Part shown: positions 1 through 64,000 of the stretch, piece by piece
Numbering within the stretch: the first letter of the stretch is position 1
Layout of the letters: each line of letters begins with the position of its first letter
NCBI RefSeq assembly: GCF_030623445.1
Contig: NZ_CP130613.1
Span: forward strand, 2,976,001-3,040,000
Source: Pseudogemmatithrix spongiicola
Lineage (GTDB): Bacteria; Gemmatimonadota; Gemmatimonadetes; Gemmatimonadales; Gemmatimonadaceae
Length of the DNA: 64,000 nt
Direction: 5' to 3'
Translations under genes and position numbers: made by a program
Notes under the pieces: model-generated
What the model was told of the DNA's origin: nothing
Seen by the model: the letters and a program-made list of their open reading frames with translations, nothing else
Database searches by the model: none

Positions 1-2
1 TC

Positions 3-1115
3 GTGCAGTCGAGCGTGCCCGTCACCAACGCCGACGGCAGCACGATCGAAGGCGCCACGCAGGTCGCCCAGACCGGCGCCTACTTCGCCTTCAACGTCCT
101 GCCGACGATCATCTTCTTCTCCGCGCTGATGTCGGTGATGTACTACCTCGGCGTGATGCAGATGATCGTGAAGTCGCTGGCCTTCGTCATGCAGAAGACG
201 CTCAAGACGTCCGGCCCCGAAACGCTCAGTGCGAGCGGCAACATCTTCCTCGGCCAGACGGAAGCGCCGCTGCTCATCAAGCCTTTCGTCGGCACGATGT
301 CACGCAGTGAACTCAACACCGTGATGGTCGGTGGCTTCGCGACCGTCGCTGGCGGCGTGCTCGCCGCATACGTCGGCATGCTCTCCGGATGGTTTCCGGG
401 CATCGCGGCGCACCTGCTCGCCGCCAGCGTGATGAATGCGCCCGCCGGCCTCGCCATCTCCAAGATCCTGCTCCCCGAAACCGAGGAATCACGCGCAAAG
501 GCCGCCTCACTCCGTGAAGCGGAAGCCGCGATGAAGTCCGCGGAACCCGTGCCGCCGCGCAAGCGCATCTTCCAAATCGGCGGCCACAGCGGAGAGAGCG
601 GCATGATCGAAGCCGCCGCCAACGGCGCCGCGCAGGGCGTGCAACTCGCCATCAACGTCGCCGCGATGCTCATGGCCTTCGTCGCGCTCGTCGCCCTCAT
701 CAACGCCATCCTCGGCTGGGGCGGCGCGCTTGTCGGCATCGACGGCCTCTCGCTCCAGAGCATCCTCGGCACCCTGCTCCGTCCGCTCGCGTGGGTGATG
801 GGCGTGCCGTGGCAGGACACGCCCTACGTCGGCTCGCTGATCGGCCTCAAGGCTACGCTCAACGAGTTCGTCGCCTACGCGCAGTTCGGCGCAGACCTCG
901 GCGCGGGCCAAGTGCTCGAGCCGCGCTCGGCGATCATCCTCACGTACGCGCTGCTTGGCTTCGCGAACTTCAGTTCGATTGCGATCCAGATCGGTGGCAT
1001 CGGTGGGCTGGCACCGGAGCGGCGCGGGGAGATCGCGCAGCTGGGGTTGAAGGCGATGATCGGTGGCAACCTTGCGGCGTTTACGTCGGCATGCCTCGCC
1101 GGGATGCTCGTGTGA
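3..1115 (+). CDS. NupC/CNT-family nucleoside transporter, 5'-truncated
   Basis: C-terminal part of a concentrative nucleoside transporter, an inner-membrane cation-coupled importer of nucleosides. The family signature GQTEAPLLIKPF is visible at about residues 84-95, followed by several hydrophobic membrane segments (about 105-150, 212-240, 310-335, 345-370). The family is usually 400-430 residues with two or three N-terminal helices that are missing here, so the gene starts before the window; the GTG at position 3 is probably an internal valine codon. No partner gene is visible downstream; the next gene is convergent. Family assignment is firm, substrate range is inference. Confidence 0.9.
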   Translation: MQSSVPVTNADGSTIEGATQVAQTGAYFAFNVLPTIIFFSALMSVMYYLGVMQMIVKSLAFVMQKTLKTSGPETLSASGNIFLGQTEAPLLIKPFVGTMSRSELNTVMVGGFATVAGGVLAAYVGMLSGWFPGIAAHLLAASVMNAPAGLAISKILLPETEESRAKAASLREAEAAMKSAEPVPPRKRIFQIGGHSGESGMIEAAANGAAQGVQLAINVAAMLMAFVALVALINAILGWGGALVGIDGLSLQSILGTLLRPLAWVMGVPWQDTPYVGSLIGLKATLNEFVAYAQFGADLGAGQVLEPRSAIILTYALLGFANFSSIAIQIGGIGGLAPERRGEIAQLGLKAMIGGNLAAFTSACLAGMLV

Positions 1116-1143
1116 CCTGACGGGGCGGTCACCCGCCCTGCGA

Positions 1144-1788
1144 TCAGGCCGGCAGCGGCACTTCGAAGCCGCAGCGTGGCCGCGCGGCGTGGTCGCAGAC
1201 GGAGGTCACGCGAGTCCCCGCGACTTCGCCGAGCAGGGACTCGACGGCACGGCAGAGTCCCGGATGCTGCGACACGGCGTCGCCGAGCGGACAGGCACCG
1301 CAGCCGCGGATGATGACGCGATCTGCGTCCGTCTCCGCGCGCGCCTCGCCGCCGAGGATGGTGAGCGCGTCGATCGCCGCTTGCACTCCCGCCGTCGGCG
1401 CGGCGTGCGCGGGATAGCCCAGCGCCCGCGCGAGCCGTTGGCCGACCGCGTGCATCACATCCGGCCCGAGGTCGGCCGGCGCGCGCGTCGCCAGTTCGTC
1501 CAAGACGGCGAGCAGCACCGGGGCGTATGCCCGGGAGAAACCCACCTCGGCATCCGGATGGATCTCGTACACGGTGGCTGGCTTCCCCGCCCCCGCGCCA
1601 CGTCGAACCCCCTGCTGACGCACGAGTGCGTCGCGCTCAAGCGTCGAGAGGTGCGAGCGCACGGCGTTGTCCGAGAGCCCCAGGGCGCTGGCGAGCTCCT
1701 CGACGGTACTCGCCCCCCGGCGCAGCAGGGTCACGATTCGTCCCCGAGTCGTCTCGAAAAAGCGTCCATCCATCGCCGTTGCCGCCAC
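1144..1788 (-). CDS. SufR-like winged-helix regulator with a cysteine cluster
   Basis: Transcriptional regulator of the ArsR/DeoR-like SufR type. A winged helix-turn-helix fills the N-terminal third (VEELASALGLSDNAVRSHLS). The C-terminus carries cysteines spaced C-x2-C-x12-C-x18-C-x7-C. The C-x12-C step matches the known Fe-S ligand spacing of SufR, so Fe-S sensing is a reasonable inference, though the later spacings differ. I prefer the GTG at 1788 because GGAGG (1796-1800) lies 7 nt upstream; a GTG at 1818 would add 10 residues and an ATG at 1773 would remove 5. It is divergent from the DUF4142 gene. The suf operon of this window is 50 kb away, so its target may instead be local. Confidence 0.8.
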   Translation of the reverse strand: MAATAMDGRFFETTRGRIVTLLRRGASTVEELASALGLSDNAVRSHLSTLERDALVRQQGVRRGAGAGKPATVYEIHPDAEVGFSRAYAPVLLAVLDELATRAPADLGPDVMHAVGQRLARALGYPAHAAPTAGVQAAIDALTILGGEARAETDADRVIIRGCGACPLGDAVSQHPGLCRAVESLLGEVAGTRVTSVCDHAARPRCGFEVPLPA

Positions 1789-1865
1789 GCGAGAGCCTCC
1801 ATCCGGTGATAACTGCACAAAAACTAGTCAAAATCCGCCAATTCCACAATAATCACCATTTCATA

Positions 1866-1894
1866 TTGACTTATTTGTTTTAATGGGGTATCGT
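1866..1894 (+). promoter_or_regulatory. Candidate sigma-70-type promoter for the DUF4142 gene
   Basis: In the AT-rich divergent gap (1819-1927) TTGACT at 1866-1871 is followed after 17 nt by TATCGT at 1889-1894. The local drop in GC content supports a promoter region, but the -10 match is only moderate. The same gap must also hold the promoter of the SufR-like gene. Confidence 0.4.
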
Positions 1895-1940
1895 CACTGC
1901 GCAGGCCATTTCACCCCCCCATTCCTCGGAGATGCATCAT

Positions 1941-2528
1941 ATGAAGCGCTCACTGATTGCCGTCGCGGCCACCGGCCTCGCCATCACCCTCGTCGCCGCT
2001 GCGCCGGTTGGCGAGCCGACCTCCGCGGACTCCGCGGCCGCGCCGGTCGCTGACGCCCGCCTCCTCGCCTCGCTCGACGATGCCACGATCGTCGCGATCT
2101 TCGACGCCGCGAACACGGCCGACATCGAGACCGGCCAACTCGCGGCCCAGCGCGGACAGTCGCCGGAGGTCCGCGAGTTCGGCGCGATGATCGCCCGCGA
2201 CCACGCCGCCGTGCGCCAGATGGGACGCGACCTCGCCAAGAAGCTCGGCGTGACGCCGACGCCGCCAGCCAACGACGCCGCCCCGGCCGCGCACGCGACT
2301 GCGATGCGCGAGCTGCGCGCCGCCCGCGGTGCCGCGTTCGACCTCGCATTCCTGCGTCACGAGGTCGCGTTTCACCAATCGGTGATCGATGCGATCAACT
2401 CGACGCTGTTGCCGGCGATCCAGAACGCCGAGTTGCGCGAGTTGGTCACGAAGGTGGCGCCGGCGTTCGAGGCGCACCGCCTTGCCGCGGCGACGCTCGA
2501 GCAGAAGCTCGCTGGCGCGCGGCGCTAG
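1941..2528 (+). CDS. DUF4142 domain protein, exported
   Basis: Secreted or periplasmic four-helix protein of the DUF4142 family (ferritin-like fold; biochemical role unknown). It has a signal peptide with an Ala-rich core (residues 4-24). The domain follows, with the characteristic stretch AAQRGQSPEVREFGAMIARD and a second helical pair ending near the C-terminus. Two in-frame ATGs exist. I prefer 1941 because GGAG at 1928-1931 touches the ATG at 1932 but sits 9 nt before 1941. The TAG stop at 2526 is in the same frame as the cytochrome-like remnant that follows. Confidence 0.85.
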   Translation: MKRSLIAVAATGLAITLVAAAPVGEPTSADSAAAPVADARLLASLDDATIVAIFDAANTADIETGQLAAQRGQSPEVREFGAMIARDHAAVRQMGRDLAKKLGVTPTPPANDAAPAAHATAMRELRAARGAAFDLAFLRHEVAFHQSVIDAINSTLLPAIQNAELRELVTKVAPAFEAHRLAAATLEQKLAGARR

Positions 2529-2864
2529 GACCATCCGACGCGACACGAACGGCACCGGCGCGCCGCACGGCGCGCCCTCCTCGCGGCGGGCATCGTTGGC
2601 GCCGTCGTGCTCGCGGCCCCCGTCGCCTGCAGCGACGGGGGGCCCACGGGTCCGGGCATCGCGCGCCTCATCGAGGAAGGAAAGCGGATCTTCCGGTACG
2701 ACACCTTCGGCGATGAGCAGTTCTGGACTGACGCGCTGCCGCAGGGCCTGAAGGATGCGCTCCTCAAGCTCGACGCCGTCGTCGCGCACTACGAACGCAT
2801 CTTCTCACTCAGCCTCTCGGCACAGCAGCGGCCTGACCTCGTCCAGTACCTCAAGTCGCTGTGA
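2529..2864 (+). pseudogene. Remnant of a c-type cytochrome-like lipoprotein, core deleted
   Basis: The reading frame following the DUF4142 stop encodes a lipoprotein-like signal (RRALLAAGIVGAVVLAAPVAC), then EEGKRIFRYDTFGDEQFWTD, then LDAVVAHYERIFSLSLSAQQ with a final DLVQYLKSL. From memory of the family, the first motif opens a roughly 400-500-residue cytochrome-c-like protein and the last is the very end of such proteins. Here they are joined within about 85 residues with no CxxCH haem motif. No ATG, GTG or TTG precedes the signal sequence in frame: the only candidate, GTG at 2607, would cut into it. I read this as an internally deleted, probably untranslated remnant; a short functional protein is the alternative. 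Confidence 0.55.
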
Positions 2865-2986
2865 CACCCTGACCACCTGTCCTCCACGCAGTCTTCACGC
2901 AGCCTTAACCATCCCGTAACGGAACCGCCGGGGCCGGCGCAATCTCTGCGGCGTACGATCTCCCAAGACCCTCACGGGAGACCAGC

Positions 2987-3697
2987 ATGCTGACGACCCT
3001 GATCGCCTCGCGTCCGACGCAGCACACGACCGCCAACGGCACGGCGTTCAGCCTCGCCCTGCACCTCGGCGTGATCGCGACGATGCTCGTCGCCACCACA
3101 CAGCGCGACGTCTTCACGCCGCCGTCGAGCAGCACGCGCATCGTGCCACTGGTGGCACCCGCCTCGCCGCGTCCCGCGACGCCGCAGCGTCCGCAGGCGG
3201 CGCCCCCGCGGACCAGCCACACGCCGAGCACCACGGCGGCCGTCCCGGCGGTGGACGTGCCGCCGGTGAGCATCCCGACGGACGTGCCGACGGGCCTCCC
3301 GACCGACTACGCGCCGCCGATTGACCTCCCCGCCGGCGACGGCGGACTCGGCGCGCCGTCGCCGGGGAGTGACGCGACGCCGCTCGGCAGCGGCGACGGC
3401 GTGCTCGGTGCGGAGTCGGTGGACGTGCCGGCCGCGTTGCGCGCTGGATCGCCGCTGCCGCGGTACCCGGAGATCCTGCGCCAGTCACGCATCGAAGGGG
3501 GCGTGCGCGTGCGCTTCGTGGTGGACGAGAACGGCCGCGCCGAGCTCGGCACACTGACGGTGCTCGAGAGCACGCACCCGGCCTTCATCGAAAGCGTGCG
3601 CGCCGTGCTGCCGCGCCTGCGCTTCACCCCGGCGCGCGTGGGGCGCGACCGCGTGAAGCAGGTGGTGGAGATTCCCTTCGGCTTCGTCGTGCGCTGA
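2987..3697 (+). CDS. TonB-family energy transducer
   Basis: Inner-membrane-anchored TonB protein that passes proton-motive force to outer-membrane receptors. It has one N-terminal transmembrane helix (AFSLALHLGVIATMLVAT, about residues 18-35), a Pro/Ala/Thr-rich periplasm-spanning linker (about 40-130) and a C-terminal TonB domain (about 150-236) with RYPEILRQSRIEGGVRVRFV and the usual final FTPARVG segment. A GGGAG stands 9 nt before the ATG. No exbB/exbD is adjacent. The TonB-dependent receptor at 5486-7609 is an obvious candidate partner, though only by proximity. Confidence 0.88.
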   Translation: MLTTLIASRPTQHTTANGTAFSLALHLGVIATMLVATTQRDVFTPPSSSTRIVPLVAPASPRPATPQRPQAAPPRTSHTPSTTAAVPAVDVPPVSIPTDVPTGLPTDYAPPIDLPAGDGGLGAPSPGSDATPLGSGDGVLGAESVDVPAALRAGSPLPRYPEILRQSRIEGGVRVRFVVDENGRAELGTLTVLESTHPAFIESVRAVLPRLRFTPARVGRDRVKQVVEIPFGFVVR

Positions 3698-3715
3698 GCC
3701 GCGCGGGCGCTCAGC
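3693..3715. terminator. Short GC hairpin between convergent tonB and folD-like genes
   Basis: GCTGAGC (3693-3699) and GCTCAGC (3709-3715) form a 7-bp stem around a 9-nt loop. It overlaps both stop codons of two convergent genes, a position suited to a bidirectional terminator. There is no T-tract, so support is weak. Confidence 0.25.
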
Positions 3716-4550
3716 CCCCGCGCTCGGCGAACACGAGCACGCGCTCGAGCAACGCCGAGATCGTCATCGGGCCGATGCCGCCCGGTACCGGGACCATCGC
3801 GTCCAGGTGCCGGGCGGTCGTCGCGTTGGCAATGTCGCCGCGCGCGCCGGGGTTGAAGTAGCCGACGTCAATCGCCACGGCGCCGTCCGCGAGCATCATC
3901 GCGTCCACGACACCGGGCACGCCGGCCGCCACAATCACCACGCCAGCGTTGCGCACACGCGCATCATCGGCGGCGGCAGCAGGCGCAACCAACGCCGACA
4001 TCTGCGCCCCGCGCCGCGCGAAGGCCTCACGGAACATCTCGGCGAACGGCGACTGTTCCGCGACCACGACGCCGCTGCGGCCCTCGAGCGCGATGCCGGC
4101 CTCGTCCACGAGATGCAGCGCCGCGCTCACCGTCACCGGCGGCAACGCGGACGCGTCGGCGAAGTACCGTTCGACCTCAACAGGCGCCATCACGTCGACA
4201 TCCAGCGACGCGGGAATCATCGCCTCGACCGCGTCGCCCCACGCAGGGTCGGGATACGGAAACTGCACGAACAATCCGTCGAGGCCAGGCGTCGCACGCA
4301 GGCGCTCGGCGGCGGCCAGTGTGTCGGCGAGTGTCGCGCCGAGCGGGACCGCCGCGACGTCGACGGCGATCCCGCAGGACTCGGCGGCCCGGAGCTTCGG
4401 CGCCACGTGTGGAACCCTCCCACTGGCGTCGGCGAAACCGAGGATGCCCAGCAACGGCGCGCGCCCGCGCGCGGCAGCCAGTGCCTGCGCGCGGGCGCGG
4501 AGCCCGGGAAGTCGCCGCGCGGCCAGCGCGGTCCCGTCAAGGATGATCAC
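3711..4550 (-). CDS. Divergent FolD-like methylenetetrahydrofolate dehydrogenase/cyclohydrolase
   Basis: Full-length (279 aa) member of the FolD family, cytosolic one-carbon enzymes that interconvert 5,10-methylene- and 10-formyl-tetrahydrofolate. Overall order is conserved: N-terminal catalytic lobe, DGLFVQFPYP (canonical GilvQLPLP), LDVD, Rossmann domain, and closing VPVPGGIGPMTISALLERV. The catalytic lysine is kept (K52), but the usual Tyr of YxxxK is His48, the PCTP loop is PPVT, and the nucleotide-binding GRS motif reads AEQS. The first ATG is used. These changes suggest altered cofactor use or a specialised paralogue. A housekeeping folD may exist elsewhere in the genome. Confidence 0.75.
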   Translation of the reverse strand: MIILDGTALAARRLPGLRARAQALAAARGRAPLLGILGFADASGRVPHVAPKLRAAESCGIAVDVAAVPLGATLADTLAAAERLRATPGLDGLFVQFPYPDPAWGDAVEAMIPASLDVDVMAPVEVERYFADASALPPVTVSAALHLVDEAGIALEGRSGVVVAEQSPFAEMFREAFARRGAQMSALVAPAAAADDARVRNAGVVIVAAGVPGVVDAMMLADGAVAIDVGYFNPGARGDIANATTARHLDAMVPVPGGIGPMTISALLERVLVFAERGG

Positions 4551-4589
4551 ATCGGCAATCTATCCGACCGCGACGACATTCCAATCGCG

Positions 4590-5486
4590 TCAGCGTGACG
4601 TCACCGCCGTCGTCGTCGCTTCGCGCACGCGGCGCTCGACCCAGCGTGCCATTGCGCTGTGTGGCAGCAGCGGCTCGCCCGCATAGACGGACGGCGTGCC
4701 GGCGATGTCGCGCGGCAGCTTGTCGCGGCTGACCAAGCCCTTCGACACCAACACCGGCACGACAATCGCATCGCGGCCCGTGATCAAGCGCTGCATCTCG
4801 ATCAACTCGCGTGTCCGCGTCACGCCCTCGGCCCGCACGGCAACCGGCGCGTCGTCGCGCACGAGCTCCAACCGCACATCGCGGAAGCCGGTCCACGCCT
4901 TCACGCTATCGGCCACTGGACGCAGGTTGCCCATCCATGCCGCGTAGTCCTCGGCGGAGTTCGGGCCGTGACCCACGATCATCAGTCCTCGGTTCGCCGG
5001 CACATCGCCCTGCCCCTGCACCAAGGCCAGCGCGCGGTCCGCCAGCACGCGCGCCATCTCGTGCGCGTTGTCCAGCGCCGGCGTCAGCACCAACGGCGTG
5101 CGCGACGCCGTGCGCTCGATGCCCGCCATGTGCAAATGGTGCTCCATCGTTTCGTCGAGCCGCACGTCCTGGCCCGCGAGGTAGCGAATCTGCTCGTAGT
5201 GCCCGCTGTGGCTCGAGACGAGCATCGGAACGATCACGATGCGCGACACGCCCTTCGCGTCGAGCTTCGCCACCGCATCCTGGAAGCGCGTCGTCGCGGC
5301 ACCAGGCCCCATGAGGAAGCTCACTTCCACGGGACCGCCGGTCTGCGCCTGCGCCGCGATGGCGCGCACGCCGGCATTCCAGGTCGAGTCGCCGCCGTGG
5401 GCGATGACGATCGTGCCCGTCGTCGCGGGTGATTGCGCGCCGAGGGAGAGCGCGGTGAGGGCGAGGAGGGAGAGCGTGCGCAGCAT
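4590..5486 (-). CDS. Exported CbiX-type (sirohydrochlorin) chelatase-like protein
   Basis: 298-residue protein with an N-terminal signal peptide (MLRTLSLLALTALSLGAQ) and two tandem CbiX/ferrochelatase-like halves. Half one keeps metal-site histidines in IVIAHGG (H30) and VSSHSGHY (H93, H96). Half two keeps VGHG (H173) but has KG in place of the second histidine. CbiX proteins insert cobalt or iron into sirohydrochlorin in the cytoplasm; this one looks exported. Its ATG overlaps the stop codon of the receptor gene (TGATG), so it is translationally coupled to the HmuY-like/TonB-receptor operon. I infer a role in handling a metal-tetrapyrrole outside the cytoplasm. Direction (chelation or dechelation) cannot be read from sequence. 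Confidence 0.75.
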   Translation of the reverse strand: MLRTLSLLALTALSLGAQSPATTGTIVIAHGGDSTWNAGVRAIAAQAQTGGPVEVSFLMGPGAATTRFQDAVAKLDAKGVSRIVIVPMLVSSHSGHYEQIRYLAGQDVRLDETMEHHLHMAGIERTASRTPLVLTPALDNAHEMARVLADRALALVQGQGDVPANRGLMIVGHGPNSAEDYAAWMGNLRPVADSVKAWTGFRDVRLELVRDDAPVAVRAEGVTRTRELIEMQRLITGRDAIVVPVLVSKGLVSRDKLPRDIAGTPSVYAGEPLLPHSAMARWVERRVREATTTAVTSR

Positions 5487-7609
5487 CAACGGAGTCCGGG
5501 TAGGGTGTAGGTGAGGGTCGTGTACACATGCCGACCGGTGAATCCCGCCCATTCGCGGGGGCGGCGGTCGAAGAGGTTGTCGGCGCCGAGCGCGAACTCG
5601 AGGCCGCTCACGGGCAGCGTCCGTGCGACGCGGAGGTCCACACGGGTGAAGGCGTCGCGCCAGCTTCCGACGGCGCCGGTGGAGTCGTCGCGCTGCATCG
5701 GCGTGCGGCCGGTGTGGACGAGCGTGACGCTGCTGCGCAGCGCAAGCGGCAGCACGGCTTGCACGCCAATGCGCGCTGAGCGCGACGGCCGGCCGAGCAA
5801 CTCCAGCCCGCTGCGCTCGTCCCGCGTCTGCAGCAGCGAAGCGCCCAGCTCGCCGCGCAGCCGTCCGCTGGCCACGAGGTTCGCGCCGGTCTCGAACTCC
5901 GCGCCGCGCGTCCATCCGCGGTCGCGGTTCTGGTACTCGTACACCGGCGCCTCGTTGGGCGCCGAGACGATCTGCGTCTCGATGAAGTCGGCGAAGGTGT
6001 TCTGGAACAGCTGGCCGCGCACGTAGCCGCCGGCCGTCGCCCACTCGATGCCGAGCATGGCGTTGCGTGAATGCTCCGGCTGCAGCAGCGGATTGCCCTG
6101 CACAGCATAGCCGGCGTTGGTGTTCTGGAAGAACAGGAACAGCTCCTTGAAGTCCGGTGCGCGGAATCCGTCCCCGTACGAGGCGCGCAGCGTGACGCGC
6201 GGCGCCACCTGTGCGCGGGCCGCGACGCGCGGCGTGACGTGTGTACCCCACACGTCGCTGTGCGTCATGCGGACGCCCGGGAGCAACGTGAAGCCGCGCA
6301 GCGGCGAGAACTCCAACTGCGCGAACGGCTCGAGCGAGGTATGCGAACGCCGGCCGCCCGGCACGCGCGCCGTCTCGATGGCGTCCGTGCGCAGTTGCAC
6401 ACCCGCGTCCAGCGAGACGCCGCGGCGGAACGCGCCGTTATACAGCAGCTCGCCCAGCAGGATCTGCTGGCGCTGCCGATCGCCGGGATCGCCCGCGACC
6501 GGCGCCGTGAAGGCGCTGGTGTACGCGGTGTGATCCCAGTCGGAGACCGCGAGCTTGGGACTGATGCGGTGCGCGCCGCGCGTCCAGCTGCCGCCCACGC
6601 GTGCGTTGAGCTGCACGTTGTCGCTGATGCCGTAGAAGGTGCCCGTGCGCCAGCGCTGACGTTCGTCGAGCGCAAGCACCGCGAGCTCGGCTTGCCGCGC
6701 GCTGTCCGGCCGCCACTGCATCGTCGCCGCCACGTCGAGTCGGGCCGCCAATGCCCCTTCGTTGCGCGCGATACCCGGCGCCGATTCCTGCGTGCGCCGC
6801 GCCACGTCGAGCGACGTCGCGAAGTCGCCGGCGACGAGCTGCACGCGCCCCGCTGCATCCATGCGGCCCTGCGCGCCCATCGTGCCGCTCGCGCTGACAC
6901 CCACGCGGCGGCCGTCGTCGCTGGGCCGGCGCGTGATGATGTTGATCACGCCGCCCATCGCCTCGCTGCCGTACAGCGTGGACTGCGCGCCCTTCACTAC
7001 TTCGACGCGCTCCACCATCCCGACGGGGATCCGCGCCAGGTCGAAGTTGCCGGACAGGCGCCCCGCCAACGGCTGCCCGTCGAGCAGGATGAGCACGCGC
7101 TCGCTGCCGATGCCCTGCAGCATCGCGCCGCTGCCGGCGGGATGGCCGCCCTGCATCTCGATGCCGAGTTGCTCGGTGAGGACGGCGGCGAGATCGGACG
7201 CTCCGCTGCGCTCGAGCTCGCGCCGGCTCACGACTTCGACGGTCGCGACGGCGTCCGCCAGCTTCTGTTCGCGACGCGCGGCACTCACCACCACCTGGTC
7301 CAGCGCCAATGCGGCGGGCACCAGCGCGACATCGTGGGTGCCGGTGCTGGGCACCCGCGACTGCGCGACGAATCCCATCGCGCGCACGCGCAGCTCTCGC
7401 GCATTCGCCGGGCGCCGCGTCGCGACCCATCGCCCGTCGGCATCCGTGCGCACGCGCAGCGTGTCATCGCCGATCAGCAGGACCTCGGCGCCCGCCACGG
7501 CGCGCCCGTCAGCGCGCGAGGTCACGCGCCCGCGCGGCAGGTCCTGCGCCGCGAGCGTCGGCGCGGCGACGCAGGACGCCGCCAACAGCACCACCAGCCG
7601 TCGACGCAT
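5486..7609 (-). CDS. TonB-dependent outer-membrane receptor, HmuR/BtuB-like
   Basis: 707-residue outer-membrane transporter. After a signal peptide (about 1-20) comes a carboxypeptidase-regulatory-like domain (about 24-90), then the plug domain with VERVEVVKGAQSTLYGSEAM and GGVINIITRRP, then a 22-strand-type barrel ending TLTYTLPGLR. The last residue is Arg rather than the usual aromatic. Its start overlaps the stop of the HmuY-like gene and its stop overlaps the start of the chelatase gene, both as TGATG, so the three products should be made together. The partner lipoprotein points to haem or another tetrapyrrole as the ligand. Confidence 0.88.
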   Translation of the reverse strand: MRRRLVVLLAASCVAAPTLAAQDLPRGRVTSRADGRAVAGAEVLLIGDDTLRVRTDADGRWVATRRPANARELRVRAMGFVAQSRVPSTGTHDVALVPAALALDQVVVSAARREQKLADAVATVEVVSRRELERSGASDLAAVLTEQLGIEMQGGHPAGSGAMLQGIGSERVLILLDGQPLAGRLSGNFDLARIPVGMVERVEVVKGAQSTLYGSEAMGGVINIITRRPSDDGRRVGVSASGTMGAQGRMDAAGRVQLVAGDFATSLDVARRTQESAPGIARNEGALAARLDVAATMQWRPDSARQAELAVLALDERQRWRTGTFYGISDNVQLNARVGGSWTRGAHRISPKLAVSDWDHTAYTSAFTAPVAGDPGDRQRQQILLGELLYNGAFRRGVSLDAGVQLRTDAIETARVPGGRRSHTSLEPFAQLEFSPLRGFTLLPGVRMTHSDVWGTHVTPRVAARAQVAPRVTLRASYGDGFRAPDFKELFLFFQNTNAGYAVQGNPLLQPEHSRNAMLGIEWATAGGYVRGQLFQNTFADFIETQIVSAPNEAPVYEYQNRDRGWTRGAEFETGANLVASGRLRGELGASLLQTRDERSGLELLGRPSRSARIGVQAVLPLALRSSVTLVHTGRTPMQRDDSTGAVGSWRDAFTRVDLRVARTLPVSGLEFALGADNLFDRRPREWAGFTGRHVYTTLTYTLPGLR

Positions 7610-8634
7610 CAGTCCAGCTTGGCCCAGCGGAACGTGATGTGCCGCGCAGCTCCCGTCGCGCTGTAGTAGCCCGTCACCTGCAGCTTGTAGGTATCGCTGC
7701 CGCGGCGCAGGAAGTACACGTCGAAGGTGGGCGAGATGCGGTGATCGCCGAGAATGTTGTAGCGGTAGTAGCGCTGGCTACCGAAGACGCCGGCGTAGGT
7801 GTCGATGCGATAGGCGCTGGCGTTCGTGACGGCCGTCGTGAGGTCGGCAAACGCGGTGGCGGTGGTCGCCGCACCGGCCTTTCCGCTGCCGCTGATGCCG
7901 CCGTTCACGCGGATCGTGAAGCCCTGCACGTGCAGGTCCCACGCTGCGTCATCCGTCGTGATGGTGCCGGTGTTCAAGTCGACACGCGCGCCGCCGGTGG
8001 CGCCGGCGTTGATGACGATCTGCTGCGGCGCCGGCAAGGCCGACCCGCTCGTCGTCTGCAGCCGGTACTCCAGCGTGACCGAACCCGCGTGCGTGGCCGT
8101 CGGCGTCGCGATCGCCTTCACGCGCAGCGCAGCGAACGACGTGGAATCGCTGAGCCGCAGCAACCAAGTCTTCGTCGTGTCGGCGGTCGCAGCGGCGCCG
8201 CTGCCCGCGTGCCACCCGACAATCGCCGGCGTCAGCGCATCGCTCACGAAGCTCAGCCCCGGAGGCACGGCTGTGACCGTATCGAAGTCTGCAAACTCGC
8301 TCTCCGCCGTCATGGCCAGCACTTGGTCGTTGGTGGCGGACGCGTTCTGGCAGAGGCAGGCCGCCGTCACTCCACCCGGACCGGCGTCGCCGCCGTTGAG
8401 CGTCACGTTGGTCCCCAAGAACGCGATGTCCCAGGCTGTGCTCGCATTCGGGCTCGGCGTCGGCGTCACGAGCGCCGAGTCGGCGAGGCTCACGAACTGC
8501 CAGGCGCTGGTCGCGATGACCGTGATCGAGCCCTCGTCCTGCAGGCGGCTGGGGGAAACGACGTTGTCGGTGGTGCAGGCGGTGAGCGCGGCAACACCGG
8601 CGATTGCTGCCAGGCGAGATATGTTGCGTGTCAT
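7609..8634 (-). CDS. HmuY-family haem-binding lipoprotein
   Basis: 341-residue surface or periplasmic lipoprotein: signal peptide with lipobox LTAC (Cys20), then a beta-rich HmuY-like domain. The hallmark WDIAF segment followed by GTNVTLNGG is at 68-82, and a related WDLHVQGFTIRVNGG segment lies in the second half. HmuY proteins take haem from host or environmental carriers and hand it to a TonB-dependent receptor. First gene of the operon with the receptor and CbiX-like chelatase. A sigma-70-type promoter and a Fur-like palindrome precede it, which predicts derepression under iron limitation. Confidence 0.8.
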   Translation of the reverse strand: MTRNISRLAAIAGVAALTACTTDNVVSPSRLQDEGSITVIATSAWQFVSLADSALVTPTPSPNASTAWDIAFLGTNVTLNGGDAGPGGVTAACLCQNASATNDQVLAMTAESEFADFDTVTAVPPGLSFVSDALTPAIVGWHAGSGAAATADTTKTWLLRLSDSTSFAALRVKAIATPTATHAGSVTLEYRLQTTSGSALPAPQQIVINAGATGGARVDLNTGTITTDDAAWDLHVQGFTIRVNGGISGSGKAGAATTATAFADLTTAVTNASAYRIDTYAGVFGSQRYYRYNILGDHRISPTFDVYFLRRGSDTYKLQVTGYYSATGAARHITFRWAKLD

Positions 8635-8650
8635 CGTGTTGTGACTTAGA

Positions 8651-8665
8651 TGAGAATTGTTCTCA
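8651..8665 (-). promoter_or_regulatory. Fur-box-like palindrome upstream of the HmuY operon
   Basis: TGAGAA TTG TTCTCA is a perfect 6-bp inverted repeat with a 3-nt centre, ending 17 nt before the HmuY start codon. It resembles the core of bacterial iron boxes (TGAGAATnATTCTCA-like). It lies just downstream of the predicted promoter, where a bound repressor would block transcription. Confidence 0.55.
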
Positions 8666-8685
8666 AATGCTTGTACGAGCGAAGT

Positions 8686-8715
8686 AGTCTATCGCCGCAA
8701 TTCCGACTAAGTCAA
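8686..8715 (-). promoter_or_regulatory. Sigma-70-type promoter for the HmuY operon
   Basis: Reading the minus strand, TTGACT (8715-8710) and TAGACT (8691-8686) are separated by 18 nt. Predicted transcription would start near 8680, upstream of the Fur-like palindrome and the start codon at 8634. The surrounding gap is AT-richer than the genes. Confidence 0.5.
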
Positions 8716-8757
8716 TAGGGATTCTATCACGAGACGATGACAGACCCACGAAGCACA

Positions 8758-8790
8758 GCGCGGCGGTGAGCCCCGAGCTCACCGCCGCGC
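8758..8790 (-). terminator. Strong hairpin downstream of the DHS-like gene
   Basis: GCGCGGCGGTGAG (8758-8770) and CTCACCGCCGCGC (8778-8790) form a perfect 13-bp stem with a 7-nt loop, 24 nt past the stop codon of the gene ending at 8815. No U-tract follows, so it is a terminator-like hairpin rather than a textbook intrinsic terminator. Confidence 0.5.
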
Positions 8791-8814
8791 CTCGCCCTGC
8801 CTGTTCGAACGCGA

Positions 8815-10056
8815 CTACTTGTTCGCCGCCTCGAACTCCCGACGCAGCCGCGCCATCAACTCGTCGCGACGGTCATACAGCCGCTTCAGCTTGCGCGGCT
8901 TCTTCTTGCCCAGCGCGTACGACGTCAACACCGGCAACGCGATCGTCGAATCCAGGTAGCACACCACCGCATCCGGCAACTTGTCCGGATCGATCTTGCC
9001 CCAGCTCACCGCTTCGGCCGGCGTCGCGCCGCTCAGGCCACCGGTGTCCGGCCGCGCGTCCGTCACCTGCAGGAAGTAATCATGTCCGCGCTCGTCGATG
9101 CCGAGCACTTCCTGGATCTGCGGTTCCGTCTGCAGCGCGAAGTTCTTCGGGCTGCCGCCGCCCATGATGCAGATCGCGCTCTCGCCGTTGCGCTTCGCAT
9201 GCAGCACGATCGACGCCGTCTCGTTCACGTCCCTGTTCGGATCGATCACGCAAGTGCCGCCTTCCAGCGCCAAGGCCGCCACGTTCATGCCGATGCTCGA
9301 GTCGCCCGGGCTCGACGTGTAGATCGGCACCCCGCAGCGGTACGCCGCCGCGAGCAGCGACTTCTGCGGGATACCCAAGGCCTTCTCGCGCTCGACGAGA
9401 TACTTGCCGCAGAGATGGTGGAACTCCGCGCTCGACATCGTGCGCTGGAACTCCGGCGCACGGATCACCTTGCGGAAGAACGCGTCCGTCGAGAGCAGCA
9501 CGTCGTAGTCGAAGAACACGTCGTAGATGCGCACCACGCCTTCCTCGCGCAGCACGGTGTCTGACGTCTGCGGATCGCCGCGGTGCATCGAGAGGCCGAG
9601 GCCGAAGTGCGTGTCGTGGTAGAGGTTCGCACCCGTGGAGATGATCCAGTCCACGAAGCCCGCCTCGATGAGCGGGATGATGCTGCTCATGCCCAGTCCG
9701 GCCGGCGTCAGCGCGCCCGTGAGCGTGAGGCCCACGGTGCACTTCGGGGTCAGCATCTTCTCCGTGAAGAGCTGGCAGGCTTCGCGCAGGCGCCCGGAGT
9801 TGTAGCTCTGGAAGCACTGCTCCACGAGCTGCACCACCGTCTCCGTGCCGTCGATCTTGCGCGGATCGATCTTGCGGCCGCGCAGGAACGGGCTCGCCGC
9901 CTTCGTGATCACCTTCTTGGCGCCCTTCGCCTCGCGCTGCTCGGCCGCCTTCTTCTGCGAGCTCTTGTTGCCCGCCGCACTCGCGCGCTGCGCCTTGCCG
10001 TCTCCATGACGCGACGCCTTGAACCCACCGCGCGCGCGATCCTCACCCTTCGCCAT
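8815..10056 (-). CDS. Deoxyhypusine synthase-like (polyamine aminobutyl transferase) protein
   Basis: 413-residue DHS-fold enzyme. Such enzymes use NAD and spermidine to transfer an aminobutyl group; eukaryotic and archaeal DHS modifies eIF5A, while bacterial relatives act on other acceptors (for example as homospermidine synthase). The catalytic-lysine region reads GGGSPKNF (K304) and the C-terminal signature EAVSWGKI is intact. Residues 1-50 form a Lys/Ala/Arg-rich basic tail outside the usual fold. The first ATG lies inside the 3' end of the upstream LOG-like gene (14-nt overlap), so expression is coupled. The substrate here is unknown; bacteria lack eIF5A. Confidence 0.82.
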
Positions 10057-11008
10057 TGGCTTCCCTTGCCCGCTTGCGGGCCGTCTTGAGCTGCAGTTGA
10101 TACGCCTCTTCCACCACCCGCGCCGCCTCCGCGGGATCGTCCGTCACCACCATCAGGTCCATGTCGCCCGGCGAGATCTTCCGCTCCGCCAACACGCGCG
10201 ACCGGATCCAACGCACCAAGCCCGCCCAGTAGTGCGTGCCGAACAGCACCACCGGGAATTGCGAGATCTTCCCGGTCTGGATCAGCGTCAGCGCCTCGAA
10301 CATCTCGTCGAAGGTGCCGAAACCACCCGGGAAGATGATGAACGCACTCGAATACTTGATGAACATCGTCTTGCGCACCGCGAAGTACCGGAAGCTCACC
10401 AGGGTATCGACGTACGGATTCGCCCCCTGCTCGAACGGCAACTCGATGTTGCAGCCGAAGCTCGGCGCGCCCGCGAGCTTCGCGCCCTTGTTCGCCGCTT
10501 CCATGATGCCCGGGCCCGCACCGGTAAGGATGCTGAAGCCTTGCGTCCCGAGGATCCGCGCCACCTCGACGGCCGCGAGATACTGCGGATCGTCGGGATG
10601 CGTGCGCGCCGAGCCGAAGATGCTGACGCCCTTCTCGATGCCGGCGAGCTTGTCGAAGCCTTCGACGAACTCCGCCTGGATGCGCATGACGCGCCACGGA
10701 TCCGTCGTGCGGAAGTCGCTCTTGGGGCCGCCGTACTGGAGGAGCTTCGCGTCCTCGGTCAGTGCCCAGGAGAAGTCGCCGATCGAATCGTCGGTCGCCG
10801 CGCGCGGCAGCACCTCGTCCTTCATGACCGGAAACTGCCCACTCGCCCGCATGCCTTCGTCCATGCGGTCCTTGAGGCCTTGGAGACTCTCGCGCGCCGC
10901 GGCGTCCAGGCGCGCGGGGTCGGCCTTCTTGCCCGACGCGGTGCGCGCCGGCTTGGGCTTCGTCGCCTTGGCCGGCGACGTGGACTTGGGAGTTTTCTTG
11001 GCTGCCAT
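10043..11008 (-). CDS. LOG-family protein (TIGR00730-type, PGGxGT motif)
   Basis: 321-residue LOG (Lonely guy) Rossmann-fold protein. Known members hydrolyse nucleoside 5'-monophosphates such as cytokinin ribotides, or inosine/AMP-type substrates. Seen here: GSAR at 132-135, [14 protein letters not shown] at 163-176, and the signature PGGFGTFDE at 227-235. The usual LOG domain is about 180-200 residues; this protein has a long N-terminal part, of which residues 1-45 are Lys/Ala/Pro-rich and probably disordered. First gene of a two-gene unit with the DHS-like enzyme (14-nt overlap). Confidence 0.85.
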
Positions 11009-11059
11009 CGTCCGTGAAGTTTACGTTCCCGCACCCGCTCCTGCGACTGCCGCGCTCCC

Positions 11060-12463
11060 GTGACCCTCGTCATCCTCGTCGCCGACGGCGCCCGTCCCGA
11101 CACGCTGTTCGGCGCCATCGACGCCGGCGAGCTCCCCGCGCTCGCTGGCCTGCGCGCGCGCGGCACGGCGCTGACGCTCACGAGCGTCTTTCCCTCGGTC
11201 ACGGGCAGCGCGTACACGCCCTTCCTCATGGGCCTGCACCCCGGCCGCGCCGGCCTGCCCGGCCTCCGCTGGTACGACCGCGAACGACGCCACACGCTGT
11301 GGCCCGCGCATGCCCGCAGCTACGTCGGGCTCGGCGGCATGCGCGCCGACAAGGACCTCACGCGCGAGCACCGCACGCTCTTCGAGCACGAACCGCGCGC
11401 GATCGGCGGCTTCACGTACGTCGGGCGCGGCCTCTCCACGCGGCAGCGCATCGGTACGGGGTGGGCCTTCGGCGCGCGCATGGCGTGGACGCACTTCCGC
11501 GGCGACCTCGACGGCTGGATGCGCTTCGATCGCTGGCTCGGCGAGGAGTTCGTGCGGCGCATCGTCGCGCAGCGCCCGCGCGTGGCGTTCCTTGCGCATC
11601 CGGGCATCGACAAGATGTCCCATCGCTTCGGGCACGGGCATCCACGCGTGCTCGAGGCCATGCGCACGGTGGACCACACGGTGCGGACGCTCGAAGCGGC
11701 GTTCGCGCGCGAGGGCCGCGCCGGGGAACTGGAGATCTGGATCGTCAGCGATCACGGGCACGCGCCGGTGCCGCAGCACGAAGACCTCGCGGGCACGATT
11801 GCGTCATGGGGACACGCCGTGCGCGCGCATCCCTGGGTCATCGGCGGCGACGACGTCGCCGTCATGGTCAGCGGCAATGCGATGGCGCATCTCTATCTCG
11901 AGCTGGGGCGTCGACGGCGCGCCGTCTGGCCCGCGCTTCGCGATCGCTGGCAGCCCTTCCTTGAGCGATTGCTCGACTTACCAGCCGTTGACCTCGCGCT
12001 GCTGCCTATGGGCGACGCACGCGTCCGCGTTCACTCACGCGCACGCGGCAGCGCCGACCTGTTCACCGCCGGCGATGGGACGTTCTCTTACCGCCGCGAC
12101 AGCGGTGATCCGCTCGGACTGGGACAAGACCTGCTCGGGCTCGACGAGACCGCAGCCTGGGAACGCACACGCGAGAGCGAGTACCCCGATGCGATCGTGC
12201 AGGCCTGCGCCATCGCCGCGGCCCCGCGCGCCGGCGACATCATCCTCTCCGCGGCTCCCGGCTGGGACTTCCGCTCGCGCTACGAGCCCGTGCTGCACAC
12301 GTCAGGGCACGGCGCGATGCAGCGCGATCATCTGCTCGTCCCGTTCATCAGTTCGCGACCGATGGCAGGCGCGCTGCGGCGCACCGTGGACCTCTTCCCT
12401 ACCGCGCTCACGACGCTGGGACTCCCGGTGCCGCGAGGGCTCGACGGCAAGTCCGCGCGCTGA
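11060..12463 (+). CDS. Alkaline-phosphatase-superfamily type I phosphodiesterase
   Basis: 467-residue metal-dependent phosphodiesterase/nucleotide pyrophosphatase-like protein. N-terminal VILVADGARPD carries the first metal aspartate. A nucleophile-like Ser/Thr lies in SVFPSVTGSAYTPFLMG, and HPGIDKMSHRFGHGHP and SDHGHAPV supply the remaining Asp/His metal ligands. The final ligand is probably in HTSGHGAM. No signal peptide is seen, so it is probably cytosolic. It starts at GTG 11060 and is convergent with the acyltransferase gene that follows. Substrate unknown. Confidence 0.8.
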   Translation: MTLVILVADGARPDTLFGAIDAGELPALAGLRARGTALTLTSVFPSVTGSAYTPFLMGLHPGRAGLPGLRWYDRERRHTLWPAHARSYVGLGGMRADKDLTREHRTLFEHEPRAIGGFTYVGRGLSTRQRIGTGWAFGARMAWTHFRGDLDGWMRFDRWLGEEFVRRIVAQRPRVAFLAHPGIDKMSHRFGHGHPRVLEAMRTVDHTVRTLEAAFAREGRAGELEIWIVSDHGHAPVPQHEDLAGTIASWGHAVRAHPWVIGGDDVAVMVSGNAMAHLYLELGRRRRAVWPALRDRWQPFLERLLDLPAVDLALLPMGDARVRVHSRARGSADLFTAGDGTFSYRRDSGDPLGLGQDLLGLDETAAWERTRESEYPDAIVQACAIAAAPRAGDIILSAAPGWDFRSRYEPVLHTSGHGAMQRDHLLVPFISSRPMAGALRRTVDLFPTALTTLGLPVPRGLDGKSAR

Positions 12464-12481
12464 CCGCGCGCGCGACCCGGG

Positions 12482-13804
12482 TCAGGACGCCGACGGGACG
12501 GTGCGGGCGAGCAACTGCTGCAAGCGCTGCGCGAGGTCGCGCTGCCGCTCGCGCATCGGGGCGAGCCGCCGCGCGTTGAAGCGCCGCAGGAAGTAGCGCC
12601 GCACCGCCGTCCACATGGCCTGCCGACGCTCGCCCACCGCCAGCGCCGCGAAGGCCCAGACCGGCTGCAGCATGGCGCTGAGCAGCCCAGCCATCCAGCC
12701 ATACGCGAGTCCGATGGCGAGCGACGTCAGCGCAATCCACAGGGGGAAGGCGACGCCACCGACGAGGACGCGATGCGTCACCACCGTGTCGTCACCTTCG
12801 AGGCGCGCCGTGTAGGCGGCCGCGGCGACGGTGATGCGCTTCGGGATCCAGAAGAACACGCCGCCCAGCAGCGAGATCGGCAGCAGCGGCAGCAGCGGCA
12901 GCCGGCCCAACGCCCAGCGCAGCGCCGCGGACAACGGAACGTCGCTGCGCAGCGTCTCCGGCGTGAGCCCGAGCCGATGCAGCGCACGCCCGTGCGCCTT
13001 GAGGGCCAGCGCGACGTCCCGCCAATCGTTCGCACCGCCGTCACGCAGCGCCTGCAGCGCTTCGGTAGTGATGCGCAGCCGCTCGACCTCCGCTGCCGGC
13101 GAGGCGTCCGCCCCGAACTCCGCACGCCACACCGCCTCGGCCGTGCGGACCACGGGCTCGTCCTCCCAGCGCTCGAGGTTCACCGACACCGCGCGCATCG
13201 CCTGCTCGATTCGCTCCGTGAGTTCGCGCACCGCCGATCGGTTCGTGGCTTCGGACACGAGATCGTGCCAACGGAACGACTCGCCGACGATCACATGCGC
13301 TTCGGAGCGGAAGGTGTCGCGATCGCGGAACACGAGACCCATGGCCACGATCGGGAAGTCCGTGCCCCGCTGCTGCGCCGCGCCAAGGGCGATGCGCGCC
13401 GCACCCGTCTTCAGCGGCGCCAAGCGAGACATCGAGTGCGAGATGCCCTCGGGAAAGATTCCGACCACGTCGCCCTTCGCGAGCACCGCGTGCACGTCGC
13501 GGAAGGAATCGAGGTTCTGCGACATCTTGCCCGGGTCGTCCTGCTGCCGGTACACCGGCACCGACCCCACGCCCTTGATGAGCCAGCCGATAAGCGGATG
13601 CGAGAACAGCGGCGACTTCGCCATGAATCGCACCTTCCGCCCGGCCATCGCCGCCACCAGCGCCGGATCCACCAGCGAGTTGTTGTGGTTCGCCACGATC
13701 AGCACCGGCCCGTCGGACGGCAGGCGCGCACCCGCCACCGTCACGCGATAGTACGAGCGGACGGCGAGCTCGGAAATGAGCGGCATCGCGCGGTAGAGCC
13801 ACAT
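12482..13804 (-). CDS. PlsC-like glycerolipid acyltransferase, membrane-bound
   Basis: 440-residue acyltransferase for phospholipid synthesis (glycerol-3-phosphate or lysophosphatidate acyl transfer). Motif I is NHNNSLVDP, the H(x5)D variant found in Sct1/Gpt2-like and related bacterial enzymes. Motif III is FPEGISHSMSRLAPLKTGAA. The C-terminal half has two hydrophobic pairs (LPLLPLLPISLLGGVFFWIP; a second around residues 355-395) that should anchor it in the inner membrane. Its ATG overlaps the region of the divergent small gene at 13902. Confidence 0.82.
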   Translation of the reverse strand: MWLYRAMPLISELAVRSYYRVTVAGARLPSDGPVLIVANHNNSLVDPALVAAMAGRKVRFMAKSPLFSHPLIGWLIKGVGSVPVYRQQDDPGKMSQNLDSFRDVHAVLAKGDVVGIFPEGISHSMSRLAPLKTGAARIALGAAQQRGTDFPIVAMGLVFRDRDTFRSEAHVIVGESFRWHDLVSEATNRSAVRELTERIEQAMRAVSVNLERWEDEPVVRTAEAVWRAEFGADASPAAEVERLRITTEALQALRDGGANDWRDVALALKAHGRALHRLGLTPETLRSDVPLSAALRWALGRLPLLPLLPISLLGGVFFWIPKRITVAAAAYTARLEGDDTVVTHRVLVGGVAFPLWIALTSLAIGLAYGWMAGLLSAMLQPVWAFAALAVGERRQAMWTAVRRYFLRRFNARRLAPMRERQRDLAQRLQQLLARTVPSAS

Positions 13805-13901
13805 GGCGCGGGAAGATACGGGGAATCTCGCGGGAGCGGCACTCGAGCCTGGTGCGGGGCCGCAGCCCGCCCAGTCGCAGGGTCCGGCCTATATTCAAGG
13901 C

Positions 13902-14144
13902 GTGCTCGGCCTCGTTCTCGCCCTCATCCCGCGCGCCCTGGTGAGCCCGCGCACCGCCCGGGCCTTGCTCGTCGTTGCCTGGCGCTTCCGCCGCAATCGC
14001 TGGTACCTGCGATTTCCGTTCCTGCCGCTGCCGGCCCGCGATTATGTGCGCTGGCGGATGTACACGGCCTACGGTGACTACGACGCGATTCCGCCCGTCG
14101 AGGATGTGATCCGCTATGCGCGCTGGGCCGCGCGCTTCCCGTGA
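13902..14144 (+). CDS. Small conserved-looking protein of unknown function
   Basis: About 80 residues if started at GTG 13902; a longer frame from ATG 13803 would run antisense into the acyltransferase start and contains low-complexity Gly/Ala/Pro, so I prefer the short form. It has a hydrophobic N-terminus (GLVLALIPRALVS), a basic/aromatic middle (RFRRNRWYLRFPFLPLPARD) and an acidic-aromatic C-terminus (YTAYGDYDAIPPVEDVIRY). Likely a small membrane-associated protein. I do not recognise a named family. It precedes queG in the same direction by about 50 nt. Confidence 0.55.
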   Translation: MLGLVLALIPRALVSPRTARALLVVAWRFRRNRWYLRFPFLPLPARDYVRWRMYTAYGDYDAIPPVEDVIRYARWAARFP

Positions 14145-14195
14145 GCGCGTGACGGCCCTGCGCCGCGCGTCCCGGCGCGCCGGTGATCGCGCGTT

Positions 14196-15131
14196 ATGAC
14201 GGCCTTCGAACAGCGCCTCAAGGCGCAGGCCCTCGGACTCGGCTTCGATCTCGCCGGCATCGCCCGGCTGGGACCCGTCACGACGCACGCGGCCTTCGCC
14301 GACTGGCTCGCGCAGGGATACCACGGCGAGATGGACTACCTGCAACGCGGCGCCGAGCTGCGCGCCGACACCACCCGCCCCGAACCCGGGATGCACAGCG
14401 CCGTGGTCGTCGCGCTCGACTACGGCGGCAAGCAACCCGACGGGCCTGTCGCGCGCTACGCCCGCGGTGACGACTACCATCGTCTGATGTGGGACCGCCT
14501 CGATGCACTGCTCGCGTGGGTCAAGCGCGAACGCGGTGATGACGTGCGCGGCCGCAGCTACGTCGACACCGGACCGATCCTCGAACGCGAGCTCGCGCGC
14601 CAAGCCGGGCTTGGCTGGACCGGCAAGAACACCATGCTCATCAACCCGGAGCTCGGGTCGTTCTTCTTCATTGGCGCGCTCTTCCTTGACGCGGAGCTTG
14701 AGCCCGATGCGCCCTTCGAGGACGACCACTGCGGCACCTGCACGCGCTGCCTCGAGGCCTGCCCCACGCAGGCTTTCGTCGCCCCACGCGTGATGGACGC
14801 GCGCCGCTGCATCTCCTACCTCACGATCGAATCACGCAGCGCGATTCCCGAGGAGTTCCACGCCGCCCTCGGCGAGCACGTCTACGGCTGCGACATCTGC
14901 CAAGACGTCTGCCCGTGGAACGTGAAGTTCGCCCGCGCACTGCGCGAGCCGTCGTTTGCGGCCCGACCGGCGCTCGACGGGCGCAGCGCCAGCGAGCTCG
15001 CGACCTGGCTGCTTTCCCTCGACGACGCGACGTATCGCGATGCCTTCCGCGGCTCGGCGATGAAGCGCGCCAAGCTCAGCGGCTTGCAGCGGAACGCGGC
15101 GATCGTCTCGGCATCTCCGCGTCACGCCTGA
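14196..15131 (+). CDS. queG: Epoxyqueuosine reductase
   Basis: Catalyses the last step of queuosine synthesis, reducing epoxyqueuosine to queuosine at position 34 of tRNAs with GUN anticodons; cytosolic, cobalamin- and Fe-S-dependent. The 311-residue length is normal for forms lacking the C-terminal HEAT-like extension. Two 4Fe-4S motifs are visible, CGTCTRCLEACPTQAF and CDICQDVCPWN, as is the family segment YVDTGPILERELARQAGLGW with its catalytic Asp. The start is ATG 14196. The other queuosine genes are not in this window. Confidence 0.92.
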   Translation: MTAFEQRLKAQALGLGFDLAGIARLGPVTTHAAFADWLAQGYHGEMDYLQRGAELRADTTRPEPGMHSAVVVALDYGGKQPDGPVARYARGDDYHRLMWDRLDALLAWVKRERGDDVRGRSYVDTGPILERELARQAGLGWTGKNTMLINPELGSFFFIGALFLDAELEPDAPFEDDHCGTCTRCLEACPTQAFVAPRVMDARRCISYLTIESRSAIPEEFHAALGEHVYGCDICQDVCPWNVKFARALREPSFAARPALDGRSASELATWLLSLDDATYRDAFRGSAMKRAKLSGLQRNAAIVSASPRHA

Positions 15132-15142
15132 CGGACGCGCCC

Positions 15143-15898
15143 TCAGACCGTCGTGTATCCACCGTCCACGAGATAGTACCCGCCCGTCATGAACGAGGCC
15201 TCGTCGGACAGCAGGAACGCCACCAGCGCGGCGACTTCGTCCGACTTGCCGAGCCGGCCCAGGGGGTGCTTGGCGACCAGCGCCGTCCGGACGTTCTCGG
15301 GAAGCCCGCCGAGCAGCGGTGTCTCGATGTAGCCGGGCCCCACGCTGTTGATGCGCAGGCCCTGCGCCCCGTACTCGGCCGCCGCGTTGCGCGTGAGGCC
15401 GACCACGGCATGCTTCGACGCGGTGTAGGCGCTGTTGCCGAGAGCCGCCACGGAGCCATGGATCGACGCCATGTTCACGATCGCGCTCTGCGACGCGCCC
15501 GCCTTCAGCATGGCCGGAATCTGGTAGCGCATGCCGTACAGCACGCCGTTGAGATTGATGTCGATCACGCGCTGCCAGTCGGCAAGGTCCACGTCGCCGG
15601 TCGGCGCCGAGCGGCCTCCGATGCCGGCGTTGTTGACCGCGAAGTGCAGCGCGCCGAACGCGGCGACCGCCTGCGCCACCGCGCGCTCGTGGTCCCCGGC
15701 CTTGGCCGTGTCCTGCTGCAGGGCCAGCGCCGTGCCGCCGGCGGCGGCGATCTCTTTCGCGACGCGCTCGGCCGCTTCGAGCTTGATGTCGGTCAGCACG
15801 ACCTTTGCGCCGAGCGCAGCGAGCCGCTTGCCGATCGCCTCCCCGATCCCTGAGCCGCCGCCCGTGATGAGGGCGACCTTGTCTTTGATGCCACGCAT
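15143..15898 (-). CDS. Classical SDR-family oxidoreductase
   Basis: 251-residue NAD(P)-dependent dehydrogenase with all short-chain signatures: TGGGSGIG cofactor loop, NNAG, catalytic Ser in NMASIHG, YTASK (Tyr/Lys), and NSVGPGYIETP. An aspartate at the end of beta-2 (VVLTDIK) suggests NAD preference. Last gene of the minus-strand cluster that follows the MarR regulator (doxX, reductase, CatE-like dioxygenase, this gene), with a 57-nt gap from the dioxygenase gene. Possible role in aldehyde or quinol metabolism; substrate unknown. Confidence 0.85.
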   Translation of the reverse strand: MRGIKDKVALITGGGSGIGEAIGKRLAALGAKVVLTDIKLEAAERVAKEIAAAGGTALALQQDTAKAGDHERAVAQAVAAFGALHFAVNNAGIGGRSAPTGDVDLADWQRVIDINLNGVLYGMRYQIPAMLKAGASQSAIVNMASIHGSVAALGNSAYTASKHAVVGLTRNAAAEYGAQGLRINSVGPGYIETPLLGGLPENVRTALVAKHPLGRLGKSDEVAALVAFLLSDEASFMTGGYYLVDGGYTTV

Positions 15899-15955
15899 AG
15901 TGCCTCCGTCTGTTGTCCTGCGGTTTTCCGTCGGGCGATGAGGCGCCTTCGCAGA

Positions 15956-16894
15956 CTACTGTGCCGCGAGTCGCAGCTGTTGTCCCCACGGATCCTTCGT
16001 GATGCCATCTCCCGTCGACATGCGCATCACGGGGTAGCCCGCGCCTTCCAGGCTGGCGACCACAGCGGCGACGTCGTGCGTGGTCGGCACTTCGATCGTC
16101 CATTCCATCAGGCGCGCGTCGTCGTCGGTGGCCGGACGCGCATGCGGCCCCGCCCAGAGGTTCGTGCCGAGGTGATGGTGGTAGCCGCCAGCGCCGAGGA
16201 ACAGCGCGCCCGGATACCGCCACGTCATGCGGTCAAAGCCCAGGGCCTCGGAGTAGAACGCGCGCGTGCGCTCGAGATCGCCGACATGCAGATGTACGTG
16301 TCCCATGACCGTGCCGGCCGGCATGCCCGTCCACGGTTGCCCGCCCGCCGCCGCGACCAAGGCGCGGGCATCGACAGGATCGGTCGCGAGCATCAGTTCG
16401 CGCCCGATGCGCCGCCACGTGTCGCGCGGGCGATCGGCGTACACTTCGATCCCCAAGCCATCCGGATCGGTGAGGTAGAACGCCTCACTGACCAGGTGAT
16501 CGCCGGCACCGGCGCGCACGTTCATCTCCGCCAGATGCTGCACGAAGCGACCGAGCGCCGGACGGTCCGGCAAGAGGAGTGCAAAGTGATACAGCCCAAG
16601 CATGCCGCCGCGTGCCGGACGGATCCCCGGCTTCTCCTCGAGCGTCACGAGCACGCGCGCATCGCCCACGGCACCCAGCGCCGCCGTCGTCGCATCCCGC
16701 GCGACGACCTGCATGCCAAGCACTTCCTCATAGAAGGCGAGCGATCGCGGCAGGTTGGCGACCTGGAGCGTCACTCGGCCAAGGCGCGTCGCGTCCGGCA
16801 GGCGATATCCGCTCGGACGTTCGCCGTACGAGCCCGGCACTGCGGGTTCGGGCGTGGTGCGCGCGCCGAAGATGTCGTCTCTCGTGACTGCCAT
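15956..16894 (-). CDS. catE: CatE-like extradiol catechol dioxygenase (VOC superfamily)
   Basis: 312-residue two-domain vicinal-oxygen-chelate protein that closely follows the layout of Bacillus CatE, which cleaves catechol-type rings with iron and is induced by quinones. First domain: LGRVTLQVANLPRSLAFYEE and GLYHFALLLPDR. Centre: SEAFYLTDPDGLGIEVYADR. Second domain: GHVHLHVGDLERTRAFYSEA and GGYHHHLGTNLWAG. The His in GHVHLHV, the His cluster in GGYHHHLG and a C-terminal Glu (EWTIEVP) supply a plausible 2-His-1-Glu iron site. Together with DoxX (CatD-like) and a MarR regulator this resembles the catDE quinone-detoxification module. Confidence 0.8.
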   Translation of the reverse strand: MAVTRDDIFGARTTPEPAVPGSYGERPSGYRLPDATRLGRVTLQVANLPRSLAFYEEVLGMQVVARDATTAALGAVGDARVLVTLEEKPGIRPARGGMLGLYHFALLLPDRPALGRFVQHLAEMNVRAGAGDHLVSEAFYLTDPDGLGIEVYADRPRDTWRRIGRELMLATDPVDARALVAAAGGQPWTGMPAGTVMGHVHLHVGDLERTRAFYSEALGFDRMTWRYPGALFLGAGGYHHHLGTNLWAGPHARPATDDDARLMEWTIEVPTTHDVAAVVASLEGAGYPVMRMSTGDGITKDPWGQQLRLAAQ

Positions 16895-16960
16895 GGTCTG
16901 ATCCTCTTGCGGTGGTGGAGCGAACGTACGGGTTGCCCGCCGTCGCGGCGAGCGCGCGCC

Positions 16961-17596
16961 TCAGGCGGCGGGGCGCACGAGGCGCCACGCCGTCCCGAAG
17001 CCGGTGTTGAGCCGGAACTGCAGGGTGATGCCGAGCAGGGCCATCGCCTCGAGTTCGCGGGCGCGATCCAGCGCGCCCACGTCGATCGGTGTCAGGCCAC
17101 CGCTGGTCACGAACTCCGCGACCGTCGCCTTCGCCGCCTCGTCATCGCCGGCGATGAGCACGTCGAGCGTTTGGCCGGCCACCTGACCGGCGACCAGCGT
17201 GCCGGCGAAGGTCGTGTTGAACGCCTTCACCACCTTGGTGCCCCTCGGCAGCAGCGCACGAATCGTTTCGGCCGCCGACGTACCCGGCGCGGTCACGAGG
17301 CCGCTGTAGGTGTCGTTGAGCGGGTTCGAGATGTCGATCACGATCTTGCCGTCCAGGAGGGCGGCGTGCGCCTTCGCCAACGCGACGTTGCCTTCGAACG
17401 GCGTCGCGAGAATCACGAGGTCGCTTGCCGAGACCGCGTCGCGAAGCTCGCCGGCGACGGCGACGCCGAGCTCCTTGGCGAGCGCCTGCGCCTTCGCGCC
17501 GTCTTCGTCATGCAGGGTGACGCTGTGCTTGCCCGCAATGGCCCGGGTCGCGATGCCGCGCCCCATGTTGCCGGTGCCGATGATGAGAACACGCAT
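16961..17596 (-). CDS. NADPH-dependent F420 reductase-like protein
   Basis: 211-residue Rossmann protein of the NpdG / NADP-oxidoreductase coenzyme-F420-dependent family. It has the N-terminal dinucleotide motif GTGNMGRGIA and ATPFEGNV, IDISNPLN and VKAFNTTFAG, all typical of the family. In organisms without F420 such proteins are assumed to be NAD(P)H-dependent reductases of unknown substrate. Located between doxX (2-nt gap) and the catE-like gene in the MarR-controlled cluster, so a role in quinone or electrophile reduction is plausible. Confidence 0.78.
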   Translation of the reverse strand: MRVLIIGTGNMGRGIATRAIAGKHSVTLHDEDGAKAQALAKELGVAVAGELRDAVSASDLVILATPFEGNVALAKAHAALLDGKIVIDISNPLNDTYSGLVTAPGTSAAETIRALLPRGTKVVKAFNTTFAGTLVAGQVAGQTLDVLIAGDDEAAKATVAEFVTSGGLTPIDVGALDRARELEAMALLGITLQFRLNTGFGTAWRLVRPAA

Positions 17597-17598
17597 GG

Positions 17599-18018
17599 TT
17601 AGTTCCTCCGCGCCGCGATCGCGGCATCGAGTGAGAAGCGACCCGCGCCGGCCAGCGCGATCGTCGTGGCACCAGCCATCAGCGCCAAGGGGAATTCGAC
17701 GCCGTTCGGCGCCCAGAAGCCCGCGCCGATGTGGACCATGCCGATGGCGCCGAGCATGATCACGGCGAGACCGAGTCCGGCGAGCCGCGTCATCAGGCCA
17801 ACCACCAGCGCCAGGCCAGCGAGCAGTTCCACCACGCCCGTCAACGGACCGGTGATGCCGGGCATCGGGATCCCCATGCCGCCGAAGGCACCGGTGACGC
17901 CGTCGATGCCATAGACGAAGAGCTTCTGCGCGCCGTGGGCGGCGAAGATGCCGCCGATGGCGACGCGCAGGGCCGCGAGAGCGGCATCGTGGCGAGAGTC
18001 AGTGCTGCTGCGGGTCAT
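17599..18018 (-). CDS. DoxX-family membrane protein (CatD-like)
   Basis: 139-residue four-helix inner-membrane protein. The helices are clear at about residues 15-32, 45-70, 73-93 and 105-130, with the family pattern AAHGAQKLFVYG and GVVELLAGLALVVGL. DoxX relatives act in quinone or thiol redox; CatD, the partner of CatE, is one. It begins the structural part of the cluster. One 22-bp MarR operator copy ends 28 nt upstream of its start codon. Confidence 0.82.
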   Translation of the reverse strand: MTRSSTDSRHDAALAALRVAIGGIFAAHGAQKLFVYGIDGVTGAFGGMGIPMPGITGPLTGVVELLAGLALVVGLMTRLAGLGLAVIMLGAIGMVHIGAGFWAPNGVEFPLALMAGATTIALAGAGRFSLDAAIAARRN

Positions 18019-18046
18019 GGGATAAGCTCCTTGTTGGTGTGATGAT

Positions 18047-18068
18047 ACTTGGTGTTATAACACGTATT
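18047..18068 (-). promoter_or_regulatory. MarR operator copy 1 (doxX promoter side)
   Basis: 22-bp site centred on the perfect 12-bp palindrome GTGTTATAACAC. It is the exact reverse complement of the site at 18554-18575. It lies between the marR stop and the doxX start, where it can control an internal promoter for the doxX-npdG-catE-SDR genes. Confidence 0.75.
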
Positions 18069-18083
18069 GCGACAAAGAAGTTC

Positions 18084-18545
18084 CTAGTTGCGCGCGAGGG
18101 CGAGCAGGTCGATCAGGGTCTTCAGTTGCTTGGCATCGAGGTGCCCGAGCTGCTGCTCATGCACCTTCGCCATCGGCGCATCGAGTTCGTTCACGAGCTT
18201 CCGACCCTTGGGCGTCAGCGTCGTGTTGACCTGCCGCCGGTCCTCCGTGCTGCGCACGCGGTGAATCAACCCCGCGTCCTCCATCCGATCCAGCAACCGC
18301 GTCACGTCCGGCATCCGCGTCACCAGGCGATCGCGGATCTCGTTGCGACACAGCCCGGTCGAGTCCGCACCGCGCAGCACGCGCAACACGTTGTACTGCG
18401 TGAGCGTCAGGTCGTACGGCTCCAACAGCCGCTCGATGCCCTCCCGCAGCACCGTCTCCGTGCGCGCCACGCTGAGGAATGCCTCCTGCGCGAGGCTCGC
18501 GAAGGGCTTCTGCTGGCGCAGCTCGTGGCGGAGGTCAGGCGACAC
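18084..18545 (-). CDS. MarR-family transcriptional regulator
   Basis: 153-residue winged-helix dimeric repressor. Seen here: the recognition region YDLTLTQYNVLRVLRGA, then RNEIRDRLVTRMPDVTRLLDRMEDAGLIHR, and a wing with RSTEDRRQVNTTLT. No cysteine lies in the N-terminal helix in the YodB/HypR position, so ligand binding rather than thiol switching is more likely. It is flanked by two identical operators in opposite orientation, one before its own start (9 nt) and one before doxX, which predicts autoregulation plus control of the downstream detoxification genes. Confidence 0.9.
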   Translation of the reverse strand: MSPDLRHELRQQKPFASLAQEAFLSVARTETVLREGIERLLEPYDLTLTQYNVLRVLRGADSTGLCRNEIRDRLVTRMPDVTRLLDRMEDAGLIHRVRSTEDRRQVNTTLTPKGRKLVNELDAPMAKVHEQQLGHLDAKQLKTLIDLLALARN

Positions 18546-18553
18546 GGAAGCAT

Positions 18554-18575
18554 AATACGTGTTATAACACCAAGT
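18554..18575 (-). promoter_or_regulatory. MarR operator copy 2 (marR promoter side)
   Basis: Exact 22-bp inverted copy of the site at 18047-18068, centred on GTGTTATAACAC, starting 9 nt upstream of the marR start codon. The position implies autorepression. Confidence 0.75.
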
Positions 18576-18590
18576 GTCAAGGCCTCCCAG

Positions 18591-19448
18591 TTAACCCTGC
18601 GGGCCCGACCCCCCGCCTGCCGCCAAGTCCTCCCGCACCCAGCTCCGCAGCACGCGCCAATACCGCACCGGCACGAGCCGCGTGAGGATCGACAGCGCCA
18701 CGGCGTCCCAACCCACCAGCACGCGCAACTTCCGCGCCTCGACGCCACGCACGATGATCTCCCCCGCCTTCGCCGGGGGCATCCGCAGCCGCTTGTTCGA
18801 GAACGCCAGCTTCCGCTGCCGCTCCGCTTCGTCCACCCCGTCGGGCACCCGCGCATCGTTGGCGATGTTCGTCGCCACTCCTCCCGGATGCACGACCGTC
18901 ACGCCGATGTGCGTGTCCTCGAGCTCCCAGCGCAGCGCCTCGCTGAATCCGCGCACCGCGAACTTGCTCGCCGAGTACGCCACGTTCCCCGCCGGTGCGA
19001 CCATGCCGAACACGCTCGACACATTCACGATCTGCGCCGCATCGCAGGACCGCAGCGCGGGCAGGAAGGCGCGCGTCATCCACACCGTCCCCCAGAAGTT
19101 CACGTCCATCACCCACGCGACGTCATCATCGGTGACTTGCTCATACGTCCCGCCCAAACCGACGCCGGCAACGTTGAACAACAGGTCCACGCCGACGTGG
19201 TGCGCCAGCACCTGATCGGGGAACGCCTGCACCTGCGCCCGGTCCGACACATCGAGACGATGCGCGCTCACGCGCAGCCCCTCGCGCGCCACCAACTGCG
19301 CCGTCTCGGCCAAACGTTCGGCGTGCAGGTCCGCGAGCGCGAGATGGCATCCGCGCGCCGCCAACGCGACGGCCGTCGCACGCCCGATGCCGCTGCCCGC
19401 CCCGGTGACCACCGCCGTGCGACCGGCGAGGCGCATGCGCTCAGGCAC
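18591..19448 (-). CDS. SDR-family oxidoreductase, extended C-terminus
   Basis: 285-residue short-chain dehydrogenase with TGAGSGIGRAT, NVAG, VNVSSVFG and YSASKFAVRG (catalytic Tyr/Lys). The C-terminal tail carries a basic/hydrophobic stretch (VALSILTRLVPVRYWRVLRS) typical of membrane-associated SDRs that accompany flavin monooxygenases. The start is GTG 19448 (8-nt overlap with the upstream monooxygenase gene) or ATG 19436. The pair probably acts on the same ketone/alcohol substrates. Confidence 0.85.
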   Translation of the reverse strand: MPERMRLAGRTAVVTGAGSGIGRATAVALAARGCHLALADLHAERLAETAQLVAREGLRVSAHRLDVSDRAQVQAFPDQVLAHHVGVDLLFNVAGVGLGGTYEQVTDDDVAWVMDVNFWGTVWMTRAFLPALRSCDAAQIVNVSSVFGMVAPAGNVAYSASKFAVRGFSEALRWELEDTHIGVTVVHPGGVATNIANDARVPDGVDEAERQRKLAFSNKRLRMPPAKAGEIIVRGVEARKLRVLVGWDAVALSILTRLVPVRYWRVLRSWVREDLAAGGGSGPQG

Positions 19449-20931
19449 GCGGGCGTTCCCCGCGGCGGAACTGCATCACCCGATGGTTCACCTTGCCATG
19501 TCGCAGCAGGAACAGGTCGCGGATGTAGTTCTGATACAGCCGCCACGGCGCCGCGGGCCCCTGCTTCGGCAGGAACGGCAGCGCGCGTTGCACGTAGCCC
19601 GACGTGAAGTCGAGCACCGGCTCGCCCTCGATCCCCGGTTCCCGCTGCGGCGTCGCCTGCACGTAGCCCTTCGCATCCATATAGTTGAGCAGCCGGCACA
19701 CATGCTCGCTCGTGAGGTCGCACTTGAGCGTCCAGCTCGCATTCGTGTAGCCGAAGGCTGACGCGAGATTCGGCACGCCGCTGTACATCATGCCGCGGTA
19801 CGCCATCGTGTCCGCGAGGTTGACACGCTGGCCATCCACCTCCAGCGACATTCCGCCAAGCAGCTGGACCACGAGGCCGGTCGCCGTGACGACGATGTCC
19901 GCCTCGAGATGCCGCCCGGACGTGAGGACGATGCCCGTCGCATCGAAGCGCTCGATCTGGTCCGTCACGATGTCCGCCCGCCCCTCGCGCAGCACCCGGA
20001 ACAGGTCGCCATCCGGCACGATGCAGAAACGTTCGTCCCAGGGGTTGTACTTGGGATTGAAATGCGTGTCGACGTCGAATGCCGGCCCGAGCTCGGCGCG
20101 GTTGCCCTTCTGGATCAGCCGACGGAAGAATCCCGGCCATGCGCGCGCCACGTTGAAGAACAGCATCTGCCGCAGGATGTTCTTCCAGCGCGCCGCCGCG
20201 TACGCGGCATCCTCCGACATCACCTCGCGGAACACGTTCGCGATGCCGTCCGCGGCAGGCAGCGAGGCCACGTAGGTCGGCGAGCGCTGCAGCATCGTCA
20301 CCGACGCCGCCGCCCCTGGCCCCTCGGCCATCGCCGGCACCAGCGTCACGGCCGTCGCGCCGCTGCCGATGACGACGACGCGCTTGCCGGAGTAATCGAG
20401 ATCCTCCGGCCAGAACTGCGGATGCACGAAGCGCCCGCGGAACTCGCCCGTCCCTGCCCACTCCGGCAGGTAGCCCTTCGCGTAGTCGTAGTAGCCCGTG
20501 CACGTGTACAGGAAGTGCGCGCGGAGTGTGCGGCGCTCGCGCGCGGCGCCGACCTCCATCGTCACGGTCCAGCACGCGTCGGCACTCGACCACGACGCCG
20601 CAACGACGCGGTGTCCGTAGCGGATCTTCCGATCGATGCCGTAGGCGCGCGCCGTGTCCTCGATGTACGCCTTGATGGACGGTCCATCGGTAATCGCCTT
20701 GCCGCCGGTCCACGGCCGGAAGCGGTACCCCAGCGTGAACATGTCGGAGTCCGAACGCACCCCCGGGTACCGGAACAAGTCCCAGGTGCCGCCCATCGCC
20801 TCGCGCGCCTCGACGATCGCATAGCTGCGACCGGGGCACAGCGTCTGCAGGTGGTAGGCCGCGCCGACGCCGGAGAGTCCGGCGCCGATGACGAGCACGT
20901 CGACGTGTTCGGGAGTCACGCCGTGGAGCAT
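19441..20931 (-). CDS. Flavin-dependent (Baeyer-Villiger-type) monooxygenase
   Basis: 496-residue class B flavoprotein monooxygenase using FAD and NADPH. FAD motif GAGLSG is at 16-21. The Baeyer-Villiger fingerprint FRGRFVHPQFWP (FxGxxxHxxxWP) is at 164-175, and a second Rossmann motif GSGATAVT at 189-196. Such enzymes insert oxygen into ketones or oxidise heteroatoms. It is translationally linked to the SDR gene, which could supply or remove alcohol/ketone substrates. It is divergent from the DsbA-like gene with only 27 nt between start codons. Confidence 0.88.
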   Translation of the reverse strand: MLHGVTPEHVDVLVIGAGLSGVGAAYHLQTLCPGRSYAIVEAREAMGGTWDLFRYPGVRSDSDMFTLGYRFRPWTGGKAITDGPSIKAYIEDTARAYGIDRKIRYGHRVVAASWSSADACWTVTMEVGAARERRTLRAHFLYTCTGYYDYAKGYLPEWAGTGEFRGRFVHPQFWPEDLDYSGKRVVVIGSGATAVTLVPAMAEGPGAAASVTMLQRSPTYVASLPAADGIANVFREVMSEDAAYAAARWKNILRQMLFFNVARAWPGFFRRLIQKGNRAELGPAFDVDTHFNPKYNPWDERFCIVPDGDLFRVLREGRADIVTDQIERFDATGIVLTSGRHLEADIVVTATGLVVQLLGGMSLEVDGQRVNLADTMAYRGMMYSGVPNLASAFGYTNASWTLKCDLTSEHVCRLLNYMDAKGYVQATPQREPGIEGEPVLDFTSGYVQRALPFLPKQGPAAPWRLYQNYIRDLFLLRHGKVNHRVMQFRRGERPRA

Positions 20932-20958
20932 ATCGCCGCGCTCGCGTATTCGTCAGGG

Positions 20959-21651
20959 ATGACGACCCGCGACCCCATGCTCATCGAAGTCTGGTCCGAC
21001 ATCGCCTGCCCCTTCTGCTACATCGGCAAGCGGAGGCTGCAGGGCGCACTGGCGCGCTTTCCGCACCGCGACGAGATCCGCGTGGAATGGCGCAGCTTCC
21101 AGCTCCAGCCGCAACTCGTCACCGATGCCTCGCGGCGCCTCAACGAGTTCCTCGCCACGAGCAAGGGCCTGTCACTGGCGCAGGTGGAGCAGATGCAGGC
21201 CCACGTGCGCGCGATGGGCGAGAGCGAGGGCATCGCGTTCGCGATGGACCGCGTCGTCGTCGCCAACACCTTCACCGCGCATCGGCTCCTCCAGTGGGCG
21301 CAGTCGCTCGGCCGCGGCGACGCCATGAAGGACCGACTGCTGCGCGCCTACTTCACCGAGGGCGCCAACGTCGACGATCACGCGTCGCTGCAGGCGCTCG
21401 CCGTGGACGTCGGACTCGACGCCGCGGCCGCCGCCGCCCTGCTCGCCAGCGATGCCTTCGCCGACGAGGTGCGCCGCGACATCGCCGAGGCGCGGCAGCA
21501 GCGCATCAGCGGCGTGCCGTTCTTCGTGTTCGACCAGGCCTACGCGGTCAGTGGCGCGCAGCCACCGGAGCTCTTCGACCAGGCGCTGGCGCAGGCCCAC
21601 GCGGAGTGGCGCGCCGCGAACGCGTTGGCTACGCCGTCCGCAGCGTCCTGA
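20959..21651 (+). CDS. DsbA-family (FrnE-like) thiol oxidoreductase
   Basis: 230-residue thioredoxin-fold protein of the FrnE/DsbA-like cytosolic group. The active site CPFC lies in DIACPFCYIGKRRL, and the cis-Pro loop is ISGVPFFVFDQAYAVSGAQ. No signal peptide is seen. FrnE proteins have disulfide oxidoreductase activity and a link to oxidative stress in other species. The start is taken at ATG 20959, although the upstream Shine-Dalgarno is weak. Its 3' end overlaps the convergent FMN-reductase gene by 23 nt. Confidence 0.88.
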   Translation: MTTRDPMLIEVWSDIACPFCYIGKRRLQGALARFPHRDEIRVEWRSFQLQPQLVTDASRRLNEFLATSKGLSLAQVEQMQAHVRAMGESEGIAFAMDRVVVANTFTAHRLLQWAQSLGRGDAMKDRLLRAYFTEGANVDDHASLQALAVDVGLDAAAAAALLASDAFADEVRRDIAEARQQRISGVPFFVFDQAYAVSGAQPPELFDQALAQAHAEWRAANALATPSAAS

Positions 21652-22204
21652 GCGCGCGTTCCCAGCGCGCGAGTTCGGCCAGCATCCCGTTCGACGCCTT
21701 CACCTGCACGTCCCCAGGCTCGAAGAGGCCGGTCTCCTTGTTCACGAGCTGACCGACCAGCGGGATCGACACGGCGCCCGGCAGCGGCATCATGTTGTTC
21801 GCCGTGCACATGATGCGCAGCGCGTTGGCGGAGCGGAGACCGGCCGAGACACCGCCGTAGCTGAGCAGGCCGACCGGCTTGTACGCCCATTCCTTCACGA
21901 GGAACTGCAGGGCGTTGATCAGCGAGGCCGGCGGACCGAAGTCGTACTCCGGCGTGACGAACACGAACGCATCGGCGCGCGAGACCGTCGCGCTCCAGCG
22001 CTTCGTGTGCTCATGCTCATATTCACCGAGCCGCGGATGCTTCGGTTCGTCGAGGAACGGGAGATTCACGTCCTTCAGGTCCACGCGCTCGATCGCGAAC
22101 GCGCCGTGCGCCTCGGCGATCGGAATGAACCAGTCGGCAACCTTCGCACCGACGCGCGACGGACGGGTGGAGGCGATCAGGACCTGCAGCAGTGGCTTTG
22201 ACAT
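21629..22204 (-). CDS. NADPH-dependent FMN reductase-family protein
   Basis: 191-residue flavodoxin-like NAD(P)H:FMN or azo/quinone reductase. It has the phosphate loop STRPSRVGAKVADWF, the flavin-contact region TPEYDFGPPASLINALQFL and SYGGVSAGLRSANALR, all typical of the family. Probably cytosolic. It sits among other redox genes but has no coupled partner; the convergent neighbour overlaps its 3' end. Confidence 0.85.
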   Translation of the reverse strand: MSKPLLQVLIASTRPSRVGAKVADWFIPIAEAHGAFAIERVDLKDVNLPFLDEPKHPRLGEYEHEHTKRWSATVSRADAFVFVTPEYDFGPPASLINALQFLVKEWAYKPVGLLSYGGVSAGLRSANALRIMCTANNMMPLPGAVSIPLVGQLVNKETGLFEPGDVQVKASNGMLAELARWERALRTLRTA

Positions 22205-22232
22205 GTTCGGGACAAACCACCGCGCCGCACGC

Positions 22233-22811
22233 CTAGTTCCGCTGCGCCCACCAATCCACGAGGATGCGCTCGGCTACATAACCGCCGAACGCGATGCCCA
22301 AACGGGTACCGACGAAGGCCCACGACTCCCCGTTGTCGTGCCGCTCGGGTCGCCACAGCAGCGACGCACCGGTGCCGACGAGAATGCTCGTCACGAGGGG
22401 CGTGTTCACGCGCCGCCGCCCCTCGCGGTCGAAGGCCGTGAAGGTCGCGGTGAATGCGCAGCCGACGAGGCCATCGCGCGGGCAGAGCACCGCGTCCTGC
22501 CGGTAGTCGAGCGCACGCCCCAGCGCGCGGAAGCTCGTCGTCTGCACGAGATAGAAGCCGGATTGGTCCGCGACGCGATAGCCGAAGCCCTGCCACGTGC
22601 GGTCCCAGGCCTTGGGCGTCTTGATGAGCTGCGCGCCGGCCGCACCCGCGAGAATCAGGCTGCCGGTGAGTGCGGCCTTGGTGGCTGGGGAGGCATCGGC
22701 CCCCGTGACCGACATCTGCACGACCGGCTGGGCACGCAGCGCGGGCGCCGCCGCGAGGGCGACGCCCGCGGACGCGAGCAGCGAGCGGAGGAAGCGTGGC
22801 GGAACGCGCAC
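22233..22811 (-). CDS. Exported protein of unknown function
   Basis: About 192 residues from GTG 22811; an upstream ATG at 22841 would overlap the luciferase-like gene by 20 nt. It has a signal peptide (FLRSLLASAGVALAAAPALRAQ), then a hydrophobic stretch (LTGSLILAGAAGAQLI), a Cys pair (AVLCPRDGLVGCAF) that may form a disulfide, and a C-terminal amphipathic/hydrophobic region (VTSILVGTGASLLW and GTRLGIAFGGYVAERILVDW). It could be a small outer-membrane or membrane-associated protein. No family recognised. Confidence 0.65.
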   Translation of the reverse strand: MRVPPRFLRSLLASAGVALAAAPALRAQPVVQMSVTGADASPATKAALTGSLILAGAAGAQLIKTPKAWDRTWQGFGYRVADQSGFYLVQTTSFRALGRALDYRQDAVLCPRDGLVGCAFTATFTAFDREGRRRVNTPLVTSILVGTGASLLWRPERHDNGESWAFVGTRLGIAFGGYVAERILVDWWAQRN

Positions 22812-22821
22812 CGCGGAAATA

Positions 22822-23871
22822 TCACACCGCCGTCGCGACACCGCTCCCGACCGCCTTGCGCACCGCCGGCGCGACGACCGTGCCGTACAACTCGATCGCC
22901 CGCATGAGGTCCTTGTGCGGCAACGACCCGACGCTCATCTGCAGCGTGAAGCGGGTCATGCCGAAGAGTTCATGCTCCCAGAGGATCTTGTCGATGACCG
23001 CCTGCGGATCGCCGATCAGCACGGCGCCCTTCGGCGAGCGCTCGGCGTCGAACTGATGCTTGGTCGGCGGCGGCCAACCACGCTCGCGACCGATCTTGCC
23101 CATCTGCAGCATATACGGATGCCAGGCGATCTCCGCGGCCTGCGCCGTCGTGTCGCCGATGAATCCGTGCGAGTTGATGCTGAGCTGCAGCTTGGCCGGG
23201 TCGTGGCCCGCCTTCTGCCAGGTGTCGCGGTAGAGTTCCGCGTAGGGCACGAAGCGTTCGGGCGAACCGCCGATGATCGCCAGCGCCATCGGCACACCGT
23301 GCATCGCCGCCCGGATCACCGACTGCGGCGTCCCACCCACCGCGATCCACACCGGCAGCTGCTCCTGCAACGGCCGCGGATACACGACCTGGTCGGTCAG
23401 CGGCGCGCGATGGCGCCCCTTCCACGTCACGCGCTCGTTGCGCACCAGCTCGAGCAGCAGGTCGAGCTTCTCGTTGAACAGCGTGTCGTAGTCGTTGAGG
23501 TCGTAGCCGAACAGCGGAAAGCTCTCGATGAAGCTGCCGCGCCCCGCCATGATCTCGGCGCGGCCCTGCGACAGCAGGTCCAGCGTCGCGAACTGCTGGA
23601 ACACGCGTACCGGCTCCTCCGAGCTCAGCACGGTGACCGCCGTCGAGAGCTTGATGCGCGAGGTGCGCGCGGCAATCGCCGCCAGCAGGATCGTCGGCGC
23701 GCTCGCGAGGTAGTCCTCGCGATGGTGTTCGCCGATGCCGAACGCATCGAGGCCGACTTGATCGGCGAGCACCGCTTCCTCGAGGAGGTTCGCGATGCGC
23801 TGCTCGCGCGGGATCAGCGTCCCGTGCCGGTCGGGCGTGTGCTCGACGAAGGTGTAGAGTCCCAGTTCCAT
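22822..23871 (-). CDS. Luciferase-like (LLM class) flavin-dependent oxidoreductase
   Basis: 349-residue TIM-barrel monooxygenase of the bacterial luciferase-like group. It starts [14 protein letters not shown] and contains [39 protein letters not shown] and [20 protein letters not shown], all standard family blocks. It uses reduced FMN or F420; which one is not decidable here. It begins 2 nt after the csoR stop, so it can be cotranscribed with the copper operon, although no copper link is known. Confidence 0.85.
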
Positions 23872-23873
23872 GG

Positions 23874-24224
23874 TTACCTGCTGCTCTTGTAGATCATGTC
23901 CACTAACTCGTCGTACATCGCCTCGGCCTCCGCATCGGAGCCCTTGATTGCCGCCGACGCGCAGTGCTTGAGGTGGTTGCGCATCAACTCGCGCCCGACG
24001 GCGCGCAGCGCCTCCTGCACCGAGGAGATCTGCGTGAGGATGTCCGCGCAGTAGCGGTCCTCCTCGATCATCTTCTGCAGGCCGCGCACCTGACCCTCGA
24101 CGCGCCGCAGGCGCTTGAGGTTGCTGTCCTTGATGCCGGGGTCCACGGCTACGGCCTTGCGGCCATCCTCGTGGACCGCGCAGCTGCAGCTCGCCGTGGG
24201 CAGGTGCTTGTGGGTCGTCGCCAT
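23874..24224 (-). CDS. csoR: CsoR-family copper-sensing repressor
   Basis: 116-residue all-helical metal-sensitive repressor (DUF156). The Cu(I)-binding C-H-C set is present: YCADIL in helix 2 and NHLKHC in the next helix. The conserved [20 protein letters not shown] block is intact. An N-terminal extension has extra thiols (SCSCAVH) that are not usual in minimal CsoR. It binds DNA when copper-free; a matching GC-centred operator lies upstream of copZ at 27093-27107. It is the fourth gene of copZ-cupredoxin-copA-csoR, giving feedback control. Confidence 0.88.
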
Positions 24225-24239
24225 CGATGCAGTCTCCGG

Positions 24240-26471
24240 TTATGCGATGCGCGCCGAACGCAGGCGCAGGGAGTTCGTCACGACGCTGACGGAACTGAAC
24301 GCCATCGCGGCGCTCGCCATCACGGGTGTCAGCAGCAATCCGAAGGCCGGGAAAAGTACTCCCGCCGCCACGGGGATGCCGATCACGTTGTAGATGAACG
24401 CCCAGAACAGGTTTTGCTTCATGGTCGCCATCGTGCGGCGCGACAGCTCCACCGCGTGCGCAGCGGCCCGGAGGTCGCCGCGCATCAACACCACGTCGGC
24501 CGCCTCGGCCGCGATGTCCGTGCCCGTGCCGATCGCCATGCCGACATCGGCCTGCGCCAGCGCCGGTGCGTCGTTGATGCCGTCGCCGACCATGGCGACG
24601 ACCTTGCCCTCGGCCTGCAGCCGCTTCACCTCAGCCACCTTACCCTCGGGCAGGACGCTGGCGACCACGCGCTCGATGCCCGCTTCCTTGGCGATGGCCT
24701 TGGCCGTGCGCTCGGTGTCGCCCGTGAGCATCACGACCTCGAGGCCCAACGCATGCATGCGCTGGATCGCCGTGCGCGACGTGTCCTTGATGGGATCGGC
24801 CACGGCCAGCAGGCCGGCGAGTGCGCCATCGCGCGCGACGAACATCGGCGTGCGCCCAGCGTCCGCTAGCCGCGCCGCATCGGCCTCGAGCGGCGTCACA
24901 TCGATGGCATAGTCAGCCATCAGCGCGGCGTTGCCAACGGCCAACGCCGCACCATCGACGACGCCCGTCACGCCTTTGCCCGTGACGGAGGCAAAGCCCT
25001 CGGCGGTTCCCATGACCGCGCCACGCTCCTTGGCCGCGCGCACGATGGCATCGGCCAGCGGATGCTCCGACATCGCCTCGAGCGCAGCGACTTGCCCGAG
25101 CAACGGCTGCTCGTCGCCGGAGGTCACGGCGATCAAGTCCGTGACCGTGGGCTTGCCCTCGGTCACCGTGCCCGTCTTGTCGAGCACGATCGTCCGCACG
25201 TCGCCGGCGCGCTGCAGCGCCTCGCCGCCCTTGATGAGCACGCCAAGCTCGGCGCCCTTGCCCGTCGCGACCATCACGGCCGTCGGCACGGCGAGCCCCA
25301 TCGCGCAGGGGCAGGCGATGATCAGTACCGTGACCGCCGCGGCGAAGCCCTTCACGAACGACGCGTCGCTCGCGACGATCGCCCACGTGGCGAAGGTCGC
25401 GATGGCGATCGAGATGACGATCGGCACGAACACGGACGAGATCCGGTCCGCCAACGCCTGGATCGGCGCCCGCGAGCCCTGCGCGTCGCGCATCAGCTTC
25501 ACGATCTGCGCGAGCACCGACGCCTCGCCCAGCGTCGTCGCCTTGAGGCGGAACGCGCCCGTGCGGTTGATCGTCCCGCCGATCACCGTGTCGCCCGGCT
25601 TCTTCGCCACGGGCAGCGATTCGCCGGTGAGCATGGACTCATCCACCGCGCTTTCACCCTTGTGCACGACACCATCCACCGGGATGCGCTCGCCCGGCCG
25701 CACGACCACGAGGTCGCCTGCCACGACGTCCTCGATGGGGATGTCCTGCTCCACCAGGTTGCGCAGCACGCGCGCCGTCTTCGGCTGCAGCTGGACCAGT
25801 GCACGCAGCGCCGTAGCCGTGTTGCGCTTGGCGCGCGCCTCGAAGGCGTTTCCCGTGAGGATGAACGCGATGATGAGGATCACCGCCTCGTAGTAGACGT
25901 CGGCGCTCACGCCGCGCGAGAGGAAAAACCCCGGCGCGACCGTGGCGATCACGGAGTACAGGAAAGCCGCGCCCGTGCCCAGCGCCACCAGCGTGTTCAT
26001 GTCCGCCGAGTGGTGCGTAAAGGCCTTCCACGCCCGCACGTAGAAGTGGCGCCCCGCCGTGGCCATCACGAGGGCCGTCACCACGAGCAGCGGCCAGGTG
26101 ATCCACATCATCTGGTGCATCCATGGCATCACCGCCATCGCAAGCGCACCGACGACGCCGCTGGCAATCGCCTTCCACTTGAGTTCCTGGAACTCCTCGG
26201 CGGTCGCCTTGTCGCGCGCCTCCTGCTCCTCGAACGCGCTGCGCTCCGGCTTCGGCAGCTCGGCGCCGTAGCCGGTCTGCTCGATGGCCGACACCAACGC
26301 CGCCGGCTGCACCGCGGCTGGGTCGTAGGTGACCGTCGCGGTGCCCATCATCAGGTTCACCGACGCTTCGGTCACGCCCGGTTGCTTCTCGAGCGTCTTC
26401 TGTACGCGGGCCTGGCAGGCCGCGCAGGTCATCCCCGTCACGGGGATGCGGGCAATCGTGTGGTTAGCCAT
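24240..26471 (-). CDS. copA: Cu(I)-exporting P1B-type ATPase
   Basis: 743-residue inner-membrane copper exporter. One N-terminal metal-binding domain (GMTCAAC, 13-19), then eight membrane helices. Also present: phosphatase loop TGES (282-285), the membrane CPC motif (387-389) that defines Cu/Ag pumps, phosphorylation site DKTGT (Asp431), the HP locus (SEHPLAD) and GDGINDAP. Its start overlaps the cupredoxin gene by 8 nt. Length and motifs are normal; the gene is intact. Confidence 0.95.
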
Positions 26472-26853
26472 CGACGATGATGCTCCCGCGCAGCATCGAC
26501 ATGCCGCAGGTGAAGGGGAAGCGACCAGCCTCCGTCGGCTGGATCTCGATGACCGTGCGCTCGCCCGACGGCAGGAACTGCCGCACGTCGAACGCCGGGA
26601 TCACGACCTCCTCCGAGCAGGACGACGTGTCCTTGCGGTCGAACACGAGGCGCACGCGTTCGCCCTTGCGGACCTGCACCACCGCCGGGCTGTAGCCGCC
26701 GTCGACGGTGATCACGACCTCCGCAGGGCCGCCCGACTCCGCGACCACCGCCGCCGCGGGCGACTGCCCCGCGACGAAGAACCACCAGTTCACCGCGGCG
26801 ATCGCCAACACCGCCGCGAGTATGACCGTCCAGTCCGTCGCTGACATATCCAC
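26464..26853 (-). CDS. Membrane-anchored cupredoxin-domain protein
   Basis: 129-residue protein: an N-terminal membrane helix ([20 protein letters not shown]) followed by a single cupredoxin domain. Possible copper ligands are Cys in SSCSEEV and the C-terminal CGMSM (Cys/Met), with no obvious His, which hints at a Cu(I)-type thioether/thiolate site. It probably faces the periplasm. It lies between copZ and copA (4-nt gap and 8-nt overlap), so a role in handing copper to or from the pump is likely but inferred from context. Confidence 0.8.
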
Positions 26854-26856
26854 CTC

Positions 26857-27066
26857 CTACTGCGTCGAGCGGACGTCGTACCCAGCGTCACGCACCGCCT
26901 CGGCGATCGCGTCGACCGAGACCTGCGTCTCATCGAACGTCACCGTCGCCTTGCCGATGCGCAGGTCGTCGAGCGTCACGCCCGCCAGCCCGTCCATCGC
27001 CTGCTTCACCATCCGCAGGCAATGCCCGCAGGTCATCCCACCGATCTCCAGCGTCTTCGTCGTCAT
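26857..27066 (-). CDS. copZ: Copper chaperone, CopZ-like HMA-domain protein
   Basis: 69-residue ferredoxin-fold metal chaperone with the MTCGHC copper-binding motif near the N-terminus (GGMTCGHC) and the usual beta-alpha-beta-beta-alpha-beta length. The start at 27066 is chosen because AGGAG (27077-27073) lies 6 nt upstream; the longer frame to 27111 would run into the CsoR operator. First gene of the copper operon. Confidence 0.88.
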   Translation of the reverse strand: MTTKTLEIGGMTCGHCLRMVKQAMDGLAGVTLDDLRIGKATVTFDETQVSVDAIAEAVRDAGYDVRSTQ

Positions 27067-27092
27067 CGCCTGCTCCTGATTGAGTGTGAATA

Positions 27093-27107
27093 TACCCCCT
27101 ACGGGTA
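27093..27107 (-). promoter_or_regulatory. CsoR operator upstream of copZ
   Basis: TACCCGTAGGGGGTA on the minus strand fits the CsoR pattern TACCC-N4-GGGGTA. A related half-site, ATAGGGGGTGGGGGTATA, lies just upstream (about 27115-27132), and TTGACA at 27138-27133 may be the -35 element. The operon's own csoR makes this a consistent regulator-site pair. Confidence 0.7.
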
Positions 27108-27139
27108 TCAATTTGATATACCCCCACCCCCTATGTCAA

Positions 27140-27172
27140 GAGGCCCGGGCGCCCCCACGGCACCCGGACCTC
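27140..27172 (-). terminator. Hairpin between the lipoprotein gene and the copper operon
   Basis: 13-nt arms 27140-27152 and 27160-27172 pair with 11 Watson-Crick and 2 G-U pairs (minus strand) around a 7-nt loop. It lies downstream of the lipoprotein gene stop (27229) and ahead of the copZ promoter, a place suited to insulating the two units. There is no long T-tract. Confidence 0.4.
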
Positions 27173-27228
27173 TGGCCGCCGCAACCCGCGCGGCGGACTG
27201 ACGGGGCTCCCGCGCCCCGATCCTGCGC

Positions 27229-28146
27229 CTAGCGCGTCAGCTCCTTCACCAGCGTCCGCAGCGCTTCCTGCCAGGCCAACGGCCGTCCCGGCAGATCGTC
27301 GCGCCGACCTGCGCGGAGCGCCGCGACGTCCTCGTCCGTAATCAGCGCCGTAAGCCCGAACCCGCTCGCGACAATGCCGGTGCGCTTGGCGACGATGCCC
27401 TCGGCGCCGATGCGCAGCGCCTTGCCGTCGCGGCCGACCAGCGCGCCCGTCAGCTGGATGACCTGCACGGGCTGCTCCAGCGACGTGAGCCACGGCAGTT
27501 CCTGCACGTGCTGGCTGCCCAGCTCGACGGACTTCTGCGCCGTGAGGCCGCGCTGGCGAATCAGGTACCCGCCCACTTTAATCGTGATCACGAGCGCATG
27601 CGAGACGTCGCTGTTCGCGGTCTCCTCGGCGAACCACGACACCCAGTCGGGCGACGGACGTCCGACCTCGAGCTTCATCTGGTTCAAGTTCGGATCCCGT
27701 CCCAGCACGCTGTCGCCGCGCGCGGCGCAGTCTTCACCGACGAGGTTCCCCTCGCGCAGGCAGCCGAAGCGCACATCGGGGGGCGTGCCGCGCATCGCCG
27801 GTCGCGCACCGGCGGCGCCTGCCTCCAACAGGCGGACGGGCACCGAGCCGTTGGCCGCCGTCAGCGAGTCGAGGTAGGCGTTCATCTCGGCGAGCAACGC
27901 GGCCATCGGCGAACCGGGCGCGCCGCTCGGATCGAAGACGTCGCCTTGGCCCTCGCGCTTCTGATACGCGATCGGCGCGACACCCACGCGGGTGCTGGGC
28001 GCGGCGACCGGGGTGCTGCGAACGCCCGCATACCACGGCGCACGCGAGAGCATTGCATCGCCGACGCCGCTGCCCAGCGTGGCTCCGGTCGTGGCGCAGG
28101 CGGTCGTCAGGGCGGCAAACGCCATCAACGTACACTGGCGCAACAT
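27229..28146 (-). CDS. Lipoprotein of unknown function
   Basis: 305 residues with a signal peptide and lipobox (FAALTTAC, Cys17), so it is probably outer-membrane or periplasmic. The body contains GVAPIAYQKREGQGDVFDP, a long helical segment (AALLAEMNAYLDSLTAANG), and a beta-rich region with VSHALVITIKVGGYLIRQRG and VQVIQLTGALVGRDGKALRIGAEGI. That pattern resembles lipoproteins of the curli-export/CsgG-like or DUF799-type, but I cannot assign it. Single gene; divergent from the hydrolase downstream on the plus strand. Confidence 0.65.
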   Translation of the reverse strand: MLRQCTLMAFAALTTACATTGATLGSGVGDAMLSRAPWYAGVRSTPVAAPSTRVGVAPIAYQKREGQGDVFDPSGAPGSPMAALLAEMNAYLDSLTAANGSVPVRLLEAGAAGARPAMRGTPPDVRFGCLREGNLVGEDCAARGDSVLGRDPNLNQMKLEVGRPSPDWVSWFAEETANSDVSHALVITIKVGGYLIRQRGLTAQKSVELGSQHVQELPWLTSLEQPVQVIQLTGALVGRDGKALRIGAEGIVAKRTGIVASGFGLTALITDEDVAALRAGRRDDLPGRPLAWQEALRTLVKELTR

Positions 28147-28376
28147 GGGTGACTCCGTCAGAGTGGAAGTGACGGATCCACGATGGCGACGATCGCTTAC
28201 GGGAGAGCCTGAACGCCCATGCTGAAGCTTCGCTCGTACTTCTCATGAACCCGGACGGCTTCACTACGTCGCTCACCGCGCGCGAGTGTCAGGAGCGGGA
28301 CGCGCATGGCTGCTTCGTGCAAGGGACCCACCGTCGATCGGGACGCCGATCAAGCGGCGCTTAGTAGATTCCGCGC

Positions 28377-29309
28377 GTGCCTCCAAGCGCCGCCGAGCCC
28401 CCCTCCGCCAAAGACCGCCTCGCCGAGTGGCGCCGCTCGCGCCCGCGGACCCCGGCGCTCCAACGCCGCACCGTCCGTGCGCGCGGCCTCGACTTCGCCG
28501 TGCGCATGTCGCCGCCCGTCGCCGGCGAGGTCCCGCTCGTCGCCGTCAACGGCGGCATGATCTACGGCCACGAGCTGCTGTGGCCGACCTTCGCGCCCTT
28601 CGCCGAGTACCGACAGGTCATCCTCTACGACCAGCGCGGCCGCGGCGCGTCGGCCGCGCCGCCGGGCGCGCGGGCGGCGCGCGTCGAGCACGATGCGCTC
28701 GACCTCCAGGCGCTGCGCGAAGCGCTGGAGATCCCGCAGTGGGACATCGCCGCACATTCCTGGGGCGGCGGCATCGCCCTGCTCGGCGCCGCGCACGACA
28801 TCGCCGGCGTCCGCCGCGTCGTCACGTTCGATGCCGTCGGACCCACCTCGCGCTGGCTCGACGGCCTGCATGCCCGCGCGCTGGCCTTCCTGCTCTCGCG
28901 CGACCGCCGCACGGAGTACGAAGCGCTCGCCGTGCTCGATCCGACCGCGCTGCATCGTGACGACCCGGAGGCCCACGCGCACTACAGCCGCGCGCTATAC
29001 CCGGCGTGGTTCTTCGACGAGTCGGCGATGCTCGCACCGCCCCCGCTATCCATCAGTGCCACCGGTGCCGCCGTCGCCGCGCGGTTGCGCCGCGAAGGCT
29101 ACGACTGGCGCGACACGCTCGCGCGCATCCAGGCGCCCGTCCTGCTCATCCACGGCGAGCAGGATTGCGTCCCCGTCGAGGAAGCCGAGGCGCTCGCGAA
29201 GGTCATCACGCGCGCCCACGTGTTGCGCGTGCCGCAGTGCGGCCACATGCCGTTCTTCGAATGGCCGGCGATGGTCTTCGAAGCCGCGCTGCGGTTCTTG
29301 CGCGCATGA
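28377..29309 (+). CDS. Alpha/beta hydrolase (proline iminopeptidase-like)
   Basis: 310-residue alpha/beta-hydrolase. Oxyanion region VAVNGGMIYGHELLWP, DQRGRGAS, nucleophile elbow AHSWGGG, acid in HGEQDCVPVEE and the histidine in CGHMPFFEWP are all present. DQRGRG-type motifs and the C-terminal layout are shared with proline iminopeptidases. GTG 28377 is the annotated start. A signal peptide is not evident. Its stop overlaps the start codon of the matrixin-like gene (ATGA), so the two are coupled. Confidence 0.8.
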   Translation: MPPSAAEPPSAKDRLAEWRRSRPRTPALQRRTVRARGLDFAVRMSPPVAGEVPLVAVNGGMIYGHELLWPTFAPFAEYRQVILYDQRGRGASAAPPGARAARVEHDALDLQALREALEIPQWDIAAHSWGGGIALLGAAHDIAGVRRVVTFDAVGPTSRWLDGLHARALAFLLSRDRRTEYEALAVLDPTALHRDDPEAHAHYSRALYPAWFFDESAMLAPPPLSISATGAAVAARLRREGYDWRDTLARIQAPVLLIHGEQDCVPVEEAEALAKVITRAHVLRVPQCGHMPFFEWPAMVFEAALRFLRA

Positions 29310-30028
29310 GGCCCATCATCGCCGTCCTCGCGCTCGTCGCCTGCAGCGGCTCCGATACCGCGCCGCGCGCGCGGCACATCGTCGTCGAGGAGGACGCGCC
29401 CGCCGCGCTCAGCGCATCGGGCGAACTCGAAGCTTCCGGCTCCCCCGCCCCCGAGCGCGATCCCGTCGCGATCGCCGCGGCGCTCGACCTGCGTGCGCCG
29501 GATACCTACCTGCCCGAGCTGCTCGAGATGCGCGACGGCTGGAGCTATCGCTGGCGTGACCGCTCGCTCGAACCGATGCGCGTGTGGATCGAACCCTCGA
29601 GCCTCGGGGGCTACACGCCGGACTTCGCGCGTGAAGTCGAGGCCGCGTTCGAAGCTTGGGCGCGCATCGGCCTGCCCTTCGTGTTCACGTTCGTCCGCGA
29701 CTCCGCGCGCGCGGAGGTGCACGTCACGTGGGTGGAGCGCTTCGAGGGCCGCATGACCGGCCGTACGATGTGGCGGCACGACGAGCATGGTTGGATCACC
29801 GCCGGCTCCATCCAGCTCTCGCTGCAGTTGCCCGACGGCCGCCCCGTCGTGCGCGAAGGCGTCCGCGCCGTCGCGCTGCACGAAGTGGGGCATCTCATCG
29901 GCCTCGACCATCCCGAGGACGCCACGAGCGTGATGTCGGCGCAGGTATTCGTCACGGACATGAGCGAGGCGGACCGCCGCACGGCCCGCCTCGTCTACGA
30001 CCTGCCGCCCGGGCGCATCCGGCCCTGA
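29306..30028 (+). CDS. Matrixin-type zinc metalloprotease, lipoprotein
   Basis: 240-residue secreted lipoprotein (lipobox LVAC, Cys13) with a metzincin catalytic domain: zinc site HEVGHLIGLDH at 192-202 and the Met-turn methionine at 210 (SVM). The upstream beta-strand blocks MRVWIEP and FAREVEAAFEAWARIGLPFVF match matrixin folds. No pro-peptide cysteine switch is obvious. ATG 29306 overlaps the upstream hydrolase stop. Probably processes periplasmic or surface proteins; target unknown. Confidence 0.82.
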   Translation: MRPIIAVLALVACSGSDTAPRARHIVVEEDAPAALSASGELEASGSPAPERDPVAIAAALDLRAPDTYLPELLEMRDGWSYRWRDRSLEPMRVWIEPSSLGGYTPDFAREVEAAFEAWARIGLPFVFTFVRDSARAEVHVTWVERFEGRMTGRTMWRHDEHGWITAGSIQLSLQLPDGRPVVREGVRAVALHEVGHLIGLDHPEDATSVMSAQVFVTDMSEADRRTARLVYDLPPGRIRP

Positions 30029-30041
30029 GCAGACGCCGCGC

Positions 30042-31238
30042 CTATTCCCGCGGCGCGTCTCCACGCTTGAAGACCACCGTGCGCGTGTCGCGCGCACGGA
30101 TCACCCGCAGCCGCGTCTCGTCGCGATCGTCCAGCGACAGCATGCGCACCACCACCAGCGGGGACGTCGCGGTATTCCCGTCGACGGAGAGGATGACGTC
30201 ACCGCTCTTGAGCCCCGCCGCGGCAGCGGCTGACCCGGGGGCCACTTCGTTCACGAGCACCCCCTCGGTGCCGCTGCGGAGCCCGAGCACGTTGCGCCAG
30301 TCATCGTCGAGCTGCCGCAGCTGCGCGCCATTGTAGTAGGCGAACTCGCTCGTCGCGCCGCGCGTGTAGCCGAACACATACACCCCCGGCGTGGCCGGAG
30401 CGGCCGGCGGCACGGGCGGCGTGGGCGCCGCGGTCGCCGTCGGCGCGTTCGGCGCGGCGGGCGGCGGCGGCGGCGGGTTCGGCGAGCGCACGAGCGCCGT
30501 GCGCGGCGTCGGCAGCACCGTCACCACGCGGTTGCCCTGGCCGTCGGAGGTATCGCGCACCCACACGCGGGCGATCGTCCCCATGCGCAGCGGCTGCATC
30601 ACGCGCTCATACTCCGGGCACGCCGGATCCATCCGCGGCGTCCCCTGCCCCACCACCACGGGCACCTCGCGCTCCAATCCATCGCGCTGGATGCGCACGA
30701 CGATACGGCGCCCCGGCTCCAGCAGATCACCGAGCCGCGGCATGCCGTTGGAGAAATCGCGGCCGGCGATGCTGATCAACCGGTCCCCGGCCTGCAGGCC
30801 CGCCGTCGCCGCCGGCGAGCCGGGCTCGACGCTCGCGATGTTCGCCACCGAGCGCGCCACGCGCCCATCCCGCATGTCCAAGTCGTTGTCGATCGTCACG
30901 CCCAGATGCCCACGTGGCGGCGCGATGCGCTGCTCCAGGCAGCGCGACTCGATCACGCTCATCACGGCGAACGCCTCGCGCGCGGTACGCGCCAACTGCT
31001 GCTCGATGTTACGCCGCGTGCCCGCCTCCGATTCCGGCGTGGCGGCCAGCTCGCGCAGTAGCCGCGCCTCTCGGGCCCGCAGCTCGTTCACGAGCCGCAG
31101 CATCTCCTCCGCGTTGGCGTCAGCCGCACGCGTCCGCGCCATCGCCGGCGACGTGGCGCTCACCGACGTTTGCTGCGCGAACGCCGGCGTCGCGACCAGC
31201 GCCAGCACCGCCGTCGCCCGAAGACCGATCGCGCGCAT
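30042..31238 (-). CDS. Exported protein with two PDZ domains
   Basis: 398 residues. It has a signal peptide (ATAVLALVATPAFAQ) and a helical N-terminal region (EEMLRLVNELRAREARLLREL) of likely coiled-coil type. PDZ 1 follows (HLGVTIDND through EPGSPAATAGLQAGDRLISI), then a Pro/Ala-rich spacer and PDZ 2 (NEVAPGSAAAAAGLKSGDVILSVDG). There is no protease domain. Its ATG overlaps the anti-sigma stop by one base, so it belongs to the sigma/anti-sigma operon. It could take part in sensing envelope stress, by analogy with PDZ-regulated sigma-E circuits; that is inference. Confidence 0.8.
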   Translation of the reverse strand: MRAIGLRATAVLALVATPAFAQQTSVSATSPAMARTRAADANAEEMLRLVNELRAREARLLRELAATPESEAGTRRNIEQQLARTAREAFAVMSVIESRCLEQRIAPPRGHLGVTIDNDLDMRDGRVARSVANIASVEPGSPAATAGLQAGDRLISIAGRDFSNGMPRLGDLLEPGRRIVVRIQRDGLEREVPVVVGQGTPRMDPACPEYERVMQPLRMGTIARVWVRDTSDGQGNRVVTVLPTPRTALVRSPNPPPPPPAAPNAPTATAAPTPPVPPAAPATPGVYVFGYTRGATSEFAYYNGAQLRQLDDDWRNVLGLRSGTEGVLVNEVAPGSAAAAAGLKSGDVILSVDGNTATSPLVVVRMLSLDDRDETRLRVIRARDTRTVVFKRGDAPRE

Positions 31239-31969
31239 CAGTAGCGCTCCAACCGGCGCGTGTCCGGCATCGACGCGCCGAGTTCGCGCAGCGTCGCCTC
31301 GCGCGCACCCAGCGTGGTGAGATAGTACTGGTTCAGCATCGGATCCTGCGGTGCGCGATACAGCGCGGCTCGCGTCAGCGCGGCGATCTCGTCGAGCGCG
31401 GCGAGGCGCGCCTCGTAGGTCTCGCGATTGAGTCCGATGAACCGCGACGTCGTGTCCTGCGACGCGAGGAACGCCGCTGCCGATTGGTACTGTTGCTGCG
31501 CCACGGTCAGCGCCCGCACGGCGTCGTCCGGCGAGCGATAGCTGGCCACCGGCGCCGCCGCGGCGATCGAGGTCGGATCGAAGCCCGGCAGCTCGGGTGC
31601 CGTCATGCGGCCCACGGCCCCACCGCCGACGGTCAACGCGAGACCCGCCGCGATGCGCATCGCCCACACCTGTAGCGTCGGCTTGCGACGGTCCAGCGCG
31701 ATGACACGCGGATCCTCCTGCACGCGCGCGCCAGCGCCGGCGGGCGGCGCATCCACGATCAGCCCGGCCGCGCGCAGCTGCGGACCCAGTTGCGACCAGG
31801 CCGTGAGCGGCTCGTTGGGGACGGGTGCCATCGCCGACATCCGCGCGAGACGACGGTACGCCGCCACCTCGGCCCGGCAATCCCAGCAGCCGGCCAAGTG
31901 CGTCGCTTCGTCGGGGGTCGGCGTCTCGTCCGCAATCGCGGCGAGACGGTCAATCGAGAGGTGTGACAT
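31238..31969 (-). CDS. Anti-sigma factor with zinc-finger motif and membrane helix
   Basis: 243-residue ZAS-type anti-sigma protein. The N-terminal HLAGCWDC gives the H-x3-C-x2-C zinc motif (with an upstream His at 3 in MSHLS). One transmembrane segment (WAMRIAAGLALTVGGGAVGRM) is at about 105-125, and a long helical periplasmic domain follows. It overlaps the sigma-factor gene by 20 nt and presumably holds that sigma at the membrane. Release by proteolysis is expected by family analogy only. Confidence 0.8.
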   Translation of the reverse strand: MSHLSIDRLAAIADETPTPDEATHLAGCWDCRAEVAAYRRLARMSAMAPVPNEPLTAWSQLGPQLRAAGLIVDAPPAGAGARVQEDPRVIALDRRKPTLQVWAMRIAAGLALTVGGGAVGRMTAPELPGFDPTSIAAAAPVASYRSPDDAVRALTVAQQQYQSAAAFLASQDTTSRFIGLNRETYEARLAALDEIAALTRAALYRAPQDPMLNQYYLTTLGAREATLRELGASMPDTRRLERY

Positions 31970-32525
31970 AGTTCCGGTCCTGCGCCGGCGAGGAGACGTC
32001 TACGAGATGCGCGAGCAGCCGGCGGAGCTTCGCGCGCGCCTTGAACAGTTGAGACTTCGACCCGCCCGAGGTGATGCCCAGCTCCTGCGCGATCTCCTCG
32101 TGCGTGTAGCCCTCGATGTCGTGCAGCACGAACACCGCGCGCGCACCGGGGGACAGCTTCTGGACGGCTTCGTCGATGGACTGCGCGAGGAACGAACGGT
32201 CCATGTCCTCGTCCACCGCGACGGTATCGTCTTCGATCCCTACTTCGAGCTTGGCGATCCGCCGCACCGAACGCAGCGCGTTCAGCGTGCGGTTCACCGC
32301 GATGCGATGCGCCCAGGTCGAGAACTGCGAGTCGCCCCGCCATGTCGGCAACGCCCGGAAGATCTGGATCCAGACCTCTTGGGCGATGTCGGCCGCTTGG
32401 TCAGGGTCGCCGACCAACCGGCGCACCACGGCGTCGATGCGCGGCGCATGCGCGACCCACAGGGCGCGCATTGCCGATTCGTCGCCGTTGATGGCGCGTC
32501 GGATGGTGAGGGGGTCGGTGGCCAT
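31950..32525 (-). CDS. ECF-type RNA polymerase sigma factor
   Basis: 191-residue extracytoplasmic-function sigma factor: region 2 (AADIAQEVWIQIFRALPTW and FSTWAHRIAVNRTLNALR) and region 4 with its helix-turn-helix (HDIEGYTHEEIAQELGITSGGSKSQLFKAR, written here in two parts as HDIEGYTHEEIAQELGIT and GGSKSQLFKAR). First gene of sigma > anti-sigma > PDZ protein. ECF systems usually autoregulate; I did not identify a clear recognition motif upstream. Confidence 0.9.
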   Translation of the reverse strand: MATDPLTIRRAINGDESAMRALWVAHAPRIDAVVRRLVGDPDQAADIAQEVWIQIFRALPTWRGDSQFSTWAHRIAVNRTLNALRSVRRIAKLEVGIEDDTVAVDEDMDRSFLAQSIDEAVQKLSPGARAVFVLHDIEGYTHEEIAQELGITSGGSKSQLFKARAKLRRLLAHLVDVSSPAQDRNYVTPLD

Positions 32526-32663
32526 CGGGTACGCTCAATCTGTCACGGGAGGGCGCGGAAGGGTTGCCGCCCCCCGTACGAGGATGCCCTCGGATCGGTG
32601 ACGCCCCCCTGGGTCCGAAGGTCGTTACCTTGAGGAATCTGCCCCCTCCCTACCGCCCCTGCC

Positions 32664-33956
32664 GTGCTGCTCTCCGCCCTCTTCAGCCTCGCCCTCGTCG
32701 GTGACCCGGTGCCCGTCCGTGCCCCTCGCACGGTCGGGATGGCGGCGGACCGTCTCGCCGAGGTGGACCGGATCGTGACGGCCGGCCAACGGGCGGGGGC
32801 GTATCCCGGCGCTGCCGTCATCATCGGCCGCCGAGGGGCCGTCGTGCACCAGAAGGGCTACGGCCGCTTGGCCTGGGGAACCGACGCGCCACCGGTGGAC
32901 CCCGCGCGCAGCGTGTACGACCTCGCCTCGCTCACCAAGGCCGTCTGCCTCACGACGGCGGCGATGATCCTCTACGACGAAGGCAAGCTGCCGCTCGACC
33001 TCAAGGTCCAGACGGTGCTGCCGGAGTTTACGGGCCGTTGGAAGGAGCGCGTGACCGTGGCACACCTGCTCACGCATCGCTCCGGTCTGCCGCCCGGTCG
33101 CCGCATCGCCGAGACGGCGACGAATCCGGCGCAGGCGCGCGAGCAGGTGCTCACCACGCGGCTCAACTCGATGCCCGGTGGCGTCACCGACTACACGGAC
33201 CTCGGCCCCATGGTCCTTGGCTGGACCATCGAGCGCGTGAGCGGCATGCCGCTCGACCGGTTCTGCAAGACGCGCATCTTCGAACCGCTGGGCATGACGC
33301 AGACGACGTATCTGCCGCCAACGGCCTGGCGCGACCGCATCGCGCCGACGGAGATGTATCCACCCCGCGGGTATCCGCTCCGCGGCGAGGTGCACGACGC
33401 GTCGGCGTGGGCGCTCGGCGGCGTGAGCGGCAACGCCGGCTTGTTCGGCACGGCCTCCGACCTCGCGATCTTCGCGCAGATGATGGTGAACCGCGGCACG
33501 TACGGCGGGACGCGCTTGCTCGCCGACTCCACGGTGCGCCGCTTCACCTCGCTGCAGGCCGGCAACCGGACCTTCGGCTGGATGATTGCCTCCGGCGAGC
33601 AGGGGTCGGGCGAGTTCCTCTCCGAGCGCACCTACGGGCATGCGGGCTACACGGGCACATCCATATGGATCGACCCCGATCGCGAGCTCTTCGTCATCAT
33701 CCTCAGCAACCGCGTCCACGACCCGCGCACGGTGCGCGCCGGCGTCATCATGGCGGACGTGCGACACGACGTCGCCGACGCCGCCGCGCTCGCCATCACC
33801 GACGACCGCACGCTGGCGCAGGTGGGCTGGCCACGGGACTTCCGCGTGGACCAGCGCCCCGACTGGAACCCTCGCACACGCGCGCTGATTCGTCGTCCAA
33901 CGACCATGCCGCGCGCCGCGGCCGCGTCGAGCCCCAACAACTCCGCGCAGCAGTGA
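32664..33956 (+). CDS. Serine hydrolase, class C beta-lactamase-like
   Basis: 430-residue exported penicillin-binding-protein-like hydrolase with a short N-terminal signal (LLSALFSLALVGD). The nucleophile motif SxxK is SLTK at 89-92, the YxN-equivalent is YTD, and HAGYTGTS provides the KTG-like box. These enzymes include esterases and D-amino peptidases; the YxN change and HAG box fit the esterase/EstB-like group rather than a true beta-lactamase. The stop overlaps the start of the Fe-S factor gene. Substrate unknown. Confidence 0.85.
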   Translation: MLLSALFSLALVGDPVPVRAPRTVGMAADRLAEVDRIVTAGQRAGAYPGAAVIIGRRGAVVHQKGYGRLAWGTDAPPVDPARSVYDLASLTKAVCLTTAAMILYDEGKLPLDLKVQTVLPEFTGRWKERVTVAHLLTHRSGLPPGRRIAETATNPAQAREQVLTTRLNSMPGGVTDYTDLGPMVLGWTIERVSGMPLDRFCKTRIFEPLGMTQTTYLPPTAWRDRIAPTEMYPPRGYPLRGEVHDASAWALGGVSGNAGLFGTASDLAIFAQMMVNRGTYGGTRLLADSTVRRFTSLQAGNRTFGWMIASGEQGSGEFLSERTYGHAGYTGTSIWIDPDRELFVIILSNRVHDPRTVRAGVIMADVRHDVADAAALAITDDRTLAQVGWPRDFRVDQRPDWNPRTRALIRRPTTMPRAAAASSPNNSAQQ

Positions 33957-34318
33957 GCGACTCCGAAACCCCGACCCCCGCGCCGACCCCCGCGCCGACC
34001 CCCGCGCCAGCACCGAGCGGCAGCATCACCGAAGACCAGGTGAAGCTGGCGCTGCGGCGCGTGAAGGATCCCGAGCTCAATCTCAACATCCTCGATCTCG
34101 GGCTCATCTACGGCATCGCCGTCGAGGGCAACGACGTGAAGATCGATATGTCGCTCACGTCGCCGGGCTGCCCATCGGGGCCGGAGATCATGACCGACGC
34201 CGAGAATCAGCTGAAGGCGATGGAGGGCATCGGCACCGTATCCATGAACCTCGTGTGGTCGCCGCCGTGGACGCCGGATCGCATCGAGCCGCGCGTACGC
34301 GCGTATCTCGGGTTCTAG
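33953..34318 (+). CDS. MIP18/SufT-like metal-sulfur cluster assembly factor
   Basis: 121-residue DUF59 protein involved in Fe-S cluster maturation or delivery. Core motifs are VKDPELNLNILDLGLIYGI and SLTSPGCPSGPEI with the conserved Cys. An N-terminal Thr/Pro/Ala repeat tail (TPAPTPAPTPAPAP) is encoded by tandem 12-nt units and is probably a flexible linker. The GTG start overlaps the hydrolase stop. The last base of its stop is shared with the convergent kinase gene around CTAG. Confidence 0.85.
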   Translation: MSDSETPTPAPTPAPTPAPAPSGSITEDQVKLALRRVKDPELNLNILDLGLIYGIAVEGNDVKIDMSLTSPGCPSGPEIMTDAENQLKAMEGIGTVSMNLVWSPPWTPDRIEPRVRAYLGF

Positions 34319-36942
34319 CGCTGCGAACGTAGTAGCGCGCGCCAGTCAGGAATGGCGATGAGCTGGGTGTCACCCTCGCCTTCCCGCACGGCGAACACCA
34401 TCCGCCCCGCGCGATCGACATCCCAGTTGCCGACGAGCCCTTCCGGCACCGCCACACGGACCGGCGTACCGACCGCGACATTGGCACCCAACGACACCGA
34501 GACCCGGAAGAGACTCGGTATCGTGCGGTCTCGGCCCCCGGCAGCGACGTAGTACACGCTGCGTCCATCGCCCGACCAGCGCGGTGCGAAGCCATATCCC
34601 GACGACAGCTTCCATTGCGCACCGGAACCGACGGCCGGGAACGGTCGGAGATACACCTCGGTGGGTCCACCTTCGTCGCTGGCGTAGACGATCCAGCGTC
34701 CGTCAGGCGAGACCGCCGGCATCAACCCGTTGTAGGCGCCGCGCAGGAAATCGCGCTCGGACCGTTCGCGTCGCGGATCCAGCACCACAATCGCCGAGTG
34801 CCCTCGCATCGCGTTGGCCGGGCTCCCGTCGGCGAAGACCAGCGTCGAGTCGTTGACCCAACTGAAGCCGTGCTGGTCACCCGGTCGCCGCGCGAGGCGG
34901 CGGACGGGCGACGATCCATCGAGCGGTTGCGCGAAGAGATCCTCGGCGTCGCTCGCGGAATCGGTGGCGGTGAAGGCCAACTCACGCCCATCCGGAGACC
35001 ACACGGGGGCATGCGGACCGCCGACCGCGGCAAACCGCGTCAGCGTCTTCGAGGCGAAATCATAGATCTGCGTTTCGCGGAGCGAGCCGCGCGCGGAACC
35101 GCGCGTAAGGGCAAGCCGGGATCCATCCGGTGAGAAGCGAAGGTAGGACACCGTCTGCGGCGGCAGCGGCAGGGTGTCCAAGCGACCGCCGGCTGACTGC
35201 ACCACGATGCGCACCGCAGGGTCCGACCCCACCAGATACACCAGCAGGCCGCGCGCCGTGACGGCGAACGGGCTGATGGCGGAACTGACGGCCATGTCGG
35301 CGGCGATCGGCACCGGCGCGCCCACCACCTTCCGCGCCCCTTGGTCGAACTCTACCGCGAACAGGCCGCCCTGCGGATGGCCGAAGAGCAGGTAGCCGTC
35401 GTCGGTGAGTTCACCTTCACTCGCTTGCGCGAGCACCTGCGTGGTGTCGTCGCGCTCGAGGTCGTAGTACATCAGACGGCTGCCCTGCCGCTCGTCCACG
35501 TAGAACAACCCGCGGCCATCGGGCGTGAAGCGCGGCGCCGAGCCATCCGCAGCGGTCACCAGGCGCCGAACCTCGGCGCCATCGGGCGAGACGACCCACA
35601 GGCCACCGCGTCCCTCGAATGCCAGTTGCCCTTGCCGTCCGTACCGCACCCGGCTTCCATCGAGTGTGTCCGCCGAGAGGACGGCGATCGGTGCCCCGCC
35701 GCGCATCGAGACTTTTCGCAGCGCTCCGCTGGCGGAGTACGCAATCCACGCGCCATCGGGGGAGAACGACGGCGACTCCGCACCATCGGTGCCGGGCAAT
35801 AGGCGATATGCGCGGGATCCCCGCTCGCGTACCGCGATGCCGTCATCCATGGCGATCGCGACCGCCTCGCCGTCTGATGAGACGGTGAAGCGCCGCAGGT
35901 CAGGACCGCGCCCGTCGACTTCCAGCACGAGCGGCAGCGCGAGACCGCTCGCGCCCGCTTCACGATCGGCACCCAGCCACGCGCCACCCGCGAGCCCGAG
36001 CAGGGCCACCGTGACACCGGCCACGAGCGGCCAGCGCGCCGCGCGCATGGACGCTGCGGCTGGCGCTCCGCTGTGCGAGGGCGCGGCGCCAGCGACCGTC
36101 GGTGGGCTCGGCGCGCGCAACGCCTCGCTGAACGACGCAGCCGTCGCGAAGCGATCGGCCGGCAGCTTCGCGAGCGCGCGCAGCACGGCGGCTTCGACCT
36201 GCGGCGGAATCGTATCACGCAATGCCGTGGGTGCGACGGGCTTCTCGGTCAGCACCTTCGCCACGATGCTCTGCACCGACGCGCCAGCGAAGGGCGGCTC
36301 ACCGGTCAGCATCTCGTAGGTCACCGCACCAAGCGCGTAGATGTCGCTGCGCGCATCGATCGTGCGCTCGCCCATCGCCTGTTCGGGACTCATATACTGC
36401 GGCGTCCCCAGCGAGAGCCCGGTCTGCGTCATGCGCGCACCGCCCGCGGTCTGCACCGCCAGCGCAATGCCGAAGTCGGCCACCACAGCGTGCCCGCCCT
36501 GCAGCAGGATGTTCTCAGGCTTGATGTCGCGGTGGATCACGCCTTGCGAGTGCGCATGGGCCAGCGCATCGGCGACTTCGCGCGCCACCAGCAGCGCGTC
36601 CTCGAGCGGCAGCTGCTGCTCGCGCGCGAGTCGGGCGCGCAACGTCTCGCCCGTGACCAGCGGCATCACGTAAAACAGCAGCCCGTCCGCTTCGCCGCTG
36701 TCGAGCAACGGCAAGATGTGCGGATGCTGCAGCTTCGCGGTGGTCTTGATCTCGCTCAAGAACCGATCGCCGCCCAGTGCCGCCCCGAGGTCGGGGTGCA
36801 ACACCTTGATCGCCACCTCACGCTCATGCCGCAGGTCGCGCGCCAACCAAACGGTGGCCATGCCGCCGGCGCCGAGCTCGCGCTCGATCGCGTAGCGCTC
36901 GCGAAGCGCCGCCGTCAGCCGCGCACGCAGGTCAGTCGAGAT
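34315..36942 (-). CDS. Ser/Thr protein kinase with membrane helix and TolB-like propeller
   Basis: About 875-residue Hanks-type kinase: glycine loop ELGAGGMATVW, lysine in VAIKVLHPDL, HRDIKPEN and ADFGIAL, then one membrane helix (PLVAGVTVALLGLAGGAWLG). An extracytoplasmic WD40/TolB-like beta-propeller follows, with repeated FSPDG, FTPDGRG, WSPDGRELAF and SPDGRWIVYAS motifs. The first ATG in frame (36861) would delete the glycine loop. No ATG, GTG or TTG exists upstream before the in-frame stop at 36981. A strong Shine-Dalgarno AAGGAG (36955-36950) sits 7 nt before an in-frame ATC (36942), giving a family-typical start (x)STDLRARL. I therefore place the start at that ATC; a sequence error is the alternative. 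Confidence 0.8.
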   Translation of the reverse strand: MSTDLRARLTAALRERYAIERELGAGGMATVWLARDLRHEREVAIKVLHPDLGAALGGDRFLSEIKTTAKLQHPHILPLLDSGEADGLLFYVMPLVTGETLRARLAREQQLPLEDALLVAREVADALAHAHSQGVIHRDIKPENILLQGGHAVVADFGIALAVQTAGGARMTQTGLSLGTPQYMSPEQAMGERTIDARSDIYALGAVTYEMLTGEPPFAGASVQSIVAKVLTEKPVAPTALRDTIPPQVEAAVLRALAKLPADRFATAASFSEALRAPSPPTVAGAAPSHSGAPAAASMRAARWPLVAGVTVALLGLAGGAWLGADREAGASGLALPLVLEVDGRGPDLRRFTVSSDGEAVAIAMDDGIAVRERGSRAYRLLPGTDGAESPSFSPDGAWIAYSASGALRKVSMRGGAPIAVLSADTLDGSRVRYGRQGQLAFEGRGGLWVVSPDGAEVRRLVTAADGSAPRFTPDGRGLFYVDERQGSRLMYYDLERDDTTQVLAQASEGELTDDGYLLFGHPQGGLFAVEFDQGARKVVGAPVPIAADMAVSSAISPFAVTARGLLVYLVGSDPAVRIVVQSAGGRLDTLPLPPQTVSYLRFSPDGSRLALTRGSARGSLRETQIYDFASKTLTRFAAVGGPHAPVWSPDGRELAFTATDSASDAEDLFAQPLDGSSPVRRLARRPGDQHGFSWVNDSTLVFADGSPANAMRGHSAIVVLDPRRERSERDFLRGAYNGLMPAVSPDGRWIVYASDEGGPTEVYLRPFPAVGSGAQWKLSSGYGFAPRWSGDGRSVYYVAAGGRDRTIPSLFRVSVSLGANVAVGTPVRVAVPEGLVGNWDVDRAGRMVFAVREGEGDTQLIAIPDWRALLRSQR

Positions 36943-38125
36943 ACGGCGACTCCTTCTTCCGCCACGGTTCGAGCGCCTTCACGAAATCGGCGCCCAGCTC
37001 CTCGACCTGCCAACACCGGAACTCCGGAATCTCCAGGATCTGCTCGGCCTTCGCCGGCAGCATGCGCGCCACGGACTCCATGCGCTCGCGCGAGCAGAGC
37101 ACGCCCGGATCCAACTCCAGCCGCGCCGCCGCCGCATCGCGCACGGCCTTCAGGGCGCCGACCTTATGATCGAAATCCGGATCGCGGTCCCAGCGCGCGG
37201 ACTTCGGGAACTTCGGCAGCGCCGCTTCCGGCACCGCGAGGCCGCGGTCGATTGCTTCGATGATCTCCGCATGCGAGCGCTCGAGGATGCCCCGCGGCAT
37301 GCCCTTGATGTTCGCCAACGTCTCCTTGCTCGCCGGGTGCGCCTTCGCCGCCTCGAGCAGCACCTCGTTGCTCACCACGCGGAACGTCGCACGGTCGAGC
37401 TTGAGCGCCGCGCCATCGCGCCACTGCACCAACTCGCGGAACACCGCCAGCTCGCGGCGCGTGAGGTCGCGCGCGCCCTTCACTTTCAGGAACCCGTTCG
37501 CGTCGTCCGCCGGCCAACGCACGCTCTCCAGCCGCTCGAACTCTTCCTTGGCCCAGGCGAGCCGCCCCTTCTTCACGAGTTGCCCATGCAGCTCGTCGCG
37601 CAGGCCGAGCAGGTGGATGGTGTCCTGCGCCGCGTAATCGAGCATGTCGGCCGTCAGCGGGCGCATCGACCAATCCGCGCGCTGGTGCTTCTTGTCGAGC
37701 TTCACGCCGAAGTACTGCTCGAGCAGTGCCGCGAGTCCGAAGGCCTTGATGCCGAGTAGCTGCGCCGCGACGCGCGTGTCGAACACGTTGCGCACGTTCC
37801 AGCCGTAATCCTGGTGCAGCAGCCGCAGGTCGTAGTCGGCGTCGTGGAAGACGATCTCGATCGCCGGGTCCTCGATCATCGCGCCAAGCAGCGCCGGCGA
37901 CTCGATGGGCAGCGGATCGATCACCGCGTGCGCGTTGTCCGTGGACAGCTGCAGCAGGTAGATGCGATCGACGAAGCGATGGAAGCTCGCGCCCTCGGTG
38001 TCGAGCGCGAGGCGACGCGCGCCCTTGGCGGCGGCGAGCCAGGCGCGGACCGCGGCATCGGTGTCGAGGTACTGGGCGCTCGGAGCCTTGGCGCTGCGCG
38101 GGGCGGACGGATTCACAGCCTGCAA
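36932..38125 (-). CDS. rnd: Ribonuclease D
   Basis: 397-residue 3'-5' exoribonuclease for tRNA and stable-RNA maturation. DEDDy catalytic motifs: LDTEGASFHR (Exo I), HDADYDLRLLH (Exo II), DYAAQDTIHL (Exo III with Tyr/Asp). An HRDC domain follows (KGARDLTRRELAVFRELVQW) and a second helical region completes it. The last 11 nt overlap the proposed start of the kinase gene, and its coding sequence carries that gene's Shine-Dalgarno. Confidence 0.9.
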   Translation of the reverse strand: MQAVNPSAPRSAKAPSAQYLDTDAAVRAWLAAAKGARRLALDTEGASFHRFVDRIYLLQLSTDNAHAVIDPLPIESPALLGAMIEDPAIEIVFHDADYDLRLLHQDYGWNVRNVFDTRVAAQLLGIKAFGLAALLEQYFGVKLDKKHQRADWSMRPLTADMLDYAAQDTIHLLGLRDELHGQLVKKGRLAWAKEEFERLESVRWPADDANGFLKVKGARDLTRRELAVFRELVQWRDGAALKLDRATFRVVSNEVLLEAAKAHPASKETLANIKGMPRGILERSHAEIIEAIDRGLAVPEAALPKFPKSARWDRDPDFDHKVGALKAVRDAAAARLELDPGVLCSRERMESVARMLPAKAEQILEIPEFRCWQVEELGADFVKALEPWRKKESPYLD

Positions 38126-38208
38126 TCTAGCCCCCTGCGCCAGTCGGGGCCGCCCTTGCCCAGAGGGGACCCGGACGGTTCGTTTGTGCTAGGTCCCCTT
38201 CCGCCGAG

Positions 38209-39336
38209 ATGCCCCTGACGACGACCTCCTCCGGCGCGCCGCCCGAGCGCCCCATGCATGCGGGCGACATCTACCGTGCGGCGATTGCCATCATCGCCAC
38301 GCTCATCCTGTTCCAACTGCTCTGGTCGGCGCGGATTCTCGTGCTGACCGCATTTCTGGGCGTGCTTTTCGGCTTGTCCGCGGCGCGGGCGACCGACTGG
38401 GTGGTCGCCCGGAGCAAGCTGAACCGCAATGTCGCCGCGGCGGTCGTGGTATTGGGCACCCTACTCGTGCTGGTCGGCATCTTCGCCTGGACCGGCCCGA
38501 CGCTCGTGGAGCAGTCGCAGGACCTGCGCACCAAGCTGCCCGAGGCCGCGACCAAGCTCGAAGAATGGCTGGCCGGCAGGATGCCGGACCTGCTGAACAC
38601 GATCGCGCCGCCCACCGCTGACGGCTCCAGCCGCATCGTCGCGGCCGTGAGCAAACACGCCCCGGCGCTGACCAACTTCGCCTTTGGCATCCTGCAGTCG
38701 ACGCTCGTCGTCGCCGCGGGCGTGGTCATGGTGGTGTTCCTCGCGCTCTACATCGCGGCCGATCCGGGCGTGTACCGCCGCGGTGCGCTGTTGCTGGTGC
38801 CGGTCGCCAAGCGCGAGCGCGTCGCCGGTCTGCTCACCGCGCTTGGCACGACGCTGCGTACGTGGTTCGCCACGCAGCTCATCGCGATGGTCGTGATCGG
38901 CATCGTCACGACCATCCTGCTCGCCGTGCTCGGCGTGCGCGCCGCGTTCCCACTCGGCGTGATCGCCGGCATCTTCGAGTTCATCCCGAATGTCGGCCCG
39001 ATGCTCGCGGCGATTCCCGCAGTCCTGATGGGCTTCGTCGACTCACCGCAGAAGGCGCTCTTGGTGGTCGGCGTGTACTGGGGCATCCAGTTCCTCGAGA
39101 ACAACCTCCTCATCCCGTACCTGATGAAGGAGCAGCTCGACCTGCCCCCGGCGCTGACGCTGATCGCGCAGGTCGTGATGGCCTTCGTCTTCGGTTTCCT
39201 GGGGCTCTTCGTGGCGATTCCCATGCTCGCCGCCGTGGTCGTCGTGATGCGCACGTTCTGGGTCGAGGACGACGTGCCGCCGCTGCCGACGGTCGAGCTT
39301 CAAGTGCCGGCGAACGTCGGCGAGCCGACCGCGTGA
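38209..39336 (+). CDS. AI-2E-family transporter
   Basis: 375-residue inner-membrane protein with about eight helices and the family blocks ARATDWVVARSKLNR, VMVVFLALYIAADPGVYRRG, EFIPNVGPMLAAIPAVLMG and QFLENNLLIPYLMKEQLDLP. The family includes AI-2 exporters and Na+/H+ antiporters, so substrate is not predictable. The stop overlaps the GTG start of the next gene (GTGA). An internal ATG at 38254 is a possible alternative start. Confidence 0.88.
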   Translation: MPLTTTSSGAPPERPMHAGDIYRAAIAIIATLILFQLLWSARILVLTAFLGVLFGLSAARATDWVVARSKLNRNVAAAVVVLGTLLVLVGIFAWTGPTLVEQSQDLRTKLPEAATKLEEWLAGRMPDLLNTIAPPTADGSSRIVAAVSKHAPALTNFAFGILQSTLVVAAGVVMVVFLALYIAADPGVYRRGALLLVPVAKRERVAGLLTALGTTLRTWFATQLIAMVVIGIVTTILLAVLGVRAAFPLGVIAGIFEFIPNVGPMLAAIPAVLMGFVDSPQKALLVVGVYWGIQFLENNLLIPYLMKEQLDLPPALTLIAQVVMAFVFGFLGLFVAIPMLAAVVVVMRTFWVEDDVPPLPTVELQVPANVGEPTA

Positions 39337-40124
39337 AGCTCCAGACCGCCCGCGGAACCGTCGGCTTCGAGGAATCCGGCAGCGGACTGCCGGTCGTGTT
39401 GCTGCACGGATTTCCCCACGACCGCACGCTGTGGGCGGCGCAGTTGGCCGCAGCGCCTGCTGGCGCGCGGATGATTGCGCTTGACCTGCCAGGCTTCGGT
39501 GAGAGCGACAGCGCCGAAGTCCCCTCGCTCGACCACTGGGCCGATTGGGTCGTCGCCGCCCTCGACGCCCTGGCCATCGAACGCGCCGTCATCGGCGGCC
39601 TCTCGATGGGCGGCTATCTCGCGTTCGCGCTCTGGCGCCGCCACCCGCAACGAATCCTCGGCCTCATCCTCGCCGATACCCGGGCGGGGGCCGACACCCT
39701 CGAGGGCCAGGAGAAGCGCGTCGCAATGCAGGCGCAGGTCTTGAAGGAGGGCCCCGGGGCCATCGCCGCGGCCATGCTGCCGGGCATGGTCGGCAAGACG
39801 ACGCGCGCCGAGCGACCGCGGGCGGTCGAGTATCTCGACGCGATGATGCGCCGCGCCAGCGTCGAGGCCATCCACGACGCGCTGGACGCGCTGCGCACGC
39901 GCCCCGATTCCACGCCGACCCTCGCGACCATCACCGTCCCTACGCTCATCATCTGCGGCGAGGAAGACGTGCTGACGCCCGTGAAGGAGAGCGAGGCGAT
40001 GCACGCCGCAATCGCTGACGCACAGCTGGCCCTGATCCCGGGCGCCGGCCACGCCAGCTGCGTCGAGCACCCGTCCGCCTTCAACGCCCTGCTTTCTGGC
40101 TTCGTTCAGGCCAGATTTCCCTGA
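39333..40124 (+). CDS. Alpha/beta hydrolase
   Basis: 263-residue cytosolic alpha/beta-hydrolase: oxyanion HGFPHD, DLPGFGES, nucleophile elbow GGLSMGG, acid in CGEEDVLTPVKE, catalytic His in GAGHASCVEHP. It starts at GTG 39333 overlapping the stop of the AI-2E-type gene, hence coupled translation. Resembles the 3-oxoadipate enol-lactonase/esterase group; no specific substrate can be given. Confidence 0.85.
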   Translation: MKLQTARGTVGFEESGSGLPVVLLHGFPHDRTLWAAQLAAAPAGARMIALDLPGFGESDSAEVPSLDHWADWVVAALDALAIERAVIGGLSMGGYLAFALWRRHPQRILGLILADTRAGADTLEGQEKRVAMQAQVLKEGPGAIAAAMLPGMVGKTTRAERPRAVEYLDAMMRRASVEAIHDALDALRTRPDSTPTLATITVPTLIICGEEDVLTPVKESEAMHAAIADAQLALIPGAGHASCVEHPSAFNALLSGFVQARFP

Positions 40125-40145
40125 TTCCCCCCACTGGAATCCGAT

Positions 40146-40769
40146 TTGACCTCCGCGACCCCGAACCACCAGAACGTCAGCGCCGCCGAACAGACGCCCG
40201 CCGCAAGGATCGGCGCGGTGCTGTTCAAGAACCGCGGCTGGCTGCCCGTGCCCTTCCTCGTCGTGCCCGTCCTGGCGATGCAGGAGCTCACGACGCGCAA
40301 CCTGCTCATCGGCGCCATCGTGATGGTGATCGGCGAGTGGTGGCGGATGTGGGGCGTGGCGACCGCTGGCACCGTGACGCGCCGCCGCTCGCGCAACGTG
40401 CAGAAGCTCGTGAGTCACGGGCCGTTCTCGTGGAGCCGCAATCCGCTCTACAACGGCAACTTCCTGCTCTGGATGGGCATCATCACCATCAGCGGCGTGT
40501 ACTGGTTCCTGCCGGTCGCCGCCGTGATCTTCGCGGTCGAGTACTACTACATCGTGCGCTACGAAGAGGGAGTGCTCGAGAGCATCTTCGGCCAGGTGTA
40601 TCTCGACTACAAGGAGAAGACGCCGCGCTGGTTCCCGCGGCCGCCCAAGCCCGAGGATGCACAGGGAGAGTTCTTCTGGGCGGAAGCCTGGCGGTCGGAG
40701 ATCAGCACGTTCATGCAGTTCGCGGCGATCATCGCCTTGTTCTGGGCGAAGGACAGGTTCCTCTCATAA
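40146..40769 (+). CDS. Membrane methyltransferase, ICMT/PEMT-like
   Basis: 207-residue integral-membrane protein of the isoprenylcysteine carboxyl methyltransferase/phospholipid methyltransferase group. The signature for SAM binding is VSHGPFSWSRNPLYNGNFLLW followed by YEEGVLESIFGQVYLDYKEKTPRWFPR (shown as two parts: the RNPLY block and EEGVLESIFG..YLDY). It uses TTG 40146 as start. The stop codon touches a long inverted repeat with a strong terminator hairpin. Substrate probably a lipid; unknown. Confidence 0.75.
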   Translation: MTSATPNHQNVSAAEQTPAARIGAVLFKNRGWLPVPFLVVPVLAMQELTTRNLLIGAIVMVIGEWWRMWGVATAGTVTRRRSRNVQKLVSHGPFSWSRNPLYNGNFLLWMGIITISGVYWFLPVAAVIFAVEYYYIVRYEEGVLESIFGQVYLDYKEKTPRWFPRPPKPEDAQGEFFWAEAWRSEISTFMQFAAIIALFWAKDRFLS

Positions 40770-40874
40770 CTGCAGTTACGAGTTGGCAGTTGGAAGTAGT
40801 GAGAGGGCCCGCACCGAAGAATCGGTAGCGGGCCCTCTCTTTCAACTCATAACTCCCAACTCGTAACTGCAGTT
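40768..40874. repeat. Dispersed inverted repeat with 7-nt-periodic arms, copy A
   Basis: 107-bp imperfect palindrome. Outer arms begin and end with AACTGCAGTTACGAGTTG-type sequence. The left arm runs as AGTTACG-AGTTGGC-AGTTGGA-AGT (7-nt period) and the right arm is its approximate reverse complement. The centre holds the terminator hairpin at 40801-40839. Related copies lie at 50397-50498 and 53922-54024. Confidence 0.75.
40801..40839. terminator. Bidirectional terminator hairpin inside repeat copy A
   Basis: GAGAGGGCCCGC + ACCGA pairs with TCGGT + GCGGGCCCTCTC (12 and 5 bp, one bulged A, 4-nt loop AGAA). It is followed by TTT on the plus strand. It separates the convergent methyltransferase and ferredoxin genes. 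Confidence 0.75.
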
Positions 40875-40886
40875 GGCAGTTCTCTC

Positions 40887-41150
40887 TTACCGCGTGGGCC
40901 GTCCCGGCTTCGGCTCCTTATTGAACGCCTCGCGGTTCAGCTGCACATACTGCTTCAGGTTCGCCGGCACGTCTTCCTCCGGGAAGATCGCCGTCACCGG
41001 ACACTCCGGCTCGCAGGCGCCGCAATCGATGCACTCATCCGGCTGGATGAACAGCTGGTCCGGCCCCTCATAGATGCAATCCACCGGGCACACGTCCACG
41101 CAGGACTTGTCCTTGACGTTGATGCAGGCTTCGGTGATCACGTACGGCAT
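40887..41150 (-). CDS. fdxA: 7Fe-8S/2x[4Fe-4S]-type ferredoxin
   Basis: 87-residue soluble electron carrier starting MPYVITEACINVKD. First cluster motif: CVDVCPVDCIYEG. Second: CIDCGACEPECPVTAI. The pattern matches seven-iron FdxA-type ferredoxins, although exact cluster content is not certain from sequence. The start at 41150 gives the family-typical N-terminus; a longer frame to 41216 is antisense to nothing but lacks homology. Its electron-transfer partner is unknown. Confidence 0.88.
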   Translation of the reverse strand: MPYVITEACINVKDKSCVDVCPVDCIYEGPDQLFIQPDECIDCGACEPECPVTAIFPEEDVPANLKQYVQLNREAFNKEPKPGRPTR

Positions 41151-41292
41151 CGGGCTGGTCCTCGGTGGGTGGTCGTGCGGTGACTGGCGGAAGATAACAA
41201 TCTCTGGACGGCACAACAGGCGGGAGTGTCACCCGGTTTTCAATCGCCGGACATCGCTGGACAGCGCCCTATCCCTCACCTAAATCCCAGCT

Positions 41293-41763
41293 GTGCGCAT
41301 CACCGTCAACGGAACGCCCCGGGACGTCGCCCCTGCCGGCCACGCGACCCTGCTCGACCTCCTCCGCGACGACCTCGCGCTGACCGGCACCAAACGCGTC
41401 TGTGACCGCGGCGCCTGCGGGGCCTGCACCGTCCACGTCGAGGGTCGGCCCGTCTACGCCTGCCTGACGCTGGCCCACGGCTGCGACGGCCAGCACATCC
41501 AGACCATCGAGGGACTCGGCAGCCCCGATGCGCCGCACCCCCTGCAGCAGGCCTTCGCCCTCGAAGACGCCGCGCAATGCGGCTTCTGCACGCCGGGCCA
41601 GCTCATGGCCGCCGCCGCGCTGCTGGCGTCGAATCCGGATCCCACCGACGAGCAAGTCGTCGCGGCCATGAGCGGCAACCTCTGCCGCTGCGGCACGTAT
41701 CCCAAGATCGTCCGCGCGGTGCGTCGCGCCGCCACCATGTTGCGGAATGCGGCGCATGATTGA
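41293..41763 (+). CDS. Molybdenum hydroxylase 2Fe-2S subunit (XdhC/CoxS-like)
   Basis: 156-residue small subunit with two [2Fe-2S] clusters: plant-type CDRGACGACTV with the following C, and CGFCTPGQ plus CRCGTYP in the helical domain. It starts at GTG 41293. No Tat signal is seen, so the complex is probably cytosolic. It overlaps the large-subunit gene by 17 nt. The FAD subunit needed for a complete enzyme is encoded at 46997-47959. Confidence 0.92.
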   Translation: MRITVNGTPRDVAPAGHATLLDLLRDDLALTGTKRVCDRGACGACTVHVEGRPVYACLTLAHGCDGQHIQTIEGLGSPDAPHPLQQAFALEDAAQCGFCTPGQLMAAAALLASNPDPTDEQVVAAMSGNLCRCGTYPKIVRAVRRAATMLRNAAHD

Positions 41764-44071
41764 ACCGAAAGCGCGGTTCGTCACGACCTCGGTCGAAGTC
41801 GAAGGCCGCACCGAGCAGCGCGTGGTCGAGTTGCCGGCCTTCGACCTCGAACCTTGGGGCGCCGATGCCGCACTCACGCACGTCGGCGCGCGAGCGATCC
41901 GCGTCGACGCAGCACTCAAGGCCACCGGTAGGCCCGGCTATACCACCGACGTCCGTCGCCCGCGCCAAGCGTACGTTGCCATCGTCCGCAGCGGTGTGGC
42001 GCGGGGGCGCGTGACGCGCATCGACGCGGACGCGGCGCGTGCCATGCCGGGGGTACTCGACGTGCTGCTCCACGCCGATTGCCCGCCGAAGACGCGGCTG
42101 TTCAATCCCGAGATCACTTACCACGGCCAGCCGCTCGCCGCCATCTGCGCGGACTCGCAGGAGGCGGCCGACCGCGCGGCCGTACGCGTGGTCATCGAGG
42201 TCGAGAAGGCCCGCCACAGCGTCACCGTCGCGCAGGCCACCGCCGCCGACGCTGCGCCCGTGCGCCCCGGCATTTCCACGAACCTGCTGTTCAACGAACC
42301 GCGCGTCCGCGCACGCGGCGACGTCGCGGCGGGATTCGCCCAAGCCGACGTGATCATCGAGCGTGAGGTGCGCACGCCCTGCGTCCTGCACAGCGCGCTC
42401 GAACCGCACAGCGCCGTCTGCGAATGGGACGGCGATCGCCTCACCGTGTGGGAAAGCACGCAGGGCATCTTCCGCGTGCGCGATAACGTCGCGAAGGCGC
42501 TGGGCATCCCGCTCACGAACGTGCGCGTCATCTGCGAGGCGATGGGCGGCGGCTTCGGCGCCAAGAACTACGCCGGCGCGCACACGTACATCGCGGCGCT
42601 GTTCGCGAAGCGCCTCGGCCGCCCCGTGCTCTGCGCCGTCGACCGCATCGGCGAACAGGTCGACACCGGCAATCGCCCGTCGAGCGTGCAGCGCGTGAAG
42701 ATGGGCGCGACGCGCGATGGAACATTGACCGCCATCGAGATGGTCGCCGACGTGCCGCTCGGCATCGGCGGCTGGGAGGGCGGACCTGGCGAGATCTACC
42801 ACGAACTCTACGCCTGCCCGAACGTGCGCACGCACGAGACTTTCGCGTTTGTGAATACCGCGGCGATGGCCGCCTTCCGCGCGCCTGGGCACGCGGAGGG
42901 CGCGGTGGGGCTCGAGATCGGCATCAATGCGCTCGCCGCGGCACTGGAAATCGATCCGCTCGAGCTGCGCCGGCGCAACATCGCCACGCACGACCAGAAG
43001 AAGAACCGTCCGTACACGGGCAATCGCCTCGCCGAGTGCTACGACGAGGGCGCGCGGCGCTTCGGCTGGGCGGAGTGGCAGCGTTCGACGCCACAACGCG
43101 ACCCTCACCGCGTGCCCGGAAAGCCGCAGCTCCGCCGCGGCGTGGGCGTCAGCGCCCAGATCTGGTCCACCGGTGGCGGTCCGCCGAGCTATGCGACGGT
43201 ACGGCTGAACAACGACGGAAGCGCCGACGTCCTCGCCGGTTCACAGGACCTCGGCACCGGCACGCGCACGATCCTCGCCCAGGTTGCCGCCGAGGCGCTC
43301 GGACATCGCCTCGACCAGGTGCGCGCGATCATCGGCGACACCGGCGCCACGCCGTACGCCGGGAACAGCTGGGGCTCGATGACCGTCGCCTCGCTGACGC
43401 CCGCCGTGCGCATGGCGGCGGAAGATGCGCGCAACGCGCTGCTTGATGCGGCGGCCGGCGTGCTCGCCGCGCCGAAGGATGCGCTCGAGACCCGTGACGG
43501 CCGCGTGCTCGTGCGCGGCAGCGACCGCGCGATGACCTTCGGTGAGATCACCGCCAAGCTCGGCAACGTGATGATCCAAGGGCATGGATCGCGCGGCCCG
43601 AATCCGCAGGACGCCGGTATCGTCACCACGGGCGTGCAGTTCGCCGAAGTCGAGGTCGACACGGTCACCGGCGTCGTGCGCGTCCTGCGTCTCGTCGCGG
43701 TGCATGACGCCGGCCGCATTGTGAATCCCACGCTGGCGGAGTCGCAGCTCGAAGGCGGCATCATCCAGGGGCTCGGCTTCGCGCTCTTCGAGGAGCGCGC
43801 ACTGGACGCGCGCATGGGCTTACCGCTGAACGTGGGACTCCACGACTACAAGATTCCGACGCTCGCCGACATTCCGGTGATCGACGGCGTCTTCCTGCCG
43901 GGGGCCGACGTGCAGGCCAACCATGTCGGCGCGCGCGGCATCGCGGAGCCGGCGATCGTGCCGACCGCTCCGGCAATCGCCGGGGCCGTGGCGGATGCGC
44001 TGGGGGTCGAGGTCAACGAACTCCCGCTCACGCCGTGGCGCGTGCTCGCCGCGCTCGGCCGTCGCGCATAG
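41747..44071 (+). CDS. Molybdopterin-binding large subunit, xanthine-dehydrogenase family
   Basis: 774-residue catalytic subunit binding the Mo cofactor; family members hydroxylate aldehydes, purines or N-heterocycles. Seen here: ATGRPGYTTDVRRP near the N-terminus, GGGFGAKN, AFRAPGHAEG, QDLGTGTRTILAQ and, near the end, GVRVLRLVAVHDAGRIVNP-type sequence (VVRVLRLVAVHDAGR) and the catalytic-Glu region GARGIAEPAIVP. It is intact. Substrate is not deducible; the RIA/AFRAPG pattern is common to aldehyde and aromatic aldehyde oxidoreductases. Confidence 0.9.
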   Translation: MRRMIEPKARFVTTSVEVEGRTEQRVVELPAFDLEPWGADAALTHVGARAIRVDAALKATGRPGYTTDVRRPRQAYVAIVRSGVARGRVTRIDADAARAMPGVLDVLLHADCPPKTRLFNPEITYHGQPLAAICADSQEAADRAAVRVVIEVEKARHSVTVAQATAADAAPVRPGISTNLLFNEPRVRARGDVAAGFAQADVIIEREVRTPCVLHSALEPHSAVCEWDGDRLTVWESTQGIFRVRDNVAKALGIPLTNVRVICEAMGGGFGAKNYAGAHTYIAALFAKRLGRPVLCAVDRIGEQVDTGNRPSSVQRVKMGATRDGTLTAIEMVADVPLGIGGWEGGPGEIYHELYACPNVRTHETFAFVNTAAMAAFRAPGHAEGAVGLEIGINALAAALEIDPLELRRRNIATHDQKKNRPYTGNRLAECYDEGARRFGWAEWQRSTPQRDPHRVPGKPQLRRGVGVSAQIWSTGGGPPSYATVRLNNDGSADVLAGSQDLGTGTRTILAQVAAEALGHRLDQVRAIIGDTGATPYAGNSWGSMTVASLTPAVRMAAEDARNALLDAAAGVLAAPKDALETRDGRVLVRGSDRAMTFGEITAKLGNVMIQGHGSRGPNPQDAGIVTTGVQFAEVEVDTVTGVVRVLRLVAVHDAGRIVNPTLAESQLEGGIIQGLGFALFEERALDARMGLPLNVGLHDYKIPTLADIPVIDGVFLPGADVQANHVGARGIAEPAIVPTAPAIAGAVADALGVEVNELPLTPWRVLAALGRRA

Positions 44072-44128
44072 GCTGCCGGCCCGCGGGGCTCGGGCGACAG
44101 GCGGCGCCGCGGGCGACGCCGCGGCGGC

Positions 44129-44437
44129 TCAGCGCCAGGGCGGCGCGTCGCCCTTCTTGCGCTTCAGTTCGGGATTGTGGCGGTAGAGCGTGGTCGTGCG
44201 GCCGATGACTTGAATCACCTCGGCCTTCACGCGCTTCGCCAGATCGTTCGCCGCGGACTTCGCCGACACCTCGACGCTCTTGTTCAGCTGGATCTTCACC
44301 AGCTCGCGCGTACGAAGCGCGTCGTCGAGCGCCGCGAGGACGGGCCCGGTGATGCCTTCGTGGCCGATATGCATCGTCGGCTTCAGCCGGTTGCATTCCG
44401 AGCGCAGCTCGGCGCGCTCCTTGCCCGTCATCGTCAT
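44129..44437 (-). CDS. yhbY: YhbY-family ribosome assembly RNA-binding protein
   Basis: 102-residue CRM-domain protein that associates with pre-50S particles in other bacteria. Family motifs are LRSECNRLKPTMHIGHEGIT and KIQLNKSVEVSAKSAANDLA, then VIGRTTTLYRHNPE. The ATG at 44437 overlaps the M23 peptidase stop (ATGA); an ATG at 44431 is equally possible. Its coupling to a cell-wall peptidase is odd functionally. Confidence 0.9.
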   Translation of the reverse strand: MTMTGKERAELRSECNRLKPTMHIGHEGITGPVLAALDDALRTRELVKIQLNKSVEVSAKSAANDLAKRVKAEVIQVIGRTTTLYRHNPELKRKKGDAPPWR

Positions 44438-44997
44438 CGCTTGTCGCCCCTCAGTACGAGATACGGCACCGGATTCACCGGGTCGCCGGCCCACCACATC
44501 CGCGCGTTCGCGTAGCGCAGCAGCTGGTAATGCAGGTGCGGTGCGTTGCGATCCGCATTGCCGGTGCTCCCGACCGTGCCCAGCTGGTCGCCCTTCCGCA
44601 CACGCTGTCCTTCGCGGAGTCCGCGCGCGTAGCGGTCGAGATGCGCATAGTAATGCACGAAGCGCTGCTGGTGATCCACCACGTACACCGTGCGCCCGCC
44701 GAGGGCATTCGTCGAGATGCGGCGCACGACACCGTCGTCCGCCGAGATGACGGGCGTGCCGCGCCGGGCCATGACGTCGAGGGCGTGGTGCCGCCGTCCC
44801 CCGCTGCGGGCCGCATTGTACGTGTCGACGAGGTCCCGGGGACGCACGCCATCCACCGGCACCATCAGGCGTCGGTCCCGCAGATACTCGCGGTCCGCCG
44901 CCACACGCGGCGAGCCGCCCGGCGCGGGGCCTCCGCCGAAGCAACCAGACCCGGCGAGGACCAGAGCGACCAACGTGATTGTGCGCAGACCGTGCAT
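44434..44997 (-). CDS. M23-family (LytM-like) metallopeptidase, lipoprotein
   Basis: 187-residue exported peptidoglycan hydrolase-like protein: lipobox SGC (Cys19) and a LytM domain with zinc ligands H70/H71-x-x-D74 (RRHHALDV), H119 (YYAHL) and H154-x-H156 (HLHYQ). All key ligands are present, so it should be active on peptide cross-links rather than a degenerate EnvC-like activator. It is upstream of and coupled to yhbY. Confidence 0.88.
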   Translation of the reverse strand: MHGLRTITLVALVLAGSGCFGGGPAPGGSPRVAADREYLRDRRLMVPVDGVRPRDLVDTYNAARSGGRRHHALDVMARRGTPVISADDGVVRRISTNALGGRTVYVVDHQQRFVHYYAHLDRYARGLREGQRVRKGDQLGTVGSTGNADRNAPHLHYQLLRYANARMWWAGDPVNPVPYLVLRGDKR

Positions 44998-45038
44998 TCA
45001 CGGGGAAAACGAGTGCCCAGCCCTCTCCGTCACGGTAA

Positions 45039-45962
45039 TTACACGAGGCCCCAGGCCCCGGCGTACACGAAGACGCGATCGCGCGCGCGTCCGGTAATCT
45101 CCTCGGCGAGGCCGAGCTCGACCAATCGCTGCAATGCGGCACCGGCGGCCGGACGCGAGAGCGAGAGCCGGACACTCAGGTCGGGCACGGAAGTCGCGAG
45201 GGACAGGCGCAGGACGGCGAGTGCGTCTCGAGCGGTGAGACCGGCGCGCCCGATGCTTGCCACGTGCGCGTCTTCCGCGGCCTGCGACTCCCAGAGCAGC
45301 TTGAGCTGCAGACGGAGATGCCGGGCGTTGGACGCGAGCGAAGCCAACGCGACGCGCGCGAGTGGCGTGACATCGCCCGCACGCCAAGCGGCCGCGACGT
45401 CGAGACGCAACCTCCGCTCGACGGCGGCGAACGGCAGCAGCCGCAGGCGATCGGTCAGTCCCCCGGCCGTGAGCACGAGTGCGGAGAGGAGATCGGCATG
45501 CGGCGTCTCCGGCATCCACGCGACGATGTGCAGGGCGCGCCAAAGCAACGGGCGCGGCTCGCTCCCGGGCCGCAAGGCCTCGAGCACCGCGACCTGCGCA
45601 TCCGGCGTCATCGAGACGTCCGGCGGGATCGCGAGCGGTGCCCCGCTGCGCGCGCGCCGTTCCCCGTCATCGACCAGCTGCTGCCATCGCTCGAGCGCGC
45701 GATCCATTGCGGCGGCGTGCACCATCTCGACGCGGGATGCCACGAGCGAAGCACAGGCCAGTCGCGTAGCTTGCGCGGTGTCGACGGCGATGTCGCGATT
45801 CGCCGTGTCGCGCACAGCGAGGCCGGCAACCGCGACGGATTGGAGCACGAGGGCGGCGGCGGGCGGTGCAACCGAGACGAGCGCATCAAGGCGCCCCAGC
45901 TCTTCGGCGCACTCTTCGTGCAGCCGTACCGTCGACGGCGTCACCGCAGCGTGTAAAGTCAT
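45039..45962 (-). CDS. Winged-helix protein, C-terminal domain as in Fic proteins
   Basis: 307 residues from ATG 45962. The helical N-terminus includes LHEECAEELGRLDALVSVAP. The last 70 residues form a winged helix: LSLATSVPDLSVRLSLSRPA and LVELGLAEEITGRARDRVFVY, very like the regulatory C-terminus of Fic-family AMP transferases. The Fic catalytic HPFxDGNGR motif is absent, so enzyme activity is not expected. Probably a DNA-binding regulator; a CACAAA/TTTGTG inverted repeat lies just upstream in the shared gap with the divergent ChaN-like gene. Confidence 0.6.
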   Translation of the reverse strand: MTLHAAVTPSTVRLHEECAEELGRLDALVSVAPPAAALVLQSVAVAGLAVRDTANRDIAVDTAQATRLACASLVASRVEMVHAAAMDRALERWQQLVDDGERRARSGAPLAIPPDVSMTPDAQVAVLEALRPGSEPRPLLWRALHIVAWMPETPHADLLSALVLTAGGLTDRLRLLPFAAVERRLRLDVAAAWRAGDVTPLARVALASLASNARHLRLQLKLLWESQAAEDAHVASIGRAGLTARDALAVLRLSLATSVPDLSVRLSLSRPAAGAALQRLVELGLAEEITGRARDRVFVYAGAWGLV

Positions 45963-45970
45963 TTTAGATT

Positions 45971-45989
45971 CACAAATATTGTTTTTGTG
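45971..45989. promoter_or_regulatory. Inverted repeat in the divergent AT-rich gap
   Basis: CACAAA (45971-45976) and TTTGTG (45984-45989) flank a 7-nt AT-rich centre, between the winged-helix gene start (45962) and the ChaN-like start (46018). A plausible operator for the adjacent regulator; unproven. Confidence 0.4.
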
Positions 45990-46017
45990 CAACCGAATAT
46001 CAACTGGGCAATTTTGA

Positions 46018-46992
46018 ATGCGTAAATTTGCTTTTCTTGTGATCGCTGCGATGCTTTCCTCCAGCATTCCGGCGGTTTCCGTCGCCCAGTCCGCCGCTCC
46101 GACCGTCGCGCAGACTCAGGCGCCCCCGGCTGCGGCCGCCTACACCCCCCACCGCGTCTACGACACGAAGCGCCGGCGCTTTCTCGACCTCGAGACGCTG
46201 ATCGCGCGCATTGCCCGTGACGCCGACGTCGCGTACCTCGGCGAGTTCCACAACGACCCAGGCACGCACCAGCTCCAGGCGGCAGTGCTCGAGGGCATCG
46301 CCCGCCGCCGCGACGGCAAGGTGGTGCTCTCCCTCGAGATGTTCGAGCGCGACGTCCAGCCGCACCTCGACGGCTATCTCGCGGACTCCATCGATGAGAG
46401 CGCCTTCCTCGCGGCATCGAGACCCTGGCCTAACTACCGCGCCGATTACCGCCCGATGGTCGAGTTCGCCAAGGCGCGCGCGTGGCCCGTGGTCGGCGGC
46501 AACGTGCCGCGTCGCCTCGCGTCCGTCGTGGCGCGTCGCGGGCTCGCCGCGCTCGACTCGCTGCCGGAAGCCGACCGCCCCTTCGTGGCCAGCGAACACA
46601 GCTGCCCGCGCAACGAGTATTGGGAGCGGTTCCGCGAGACTATGGGCGACATGTCGGGCCACGGCATGCAGCTCACGCCCGACCAAGTCGAGGCGATGGT
46701 GTGGCGCACCTATGAGGCGCAGTGCGTGAAGGACGAAGCGATGGCCGAGTCGATCGTGCGCGCCCGCGCGGCGCACGGCACGTTGGTCGTGCACGCCAAC
46801 GGATCGTTCCACTCCAACTACCGCTTGGGCACGGTGGAGCGCGTGCAGCGCCGCGATCGCGGCGCGCGGCAGATCGTCGTGAGCTTCCAGCCCGTTGCGG
46901 ACCTCGATGCGGCCGACGGCCGGAGCCAGCGCAAGATCGGCGACTACATCGTCTTCACCCTTGCGCCCACCCCGACGCCGCCTGCACCCTGA
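46018..46992 (+). CDS. ChaN-family exported protein (haem-binding type)
   Basis: 324 residues with a signal peptide (FLVIAAMLSSSIPAVSVAQ) and the ChaN domain: AYLGEFHNDPGTHQLQAAV, SLEMFERDVQPHLDGYLAD and, near the end, VHANGSFHSNYRLGTVERV. ChaN-like lipoproteins bind haem cofacially in other bacteria, and ChaN/DUF399 proteins are linked to iron uptake. No lipobox is clear here, so it may be periplasmic. Fifth gene from the molybdenum subunits; followed 4 nt later by their FAD subunit. Confidence 0.78.
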   Translation: MRKFAFLVIAAMLSSSIPAVSVAQSAAPTVAQTQAPPAAAAYTPHRVYDTKRRRFLDLETLIARIARDADVAYLGEFHNDPGTHQLQAAVLEGIARRRDGKVVLSLEMFERDVQPHLDGYLADSIDESAFLAASRPWPNYRADYRPMVEFAKARAWPVVGGNVPRRLASVVARRGLAALDSLPEADRPFVASEHSCPRNEYWERFRETMGDMSGHGMQLTPDQVEAMVWRTYEAQCVKDEAMAESIVRARAAHGTLVVHANGSFHSNYRLGTVERVQRRDRGARQIVVSFQPVADLDAADGRSQRKIGDYIVFTLAPTPTPPAP

Positions 46993-46996
46993 ACGC

Positions 46997-47959
46997 GTGA
47001 CGTTCTCCTACCACATCGCCTCGACCCAAGACGACGCACTGCGCCGCATCGCGGACGCCGGCGTGTTGCCCGTCGCCGGCGGCACGGACCTGGTGCCGTG
47101 TACCGAAGAGGGGATCCTCGCGCCCACGCTCGTGGTCGATATCCGGCGCATCCCCGCTCTCCGCGACATCAGCGCGACGGCTGGGGGCCTGCGCATCGGC
47201 GCCGCGGCGACGATCGCCGAACTCGCGGCGCACGACGCGATTCGGGCACGGTTCCCGGTGCTCGCCGAGGCCTGCGGGAGCGTCGGCACCCCGGCGCTGC
47301 GGAACAGCGGCAGCCTCGGCGGCAACCTGGTGCAGCGGCACCACTGCTGGTACTTCCGGCGTGGCGTGGGCTGCTTCAAGCGCGGCGGCACGCAGTGCGC
47401 GGCGGTGGAGGGCGAGCATCAGTATCACGGGATCGTCGCCGATGGCACCTGTCGCGCCGTGCATCCGTCGGATCCTGCGGTCGCGTTGCTGGCCCTCGAC
47501 GCGCGGGTGGAGATCGTCCGCGCCGACGGCCGCGTCCGGCACGTCGACATCGCCGCCCTGTACGACGGTGCCTCGCGCGACCCGCTCAAGGAGGCGCAGC
47601 TCGAGCCCGGCGAGCTGATCGTCGCCGTGCACTTGCCCGCGATCGGAGCCGCAGGCGCGCAGCATTGGGAGAAGGTCATGCAGCGCGGCGCCTGGGATTT
47701 TGCGTTGGTCTCCGTCGCGGCCTGTCGCCGCACGGACGGCAGCGTGCGCATGGCCATGGGCGGACTCGGCCTGGCGCCCTGGCGCGTCCCGGACAGCATC
47801 GAGGAAGACGTGGCGAGCGGCGGTTTGGACGAGGATTCCATCGACGCGCTGGTCGAGCGCGCGTTCTACGACATGGAACCGCTGTCCGGCAACGACTACA
47901 AGCGCGTGATGGGGCAGGGCGTGCTCAAGCGCGCCATCCAGGCGATCTCCGCGGACTGA
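46997..47959 (+). CDS. FAD-binding subunit of molybdenum hydroxylase, with extra Cys cluster
   Basis: 320-residue CoxM/PaoB-type flavoprotein. It has FAD contacts AGGTDLVPCT and GSLGGNLVQ. The insert QRHHCWYFRRGVGCFKRGGT then QC, and a later TCRAVHPSD, supply Cys at the places where PaoB/HbaD-type subunits bind an additional 4Fe-4S cluster. It starts at GTG 46997. It should complete the 2Fe-2S and Mo subunits at 41293-44071, although four unrelated genes separate them. Confidence 0.82.
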   Translation: MTFSYHIASTQDDALRRIADAGVLPVAGGTDLVPCTEEGILAPTLVVDIRRIPALRDISATAGGLRIGAAATIAELAAHDAIRARFPVLAEACGSVGTPALRNSGSLGGNLVQRHHCWYFRRGVGCFKRGGTQCAAVEGEHQYHGIVADGTCRAVHPSDPAVALLALDARVEIVRADGRVRHVDIAALYDGASRDPLKEAQLEPGELIVAVHLPAIGAAGAQHWEKVMQRGAWDFALVSVAACRRTDGSVRMAMGGLGLAPWRVPDSIEEDVASGGLDEDSIDALVERAFYDMEPLSGNDYKRVMGQGVLKRAIQAISAD

Positions 47960-48113
47960 ACGTCGGCGCAGGTCGCGGTCGCAGCACGCGGCAGCGGGAC
48001 GCGACCCCGTCGCGGCCACCACAGCGTTCAATCCTTTTCGATGCCGCGGGTGTCGAAACCCCGGGGAACCGCAGCCGCGTAGTCCCCGTGTGACCTTCAC
48101 CCGAGCGCTTCGC

Positions 48114-49328
48114 ATGTCCCGCATTCTCCGCGCGTCCGCCGCCGCGATGCTCGCCGTCGCTGCGATCGCCCCGACCCTCAGCGCCCAACGCGGCGCGCCG
48201 GTACGCCGCGTCATCTCGATTGGACAGCACCCTCGCGTCGACGGGATTCGCCTCAACTACCGTGACCGCGAGCTCGAACTGGTCAACGGCATGAACCTGA
48301 CGCTGTGGGCGCCGCACGAGGGCTACATCGGTGGCCGCGTGAACGGCGTCGCGGTGGGCCTGCCGCTTACGGCCGTTGGCGATATCACCGGTCTCTCGCT
48401 TGGCGTCTTTGGTGTCGGCGCCGAGGATGACATGCGCGGCATCGGTGTGGCGGGCGTCGGCTTGGGGGCGGGTGGTTCGGTGCGCGGCATCCATGTGGCG
48501 GGCATCGGCATCGGCGCGGGCAACGACTTGCGCGGCCTCGCGGCGGGCGGCATCGGCGTCGGCGCGGGCGGTGACATCCGCGGCGCGGCGGTGGGCCTGA
48601 TCGGCGCAGCGGCGGGCGGCTCCGTCCGTGGCATCACCGTGGGCGGCGTCGGCGCCGGCGCGGGCGGCAATGTGCGGGGCCTCATGGTCGGCGGCATCGG
48701 CGCAGGGGCCGGTGGCAACGTGCGAGGGGCAGTGGTCGGCGGCATCGGCGCCGGGGTCGGCGGCGACCTGCGCGGCTTGGCGTACGGCACGATCGGCGTC
48801 GGCGCGGGCGGCTCGATCCGCGGCATCACGGTTGCCGGCGTCGGGGCAGGCGCCGGCGGGTCGATCCGCGGACTGACGCTCGCGGGCGTCGGCGTGGGCT
48901 CGGGTGGTTCGATCCGCGGCATCACGGTGGGTGGCGTCGGCGTAGGCGCCGGCGGCGACATCAACGGCATCACCGGCTCAGTGATCGGCGTCGGCTCGGG
49001 CGGCACCGTGCGCTGGGTGACCGTGGCCGGACTCGGCCTCGGCGCGCCGCGCATCGAAGGATTCGCCGCCGCGACCATGGTGGGTGCCGAACGCACCCAC
49101 GGCGTCGTGATCGCGCCCGCGTTGTTCCGCACCGAACGCGGCGGCCGCATGACGGGCGCCAGCCTGTCGTCCATCAACGCCATCCGCGGCGACCAACACG
49201 GCCTTTCGATCGGCCTCGTCAACTACACGCGTCGCCTGCGCGGCATGCAGCTCGGCGTGATCAACATCGTCAGCGAGCGCGAAGGCCTGGGCAAGGTGCT
49301 GCCGATCGTGAACTTCGGGCGCGAGTAG
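48114..49328 (+). CDS. 16-residue-repeat surface protein (LA_2272-like), predicted beta-solenoid
   Basis: About 404 residues: signal peptide (MSRILRASAAAMLAVAAIAP...SAQ), then about 13 tandem 16-residue repeats of the form GxGxGAGGxxRGxxVx. The repeats begin near residue 105 and run to about 320, spanning roughly 48,430-49,050 in DNA. The C-terminus changes to GLSIGLVNYTRRLRGMQLGV, the classic LA_2272-type surface repeat. A right-handed beta-solenoid is the likely fold. The start at ATG 48114 is favoured over GTG 48090 because it gives a clean signal peptide. Function unknown. Confidence 0.75.
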   Translation: MSRILRASAAAMLAVAAIAPTLSAQRGAPVRRVISIGQHPRVDGIRLNYRDRELELVNGMNLTLWAPHEGYIGGRVNGVAVGLPLTAVGDITGLSLGVFGVGAEDDMRGIGVAGVGLGAGGSVRGIHVAGIGIGAGNDLRGLAAGGIGVGAGGDIRGAAVGLIGAAAGGSVRGITVGGVGAGAGGNVRGLMVGGIGAGAGGNVRGAVVGGIGAGVGGDLRGLAYGTIGVGAGGSIRGITVAGVGAGAGGSIRGLTLAGVGVGSGGSIRGITVGGVGVGAGGDINGITGSVIGVGSGGTVRWVTVAGLGLGAPRIEGFAAATMVGAERTHGVVIAPALFRTERGGRMTGASLSSINAIRGDQHGLSIGLVNYTRRLRGMQLGVINIVSEREGLGKVLPIVNFGRE

Positions 49329-49397
49329 CACCCTCGCGCCAACGGAACTCCTCGTGGGGACGTAAGCTTGAAGTCTCGTCCCCCAGAGGAGAATCCC

Positions 49398-50393
49398 ATG
49401 CGTGGCCTTGTCACCCTTGCCCTGATCGGCGCCCTCGCGGTGCCGGAGTTGTCCGCCCAGGTCGTGCCCTTCCAGGAGTGGCCGATCGAATGGGGCGGAC
49501 GCCCGCGTGACCCGTACGTCGCGCAGGATGGCATCGTGTATTTCGCCGGCCAAGCCGGCAACTACGTCGGCCGTCTCGATCCGCGTACCGGCCAGACCCG
49601 GCGCTACGAGTTGCCGCCGAACACGAACCCGCACACCGTCGTGGCGGGGCCGGACAACCACATCTGGATCGCCGGGAACCGCAACGCCACCATCGGCCGC
49701 CTGAATCCGGCCAGCGGCGACATCCGCTGGTACCAGATGGGCGATTCGACGGTGCGCGATCCGCACACGATGGTCTTCGACCGCAACGGCAATCTCTGGT
49801 TCACGGCGCAGAACTCCGGCGTCGTCGGCCACATGAACGTGCAGTCGGGCGCGATCCGCTTCGTGCGCGTCGGCCCGAACACGCGGCCGTACGGCATCGA
49901 GCTCAATTCGCGCGGCGAAGTGTGGTTCAACCTGTTCGGCACCAACAAGATCGGCCGCATCAACCCGCAGACGTACGAGCTGACCACCTACGACTTGCCG
50001 CATGAGCGTGCGCGCGGCCGTCGCATCGCCATCACGCCGGACGACGTGGTCTGGTACACCGACTACACGCGCGGCATGCTCGGCCGCGTCGACCCGCGCA
50101 CGGGCCGCGTGACGGAGATCCCGCTGCCCGGCGGTGCCGCTTCGCTCCCGTACGGCATGGGCAGCGACGACAAGGGCCGCATCTGGGTGACGGAAAGCGG
50201 CACCAAGGGCGCGATCCTGCAGGGCTACGATCCCGGCACGGGCCGCTTCTTCGGGCGCACGCTGATCGGCCGCGAAGACAACAACACGATCCGCCACATG
50301 ATGTTCGACCGTCGCACCGGGCTGCTGTGGTTCGGCACCGACCAGGGGACGATCGGGCGGGCGGAAGTGAGCCGCGCGCAGACGGCGATGTGA
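49398..50393 (+). CDS. Vgb-like beta-propeller lyase family protein, exported
   Basis: 331-residue seven-bladed propeller related to virginiamycin B lyase/SMP-30-like proteins. It has a signal peptide (GLVTLALIGALAVPELSAQ) and repeated blades such as AGPDNHIWIAGNRNATIGRL, DRNGNLWFTAQNSGVVGHM and NSRGEVWFNLFGTNKIGRI. Closing DQGTIGRAEVSRAQTAM. The SD AGAGGAG (49385-49391) sets ATG 49398. Such exported members have no proven lyase activity; a binding or sensing role is as likely. Confidence 0.8.
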   Translation: MRGLVTLALIGALAVPELSAQVVPFQEWPIEWGGRPRDPYVAQDGIVYFAGQAGNYVGRLDPRTGQTRRYELPPNTNPHTVVAGPDNHIWIAGNRNATIGRLNPASGDIRWYQMGDSTVRDPHTMVFDRNGNLWFTAQNSGVVGHMNVQSGAIRFVRVGPNTRPYGIELNSRGEVWFNLFGTNKIGRINPQTYELTTYDLPHERARGRRIAITPDDVVWYTDYTRGMLGRVDPRTGRVTEIPLPGGAASLPYGMGSDDKGRIWVTESGTKGAILQGYDPGTGRFFGRTLIGREDNNTIRHMMFDRRTGLLWFGTDQGTIGRAEVSRAQTAM

Positions 50394-50396
50394 AAA

Positions 50397-50498
50397 GTGC
50401 AGTTGGAAGTTGGGAGTTGTGAGTAGAGAGAGGGCCCGCACCGACGGTTCGGTGCGGGCCCTCTTTCAACTACCAACTCTCAACTCGTAACTGCAGTT
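50397..50498. repeat. Dispersed inverted repeat with 7-nt-periodic arms, copy B
   Basis: 102-bp palindrome between the Vgb-like gene and a convergent membrane-protein gene. The left arm has AGTTGGA-AGTTGGG-AGTTGTG periodicity. The right arm ends CAACTCGTAACTGCAGTT, shared with copy A. The core terminator is at 50429-50464. Confidence 0.75.
50429..50464. terminator. Bidirectional terminator hairpin inside repeat copy B
   Basis: Perfect 16-bp stem: AGAGGGCCCGCACCGA against its complement, with loop CGGT, followed by TTT. The stem is nearly identical to the core of copy A at 40801-40839. Confidence 0.8.
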
Positions 50499-50499
50499 A

Positions 50500-51054
50500 T
50501 CAGCTCCACCGCCACCCAAAGATCCCCGCCGTCACCAGCGCGTAGGCAATCGCATCCATCGCGATCAGCCCGTAGCTCTTCCACGGCCGCCCAAACCACA
50601 CCGAGTCCGGAATCTGGCCGAGTGCGTAGGCCATGAAGGTGATCGTGCCCGTCACCCGGAACACGGCGAGGTAGTCGGCGTCGGACGCCACCGTATGCGA
50701 CGCGACGTACCCCACGAAGACCGCGACCACGAGATTGTGCACGAAGCTCATCGCCAGCATCGGACCCATCGGCCGCATGCCGTTGGGCATGACGGTGAGG
50801 AAGCCCACCGGGCCGCGTGCCATCCGCGCCTGCCATTCGGGGTCCTTCATGCCCTCCTGCGTGGTGAAGGGCATCATGTAGAGCCCGGGCGTCGGCGCCG
50901 CCTTGCCGAGCGCTTCGAGGACCGCGGGCTCGCCGCTCAGTCCGCGCCATTCGTTGTTGTGGAAGGGCACCACGGTGTGGAACAGCGCCGAGAGGATGAA
51001 GACCGCGACGGCAGACAGCAGGATCGGGAGCCACAGCTCAGCCAAGAACTGCAC
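50500..51054 (-). CDS. Small membrane protein, unknown
   Basis: 184 residues from GTG 51054, which has GGAGG-type Shine-Dalgarno about 5-6 nt upstream. Four hydrophobic stretches: LWLPILLSAVAVFILSALFH, MLAMSFVHNLVVAVFVGYVA, VFRVTGTITFMAYALGQIP and GLIAMDAIAYALVTAGIFGW. A loop contains RARGPVGFLTVMPNG-like sequence (ARMARGPVGFLTVMPNG). It resembles small DUF1761-like membrane proteins but I cannot assign it. Its gene ends at the repeat/terminator copy B. Confidence 0.7.
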   Translation of the reverse strand: MQFLAELWLPILLSAVAVFILSALFHTVVPFHNNEWRGLSGEPAVLEALGKAAPTPGLYMMPFTTQEGMKDPEWQARMARGPVGFLTVMPNGMRPMGPMLAMSFVHNLVVAVFVGYVASHTVASDADYLAVFRVTGTITFMAYALGQIPDSVWFGRPWKSYGLIAMDAIAYALVTAGIFGWRWS

Positions 51055-51152
51055 GGATACCTCCGGGGGGGAAGGTGCGACGGCGTCCGAACGGAGCGCC
51101 GCCGCCACTAACGTCTGGCTCCCGGGACCGCCGCGCAATATCCTTTGCCTCA

Positions 51153-52328
51153 ATGCAGTTGCCGATTCCCGGGCAGTCCGAGGCCCTGCTGCGCGCCATC
51201 CGCGTGTCGCAGGCCGTCAATCGCGTCCGCCAGATGCCAACCGTGTTCGTCGCCAACCCGCTGTTGGCGGTGTTCATCGCGTTGTCGTACTGGGAGCGGG
51301 CCGACCACCTGTCGTTGGTGGTCTTCGTGGCCGTGATGGTCGTGCTCTGGACCCCGGCGGCCCTCAGTTGGCGGCGCCTGCGCAAGCTGCCGCGCCCGGT
51401 CGACGTGAGCCCGCGCAACGAGATGCGCGCCCTGATCTTCTCGGCGATCGCCGGTACGCTCTGGGCGATTGCCGCCTGGGTGCTGTATCCCGTCGGCGGC
51501 ACCGAAGAGAAGGCGATGCTGGTGATGATGATGTCCGGGCTCTGCGCCGGCTCCGTCGCGTTCTTCTCGTCGTCGCCGGTGGCGTCCATGCTGTTCTTCC
51601 TGCCCCTGATGTGCGCGCTCATGGTGCAGGTCGTGCGCTACGACACCGCCGCGCAGCCCGTGCTGCCGACCGCCGTCGGCGTGTTCACGCTCTGCGCCAT
51701 GCTCTTCACCCGGACCAGCTGGTTCCAGTTCGTGGAGAGCGTGCGCATCCTCGTCGAGCGCGACGAGGCCCTGAAGGCTGCGCGGGCCAATCGCAGCGAG
51801 CTCGAAACCACGCTTGCGCAGATGCAGGACCTCGCGATGGTGGACCAGCTCACCGGGCTGAAGAACCGCCGCGCGTTCTTCGACGACGCCGAACCCAGCA
51901 TCTCGGCCAGCCGCCGCCGCGGCCAGCCGGTGACGGTCGCGGTGATCGACCTCGACCACTTCAAGTCGATCAACGACACCTACGGCCACGCGGTCGGCGA
52001 TGTCGTCCTGCGCGAGGCCGCCCGCCGCATCGACGAGAGCTCGCGCGAAGAGCACGTCGTCGGACGCTTCGGCGGCGAGGAGTTCGTGATGTTGTTGCCG
52101 TTCACGACGGCCCAGCAGGCCCTCAACGCCATCGAGCGTGTGCGCAAGGAGATGTCGCGCGAGCCGATCGTGGTGCCGGACGGCCCCACGCTCACGCTGA
52201 CGATGAGCGCCGGCATCGCCCCGCTCGAGCAGGAGATGCCCATCACCGTCGCCATCGACCACGCCGACAAGGCGATGTACCGCGCCAAGAATCTCGGACG
52301 CGATCGCGTTGAGGTCTTCGGCGTCTAG
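51153..52328 (+). CDS. GGDEF-domain diguanylate cyclase, membrane-bound
   Basis: 391 residues: six or so N-terminal membrane helices (including [29 protein letters not shown] and [16 protein letters not shown]), a short coiled coil ([17 protein letters not shown]), then a GGDEF domain with [30 protein letters not shown] and active-site GGEEF ([10 protein letters not shown]). It should make cyclic-di-GMP. The inhibitory I-site RxxD is REEH here, so product inhibition may be lost. Start ATG 51153 is chosen from the family-like N-terminus. Orphan gene. Confidence 0.85.
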
Positions 52329-52489
52329 CGTGGAACCGGCCGCGCTCTTCAACGCTTTATAGCGCAACGGCTTACCTACGGCACTGGCCGCGGCAATATC
52401 CGGGCAAATCGACGAAATCAGCCTTCCGTCGGCCGCAAAATCCGACTAACTTTATTGGCTATCTCGTCCCACCCTCGCACCGCACAAAT

Positions 52490-53921
<1,432 letters not shown>

Positions 53922-53923
<2 letters not shown>

Positions 53924-54024
53924 CGGCAGTTGCGAGTTGGAAGTTGGGAGTAGAAAGCCAACGTCCAACAACGCGCCGCGACCCGACTCTCCCAACTGCC
54001 AACTACCAACTCACCACTGCGGTT
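53922..54024. repeat. Dispersed inverted repeat with 7-nt-periodic arms, copy C (sufB-sufC gap)
   Basis: Arms at 53922-53952 and 53986-54024: left GAGTTGG-AAGTTGG-GAG, right CCAACTG-CCAACTA-CCAACTC. They pair over about 30 nt. Unlike copies A and B the centre has no GGGCCCGC hairpin or T-run. It begins at the sufB stop and ends 9 nt before sufC. Confidence 0.7.
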
Positions 54025-54033
54025 CATACACGA

Positions 54034-54786
<753 letters not shown>

Positions 54787-54788
54787 GC

Positions 54789-56099
54789 GTGACCACTCCG
54801 TACGTCGAGCAGTTCGAGGCCGCCGCGGAGGCCGCCGCCAAGGATGCCCCATCCTGGCTGCCGGCGCTGCGCAAGAAGGCCTTCGAGCGCTTCACCACCC
54901 TCGGCTTCCCGACCACGCGTGACGAGGACTGGCATTTCACGTCCGTCACGCCGATCGCCGAGCGCACGTTCAAGGCCATCAAGCCGGCCACGACGACGCT
55001 GACGCTCTCCGACCTCGAGGCCTACCTCGTGGATCCGGAGTGGCATCGCCTGGTGTTCGTGAATGGCAAGCTCGAGCCGGCGCTCTCGCAGTTCGCCGGC
55101 CTCCCGGCCGACGTGCAGCTCGCGCCGCTATCGGAAGTGCTCAAGGAGGAGCCGGACTGGGCCAAGCGGCATCTCGGCTCGCTGGCCGCCTTCGACAAGG
55201 CCGCCTTCACGGCGATGAACACGGCCTTCATGCAGGACGGCGTCGTGCTCCGCGTGCCGAAGGGCGAGGTCGTGGACGTGCCGATCCACATCCTGCACGT
55301 GACCGATGCGAACGCCGCCGGTGCGGCGATCCATCCGCGCCTGCTGGTCGTCGCCGAGGCGCTCTCGAGCGTGATGCTCGTCGAGCAGTACGTCGGGCTC
55401 GGCAGCGTGAGCTACCTGGTGAACGCGGTGGCCGAGATCGTCGTCGGCAACGGGGCGCGCGTGGACCACTACAAGGTGCAGAACGAGAGCACCGAGGCTT
55501 TCCACGTCGGCACGGCGCAGGTCACGCAGGGCCGCGACTCAATCTACCACTCGTTCTCGTTTGCCTCGGGCGCGGCGCTGTCGCGCACGAACATCTACAC
55601 CAAGCTCGCCGACACCAACAGCGAGGCGCGTCTCAACGGCCTCTACCTGCTGGATGGCTCGCAGCATGGCGACCACCAGACCTTCGTCGAGCATCTCGCC
55701 GAAGCCTGCGCCAGCCGCGAGCTCTACTGTGGCGTGCTCGACGGCCAGAGCCACGGCGTCTTCAACGGCAAGGTCTACGTGGACCCGATCGCGCAGAAGA
55801 CGGACGGCAAGCAGACCAACAAGGCGCTGCTGCTCTCGCCGCAGGCGCGGGTGGACACCAAGCCGCAACTCGAGATCTTCGCCGACGACGTGAAGTGCAC
55901 GCACGGCGCGACGGTCGGCCGCATCGACGAGATGGCGCTGTTCTACCTCAAGAGCCGCGGCATCGGTGGGGAGTCGGCGCGGGCGCTGCTGACCTACGCC
56001 TTCGCCGCCGAGGCGCTGGAGACGATCGAGATCGATGCGCTGCGCATCGCGCTGGAGCAGCGCGTGTTCGAGCGCTTCACGCACACCCAGCTGGTGTAA
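54789..56099 (+). CDS. sufD: Fe-S cluster assembly scaffold subunit SufD
   Basis: 436-residue SufB paralogue that completes the SufBC2D scaffold. Seen here: FTTLGFPTTRDEDWHFTSVT, FAGLPADVQLAPLSEVL, then the shared beta-helix core with VDHYKVQNESTEAFHVGTAQ, GEHQ-like GDHQTFVEHL, and CTHGATVGRIDEMALFYLKS-type end (CTHGATVGRIDEMALFYL). It starts at GTG 54789. Length and layout are normal. Confidence 0.93.
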   Translation: MTTPYVEQFEAAAEAAAKDAPSWLPALRKKAFERFTTLGFPTTRDEDWHFTSVTPIAERTFKAIKPATTTLTLSDLEAYLVDPEWHRLVFVNGKLEPALSQFAGLPADVQLAPLSEVLKEEPDWAKRHLGSLAAFDKAAFTAMNTAFMQDGVVLRVPKGEVVDVPIHILHVTDANAAGAAIHPRLLVVAEALSSVMLVEQYVGLGSVSYLVNAVAEIVVGNGARVDHYKVQNESTEAFHVGTAQVTQGRDSIYHSFSFASGAALSRTNIYTKLADTNSEARLNGLYLLDGSQHGDHQTFVEHLAEACASRELYCGVLDGQSHGVFNGKVYVDPIAQKTDGKQTNKALLLSPQARVDTKPQLEIFADDVKCTHGATVGRIDEMALFYLKSRGIGGESARALLTYAFAAEALETIEIDALRIALEQRVFERFTHTQLV

Positions 56100-56110
56100 G
56101 GCACACGGCC

Positions 56111-56593
56111 ATGGCTGACGCCACGCTCGACGCGCTGTACCAGGAAGTCATCCTCGACCACAATCGCCGGCCGCGGAACTTCCATCCCATGGAGCACGCC
56201 TCGTGCTCGGCGGATGGCAAGAACCCGAACTGCGGCGACCAGCTCACCGTGTGGTTGAAGGTCGAGGACGAGCGGGTGTCTGACATCTCCTTCCAGGGCC
56301 AGGGCTGTGCGATCTCCAAGGCCTCGGCGTCGATGATGACCGAGGCGCTCAAGGGCAAGAGCCGCGCGGACGCCGTGCAGCTGTACGACAAGGTGCACAA
56401 GCTGGTCACTGGCGAGGACCTCACGATCGCGAAGGACAGGGAGCTCGGGTCGCTGCGCGCGCTGGGTGGCGTGAGCAAGTTCCCGATGCGCGTGAAGTGC
56501 GCCTCGCTGGCCTGGCATGCGATGAAGGCCGCGCTGGACGGCACGGCGGTGGTGAGCACCGAGGGACCGGAAGACGCCCGGAGCGCATCGTGA
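56111..56593 (+). CDS. sufU: SufU-type Fe-S cluster scaffold/sulfurtransferase
   Basis: 160-residue zinc-containing partner of SufS that accepts persulfide sulfur. Zinc/cysteine sites: NPNCGDQ, GQGCAISKAS and VKCASLAWH, the SufU pattern including its GCAIS block and the LGGVSKFPMRVKC segment. ATG 56111 is the start. Its stop overlaps the start of the Rieske gene (GTGA). Confidence 0.93.
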   Translation: MADATLDALYQEVILDHNRRPRNFHPMEHASCSADGKNPNCGDQLTVWLKVEDERVSDISFQGQGCAISKASASMMTEALKGKSRADAVQLYDKVHKLVTGEDLTIAKDRELGSLRALGGVSKFPMRVKCASLAWHAMKAALDGTAVVSTEGPEDARSAS

Positions 56594-56991
56594 GCGACGG
56601 TGCTCCGGCATCGGTAGGCAGTGGTGACGCAGCGGCGCCTGAGGGCGCCGTTTTGCTCGGCGGCATCACGGCGGACGAGGTCCAACCGCTGCAGTTGTAC
56701 CGGGCGACGATGCCGAACGGCACGGCGCTGTGCGTCGGCGTGCACGAGGGACGATTCTTCGCCGTGAAGGATTACTGTCCACACGCGGAATTCCCGCTCA
56801 GCGAGGGCACCCTGTACGCGAACGGCGAGCTGGAGTGCTGTTGGCACGGCGCGCGATTCGCCTGCGCGAGCGGCAAGGTGCTGCGCGGACCGGCGGAGTC
56901 CGATCTCGTGCGGTTCGAGGTCTTTGCGGTGAATGGCGACCTTTACGTGCGGCGTGGAACGGCGCCGCTGCAGTCAGGAGGGGCAGCATGA
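56590..56991 (+). CDS. Rieske-type [2Fe-2S] ferredoxin
   Basis: 133-residue small Rieske protein with cluster motifs CPHAEFPL (C-x-H) and CCWHGARF (C-x2-H) and the middle SEGTLYANGELE. It belongs to the NdoA/BphF-like soluble ferredoxin group. It overlaps sufU and sufS by four bases at each end, so it is embedded in the suf operon. It may feed electrons to cluster assembly; that role is inferred from position. Confidence 0.85.
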   Translation: MSDGAPASVGSGDAAAPEGAVLLGGITADEVQPLQLYRATMPNGTALCVGVHEGRFFAVKDYCPHAEFPLSEGTLYANGELECCWHGARFACASGKVLRGPAESDLVRFEVFAVNGDLYVRRGTAPLQSGGAA

Positions 56992-58223
56992 GGGCATCGA
57001 CGCCCGTCAGTCTCGCCAAGCGGACGGATTTCCCGCTCTTGGCCGCGCAGCCTGGGCTCGTGTACCTGGATTCTGCAGCGACGTCGCAGAAGCCGAAGGC
57101 CGTCCTCGATGCGATCCAGCGCTACTACGAGACGGAGAATGCGAATCCGCATCGCGGCGCGTATGCGCTGAGCGCGGCGGCGACCGAGGCGTACCATCAG
57201 GCGCGCGAGCGCGTCGCGCGCTTCATCGGCGTCGCGGATGCCGACACGTTGATCTTCGTGCGCGGCACCACCGAGGGACTCAACCTCGTGGCGTCGACCT
57301 GGGGCCGCGCGAACGTGAAGGCCGGCGACAACGTCGTCGTGACCCGGATGGAGCATCACGCGAACTTCGTGCCGTGGCAGCAGCTGTGCCTCGCCGCGGG
57401 CGCGGAGTTCCGGATCGTCGAGCTCGACGCCGCGGGCGGCGTGGACCTCGCGATGATGGCGCGGCTCGTCGATGCGAAGACGAAGGTCGTCGCGTTCGGG
57501 CAGGTCTCCAATGCGCTCGGGACGATCAACCCCGTGGCGGAGTTCGTGAAGATCGCGCGCGCGCAGGCGCCGCAGGCGCTGGTCGTGTGTGACGGTGCGC
57601 AGGGCGTGCCGCACCTGCGCGTCTCCGTCGATGCCATGGGCGTCGACGTGTACGCATTCAGCGGCCACAAGGTCGGCGGGCCGATGGGCTCGGGCGCGGT
57701 CGTGGTGCGTCGGCCGATCCTGGAGAAGATGCCGCCGTATCATTTCGGCGGCGACATGATCGAGTGGGTCAACGACCGTGACTCGACGTGGAACGTGCTG
57801 CCGCATCGCTTCGAGGCAGGCACGCCGAACGTCGAGGCGGCGGTCGGGCTCGCGGCGGCCTGCGACTACCTCGAGTCGCTCGGCATGGACGCCGTGCGCG
57901 AGCATGAGCTGTTGCTCACTACGGCGGCGATGCGCGCGCTCTCGGAGATCGACGGCGTCACGCTGTTCGGCACGCCGACCGCCGAGGGGCGCTCGGGTGT
58001 GGTAAGCTTCGCGGTGGCGGACGTGCATCCGCACGACGTGGCCACGATGCTCGATGCCGCGGGGGTCTGTGTGCGCGCCGGGCACCACTGCGCGCAGCCG
58101 CTGATGCGCACGCTTGGCGCGGCGGCGACGACGCGGGCGAGCTTCTGGGTGTACAACACGCTCGAGGATGTGGACGCGCTGGTGCGCGCGGTGCGGGCGG
58201 CGCGGGAGCGGTTCGGGGCCTGA
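56988..58223 (+). CDS. sufS: Cysteine desulfurase SufS
   Basis: 411-residue PLP-dependent class II desulfurase that extracts sulfur from cysteine. Lys in SGHKVGGPMGSGA (PLP site), the SufS loop Cys in VCVRAGHHCAQPLM, the ENANPHRGAY and MEHHANFVPW blocks, and VCDGAQ are all present. A strong SD (AGGAGGGG) precedes ATG 56988, which overlaps the Rieske stop. Last gene of the operon; it is convergent with the lipoprotein gene. Confidence 0.95.
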   Translation: MRASTPVSLAKRTDFPLLAAQPGLVYLDSAATSQKPKAVLDAIQRYYETENANPHRGAYALSAAATEAYHQARERVARFIGVADADTLIFVRGTTEGLNLVASTWGRANVKAGDNVVVTRMEHHANFVPWQQLCLAAGAEFRIVELDAAGGVDLAMMARLVDAKTKVVAFGQVSNALGTINPVAEFVKIARAQAPQALVVCDGAQGVPHLRVSVDAMGVDVYAFSGHKVGGPMGSGAVVVRRPILEKMPPYHFGGDMIEWVNDRDSTWNVLPHRFEAGTPNVEAAVGLAAACDYLESLGMDAVREHELLLTTAAMRALSEIDGVTLFGTPTAEGRSGVVSFAVADVHPHDVATMLDAAGVCVRAGHHCAQPLMRTLGAAATTRASFWVYNTLEDVDALVRAVRAARERFGA

Positions 58224-58233
58224 ACGCGCGCCG

Positions 58234-59151
58234 CTACGGCGCGCGCAGGGAGAACGGCTCCGCCCAGCGCGGCATGCCGATGCGTGCCGTGTAGAGGCAC
58301 AACGAACAGCCCTCGACGAGGGTGTACGGCAGCGTGTCTACGCGCGACGATTCGGTTGCTGGTCGGAACGGTCGCAGCGCGGTGAGCGGGGTGTACTCCC
58401 CGTCATCGCTCCAGAACGACCCGACGAAAACCACGCTGATGGTGTCGGCCATGAACGACCCGAGGCCGTGTACCGCCACCGGTCTGTCCAGTCGTACCAT
58501 GTAGCGCGACGTGGGCCATCGAAAGCGTGTGTTGACTCGCTCCGGCACCGAGGCCACACGTCGGCCGGTGCGCTTGGCCGCGATTCGCGCGGCCTCTTCG
58601 GGAGACGGCAGCTCGGTGTGCTCTCCGGCAATCGGAATCCCGGCCACCAGCACGTTGGCGAGGTCCCCAAAGGCCTCCGACTCCACCATGATCTCTTCGA
58701 TCGGCACGCTGACGTACAGCGTGCGTCGTCCATCGGGGCCACAGAAGACCATCTCGTAGCGGCCGCCCACCTCCTGGCGCACGAGATGCTGCGGCGTCAT
58801 CATCGCGACTTCGTACGCCGATGCCGAGTACAGAATGGGACCGCAGCGCTCTAACCGGCCGATGTCAATCGCCGCGCCGCGCCGCATCTGCCACTGGATG
58901 AGGTATTCGGCCGCTTGGCTCGCGATGGCCCGTCGTGCGAGGGAATCCGCGTCGCTGCGGCTGCGCGGGTTGATGTACCCTGCCTCCGGCTGCTGCAGCG
59001 GGAACATCCCGCGCGCATCAAGCTGTGCCGCGACTTCCGGTGTGAGCAGCGCCGGGTTTATGCCCGCATCCGCCGCTGTCGGCGCGTCGTCCACACAGGC
59101 GGCGACCCACAGCGCAACGGCGGCACACACGAACGATCGATGTCGAGGCAT
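58234..59151 (-). CDS. Lipoprotein of unknown function
   Basis: 305 residues with signal peptide and lipobox VAAC (Cys19). Repeats of acidic and aromatic segments follow; features seen are AAEYLIQWQMRRG, TSRYMVRLDRPVAVHG and a C-terminal Cys pair (GCSLCLYTARIG). No family recognised. An IS481 copy separates it from the HlyD/FtsX/ABC operon lying upstream on the same strand. Without the insert, the gap would be only about 68 bp, so it may once have been the fourth gene of that operon. Confidence 0.65.
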   Translation of the reverse strand: MPRHRSFVCAAVALWVAACVDDAPTAADAGINPALLTPEVAAQLDARGMFPLQQPEAGYINPRSRSDADSLARRAIASQAAEYLIQWQMRRGAAIDIGRLERCGPILYSASAYEVAMMTPQHLVRQEVGGRYEMVFCGPDGRRTLYVSVPIEEIMVESEAFGDLANVLVAGIPIAGEHTELPSPEEAARIAAKRTGRRVASVPERVNTRFRWPTSRYMVRLDRPVAVHGLGSFMADTISVVFVGSFWSDDGEYTPLTALRPFRPATESSRVDTLPYTLVEGCSLCLYTARIGMPRWAEPFSLRAP

Positions 59152-59193
59152 GCCCCACGCTACGTCCGGCGAGGCCGCGATGCCAACGGGTGC

Positions 59194-59199
59194 CCTAGG
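59194..59199. repeat. IS481 target duplication, left (CCTAGG)
   Basis: CCTAGG directly precedes the left terminal repeat and recurs after the right one at 60234-60239. It fits the NCTAGN target preference of IS481-type elements. Confidence 0.75.
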
Positions 59200-60233
59200 T
59201 GTCGGTTCTAAAGAGGTTGTTCACTGAGGCATAACTGAGGAAGCTGGAGGTGCGAGCCACCCAACCTTCAGCCAGAGGCCTCAGTGAACATCCACAACAA
59301 TGCGCGATTGACCGCCTGGGGGCGAGCCGAGCTCGTCCGCCGGGTGGTCCTCGACGGCGAGCCGGTGCGCGCCGTCGCCGCGGCCCTCCACATCAGCCCG
59401 AGCACGGCTTACAAGTGGCTGCGCCGCTTCGCGGCCGGGGGCTGGGCGGCGCTGGCCGACCGCTCCTCGCGCCCGCATCGCTCGCCGACCGCCACGCGGC
59501 CGGCGCTCATCGAGCGGATTCTCCGCCTGCGCGCGACGCGGCTCACCGGGCCGGAGATCGCGGAGCGGCTCGGGCTCGCGGTCTCGACCGTGGGCCGGGT
59601 CCTCACGCGCGCGGGCCAGGGCCGGCTGAAGGGCCCGGGGGCGACGGGCGGGCCGCGCTACCAGCGCGAGACGCCCGGCGAGCTCGTGCATGTCGACACG
59701 AAGGCCCTCGATCGCTTCGTCACGGCGGGCCATCGCGCGCACGGCAACCGCTCGAAGGTCGGCCGCCGTCGGGGGCTCGGGCAGGACCATCTCCACGTCG
59801 CGGTCGACGACGCGACGCGGCTCGCGTACGCGGCGCTGCTGCCGACACAGGACGCGGCGGCGTGCACCCGCTTCCTCGAGGCGGCGCGCCGCTGGTTTGC
59901 GCAGCTGGGCATCGCCGTCACCGGTGTGATGACCGACAACGCCAAGGCGTACACGAGCCACGCGGTGCAGGCCGCGCTGGCCGCGCACGGGATCCGGCAC
60001 CTGCGCACCAAGCCCTACCGCCCGCAGACGAACGGCAAGGCGGAGCGCTTCATCCAGACCGCGCTCCGCCGCTGGGCCTACAAGAAGCCATACCGGACCT
60101 CGGCGCACCGCAACGCGGCGCTGCCCGACTTCCTAGATTGCTACAACGTCGAACGGCCGCACCGGTCGCTCGGCCGCGTCCCGCCGCTGCTCCACTTCCT
60201 CATGCAGCGTGAACAACGTCCTTAGAACCGACA
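59200..60233 (+). mobile_element. IS481-family insertion sequence, complete
   Basis: 1034-bp element. Left terminal repeat at 59200-59224 begins TGTCGGTTCTAAAGAGGTTG; the right one at 60209-60233 is its reverse complement with 2 mismatches in 25. A CCTAGG pair flanks it. It carries one intact transposase gene. Both ends and the target duplication are preserved, which suggests recent insertion. Confidence 0.88.
59284..60225 (+). CDS. IS481-family transposase
   Basis: 313-residue DDE recombinase: N-terminal helix-turn-helix (VAAALHISPSTAYKWLRRF), a second HTH region, then the integrase core with VHVDTKALDRF (D1), GVMTDNAKAYTSHA (D2) and NGKAERFIQTALRRWAYK (E). Frame is intact, so it may be active. 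The stop codon lies inside the right terminal repeat, as is normal for this family. Confidence 0.92.
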   Translation: MNIHNNARLTAWGRAELVRRVVLDGEPVRAVAAALHISPSTAYKWLRRFAAGGWAALADRSSRPHRSPTATRPALIERILRLRATRLTGPEIAERLGLAVSTVGRVLTRAGQGRLKGPGATGGPRYQRETPGELVHVDTKALDRFVTAGHRAHGNRSKVGRRRGLGQDHLHVAVDDATRLAYAALLPTQDAAACTRFLEAARRWFAQLGIAVTGVMTDNAKAYTSHAVQAALAAHGIRHLRTKPYRPQTNGKAERFIQTALRRWAYKKPYRTSAHRNAALPDFLDCYNVERPHRSLGRVPPLLHFLMQREQRP

Positions 60234-60239
60234 CCTAGG
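60234..60239. repeat. IS481 target duplication, right (CCTAGG)
   Basis: CCTAGG immediately follows the right terminal repeat and matches the left flank at 59194-59199. Confidence 0.75.
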
Positions 60240-60259
60240 GCGTGTGCGATCCGTGCCGC

Positions 60260-61411
60260 TCAGCGCACGCGGTCACCCGAGCGCAATGCCTCCGGTGGAT
60301 AGACCACCACCCGCTCGCCCGGCTCGAGCCCCTCGATCGCCGCCGACTCCGGTCCGCGCGCAATCACAGTCACCGATCGCTCCGTCGCCACGCCATCGGC
60401 ATCGACGGCGAACACGCGCCAGCCGTCGCCGTCACGCGCCAACGCGCCGGTCGGCACGATGCGCGCGCTTTCGAGGCGGCGCAGCACGATGCGGACGTCC
60501 ACGGCGAAATCATGCCCCACGGTCAGCCGACCCGAATGCAGGTCGCCGATCACCGGCACGCGCTGCTCGTCGACGCCCAAGGTGCTGCGCACGGTCTGCG
60601 CGCTGGGCTCGATGCGCGTGACGTGGCCGCGCAGCGTGTCGCCGCCGACGATCGCGTAGAGCGTTGCACCGACTCGCACGCGCGGCGCGTCGGCGCTGAG
60701 CACGCGCACGACGACCTCGGGGTCGCCGAGTGCGCCGATCTGCAGCAGTGGCGTACCCGGTGGCACGACGCGCCGATGCTCCTCGTCCACCCGAAGGATC
60801 ACGCCAGCGGCCGGGGCACGGAGCTGCACGGGCTCGCTACCGCCGCCAGGCAGGAATGCGCGCGCCGCCTCGACCTCGTGTTGGGCGGCGGCCACACGGG
60901 CGCGCGCGGCATCCAGCGAACGCGCGGCGCCCTCGTGCGTGGCGCGCGCGATCTCCTGCTGTTCCTCGGAGACTCCACCGCTGGTGGAAAGGCGCTCGGT
61001 GCGCTCCAACGCGCGCCGCGCCTCGCGCTCGCGTACGACGGCCGCGGCGAGGGCCGCGCGTGCCTCCTCCACTGCCGCCTGCGCCACGCCGACCCTCGCC
61101 TGCAGTTGCGACGTCGTCGCCGGGTCCTGCGCGGCGGCGGTCAAGGTGCCGAGCAGCGTGCCGGCGCGTACGCTATCACCCGCCAAGCGGCCAACCGGCG
61201 TCCAGGTGCCGGCCACGGGCGCCGTGAGATCCTCGTGCCAGCGGGCCCGGGTGCGGCCCTCGTCCACGAGCAGCTCTTCGAATACGCCCTCGCGGACCGT
61301 GGCCAGCTCCACGTCGACGCCGCGCGCGCGACGCTGCCACGCGAGCGCCGTGAGGGCTGCGACGGCAGTCACGCTTACAGCGAGTACGATCCATCGGGTG
61401 CGCGTAGTCAT
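60260..61411 (-). CDS. HlyD/MacA-like periplasmic adaptor
   Basis: 383-residue membrane-fusion protein. N-terminal membrane anchor (WIVLAVSVTAVAALTALAW), lipoyl-like halves (APVAGTWTPVGRLAGDSVRAG and LRAPAAGVILRVDEEHRRVV), a long Ala-rich coiled-coil hairpin (about 100-200) and a C-terminal beta-barrel. It follows the FtsX-type permease by 4 nt. With the permease and ABC ATPase it forms a MacAB-like efflux or lipoprotein/peptide export system. No TolC is in the window. Confidence 0.85.
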   Translation of the reverse strand: MTTRTRWIVLAVSVTAVAALTALAWQRRARGVDVELATVREGVFEELLVDEGRTRARWHEDLTAPVAGTWTPVGRLAGDSVRAGTLLGTLTAAAQDPATTSQLQARVGVAQAAVEEARAALAAAVVREREARRALERTERLSTSGGVSEEQQEIARATHEGAARSLDAARARVAAAQHEVEAARAFLPGGGSEPVQLRAPAAGVILRVDEEHRRVVPPGTPLLQIGALGDPEVVVRVLSADAPRVRVGATLYAIVGGDTLRGHVTRIEPSAQTVRSTLGVDEQRVPVIGDLHSGRLTVGHDFAVDVRIVLRRLESARIVPTGALARDGDGWRVFAVDADGVATERSVTVIARGPESAAIEGLEPGERVVVYPPEALRSGDRVR

Positions 61412-61415
61412 GGGG

Positions 61416-63785
61416 TCACTCCCGGGTCTTGAGCGATTCTACCAGGTCCAGCCGATCGAGGCGATGTCGCAGGGGCCACAAGCTGAACAGGCCGGCGAGC
61501 ACCGGAACCGCCAGGCCGAGCCCGATAGTCCGCGGACCGATCACAAGCGGCAGGCGGAACATCTCGTCGCGACCCAGCGACTGCACGGTGGCCCACGCCA
61601 TGCCGATGCCGATCGCGATGCCGAGCGGCAGGCCGAACGCGCCGAGCAGCCCGATCTCGCCGAACAGGATGCGCGACACTTCACCGCGCGTGAAGCCGAG
61701 CACACGCAGCGAGGCGAGGTCGCGCGCGCGCTCGGACAGCGTCACGCGACCCGCGTTGTAGATCGTGCCGGCGGACAGCGCGCCGGCGATCAGCAGCATC
61801 GTCGTCAACACCATGTAGAAGCTCTCGCGGATGGTCGCGTCGAAGCTCTCGCGCATGCGCACGCGCGCCGTCACGGACTGCACCTGTGGCGCGGCGACGA
61901 GCCGTGCGTAGAGCGCCGCCTCCTGCCGCGGATCGATCTGCAGGTCGGCACTCGTGACGGCCTCGCCGCCACCGACGAGCGCCGCCATGGCCGCTGCCGG
62001 CACGTAGACGCTACTGCCCGTGAGGTCTTCGACCACGCCGACCACCGGCTGCGCGATACGCCGACGCCGCCCGTCGAGGAACTCGAGGTCCACCGTGTCA
62101 CCGACGCCGGCTGCCAGCACGCGGCTGAGCGACGCGCTCAGCGTCACGCCGCCGGGATGGATGGTCGGGATGCGCGCCGCGAGATCGGACACCTGGCGCA
62201 TCCGCGCAGACGAGTCGACGCCCACCAGCGCCGTCTGTCGCTTGCGATGGCCGTGCCAGGCGCGCACCGCAGCCTCGCGATGCGGCTCCACGCGCAGCAC
62301 GCCCGGGAGCGCCAGCAAATCGGCGACCACCGCGGGGCCCTGCGGGGCCGCGAACACCACGGTCACGTCGGCCCGCGCGGCGATGTCGAACATGACGTGC
62401 TTCATGCGCCCGATGGCATCGAAGCCGAAGGTGCCGACGACGACCACCGCGGCGCCGAATCCGATGCCTAGCGCGGAGAGCGCCGTGCGCCAGGGCCGGT
62501 GCGTGACGCCGCGCGCGATCATGCGCGCGATTGGCGAGCCGTGCCGCCCGAGCACGGTCTCGACGATGCCGCTCGCGTACAGCGCCGGCTGCTCCGGTCG
62601 CATGGCCTCCGCTGGCGGCAGGCGCAGCACGCGGCGCAGCGCGCCGAGCGCCCCGACCACCGCGGCGACCACGCCGATGCCCACGCCCGCGGCAATCACC
62701 GCGGGATACAGCGGCGCCGTCAGCGATGGGAAGCGGAAGAACTCCTGGTACATCTCGCTCAGGAACGCCGCCAGCCAGATGCCGAGCCCGACGCCCGCGA
62801 CGCTGCCGACCATCACGGGCACCAGCGCGAACAGCGTGTAGTGGCGCACCAACGCCGCCGTCGGGAGGCCGAAGGCCTTGAGCGTGCCGATCTGGTCGCG
62901 CTGCGGGATGACCACGCGGCTCAGCACCAAGTGGACGAGGAAGGCCGCGACGCCGAGAAAGATCGTCGGCAGGACGCTCGCGAAGGTCCGGTTCTCGTCG
63001 ATCTCCGAACTCAGGAACTGGTGCGAGGGATGCAGCCTGCGCGTGGTCGCGCCGAAGCTGCCGTAGCGCTGCAGCGCGTCGTCGAGCGCGGCGACGACGG
63101 CGGCGGTATCCGCGCCGGGCTCGAGCGTCAGCGCAAGCTCGTTCCACGCCTGCTCGAGGTCGAAGGCCTGCTCGGCCTCGGCGTCCGGCAACCAGAGCAC
63201 GCCGTAGCGCTTGGAATCGGGCAGCATGTCGCCGGGCCGCAGCTCGTAGACGAACTCCGCGGAGATCCCGACGCCCACCACGCGCAGGTGGCGCCAGCGT
63301 CCGCCGATCACGGCACCCAACGTGTCGCCGAGGACGAGGCCGTTGGCGTCGGCGAAGCCCTGACTCACGGTCACGGCGTCGGCCTCGTCGGCGGCGGGCA
63401 GGCGTCCGCGCCGCAGCACCACGCGGTTCAGCGAGCCTGGCGTCTCGTCGTGAATGCCGACCAGCCGCGCCGTCGCCGGTTCGCGCAGGCCGGGCACGCG
63501 CACGACGACCTCGCCGCCGGCGCGGGTCTCGAGCCGCTCGACGCCGACGATGTCGCGCAACGCGGGGACGATCGCATCCGGCGCGCGGCGCACGCGCGCG
63601 AACACGTCGGGGAACCGCGAACGCTCGTAGTACGCCAGCTGTGCGTCGCCGAGGACGTGGACCATGGAGCGCATGCCCACGAATGCCGCGATGCCGCAGG
63701 TGACGACGACGGCGATCGCCAGCATCGAACCGAAGTGCCGCCGCAGGTCGCGGCGCAGCTTCTTGTCGAGGAGACGTCTCACCAT
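61416..63785 (-). CDS. ABC transporter permease, FtsX/MacB-like
   Basis: 789-residue permease with a long periplasmic domain after the first helix and about eight to ten helices in two FtsX-type sets ([20 protein letters not shown] and [19 protein letters not shown]). It overlaps the ATPase gene by 7 nt. Length exceeds MacB (about 650) and matches large LolE/MacB-type permeases with two FtsX domains in one chain. Substrate unknown. Confidence 0.85.
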
Positions 63786-64000
63786 GCCAGCGCCTCCGGA
63801 TCCACCGGCGCCGCGACAGCCTCGTCGCTCACGATCTGGCCGTCGCGCAGCTTGAGCACGCGGTCGGCCATCGCGGCCACGGCGACGTTGTGCGTGATGA
63901 CCACCGTCAGCGTGCCAAACTCCCGATTCGCCGTCTTGAGCGCCTGCAGCACGAGCTTGCCCGTGCCCACGTCGAGCGCGCCGGTGGGCTCGTCGCAGAG
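63779..64000 (-). CDS. ABC transporter ATP-binding protein, truncated by the window end
   Basis: Only the C-terminal 73 residues are visible: Walker [10 protein letters not shown] and the H-loop [23 protein letters not shown]. Upstream parts (Walker A, signature) lie beyond 64000. First gene of the minus-strand efflux operon ATPase > permease > adaptor. Confidence 0.88.

Follow-up and report, generated by a model that had tools for sequence, protein, structure and literature searches.

A conserved Ser/Thr protein kinase gene with a probable AUC start overlapping the end of rnd in Pseudogemmatithrix spongiicola

The Ser/Thr protein kinase gene located directly behind rnd in Pseudogemmatithrix spongiicola is probably translated from an AUC codon (ATC36942), and this initiation is likely to be coupled to the termination of rnd, low in level and possibly sensitive to IF3. 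An AUC start at this position, as proposed in the first-pass annotation, is supported and is preferred here because it is the best candidate on position, Shine-Dalgarno (SD) spacing, conservation and precedent. The kinase gene lacking a canonical start is real, conserved and modestly surprising, with a putative start of a rare but known type and an unusual origin. The window, i.e. the whole 64,000-nucleotide stretch of DNA that was analysed, corresponds to positions 2976001-3040000 of the single-contig 3.26-Mb genome, and the features of the kinase gene and its junction with rnd, in window coordinates, are as follows:

34315..36942, (-): Ser/Thr protein kinase coding sequence, 875 codons counted from ATC36942
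36979..36981, (-): in-frame stop TGA closing the kinase frame upstream
36859..36861, (-): first canonical in-frame start (ATG), within the glycine loop
36940..36942, (-): proposed AUC start codon, 22 codons before LGAGG and 7 nt from the SD, kept in G002
36950..36955, (-): Shine-Dalgarno AAGGAG, lying within the rnd codons K-K-E and complementary to the 16S tail
36928..36930, (-): rival start CTG, separated from the rnd stop by 1 nt and lying 18 codons before LGAGG, lacking a dedicated SD
36932..38125, (-): rnd, RNase D-like (DNA_pol_A_exo1 and HRDC; Pfam PF01612, 5e-41, and PF00570, 2e-25), from its putative start
36932..36942, (-): 11 nt shared by the end of rnd and the beginning of the kinase gene
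34315..34318, no strand: palindromic CTAG used by both the kinase (-) and the convergent DUF59-like gene (+) for their stop codons

The kinase matches the Pfam profiles PF00069 (6e-44) and PF07676 (2e-26) and consists of a kinase domain, followed by a hydrophobic segment at approximately residues 305-325 and a PD40/WD40-like beta-propeller C-terminal part. The AIK, HRDIKPEN, DFG and SPE motifs are present, and the profile match, together with the glycine loop, the AIK lysine, HRD and DFG, places the protein in the Pkinase family (PF00069). Its relatives in the genome collection belong mostly to the Gemmatimonadota, and more than 30 kinase-domain matches related to it occur in the 3.26-Mb genome itself (G000), including a cluster of several at ~700-717 kb. 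The 3' end of the gene overlaps the stop of the DUF59-like gene by 4 nt. At the 5' end, the codons after the upstream TGA (36981-36979) read AGG CGC TCG AAC CGT GGC GGA AGA AGG AGT CGC CGT ATC TCG ACT GAC CTG CGT GCG CGG CTG ... GGC GGC ATG. The first-pass annotation had held that the only available ATG (36861) cuts the glycine loop, that no ATG, GTG or TTG precedes it after the in-frame stop at 36981, and that AAGGAG lies 7 nt before the ATC. All of this was borne out: ATG 36861 encodes the methionine of LGAGGM, direct reading and a script found no ATG, GTG or TTG in the kinase frame from 36978 down to ATG 36861, and AAGGAG occupies 36955-36950. Elsewhere in the window, a long open frame with coding-like GC3 at 45039-45956 (+) has its first ATG, GTG or TTG only at codon 75; it may represent a further gene whose start is easily misassigned, or just an upstream region that happens to be open.

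The AAGGAG element pairs perfectly with the 16S rRNA tail CACCTCCTTAA from the same genome, forming the best duplex in the region (-8.3 kcal/mol) and leaving a spacer of 7 nt to ATC36942. In the local RNA fold the ATC codon is predicted to be unpaired (0.83-0.94), but the SD is partly paired, a mixed structural result of which the first part favours the AUC reading and the second counts against it. The anticodon stem of the initiator tRNA is of the usual GGG/CCC type, and IF3 is encoded in the genome. The features of a non-canonical (AUH) start are found at this site: no ATG, GTG or TTG fits the conserved N-terminus, an SD-spaced AUH codon stands at the homologous position, and the arrangement is conserved across species.

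The starts of homologues were measured backward from LGxGG in 202 related kinases. A canonical start lies 17-27 codons before this motif in 179 of them, and none is present in that range in the window kinase or its orthologue. Among the homologues with a single candidate start (n=77), 41 begin at 21 codons, ten at 20, seven at 22 and none at 18, the 20-22-codon zone thus holding 58/77. ATC36942, CTG36930 and CTG36918 lie 22, 18 and 14 codons before LGAGG, respectively. The ATC falls within the zone, although the modal start is at 21 codons rather than 22, which counts against the AUC. The homologue in L043 begins GTG-AGC-ACC-GAC, aligned exactly to the position of ATC36942. Fifteen typical-class kinases have no canonical start at 17-27 codons, and eight of these carry CTG or ATC at 20-22; with the orthologue pair counted once, this holds for 7/14 lineages, against an expected 14% (p ~0.001). 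CTG, and no ATG, GTG or TTG, is found at the homologous start in L038 (~2997), L055 (~797), L115 (~1482) and L224 (21, 21, 21 and 22 codons before LGxGG, respectively). The clearest near-cognate cases are L055 and L224, in whose frames the glycine loop is preceded by no canonical codon at all, and L038, where the kinase CTG and the stop codon of a PP2C-like gene together form CTGA. Given this enrichment, near-cognate starts seem to recur in this kinase family, the genomes being mostly metagenome assemblies in which single cases may be errors. A second kinase, L220/L299 (G092:C31 ~31643-31660), shows GAAGGA and ATC-TCG at the homologous start (20 codons), its sole canonical alternative being an ATG 24 codons further upstream with no obvious SD.

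One of the 16 other genus genomes, from a separate species (G002; L111), contains the same rnd-kinase pair, with 94% protein identity. Comparison of the start codon with that of this close relative, as had been suggested, revealed an identical SD/ATC junction: the two sequences are identical over 36967-36926, show a single difference at 36925, and are then identical for 104 nt (36924-36821). A sequencing or assembly error at the junction, and hence the read-level correction to ATG or GTG that had been envisaged, is ruled out by this independent orthologue. The kinase frames are intact in both species (875 and 874 codons), with a dN of 0.035, a dS of 0.32 and a dN/dS of 0.11 (over 874 codons), and the first 40 codons contain no amino-acid changes. 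The low dN/dS and unchanged N-terminus indicate a maintained protein, glycine loop included, and a pseudogene is ruled out by the former value. RNA-level constraint on the first 44 codons was not significant (3/30 fourfold sites differ versus 109/511, p = 0.17), despite a low-looking dS and the 104-nt mismatch-free run; the DUF59-like neighbour has 10/64 fourfold-site differences.

The rnd gene is conserved in 17/17 genus genomes, and a kinase behind it is absent from the 15 genomes other than those of the window and G002. Wherever the stretch examined shows it, the convergent DUF59-like gene comes next in the kinase-free genomes; in the window and G002 the kinase occupies the rnd/DUF59-like interval without intergenic DNA. 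As the 15 other genomes have no kinase after rnd, the gene can be regarded as inserted at the rnd stop. The end of rnd reads TAT CTC GAC TGA, with the stop at 36934-36932, so that the kinase start does lie inside rnd, as initially described, but by 11 nt only. The distances from the rnd stop (-11 nt for the ATC, +1 nt for CTG36930) are both short, as expected for translational coupling, and -11 belongs to the more frequent of the longer overlap classes that support reinitiation (PMC10666635). The purine run and TCGCCGTAT ahead of the start are rnd codons (K-K-[DE]-S-P-Y) that kinase-free relatives, L172 for example (AAGAAGGATTCGCCGTATCGC), already possess, so the inserted gene lies behind a purine run that predates it. 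The letters of the ATC derive from rnd TAT-C. The SD-like run and spacer, being rnd codons partly found in kinase-free relatives, did not evolve for this start.

The main rival to AUC 36942 is CTG36930, an unlikely start that reinitiating ribosomes would have to find with no dedicated SD. It is close enough to the rnd stop for reinitiation and is kept in G002, and CTG is apparently the start in the related kinases L038, L055, L115 and L224, but none of the 77 single-candidate homologue starts is at its distance of 18 codons, AAGGAG is 19 nt away with no nearer SD, and CUG yields ~0.9% of AUG output in E. coli (PMC11497404). Nor is a CTG-started parallel to infC known in this genome. Less probable still is that no upstream start is used, with translation beginning at ATG 36861 to give a protein devoid of the glycine loop, or with the gene representing a decaying insertion remnant. 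ATG 36861 is the first canonical codon, and the kinase occurs at the rnd site in two species only, without a canonical start; against this stand the intact frames, the dN/dS and the unchanged N-terminus noted above, and no homologue starts at the position corresponding to ATG 36861. A Rnd-kinase fusion produced by +1 frameshifting at the rnd end, where GAC TGA C would be read as GAC, skip T, GAC, is very improbable. The kinase frame is +1 relative to rnd and the stop is followed by C, like the prfB site. At the prfB frameshift site, an SD-like element lies ~6 nt from the stop. Here, AAGGAG is instead 15 nt from the rnd stop, the site lacks a slippery P-site codon, as GAC cannot re-pair on ACT, and the kinase N-terminus is of normal length relative to homologues, which argues against a fusion.

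A parallel to the AUC start of the kinase is found in infC of the same genome, which begins at ATC (AGGAG-CCGTCGT-ATC-CAG-GAA):

G000:C1:1868881-1868895, (-): infC ATC start site (AGGAGCCGTCGTATCCAGGA; L293/L327), invariant across the genus

The sequence GGAG[CT][CT]GTCGT-ATC-CAG-GA is invariant in 13/13 readable genus genomes amid variable surroundings, and five of these 13 infC frames have no canonical alternative start. The lineage appears to rely on an SD-7nt-ATC arrangement for this essential gene, the start of which standard gene finders would likely misplace. The start geometry is common to infC and the kinase (AGGAGCCGTCGTATC versus AGGAGTCGCCGTATC), and AGGAGNCGNCGTATC has exactly two occurrences in the 3.26-Mb genome, infC and the kinase, with none for a reversed-pattern control. 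As this pattern was chosen after both sites had been seen, and as the kinase spacer is made of rnd codons, the spacers probably resemble each other by coincidence. A third type of AGGAGNCGNCGTATC hit, in G006 (L321), is not followed by a long frame and was dismissed as chance.

In E. coli, infC starts at AUU. The infC start is ATC in Streptomyces (PMC5472188) and AUA in S. aureus (PMC13009471). The kinase resembles infC, whose site is fully conserved in the genus, in its putative AUH start, the 7-nt SD spacing and expected IF3 discrimination, whereas infC encodes the codon-reading factor (autoregulation); feedback of this kind is absent from the kinase, which overlaps its upstream gene. Outside infC, ATC starts are rare but have precedents, namely an experimentally supported example in Listeria monocytogenes rnhC (PMC13068326) and one upstream ATC start observed in E. 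coli N-terminomics (PMC13245402). The description of AUC starts as very rare has to be qualified, as they are known in the organism's own infC, Streptomyces infC and Listeria rnhC. The latter shares with the kinase an ATC start outside infC, but is confirmed by experiment where the kinase start is deduced from sequence, and its gene and context are unrelated. The sigR gene of Streptomyces, with a GTC start repressed by IF3 (PMC5472188), is likewise a signalling/regulatory gene outside infC whose non-canonical start was missed by annotation, although its codon is GTC rather than ATC and its IF3 control is shown rather than predicted. S. aureus ccpN (AUA) and cvfC1 (AUU) also have conserved rare starts behind a good SD, giving ~10-30% of AUG output; they differ in belonging to Firmicutes, in their extended SDs and in that no upstream-gene overlap is reported in the accessible portion of the source (PMC13009471). 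Termination-reinitiation pairs (PMC10666635) share the co-directional 11-nt overlap, phase 1 and the lack of intergenic DNA, but the known pairs have NTG starts.

A membrane-type Ser/Thr kinase gene would have been inserted precisely where rnd ends, in the common ancestor of the two species, having either lost its canonical start or arrived without one. 30S or post-termination ribosomes would engage AAGGAG and initiate at AUC 36942 with fMet, and ribosomes finishing rnd a few nucleotides downstream would probably feed the AUC by termination-reinitiation across the overlap. Kinase output would be low and tied to rnd translation, and the protein dosed in this way would carry the hydrophobic segment and the beta-propeller sensor part. 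IF3 sensitivity is predicted from the mismatch between the third base of AUC and the initiator anticodon, and the organism's own AUC-started infC is expected to be IF3-sensitive likewise. Tentatively, and with some doubt, the kinase and infC may constitute a small IF3-controlled AUC set in the genus, in which the rnd KKESPY codons were co-opted by a startless inserted gene to serve as an infC-like AUC initiation site; the level of kinase might then report on rnd translation as well as on free IF3.

As the start codons accepted by gene finders are usually limited to ATG, GTG and TTG, the kinase would be given a wrong start or lose its glycine loop in annotation. Among 175 related kinases, seven lineages have CTG or ATC at the homologous start, which suggests that starts of the near-cognate kind are under-called in the phylum. 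The kinase would provide a natural second AUC start beside infC for examining IF3 control, and illustrates how an inserted gene may turn the last codons of the adjacent gene into a place to initiate translation.
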